Counted from the stretch's first letter, positions 1 through 6,931 are shown. The stretch: 6,931 nucleotides of DNA from a bacterium (GCA_035528375.1 DATKYS010000142.1:1-6931), one strand, 5' to 3'. Program-made: numbers and translations. Notes: generated by a model from the letters alone, not told the origin.

Positions 1-20
1 GACGGGGCTAGGGGTGAGGG
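1..20 (+). repeat. Partial copy of repeat E (right end only)
   Basis: The string CTAGGGGTGAGGG at 8-20 matches the right end of the E repeats at 181-220 and 6834-6931. The left hairpin half lies outside the window or is missing. A similar approach, GACGGGCTAGGGTGAGGG, occurs inside the copy at 6834-6881. Confidence 0.55.
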
Positions 21-40
21 TCGTGGGTGGGAACATAAGA

Positions 41-70
41 GCGGCGGCCCGCAGAGGGGCCGCCCTACAT
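41..70 (+). repeat. Palindromic repeat C, copy 1
   Basis: This 30-base unit is repeated exactly at 4719-4748. It forms a hairpin: GGCGGCCC (43-50) pairs with GGGCCGCC (57-64) across a 6-base loop, and it ends in CCCTACAT. The CTAC end and the following ATCATCGCAA are shared with repeat D at 233-280, so C and D look like different cores with a common border. It codes for nothing I can see. Confidence 0.85.
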
Positions 71-98
71 CATCGCAAGTCTGGGTGAGGGATAAAAC

Positions 99-126
99 GC
101 GGCGGGGAAAGGATTCCCCGCCCTAC
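99..126 (-). repeat. Palindromic repeat B, short form without insert
   Basis: Read on the minus strand, this is the hairpin GTAGGGCGGGGAA followed directly by TCCTTTCCCCGCCGC. The same two arms bound the 56-base copies at 4653-4708 and 4760-4815, where 28 extra bases sit between them. This copy therefore equals the long form with an exact internal 28-base deletion, or the form before an insertion. Confidence 0.85.
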
Positions 127-149
127 GTTACATATCGGTCGTCAACCTC

Positions 150-176
150 GTAGGGGCCGACCTTCAGATCGGCCCG
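150..176 (+). repeat. Palindromic repeat D-type (short core)
   Basis: The unit starts GTAGGGGCCGACC. It forms a 7-bp hairpin, GGGCCGA (154-160) with TCGGCCC (169-175), and continues into CGCGG. A decayed version of the same core occurs at 4566-4590. There is no T tract, so no terminator role is evident. Confidence 0.65.
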
Positions 177-180
177 CGGC

Positions 181-220
181 CCCCTCTCCCCGTGGGAGAG
201 GGATTAGGGGTGAGGGCTAC
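181..220 (+). repeat. Palindromic repeat E, copy 1
   Basis: The hairpin CCCTCTCCC / GGGAGAGGG is followed by an unpaired tail ending GGGTGAGGGCTAC. The copy at 6893-6931 differs by three bases in 39, and 4881-4913 is an inverted copy. Repeats of this general sequence type are common between genes in many unrelated bacterial genomes. Confidence 0.8.
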
Positions 221-225
221 CATTG

Positions 226-266
226 AAAAAACGGGCCGACCTGAACGGCGCGCCGTCGGTCGGCCC
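226..266 (-). terminator. Intrinsic terminator of prfA, formed by a repeat D copy
   Basis: On the minus strand, GGGCCGACC pairs with GGTCGGCCC (arms at 258-266 and 233-241). Between them sits the palindrome ACGGCGCGCCGT (245-256). The hairpin is followed by G and then six T (complement of 226-231). It lies about 60 bases past the prfA stop codon, in the right orientation to end that transcript. The repeat body, 233-280, is 47/48 identical to the inverted copy at 4816-4863. Confidence 0.75.
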
Positions 267-325
267 CTACATCATCGCAAACCGCTCGGCCCAGGTCGGT
301 TATTTACAACAGGTAAACGCCGGGC

Positions 326-1396
326 TCACGCGCCCGACTTCGCCAGGCGCTCCTCCCGGTCGTGGATGACGAGCGCCTCGATGACCCCCTCCAGCTCCCC
401 CTCCATCACCCGGTCCAGGGAATAGAGCGTGAGGCCCACGCGGTGGTCGGTGAGCCGGTTCTGGGGAAAGTTGTAGGTGCGGATGCGCTCGCTCCTATCT
501 CCGGTACCGACCATGAGGCGTCTCTCGGCGTCGCGCTCGGCGTCGGCCTCCCGGCGCTGGAGGTCGTAGAGCCGCGCCGCCAACACCCGTAGCGCCTTGG
601 CCTTGTTCTTGTGCTGAGATTTCTCGTCCTGGCAGCTCACCGTGAGCCCCGTGGGCAGGTGGGTGAGGCGCACGGCGGAGTCGGTGGTGTTGACCGACTG
701 CCCCCCCGGCCCCGAGGAGCGGAAGACGTCCACCCGCAGGTCCTCGGGCTTGATGTTGACCTCGACCACCTCGGCCTCGGGCAGGACGGCCACGGAGACG
801 GCCGAGGTGTGGATGCGCCCCGCCGATTCGGTGACCGGCACCCGCTGGACGCGGTGGACGCCGCCCTCGAACTTCAGCCGTCCGTAGGCCCCCTTGCCCT
901 CCACGGCGAAGGTTATTTCGCGGTAGCCGCCGACCTCGGTGGGGTTGGAGTCCATGACTTCAATCTTCCAGCCCCGGCGCTCGGCGTAGCGGGAGTACAG
1001 GCGGAAGAGGTCGCCGGCGAAGAGGGAGGCCTCGTCGCCGCCGGTCCCGGCGCGGATTTCCACGATGGCCTTGCGCTCCTCCGCCTCGTCCTTGGGCAGG
1101 AGGAGGATCTTGATCCTCTCCTCCAGCTCCGCCAGCTCTTCCCGCAGCCCGTCGAGCTCCGTTTCGGCCAGCTCCACCAGCTCGGGATCCTCGTCGGCGG
1201 AGATGACGCCCTCGTCATCGGCAATCTGCCGGACGAGGTCGCTGTAGCGGGGGTATAGGTCGGCGATGGGCTGTAGCTGGGCCTGCTCGCGGCCGAGTTG
1301 GGCCGCCCGGCGGCGGTCGGAGTACACGTGCGGGTCGGCGAGCTCTTTGGAGAGCTCGTCGTAGCGCGCCATGAGCCTGTCGAGTTTTTCGAGCAT
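326..1396 (-). CDS. prfA: Peptide chain release factor 1 (RF1)
   Basis: Cytoplasmic class I release factor that reads UAA and UAG in the ribosomal A site and triggers hydrolysis of peptidyl-tRNA. Counting from the chosen ATG at 1396 (356 aa, the normal RF1 length), the tripeptide anticodon motif is PVT at residues 187-189, the PxT form that marks RF1 rather than the SPF of RF2. The universal GGQ is at 231-233, within [16 protein letters not shown]. The N-terminal helical domain begins [15 protein letters not shown], as is usual for RF1. An in-frame TTG at 1408 would add four residues, but it has no ribosome binding site and the family start matches the ATG. The usual partner gene prmC, whose product methylates the GGQ glutamine, is not adjacent: the gene is followed by repeats and a terminator. 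Confidence 0.97.
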
Positions 1397-1419
1397 AGTA
1401 TTATCCAAGCAAGTTTACG

Positions 1420-1446
1420 AAAAACAGGGGCCAATAACCCCTGCTT
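1420..1446 (-). terminator. Intrinsic terminator after the small-gene pair
   Basis: On the minus strand, CAGGGG (1438-1443) and CCCCTG (1425-1430) pair across a 7-base loop and run straight into TTTTT (1420-1424). Flanking AAAG bases extend the stem into the T tract. It lies just past the stop of the 71-aa gene and only about 25 bases before the prfA start codon. Confidence 0.8.
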
Positions 1447-1467
1447 TATCTCAAAAAGCGGAGTATG

Positions 1468-1683
1468 TCATAAATTATCAGCGGTTCGGCGACGCAACTC
1501 TTTCTCATCTGGGGTTATACCACGGTCTATATACTCATATTTATACAGTTGTGTCTGAATTTTAGCCGTTTCAGCCAAGTCTTTAGTAGCTTTAGCGGTT
1601 TTAGAGGCGGCACGTGCCGAAAATACGGCGGCGACAGCAGCACATATTGCAGTGGCTAGACCAAGCCAATCCGCAAATTCCAT
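1468..1683 (-). CDS. Small hypothetical membrane protein (71 aa)
   Basis: I do not recognise this gene. Residues about 6-25 (WLGLATAICAAVAAVFSA) form one likely membrane segment. A positively charged, Ala/Lys-rich helix follows (residues 26-46, probably amphipathic), then a charged C-terminal tail. The ATG lies two bases after the stop of the upstream 82-aa gene. A GAGAG sequence about 9 bases before the ATG can serve as its ribosome binding site, so the two genes are probably co-transcribed and coupled. The base composition is clearly more AT-rich than the flanking genes, which suggests recent acquisition. It ends shortly before a strong terminator. Single-span proteins with an Ala/Lys-rich helix like this are widespread hypotheticals in accessory regions; no function can be assigned. 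Confidence 0.65.
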   Translation of the reverse strand: MEFADWLGLATAICAAVAAVFSARAASKTAKATKDLAETAKIQTQLYKYEYIDRGITPDEKELRRRTADNL

Positions 1684-1685
1684 GA

Positions 1686-1934
1686 TTACTTGCTCTCAGT
1701 ATTCTTCAGAATATCTTTCGAAAGTTTTTCGAAGAAATCAGCCAAATCCTTCCGGCCTTCGGCATCAAGGTCCGGGTTATACATCACGAAGAAAGCCACC
1801 TTCCCATCATCCGTCCCTTTGTAGGCAAAGAACGTACCGGTGAGGGTTAAATCCAATCCGGGAACGAACGACTGTTCACCGTGCGGATTGATAATCACTG
1901 AGCTTACTAGATGTTCACGTGTTTTCGTGGACAT
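1686..1934 (-). CDS. Small hypothetical protein (82 aa)
   Basis: I do not recognise this gene. It has no signal peptide or membrane segment and is probably cytoplasmic. Residues about 10-50 alternate hydrophobic and polar in a way that suggests beta strands (SSVIINPHGEQSF, LTLTGTFFAYKG, KVAFFVMYNP). The C-terminal third is a charged helix (GRKDLADFFEKLSKDILKN). The ATG at 1934 is preceded by AAGGTGAAGG at a suitable distance, a good ribosome binding site. Codon use is AT-richer than in neighbouring genes. Two promoter-like sequences lie upstream (1974-2004 and 2042-2050). It is the first gene of a two-gene unit with the small membrane protein downstream. The pairing of a soluble and a membrane peptide invites a toxin/antitoxin or defence idea, but nothing in the sequence shows this. 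Confidence 0.65.
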   Translation of the reverse strand: MSTKTREHLVSSVIINPHGEQSFVPGLDLTLTGTFFAYKGTDDGKVAFFVMYNPDLDAEGRKDLADFFEKLSKDILKNTESK

Positions 1935-1973
1935 GGTTCCTTCACCTTTCCATCCAGTTTAATTCTTAAAAGG

Positions 1974-2004
1974 AGTATAGCATAGATTTATCTGTATTGA
2001 ACAA
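1974..2004 (-). promoter_or_regulatory. Sigma70-type promoter for the small-gene pair
   Basis: On the minus strand the -10 is TATACT (1974-1979) with an upstream TGC, making an extended -10. TTGTTC (1999-2004) is 19 bases upstream and TTCAAT (1996-2001) is 16 bases upstream; either could act as a -35. The start codon is about 40 bases downstream. Confidence 0.6.
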
Positions 2005-2041
2005 AATTCAAAAGTGTGAAGAACGTAAAGATTGCAGGGCG

Positions 2042-2050
2042 ATTATACCA
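2042..2050 (-). promoter_or_regulatory. Extended -10 promoter candidate
   Basis: On the minus strand this reads TGGTATAAT, a perfect -10 with the TGn extension. No good -35 is present (CTTCCG or TCTTCC at that distance). It sits between the lipoprotein operon and the small-gene pair and would give the latter a leader of about 100 bases. Confidence 0.4.
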
Positions 2051-2077
2051 CCCCGCGCCCCCTCGGAAGATTTTTCG

Positions 2078-2797
2078 CTAATAGAACCGGAACGCCACGC
2101 CCAGGGTGTAGGTGCCCTTGAGGGTAGGCGGGTTCTCGTCCAGGAGCGCCGCCTCGACCCGGCCGTTCGCCTCGGGGTGGTCGGCGTACTCGTCGCCGGG
2201 CTCCATGAGATGCCACAAGTCCTCCAGCTTCAGGCGGGCTCGGGAGTCCGCGGGCTGGTACTCCACGCCGGTGAAGGCGCCGTCCACCACGGCGACCAGG
2301 AGCGCCCCCCAGCCGGTGACGGCCAGCGCCCGGTCTGTGACGACCTCGTCCCAGGCCTCGCGCACGGCGGGTCCCCGGCCGCGCAGGTACTGCGCCGCGG
2401 CGTAGAGCTCCCGTTCGTCCACGTACCACTCGCAGGATTCTATCCAGGCCACCGCCCCGGGGTCGTGGACTTGCTCGGGCTCGAACCAGGGGACCTGTTC
2501 CTCGAAGTGCGGGTGGTCCTCGATTAGCGAGCGGACGAATCCCACGTACCCGGGGTCGGCCCCGGCGAAGGGCGACAGAATCACCATGTACGGGTCCGCG
2601 GCGTACACTATGCGCCCGGCGTCCCAGAGGCAACCCCCCGGCGCGCTATCCACCAGACCGGAGTGGCTGACCACGAGGTCCAGGCCGTAGTCCGGCCCGC
2701 CGATATAGAAGGTGAGGTGGGTGAGGGTGCAGGCGGTGAGCGTCAGCGCCAGCGCGGCGACCACAATCCCGGCTAAAACGGTGAGAACTCGGCGCAT
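2078..2797 (-). CDS. Predicted lipoprotein, paralogue of the upstream gene (239 aa)
   Basis: I do not recognise the family. A lipoprotein signal peptide is visible: MRR, a hydrophobic stretch, then the lipobox LTAC with Cys23, so the mature protein is probably lipid-anchored in the envelope. The mature part is a paralogue of the protein encoded just upstream. Shared blocks, in order, are GGPDYGLDLV (33-42), PGGCLW (53-58), VHDPGAVAW (110-118), QYLR (136-139), a DRALAVTGWGAL block (155-166) continuing to EYQP, DEYADHPEANG (202-212) and TLGVAF (231-236). No catalytic signature is evident. The ATG lies 12 bases after the upstream stop, and AGGGG overlapping that stop, 8 bases before the ATG, is the ribosome binding site. 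It is the last gene of a three-gene operon. No terminator was found directly after it. Confidence 0.8.
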   Translation of the reverse strand: MRRVLTVLAGIVVAALALTLTACTLTHLTFYIGGPDYGLDLVVSHSGLVDSAPGGCLWDAGRIVYAADPYMVILSPFAGADPGYVGFVRSLIEDHPHFEEQVPWFEPEQVHDPGAVAWIESCEWYVDERELYAAAQYLRGRGPAVREAWDEVVTDRALAVTGWGALLVAVVDGAFTGVEYQPADSRARLKLEDLWHLMEPGDEYADHPEANGRVEAALLDENPPTLKGTYTLGVAFRFY

Positions 2798-2809
2798 CGC
2801 CTGTACCCC

Positions 2810-3511
2810 TTACTCGAACTTGACCGCGTAGCCCAGGGTGAAGGTGCCCTCCACGATGGGCGAGATACCGTCGGCCGTGAGCCACTCGGCGATGCCGTTC
2901 GCCTCGGGGTGGTCGCTGTACTCCTCATCGGGGCCGATGACGCCCCACTCCCGGAGCTGTGAGTTCGGGGAGTAGTCGTAGGGCTGGTACTCGGCGCCCG
3001 TCAGCGTCCCGTCCTCGATTTCCACGAAGAGCGCGCCCCAGCCGGTGAGCGCCAGTCCACGGTCGGAGACGAAGCCCAGCCAGCCCTCCCGGACGAGCCC
3101 CGCCTTGGCGCGCAGGTACTGGGCCATCCGCAGGATGCTCTCGGGAGATATGGCGGGCTCGGCCCGCACCACCCAGACCACGGCGCCGGGGTCGTGGACC
3201 GCCTCCAGCTCCACCGCCTCCATCGTCTCGTAGATATCGCCGAACTCGGTCAGGCGGGACTCGGCGGCCGAAATCACCTCCGCGTCGGCGTGGGGCAGGG
3301 GAATCAAGAGTATCTCGTTGCAGCAGCCCTCGAAGGGGATGAACTCCCGCGTCCACAGTACCCCGCCGGGCCAGCCGCAGACGAACTTGCCGTCGCGGTA
3401 GACGAGGTCCAGCCCCGAGTCCGGGCCGCCGACGTACACCTCGTACTCGTCGGCCAGAATCGCGGCGGGGAGGACGAGAAGGACGATGAAAAGGGCCAAC
3501 CGGACGTGCAT
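2810..3511 (-). CDS. Exported protein of unknown function, paralogue of the downstream gene (233 aa)
   Basis: I do not recognise the family. A cleavable signal peptide is predicted (residues 1-20, ending AAILA before DEYEV). There is no lipobox cysteine, so unlike its paralogue it is probably soluble in the periplasm or secreted. The conserved blocks are GGPDSGLDLV (28-37), PGGVLW (48-53), VHDPGAVVW (105-113), QYLR (131-134), REGW (141-144), TGWGAL (156-161), DHPEANG (200-206) and TLGYAV (225-230). It carries cysteines at 45, 63 and 64. The downstream paralogue lacks the adjacent pair; its only mature cysteines besides the lipobox one are at 56 and 122. The ATG at 3511 has AGGAG four bases upstream. 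Spacing to both neighbours is 12-15 bases, consistent with one operon. The two genes clearly arose by tandem duplication and have diverged strongly. Confidence 0.8.
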   Translation of the reverse strand: MHVRLALFIVLLVLPAAILADEYEVYVGGPDSGLDLVYRDGKFVCGWPGGVLWTREFIPFEGCCNEILLIPLPHADAEVISAAESRLTEFGDIYETMEAVELEAVHDPGAVVWVVRAEPAISPESILRMAQYLRAKAGLVREGWLGFVSDRGLALTGWGALFVEIEDGTLTGAEYQPYDYSPNSQLREWGVIGPDEEYSDHPEANGIAEWLTADGISPIVEGTFTLGYAVKFE

Positions 3512-3526
3512 ATAACTCCTCGAAGG

Positions 3527-4147
3527 TCAGGGAATCGCCGAGCGCGACTCCTCGGATTGCGCCATGCGGTCGGGGGCGGTCTCCCCGGGTTTCTCCTCCT
3601 CGACGGGCGGCGGGGGAATCTCCGGCAGCGGCCGCAGTTCCCGGGAACCGGCGGTGAGGAACCCGGCCCCCTCCCCGCGGCGCAGGTACAGGTGGACGCG
3701 GAAGACGTCGCGCCCGGAAGAAGGCCAGTCCCACTCCTGCATCCGGGAGAGCATCTGCGTCGCCAGCGCCTCGTCGCCGGTGGTGTTGTCCTCCAGCGAG
3801 AGGAAGAGGAGCACCCCGGACTCGGTGGTCAGGTTGGCGGTGATGATCCCGGAGGAGAGGGGGTCGGCGTGGAGCCTGGCGGCGTGGATGCCTGTCAGCT
3901 CGGCGGCGTGCTCCTGCATCAGGCGGTCCACGCCCGTGAGCATCTGGGGGCTCATCCCGCCGTGGGTGCGCAGGGGCTCGATTTCCCAGACGATGGGCCG
4001 GGCGCGGACCTCGTCGGCGGGCGGCGCCGACTCCGGCCCCGGGACCTCGAAGCGCAGCTCGGGGAGGAAGCTCACCGGCTCCGAGGGGCCGCCCTCGCAG
4101 GAGAGGCTCAGGGCGGCGGCGAACAGAAGCGGCGGGAGAAGTCTCAT
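3527..4147 (-). CDS. Exported protein with AgmX/PglI (TonB-like) C-terminal domain
   Basis: An exported or membrane-anchored protein of 206 aa from the ATG at 4147. The N-terminus, [20 protein letters not shown], is a signal sequence or anchor. Cys17 suggests a lipoprotein, but the preceding residues (SLS) are not a standard lipobox. A Pro-rich stretch follows (21-60). Residues about 63-158 fit the AgmX/PglI-type TonB-like C-terminal domain pattern: GG, then a V..H.....I.AA.L..DPLSSG block, a strand pair around a turn ([11 protein letters not shown]), TTGDEAL, and [17 protein letters not shown]. The C-terminus is a Pro/Glu-rich tail (172-206). It is the first gene of the three-gene operon and is served by the promoter at 4179-4208. 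In-frame ATGs at 4168 and 4240 are possible, but the promoter position and signal sequence favour 4147. The domain call is by pattern only. Confidence 0.7.
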
Positions 4148-4178
4148 GGTCGGGGGCCAATCCCCCATGTGGAAGCCT

Positions 4179-4208
4179 ATTGTATAATCACGCAGTGACG
4201 GCTGACAA
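4179..4208 (-). promoter_or_regulatory. Sigma70-type promoter of the three-gene exported operon
   Basis: On the minus strand, TTGTCA (4203-4208, five of six consensus bases) and TACAAT (4179-4184, five of six) are separated by 18 bases. Transcription would start near 4172, leaving about 25 bases before the ATG at 4147. It overlaps a plus-strand TATAAT. Confidence 0.6.
4183..4188 (+). promoter_or_regulatory. -10 element for yidD, overlapping the divergent promoter
   Basis: A perfect TATAAT on the plus strand, within ATTGTATAAT (4179-4188). The complementary strand of this segment reads ATTATACAAT, so the segment is nearly symmetric and offers a -10 to both strands. No good plus-strand -35 is visible. 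Transcription would begin near 4195. Confidence 0.45.
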
Positions 4209-4476
4209 TCCCAAAAATTCCAGCGTGTTACCGCCGCCAAACACGGAGGTCCCCACCCTGCGGAGGGTGCTCATCGCGCCTTTCGTCGGGGTGATTTGGC
4301 TCTACCGGCGTTTCATCTCGCCGCTCTTCCCACCCACGTGCCGCTTCGAACCCACCTGCAGCGAGTACGCCGTGCTGGCACTGAGGAAATACGGACTGTT
4401 GAAGGGGCTGGGGAAGGCGATCTGGCGGGTGCTGCGGTGCAACCCGTGGGGGGGATCGGGCTACGACCCGCCGTGA
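4195..4476 (+). CDS. yidD: Membrane protein insertion efficiency factor YidD
   Basis: Small inner-membrane-associated protein of the YidD family, which aids insertion of membrane proteins by the Sec/YidC machinery. The family core is complete: [20 protein letters not shown] (amphipathic N-terminal helix), then the cysteine motif [11 protein letters not shown], then [21 protein letters not shown] and the ending [11 protein letters not shown]. The start is uncertain. No ATG is present. Candidates are TTG 4180 (98 aa, GGAAG four bases upstream), GTG 4195 (93 aa, at the predicted transcription start) and GTG 4225 (83 aa, closest to typical family length). If the TATAAT at 4183 is real, TTG 4180 is excluded. 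In many bacteria yidD sits between rnpA and yidC. Here it stands alone, divergent from the exported operon and followed by a terminator. Confidence 0.92.
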
Positions 4477-4503
4477 GCCGGCACTTTGCATACGCGGGGC
4501 GGG

Positions 4504-4524
4504 GGCGGGGCGTCCCGTTTTTTT
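4504..4524 (+). terminator. Intrinsic terminator after yidD
   Basis: CGGG (4506-4509) and CCCG (4514-4517) pair across GCGT and are followed at once by seven T (4518-4524), with G-T pairs extending the stem base. The stem is short but GC-only. It lies about 30 bases past the yidD stop codon. Confidence 0.55.
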
Positions 4525-4565
4525 CGTTCAATTCACGCCGGGCACGCTCCGTGGTTTGCGACGAC

Positions 4566-4628
4566 GTAGGGGCCGACCTTTAGGCCCGCGGGCGACCGTG
4601 GAGGACTCGTCCTACCGGTCGCCCCTAC
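4566..4628 (+). repeat. Composite palindromic repeat (D-like fusion)
   Basis: The left part (GTAGGGGCCGACC...GGCCCGCGG, 4566-4590) resembles the short core at 150-176 with bases lost. It runs into a second hairpin, GGGCGACCG (4590-4598) with CGGTCGCCC (4616-4624), which holds a nested inverted repeat, AGGAC / GTCCT (4602-4613). It ends CCCCTAC like the other units. It looks like two units fused. Confidence 0.65.
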
Positions 4629-4652
4629 GTCAAATCGTCATTGTCCATAAAT

Positions 4653-4708
4653 GTAGGGCGGGGAACCGAGCGAAGCGAGCTATGCGAAGCAAATCCTTTC
4701 CCCGCCGC
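4653..4708 (+). repeat. Palindromic repeat B, long form, copy 1
   Basis: A 56-base unit matching 4760-4815 at 55 of 56 positions. The outer arms GTAGGGCGGGGAA and TCCTTTCCCCGCCGC form a hairpin. The 28-base interior carries two GCGAAGC heptamers (4670-4676 and 4684-4690). The copy at 99-126 lacks this interior exactly. Confidence 0.9.
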
Positions 4709-4718
4709 TTTGTTAATC

Positions 4719-4748
4719 GCGGCGGCCCGCAGAGGGGCCGCCCTACAT
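4719..4748 (+). repeat. Palindromic repeat C, copy 2
   Basis: Identical over 30 bases to 41-70, with the hairpin GGCGGCCC / GGGCCGCC and the end CCCTACAT. It is sandwiched between the two long B copies. Confidence 0.85.
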
Positions 4749-4759
4749 CTTAGGTATTC

Positions 4760-4815
4760 GTAGGGCGGAGAACCGAGCGAAGCGAGCTATGCGAAGCAAA
4801 TCCTTTCCCCGCCGC
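4760..4815 (+). repeat. Palindromic repeat B, long form, copy 2
   Basis: It differs from 4653-4708 by a single G-to-A change at its tenth base (4769). The GCGAAGC heptamers are at 4777-4783 and 4791-4797. It abuts the next repeat (4816) with no spacer. Confidence 0.9.
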
Positions 4816-4870
4816 TTGCGATGACGTAGGGGCCGACCGACGGCGCGCCGTTCAGGTCGGCCCTTTTTTT
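4816..4870 (+). terminator. Repeat D copy 2 with T tract (intrinsic terminator)
   Basis: Inverted copy of 233-280, matching 47 of 48 bases. GGGCCGACC (4830-4838) pairs with GGTCGGCCC (4855-4863) around a central GGCGCGCC palindrome, and seven T follow (4864-4870). It is oriented to stop plus-strand transcription coming from yidD through the repeat cluster. Confidence 0.7.
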
Positions 4871-4880
4871 AATAAGGCAG

Positions 4881-4930
4881 CCCTCACCCTAACCCTCTCC
4901 CACAGGGAGAGGGAAACTGCGGGCCGCCGC
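4881..4930 (-). repeat. Repeat E inverted copy plus a fragment of repeat C
   Basis: On the minus strand, 4881-4913 reads CCCTCTCCC TGT GGGAGAGGG followed by TTAGGGTGAGGG, as in 6893-6931. Next to it, GCGGGCCGCCGC (4919-4930) is the reverse complement of the first 12 bases of repeat C. A further CCCTCACCCC is at 4951-4960. No T tract follows the E hairpin, so a role as terminator for the kinase gene is not supported. Confidence 0.7.
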
Positions 4931-4967
4931 TATCACGTTCCCTACTCCAACCCTCACCCCGCGCCGG

Positions 4968-6614
4968 CTAATCTCCACCGCCGCCCATCAGGATGTCCTC
5001 GGCCTGCTCGATGTCCATGAGCTCGCCGACCTCGGCGGGCGGCTTGGATGTGCTGTCGGCGCCGGCGATGATGGTCACCACCCTGTCCTTGGGCACGTAG
5101 AACTCGCGGCTTATGAGCCCGCCCTGGGTGGCCACCTTCAGCTTGTGCTCGCCCGACAGGAGCTGGAGCCTGCCCTTGGGCAGCTTGCCGATGTAGATAT
5201 CGTCAATCCAGACGTCGGCGCCCTCCGGGCCCACCAGGTTCAGCCAGCCGTAGGTGGACACGTTGAGCTCCACCTCGAAGGAGACGATGTCGCCCTCGCC
5301 GGGGGTGAACTCGGTTTCCAGGGTGTTGTACTCGTACTTCTCGAAGCGGAGTGTGTAGGACCGGCCGCGCTGGAGGCGGGTCTTCAGGGGGGTGTTGCCG
5401 AAGCGGCGGTCGTTGATAAAGACGGTGGCCTCGGTCGGGCGGCTGATGATGTTTATGATGACCTCGTTCTCGGCCACGGTGTACTCCGACCCGGCAATGA
5501 TCTGGTTCTCGTCCCCCTCGTTGTTCTGCAGCTCGAACCAGTTGATGGTGGCGATGGTCCCCCAGACGAGGGCGCCGAGCCCCAGCGCGCCCAGGAAAAT
5601 CCCCACCACGAGCCGCTTCCGGTAGCGCCACTTCTCCCCCGGGCCCAGAACCTCCTTTTCCCCCCGCAGCCGCCGGTCCTTCTCCTCGGCGTAGATGACG
5701 CGCAGGCCCGCGTCCATCTCGTTCGCCAGCTCCGAGGTCGTCTGGTAGCGATCCTCCGGGTTCTTCTCCAGGCACTTGAGCATTATCTTCTCGAGCCACT
5801 CGGGGATGTCCGAGTTGAGCATCCGGGGCGGGATGGGCGGCTCGTTTATCTGCTTGAAGGCGACGGCTATCTTCTTGTCGGCGGTGAAGGGCAGGCGCCG
5901 GGTGAAGAGCTTGTACATGAGGATGCCCATGGAGTAGATGTCGGAGCGGGCGTCCACGTTGTGCCCCTGGCACTGCTCCGGGCTCATGTACTCCGGCGTG
6001 CCGATGGCCGTGTTCTCCTGGATGGCGGCCGTCTTGGCGATGCCGAAGTCCAGAAGGGTGACGTGGCCGTCGGATCCGATGAGCACGTTGCCCGGCTTCA
6101 CGTCGCAGTGGACCACCCCCCGCGAGTGGGCGAACCCGAGCGCCCGGACGAGCTGGATGACGTACTGAAGGCCGTCCTTGGTGGAGACGGCCGATTTGGC
6201 GATCAGGTGCTCCAGGCTCTCGCCCGCGAGGAGGTTCATCACGAAGTAGCTGCGCCCGGCGTCGGTGCCCACGTCGTGGATCATGACGATGTTGGGGTGC
6301 TCGAGCTCGGCGGCGCGGTGGGCCTCGGCCAGGAACCGCTCGGCGTACCCCGGACGCTGGGAAAGCCGCGAGGGCAGGACCTTGACGGCCACGTTGCGCT
6401 TCAGGTTCTCGTCGTAGGCCTCGTAGACGATGCCCATCCCGCCGATGCCGATCCGCCGGCGGATTTTGTACTTGCCGATGTACTCGGGGATTCCGTCGGC
6501 GTCGAGCTTCTCCATGGGCGACGTCTGGATCTGCACCTGCGCGATGGGCTGGCCGCAGTTGTGGCAGAAGTCCGCGTTCTCGTCCACCCGGGAGCCGCAG
6601 TGGAAGCAGTACAT
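4968..6614 (-). CDS. Zinc-ribbon Ser/Thr protein kinase with PEGA-like domains
   Basis: Hanks-type protein kinase of 548 aa, anchored by one membrane span. From the ATG at 6614, a zinc ribbon comes first with Cys3, Cys6, Cys17 and Cys20 (CFHCG...FCHNCG). The kinase domain (about 48-300) shows the glycine loop GIGGMGIVYEA, Lys78 in VAVK, Glu97 in helix C, the catalytic loop HCDVKPGNVL (Asp171, Asn176), DFG (189-191) and GTPEYMSPE (205-213). Cys replaces the usual Arg of HRD, making it a non-RD kinase. A membrane span follows (about 335-357). Outside are two PEGA-like modules (about 384-449 and 453-518; RPTEATVFINDRRFGNTPLK and GADVWIDDIYIGKLPKG). The C-terminus is acidic and ends GGGGD. GTG 6620 is an alternative start, but GGAG five bases before the ATG decides for 6614. 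It is transcribed alone; no phosphatase or substrate gene is adjacent. Confidence 0.95.
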   Translation of the reverse strand: MYCFHCGSRVDENADFCHNCGQPIAQVQIQTSPMEKLDADGIPEYIGKYKIRRRIGIGGMGIVYEAYDENLKRNVAVKVLPSRLSQRPGYAERFLAEAHRAAELEHPNIVMIHDVGTDAGRSYFVMNLLAGESLEHLIAKSAVSTKDGLQYVIQLVRALGFAHSRGVVHCDVKPGNVLIGSDGHVTLLDFGIAKTAAIQENTAIGTPEYMSPEQCQGHNVDARSDIYSMGILMYKLFTRRLPFTADKKIAVAFKQINEPPIPPRMLNSDIPEWLEKIMLKCLEKNPEDRYQTTSELANEMDAGLRVIYAEEKDRRLRGEKEVLGPGEKWRYRKRLVVGIFLGALGLGALVWGTIATINWFELQNNEGDENQIIAGSEYTVAENEVIINIISRPTEATVFINDRRFGNTPLKTRLQRGRSYTLRFEKYEYNTLETEFTPGEGDIVSFEVELNVSTYGWLNLVGPEGADVWIDDIYIGKLPKGRLQLLSGEHKLKVATQGGLISREFYVPKDRVVTIIAGADSTSKPPAEVGELMDIEQAEDILMGGGGD

Positions 6615-6643
6615 CCACACTCCGAAGAAGGCGAATCAAACTG

Positions 6644-6672
6644 ATAGTACGTCCACGAGCGCCCCGTGGCAA
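6644..6672 (-). promoter_or_regulatory. Sigma70-type promoter of the kinase gene
   Basis: On the minus strand, TTGCCA (6667-6672) and TACTAT (6644-6649) are separated by exactly 17 bases. The start would lie near 6637, giving a leader of about 22 bases that contains the GGAG ribosome binding site. Confidence 0.55.
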
Positions 6673-6683
6673 GGGTCGCCCGG

Positions 6684-6713
6684 TAATAAAACGCGCCGGT
6701 CGGACGGCGCGTT
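6684..6713 (-). terminator. Intrinsic terminator upstream of the kinase promoter
   Basis: On the minus strand, AACGCGCCG and CGGCGCGTT (arms 6705-6713 and 6690-6698) form a perfect 9-bp stem with a 6-base loop. It runs into TTTTATTA. It would shield the kinase promoter from transcription arriving from beyond the window. The border ATAAAACGCG also flanks the repeat at 99-126, so it may belong to the repeat system. Confidence 0.5.
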
Positions 6714-6780
6714 CCCAAGAGGACGGGGGGAATTGCGTATAAATCCCCCACCCTATATTTACGGACAACGGCAATTTGAC

Positions 6781-6806
6781 GTAGGGCCGACCGTCCACGG
6801 TCGCCC
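6781..6806 (+). repeat. Palindromic repeat D-type (degenerate)
   Basis: It starts GTAGGGCCGACCG. CGACCG (6788-6793) pairs with CGGTCG (6798-6803) across TCCA, with GGG / CCC flanking beyond a one-base bulge. It is related in border and arm sequence to the copies at 150-176 and 4566-4628. Confidence 0.6.
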
Positions 6807-6833
6807 GCATCCGCAGTTGCCGGACGTAGCTTC

Positions 6834-6931
6834 CCCCTCTCCCTTTAAGGGAGAGGCTCGCCGACGGGCTAGGGTGAGGGGTGGGGCGGTTTCCCTCTCC
6901 CTGTGGGAGAGGGACTAAGGGTGAGGGCTAC
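6834..6931 (+). repeat. Two tandem copies of repeat E
   Basis: The first copy (6834-6881) has CCCTCTCCC / GGGAGAGG with an altered middle and the tail CTAGGGTGAGGGG. The second (6893-6931) has the perfect CCCTCTCCC TGT GGGAGAGGG hairpin and the tail ending GGGTGAGGGCTAC. The window ends exactly at CTAC, so the element may continue. No coding sequence is supported in 6673-6931. Confidence 0.75.

Follow-up and report, generated by a model that had tools for sequence, protein, structure and literature searches.

A dispersed unit of 28 or 30 nucleotides, probably a very small mobile element, at hairpin tips and in genes of a Coatesbacteria lineage

Small dispersed repeats (SDRs) of cyanobacteria were reportedly characterised by Elhai et al. 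in 2008 as 'very small mobile repeated elements'. One account gives them as about 20 bp long, dispersed, also tandem and thought to be mobile (PMC2884548), and another describes SDR5 as inserting precisely inside the palindrome HIP1 (PMC4390886). The GC clusters or double-hairpin elements of fungal (yeast) mitochondria are short hairpins with AG flanks, a 2-base putative target duplication, which merge and shuffle and for which no encoded enzyme is known (PMC4478555). Rickettsia palindromic elements (RPEs) provide a case of one element lying in frame within unrelated genes (PMC10969869), and the insertion sequences IS1397, IS621 and ISKpn1 insert at a fixed point inside REPs (PMC1525189). Cyanobacteria and mitochondria have both been suspected of harbouring very small mobile repeats, and the question is how 20-40 nt are recognised and moved. 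Here we describe a bacterial unit of 28 or 30 nt that works like the SDRs and GC clusters, to which it is likened by behaviour and not by sequence.

The unit resembles the SDRs in its length, within 20-30 nt, in its many dispersed copies and in its presence or absence at orthologous sites; the SDRs, however, belong to the cyanobacterial phylum, whereas the units target AA-containing REP loop tips and genes and have a covarying hairpin and an AA repeat. With the mitochondrial double-hairpin elements the unit has in common a pair of hairpins and a direct repeat of 2 bases, whereas GC42 measures 42 nt, with flanks of AG or ACT, and the unit is bacterial and flanked by AA. Like an RPE, it lies in frame in several genes (RecG, FtsI, RsmG and LeuD), but RPEs are palindromic and about 150 bp long, against 28-30 nt, or 10 residues, for each unit. 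IS1397, IS621 and ISKpn1 differ in being gene-carrying transposons, the unit having 28-30 nt and no gene. The hairpins that host the unit have the hallmarks of GTAG REPs (GTAG at the stem foot, many copies and a RAYT neighbour) and, as in the REP/REPIN/RAYT (TnpA-REP) system, are GTAG-tagged palindromes beside Y1 genes, whereas the insert is non-palindromic and lacks a conserved GTAG, so that it was not classed as a GTAG REP. Classification as an IS200/IS605 element was likewise rejected, the insert being 28-30 nt long and gene-free and the Y1 genes few and located elsewhere.

The window (the whole stretch of DNA analysed, 6,931 nt) is contig C142 of a 2.63-Mb genome in 144 contigs, hereafter G000, whose repeats are shared with Candidatus Coatesbacteria RBG_13_66_14 and CSMAG_1439, which places the window in the Coatesbacteria lineage. 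Four genomes of the genus were available in all (G000, its sisters G001 and G002, and a third congener, G003), and every genome in the set is a draft MAG. The repeats of the window are intergenic (Table 1). According to the original prediction, repeat B (REP-B) exists with and without an exact 28-base insert that carries GCGAAGC twice, and both statements were borne out. The two filled copies differ by 1 mismatch in 56 bases, and their arms are identical to those of the empty copy or differ from them by one mismatch. A gapped search of G000 for GTAGGGCGGGGAA-N(0-30)-TCCTTTCCCCGCC gave 13 matches, 10 with a spacer of 0 and 3 with a spacer of 28 (one of the three inserts with one base changed), and no spacer of any other length in this range; the reversed-pattern control gave no match in the same genome, which also contains additional long copies with slightly altered arms. 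The expectation of two spacer lengths, 0 or 28, thus held for G000 but not for the genus, where the set is 0, 28 or an array of units, a longer array being present at one REP-B tip in G002.

Table 1. Coordinates of repeats, units and genes in the window.
Feature	Position	Strand	Basis or remark
REP-B hairpin, empty form, GTAGGGCGGGGA^ATCCTTTCCCCGCCGC	99..126	minus	insertion point at junction 115/114
Release factor gene	326-1408	minus	Pfam
YidD gene	4180-4476		Pfam
REP-B hairpin, filled, copy 1	4653..4708	plus	GTAG end, arms, 28-nt unit at tip
28-nt mobile unit 1 (candidate), ACCGAGCGAAGCGAGCTATGCGAAGCAA	4665..4692	plus	
Core of unit 1, CCGAG..GCA	4666-4691		AA at 4664-4665 and 4692-4693
GCGAAGC mini-hairpin 1 of unit 1	4670..4676	plus	within CGAGC-GAA-GCGAG (4667-4679)
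GCGAAGC mini-hairpin 2 of unit 1	4684..4690	plus	YGCC-NNN-GGCR in the 30-nt form
REP-B hairpin, filled, copy 2	4760..4815	plus	one base differs from copy 1
28-nt mobile unit 2 (candidate)	4772..4799	plus	AA on each side
GCGAAGC mini-hairpin 1 of unit 2	4777..4783	plus	sequence
GCGAAGC mini-hairpin 2 of unit 2	4791..4797	plus	sequence
PEGA-domain protein kinase gene	4968-6620	minus	Pfam

The insert is not peculiar to repeat B, since further REP loops, a second palindrome and several genes also contain the 28-nt or 30-nt unit, which is found in arrays as well; a search of G000 with the 28-mer gave 10 matches at ≤3 mismatches, part of them outside repeat B. The insert belongs to a dispersed family of 28/30-nt units, ACCGAGCGNAGCGAGCTAY.., with a core of 26 or 28 nt (28 or 30 nt including the AA). 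The core search of G000 returned mostly the 30-nt form, in which TGCGAAGCA is exchanged for YGCC-NNN-GGCR. With a covariance model, 73 units were found in G000, at least about 160 and 139 in the two sister genomes, high counts that are uncertain and may be too low, and 9 in G003; of eleven more distant relatives, ten had none and the eleventh had one weak match. In a set of 85 thousand species genomes, exact matches to the 20-nt core were confined to two other Coatesbacteria genomes and one Chloroflexi-binned contig, and a search of viral contigs for the core found none. The Chloroflexi-binned contig (L100; MGMR01000092.1, 'Chloroflexi bacterium RBG_13_51_18') holds two unit matches and is mostly 60-70% GC. 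This is lineage-like, while the genome name suggests about 51% GC; misbinning is therefore suspected, and transfer of the unit to Chloroflexi was set aside in favour of probable misbinned Coatesbacteria DNA.

Units are over-represented at palindrome tips, namely those of GTAG-type REPs and of the CAAGGGGTTTAAACCCCTTG palindrome, an enrichment that would be inflated by any self-copying of filled REPs; since spread of an already filled REP could account for some of them, the tip copies are not all independent. The empty REP tips, GGCGGGGA..TCCCCGCC, have the loops TTTTAA, TAGGAA, TGGGAA, TTAAAA and, in REP-B, AATCCT, all with filled counterparts, and in each of these five loop types the unit lies between AA and AA and its removal restores the exact empty sequence. 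Excision of the unit in silico likewise yields the exact empty sequence of the second palindrome, of which 8 copies were empty in the stretches examined and many were full, with one to several units. AA is found on each side of nearly every well-kept unit, and the unit boundaries are constant across unrelated hosts. The strand that bears AATC sets the orientation of the unit, so that both orientations relative to GTAG occur, and in G000 17 of the 83 tips with AATC were filled, as against 0 of 25 without it (Fisher one-sided 0.007). At 59 other sites, the flank preference was A^A, then A/C/T, then C; about 44,000 AAHC sites are estimated genome-wide for G000 from the loci retrieved. A second type of insert, of 17-18 nt with the consensus TATCTGCGRCCGAAGGY, was observed at the same REP tips (G000:C17, C20, C60, C92, C100 and C140; G002:C29).

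Full and empty sites were found at orthologous loci. An exact, in-frame 30-nt unit interrupts recG of G002 (CCGGAA[unit]AAAAAAACC versus CCGGAAAAAGACC in G001) and is absent from G000 and G001, which have the empty site, and from the more distant G004, G005, G007 and G008. The ftsI-type gene is free of units in G003 and G005, whereas G001 and G002 each have one there and G000 has two; rsmG, likewise free of them in G003, has a single unit in each of G000 and G002 and an 81-nt array in G001. Both leuD and the tip of the GACAAGGGGTTTAAACCCCTTGTC palindrome are empty in G000; in G002 the former has one unit near its start and the latter two units, and a variant unit is present at that tip in G001. 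Because the outgroups lack the unit, insertion is the derived state. The insert lengths in the four genes (RecG, FtsI, RsmG and LeuD) are all multiples of three, as expected from selection, and a unit adds 10 residues, PSEASYASGK, TERSELRPRR or NRAKRAMPLA according to frame; conserved genes are entered in frame, and core proteins gain insertions of 10 residues from this source. It is a dispersed, precisely inserting, derived unit, located between AA dinucleotides at a site of the A^A(A/T/C)C type, and it forms arrays. In these, units are joined end to end and head to tail without spacers, and internal sub-units of 9 nt and 21 nt were seen. The arrays were not assigned to CRISPR, in which unique spacers separate the repeats.

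Both tandem G-A pairs and GNA loops as a class are stable. Short DNA hairpins of the GCGAAGC kind are described as extraordinarily stable (PMC10527192). In hairpin 2 (YGCC..GGCR), the outermost pair of distinct aligned units was T-A in 26, C-G in 19, T-G in 3 and unpaired in 0, with a covariation score reached by 0 of 500 shuffles; as this signal comes from one dominant column pair and two subfamilies, it is not to be counted as 19 events. Hairpin 1 (CGAGC-GNA-GCGAG) has no covariation of its own; the middle base of its loop is A, T or C, and the neighbouring bases are mostly conserved. In the second insert type (TATCTGCG-RCC-GAA-GGY), the stem varies among the G000 tips as GCC/GGC, ACC/GGT and CCC/GGG. 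The DNA fold energy of the bare unit was no better than that of shuffles, as computed with standard DNA energy parameters, which may miss tandem G-A pairs and GNA loops. The proposal that the heptamers form mini-hairpins gains some support from GCGNAGC, whose middle base varies beside mostly kept neighbours, and from the CC-GAA-GG stems of the second insert, which change as pairs.

It seems to be the insert that is mobile, and not that it serves repeat B as an internal signal; that the module moves by precise insertion we regard as very likely. Our main reading, to which we assign a probability of roughly two in three, is that the insert represents a single copy of a mobile element of very small size, which moves as a single strand and is served in trans by an AA-cutting host or REP-associated enzyme. 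The unit would move as single-stranded DNA folded into two mini-hairpins and would be cut and joined at AA. A unit already in place ends in AA and would itself be a target, which would account for the arrays, and REP tips would be favoured because of their single-strand exposure in hairpins or cruciforms. Some filled REPs, including the long form of repeat B, may have spread as composites through REP mobility. As to the enzyme, the original prediction had pointed to a Y1 transposase gene, and one of the RAYT type is indeed present in G000, at C91:11737-12207; there are three in G001, one short gene in G002 and two in G003. RAYT genes adjoin GTAG REPs, and one adjoins a unit-filled REP. Our tentative first guess at the mobilising enzyme, at less than even odds, is a Y1 (HUH) transposase, for instance the resident RAYT. 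Against it, TnpA-REP requires GTAG (PMC8266576), most units have none (ATAG stands on that strand, and GTAG occurs only on the complementary strand of the C-variant), and G003 has two RAYT-type genes yet only 9 units. No RVT_1 reverse transcriptase was found in the four genomes of the genus, which makes a route through an RNA copy unlikely.

The AA repeated at the ends of the unit would also be expected from processes other than single-strand cutting by such an enzyme. In enzyme-free template switching, an AA-ended nascent strand would jump to a unit elsewhere, copy it, stall at the mini-hairpins and return at AA; the AA at both ends would then be a 2-nt microhomology at each switch point. The arrays and the 9-nt and 21-nt sub-units point to frequent slippage, and no reverse transcriptase or dedicated gene is linked to the unit. 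Two-base homology alone, however, should scatter the end points, whereas the boundaries are the same in unrelated hosts, the flanks show a preference that goes further than AA, and no tip lacking AATC is filled. Constant ends together with the A^A(A/T/C)C preference at 59 sites speak for an enzyme rather than for plain template switching, and the latter we consider unlikely. A 2-base repeat flanking the unit would equally suit a 2-bp-core recombinase or a REP-targeting IS enzyme (IS110/IS621-like or IS3/IS1397-like) that places the unit in REP tips in trans, and IS621 and IS1397 do insert specifically into REPs (PMC1525189), but none of the loci read shows an element of this kind linked to the units, and a double-stranded circle of 28 bp would be physically implausible; this route seems to us distinctly improbable.

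Two further explanations dispense with a currently mobile unit or reverse the direction of the change. If the unit were immobile and a single founder insertion in repeat B had been followed only by composite REP copying or REP gene conversion, the shared insertion point and shared 28-nt variant of the long REP-B copies in two species would follow. At least five types of REP loop, however, have the unit, in both orientations to GTAG, and an unrelated palindrome contains it, as do RecG, FtsI, RsmG and LeuD, so that a founder insertion with composite copying may explain the REP-B subset but is very improbable for the family. Clean boundaries are also what precise loss from an ancestral long form would leave, but the outgroups lack the unit at RecG (G004, G005, G007 and G008) and at FtsI (G003 and G005), and almost all of the family is found within a single genus; excision as the origin of the short form has hardly any probability left. 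Of the routes originally offered for the presence or absence of the insert (targeted insertion, excision or slippage), insertion is therefore the one upheld, by the orthologous full and empty sites and the matched tips. Slippage across a cruciform is disfavoured, because the same unit enters unrelated sequences, genes included, and the empty outgroups contradict the idea that excision was the main direction.

An extension of the single-strand reading, which we put forward as a conjecture at less than even odds, is that the 26-28-nt single-stranded double mini-hairpin would be all that an AA-cutting recombinase, either dedicated or co-opted, needs to recognise in order to join it into tips and genes. 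At least one sister module (17-18 nt, with a CC-GAA-GG hairpin) would make use of these tips too and end similarly at its 3' side, and such units would be among the smallest mobile modules recognised as such. The unit is far smaller than ordinary transposons, yet it leaves clean full and empty sites. As its ends, target, empty sites, orientation and structural constraint are defined to the base, the mechanism is testable with short oligonucleotides and a few candidate enzymes.

Related modules, AACGAAGTAACGCGAAGCGAA (repeated in L103) and AACGAAGCGAAGCGAGTTAYGCC..GCRAA, were seen at L103:3227-3290, L083, L040:2342, L054:1566 and L096:1001, and suggest a wider range of unit subfamilies. An Rfam search of the window gave no match. 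Two ORFs of 239 and 233 aa, in tandem and apparently paralogous, lie on the minus strand of the window at 2078-2797 and 2810-3511, neither with a Pfam match. Palindromes of the GTAGGGGCCGACC..GGTCGGCCC type occur in the window at 149-177, 226-285, 4565-4597, 4811-4870 and 6781-6808, and palindromes resembling this type flank the Y1 gene of G000 on both sides (L168:1462 and 2049). A third repeat family of the window, at 182-203, 4893-4914 and 6893-6914, consists of CCCTCTCCC..GGGAGAGGG palindromes with 'agggtgagggctac'-type tails.
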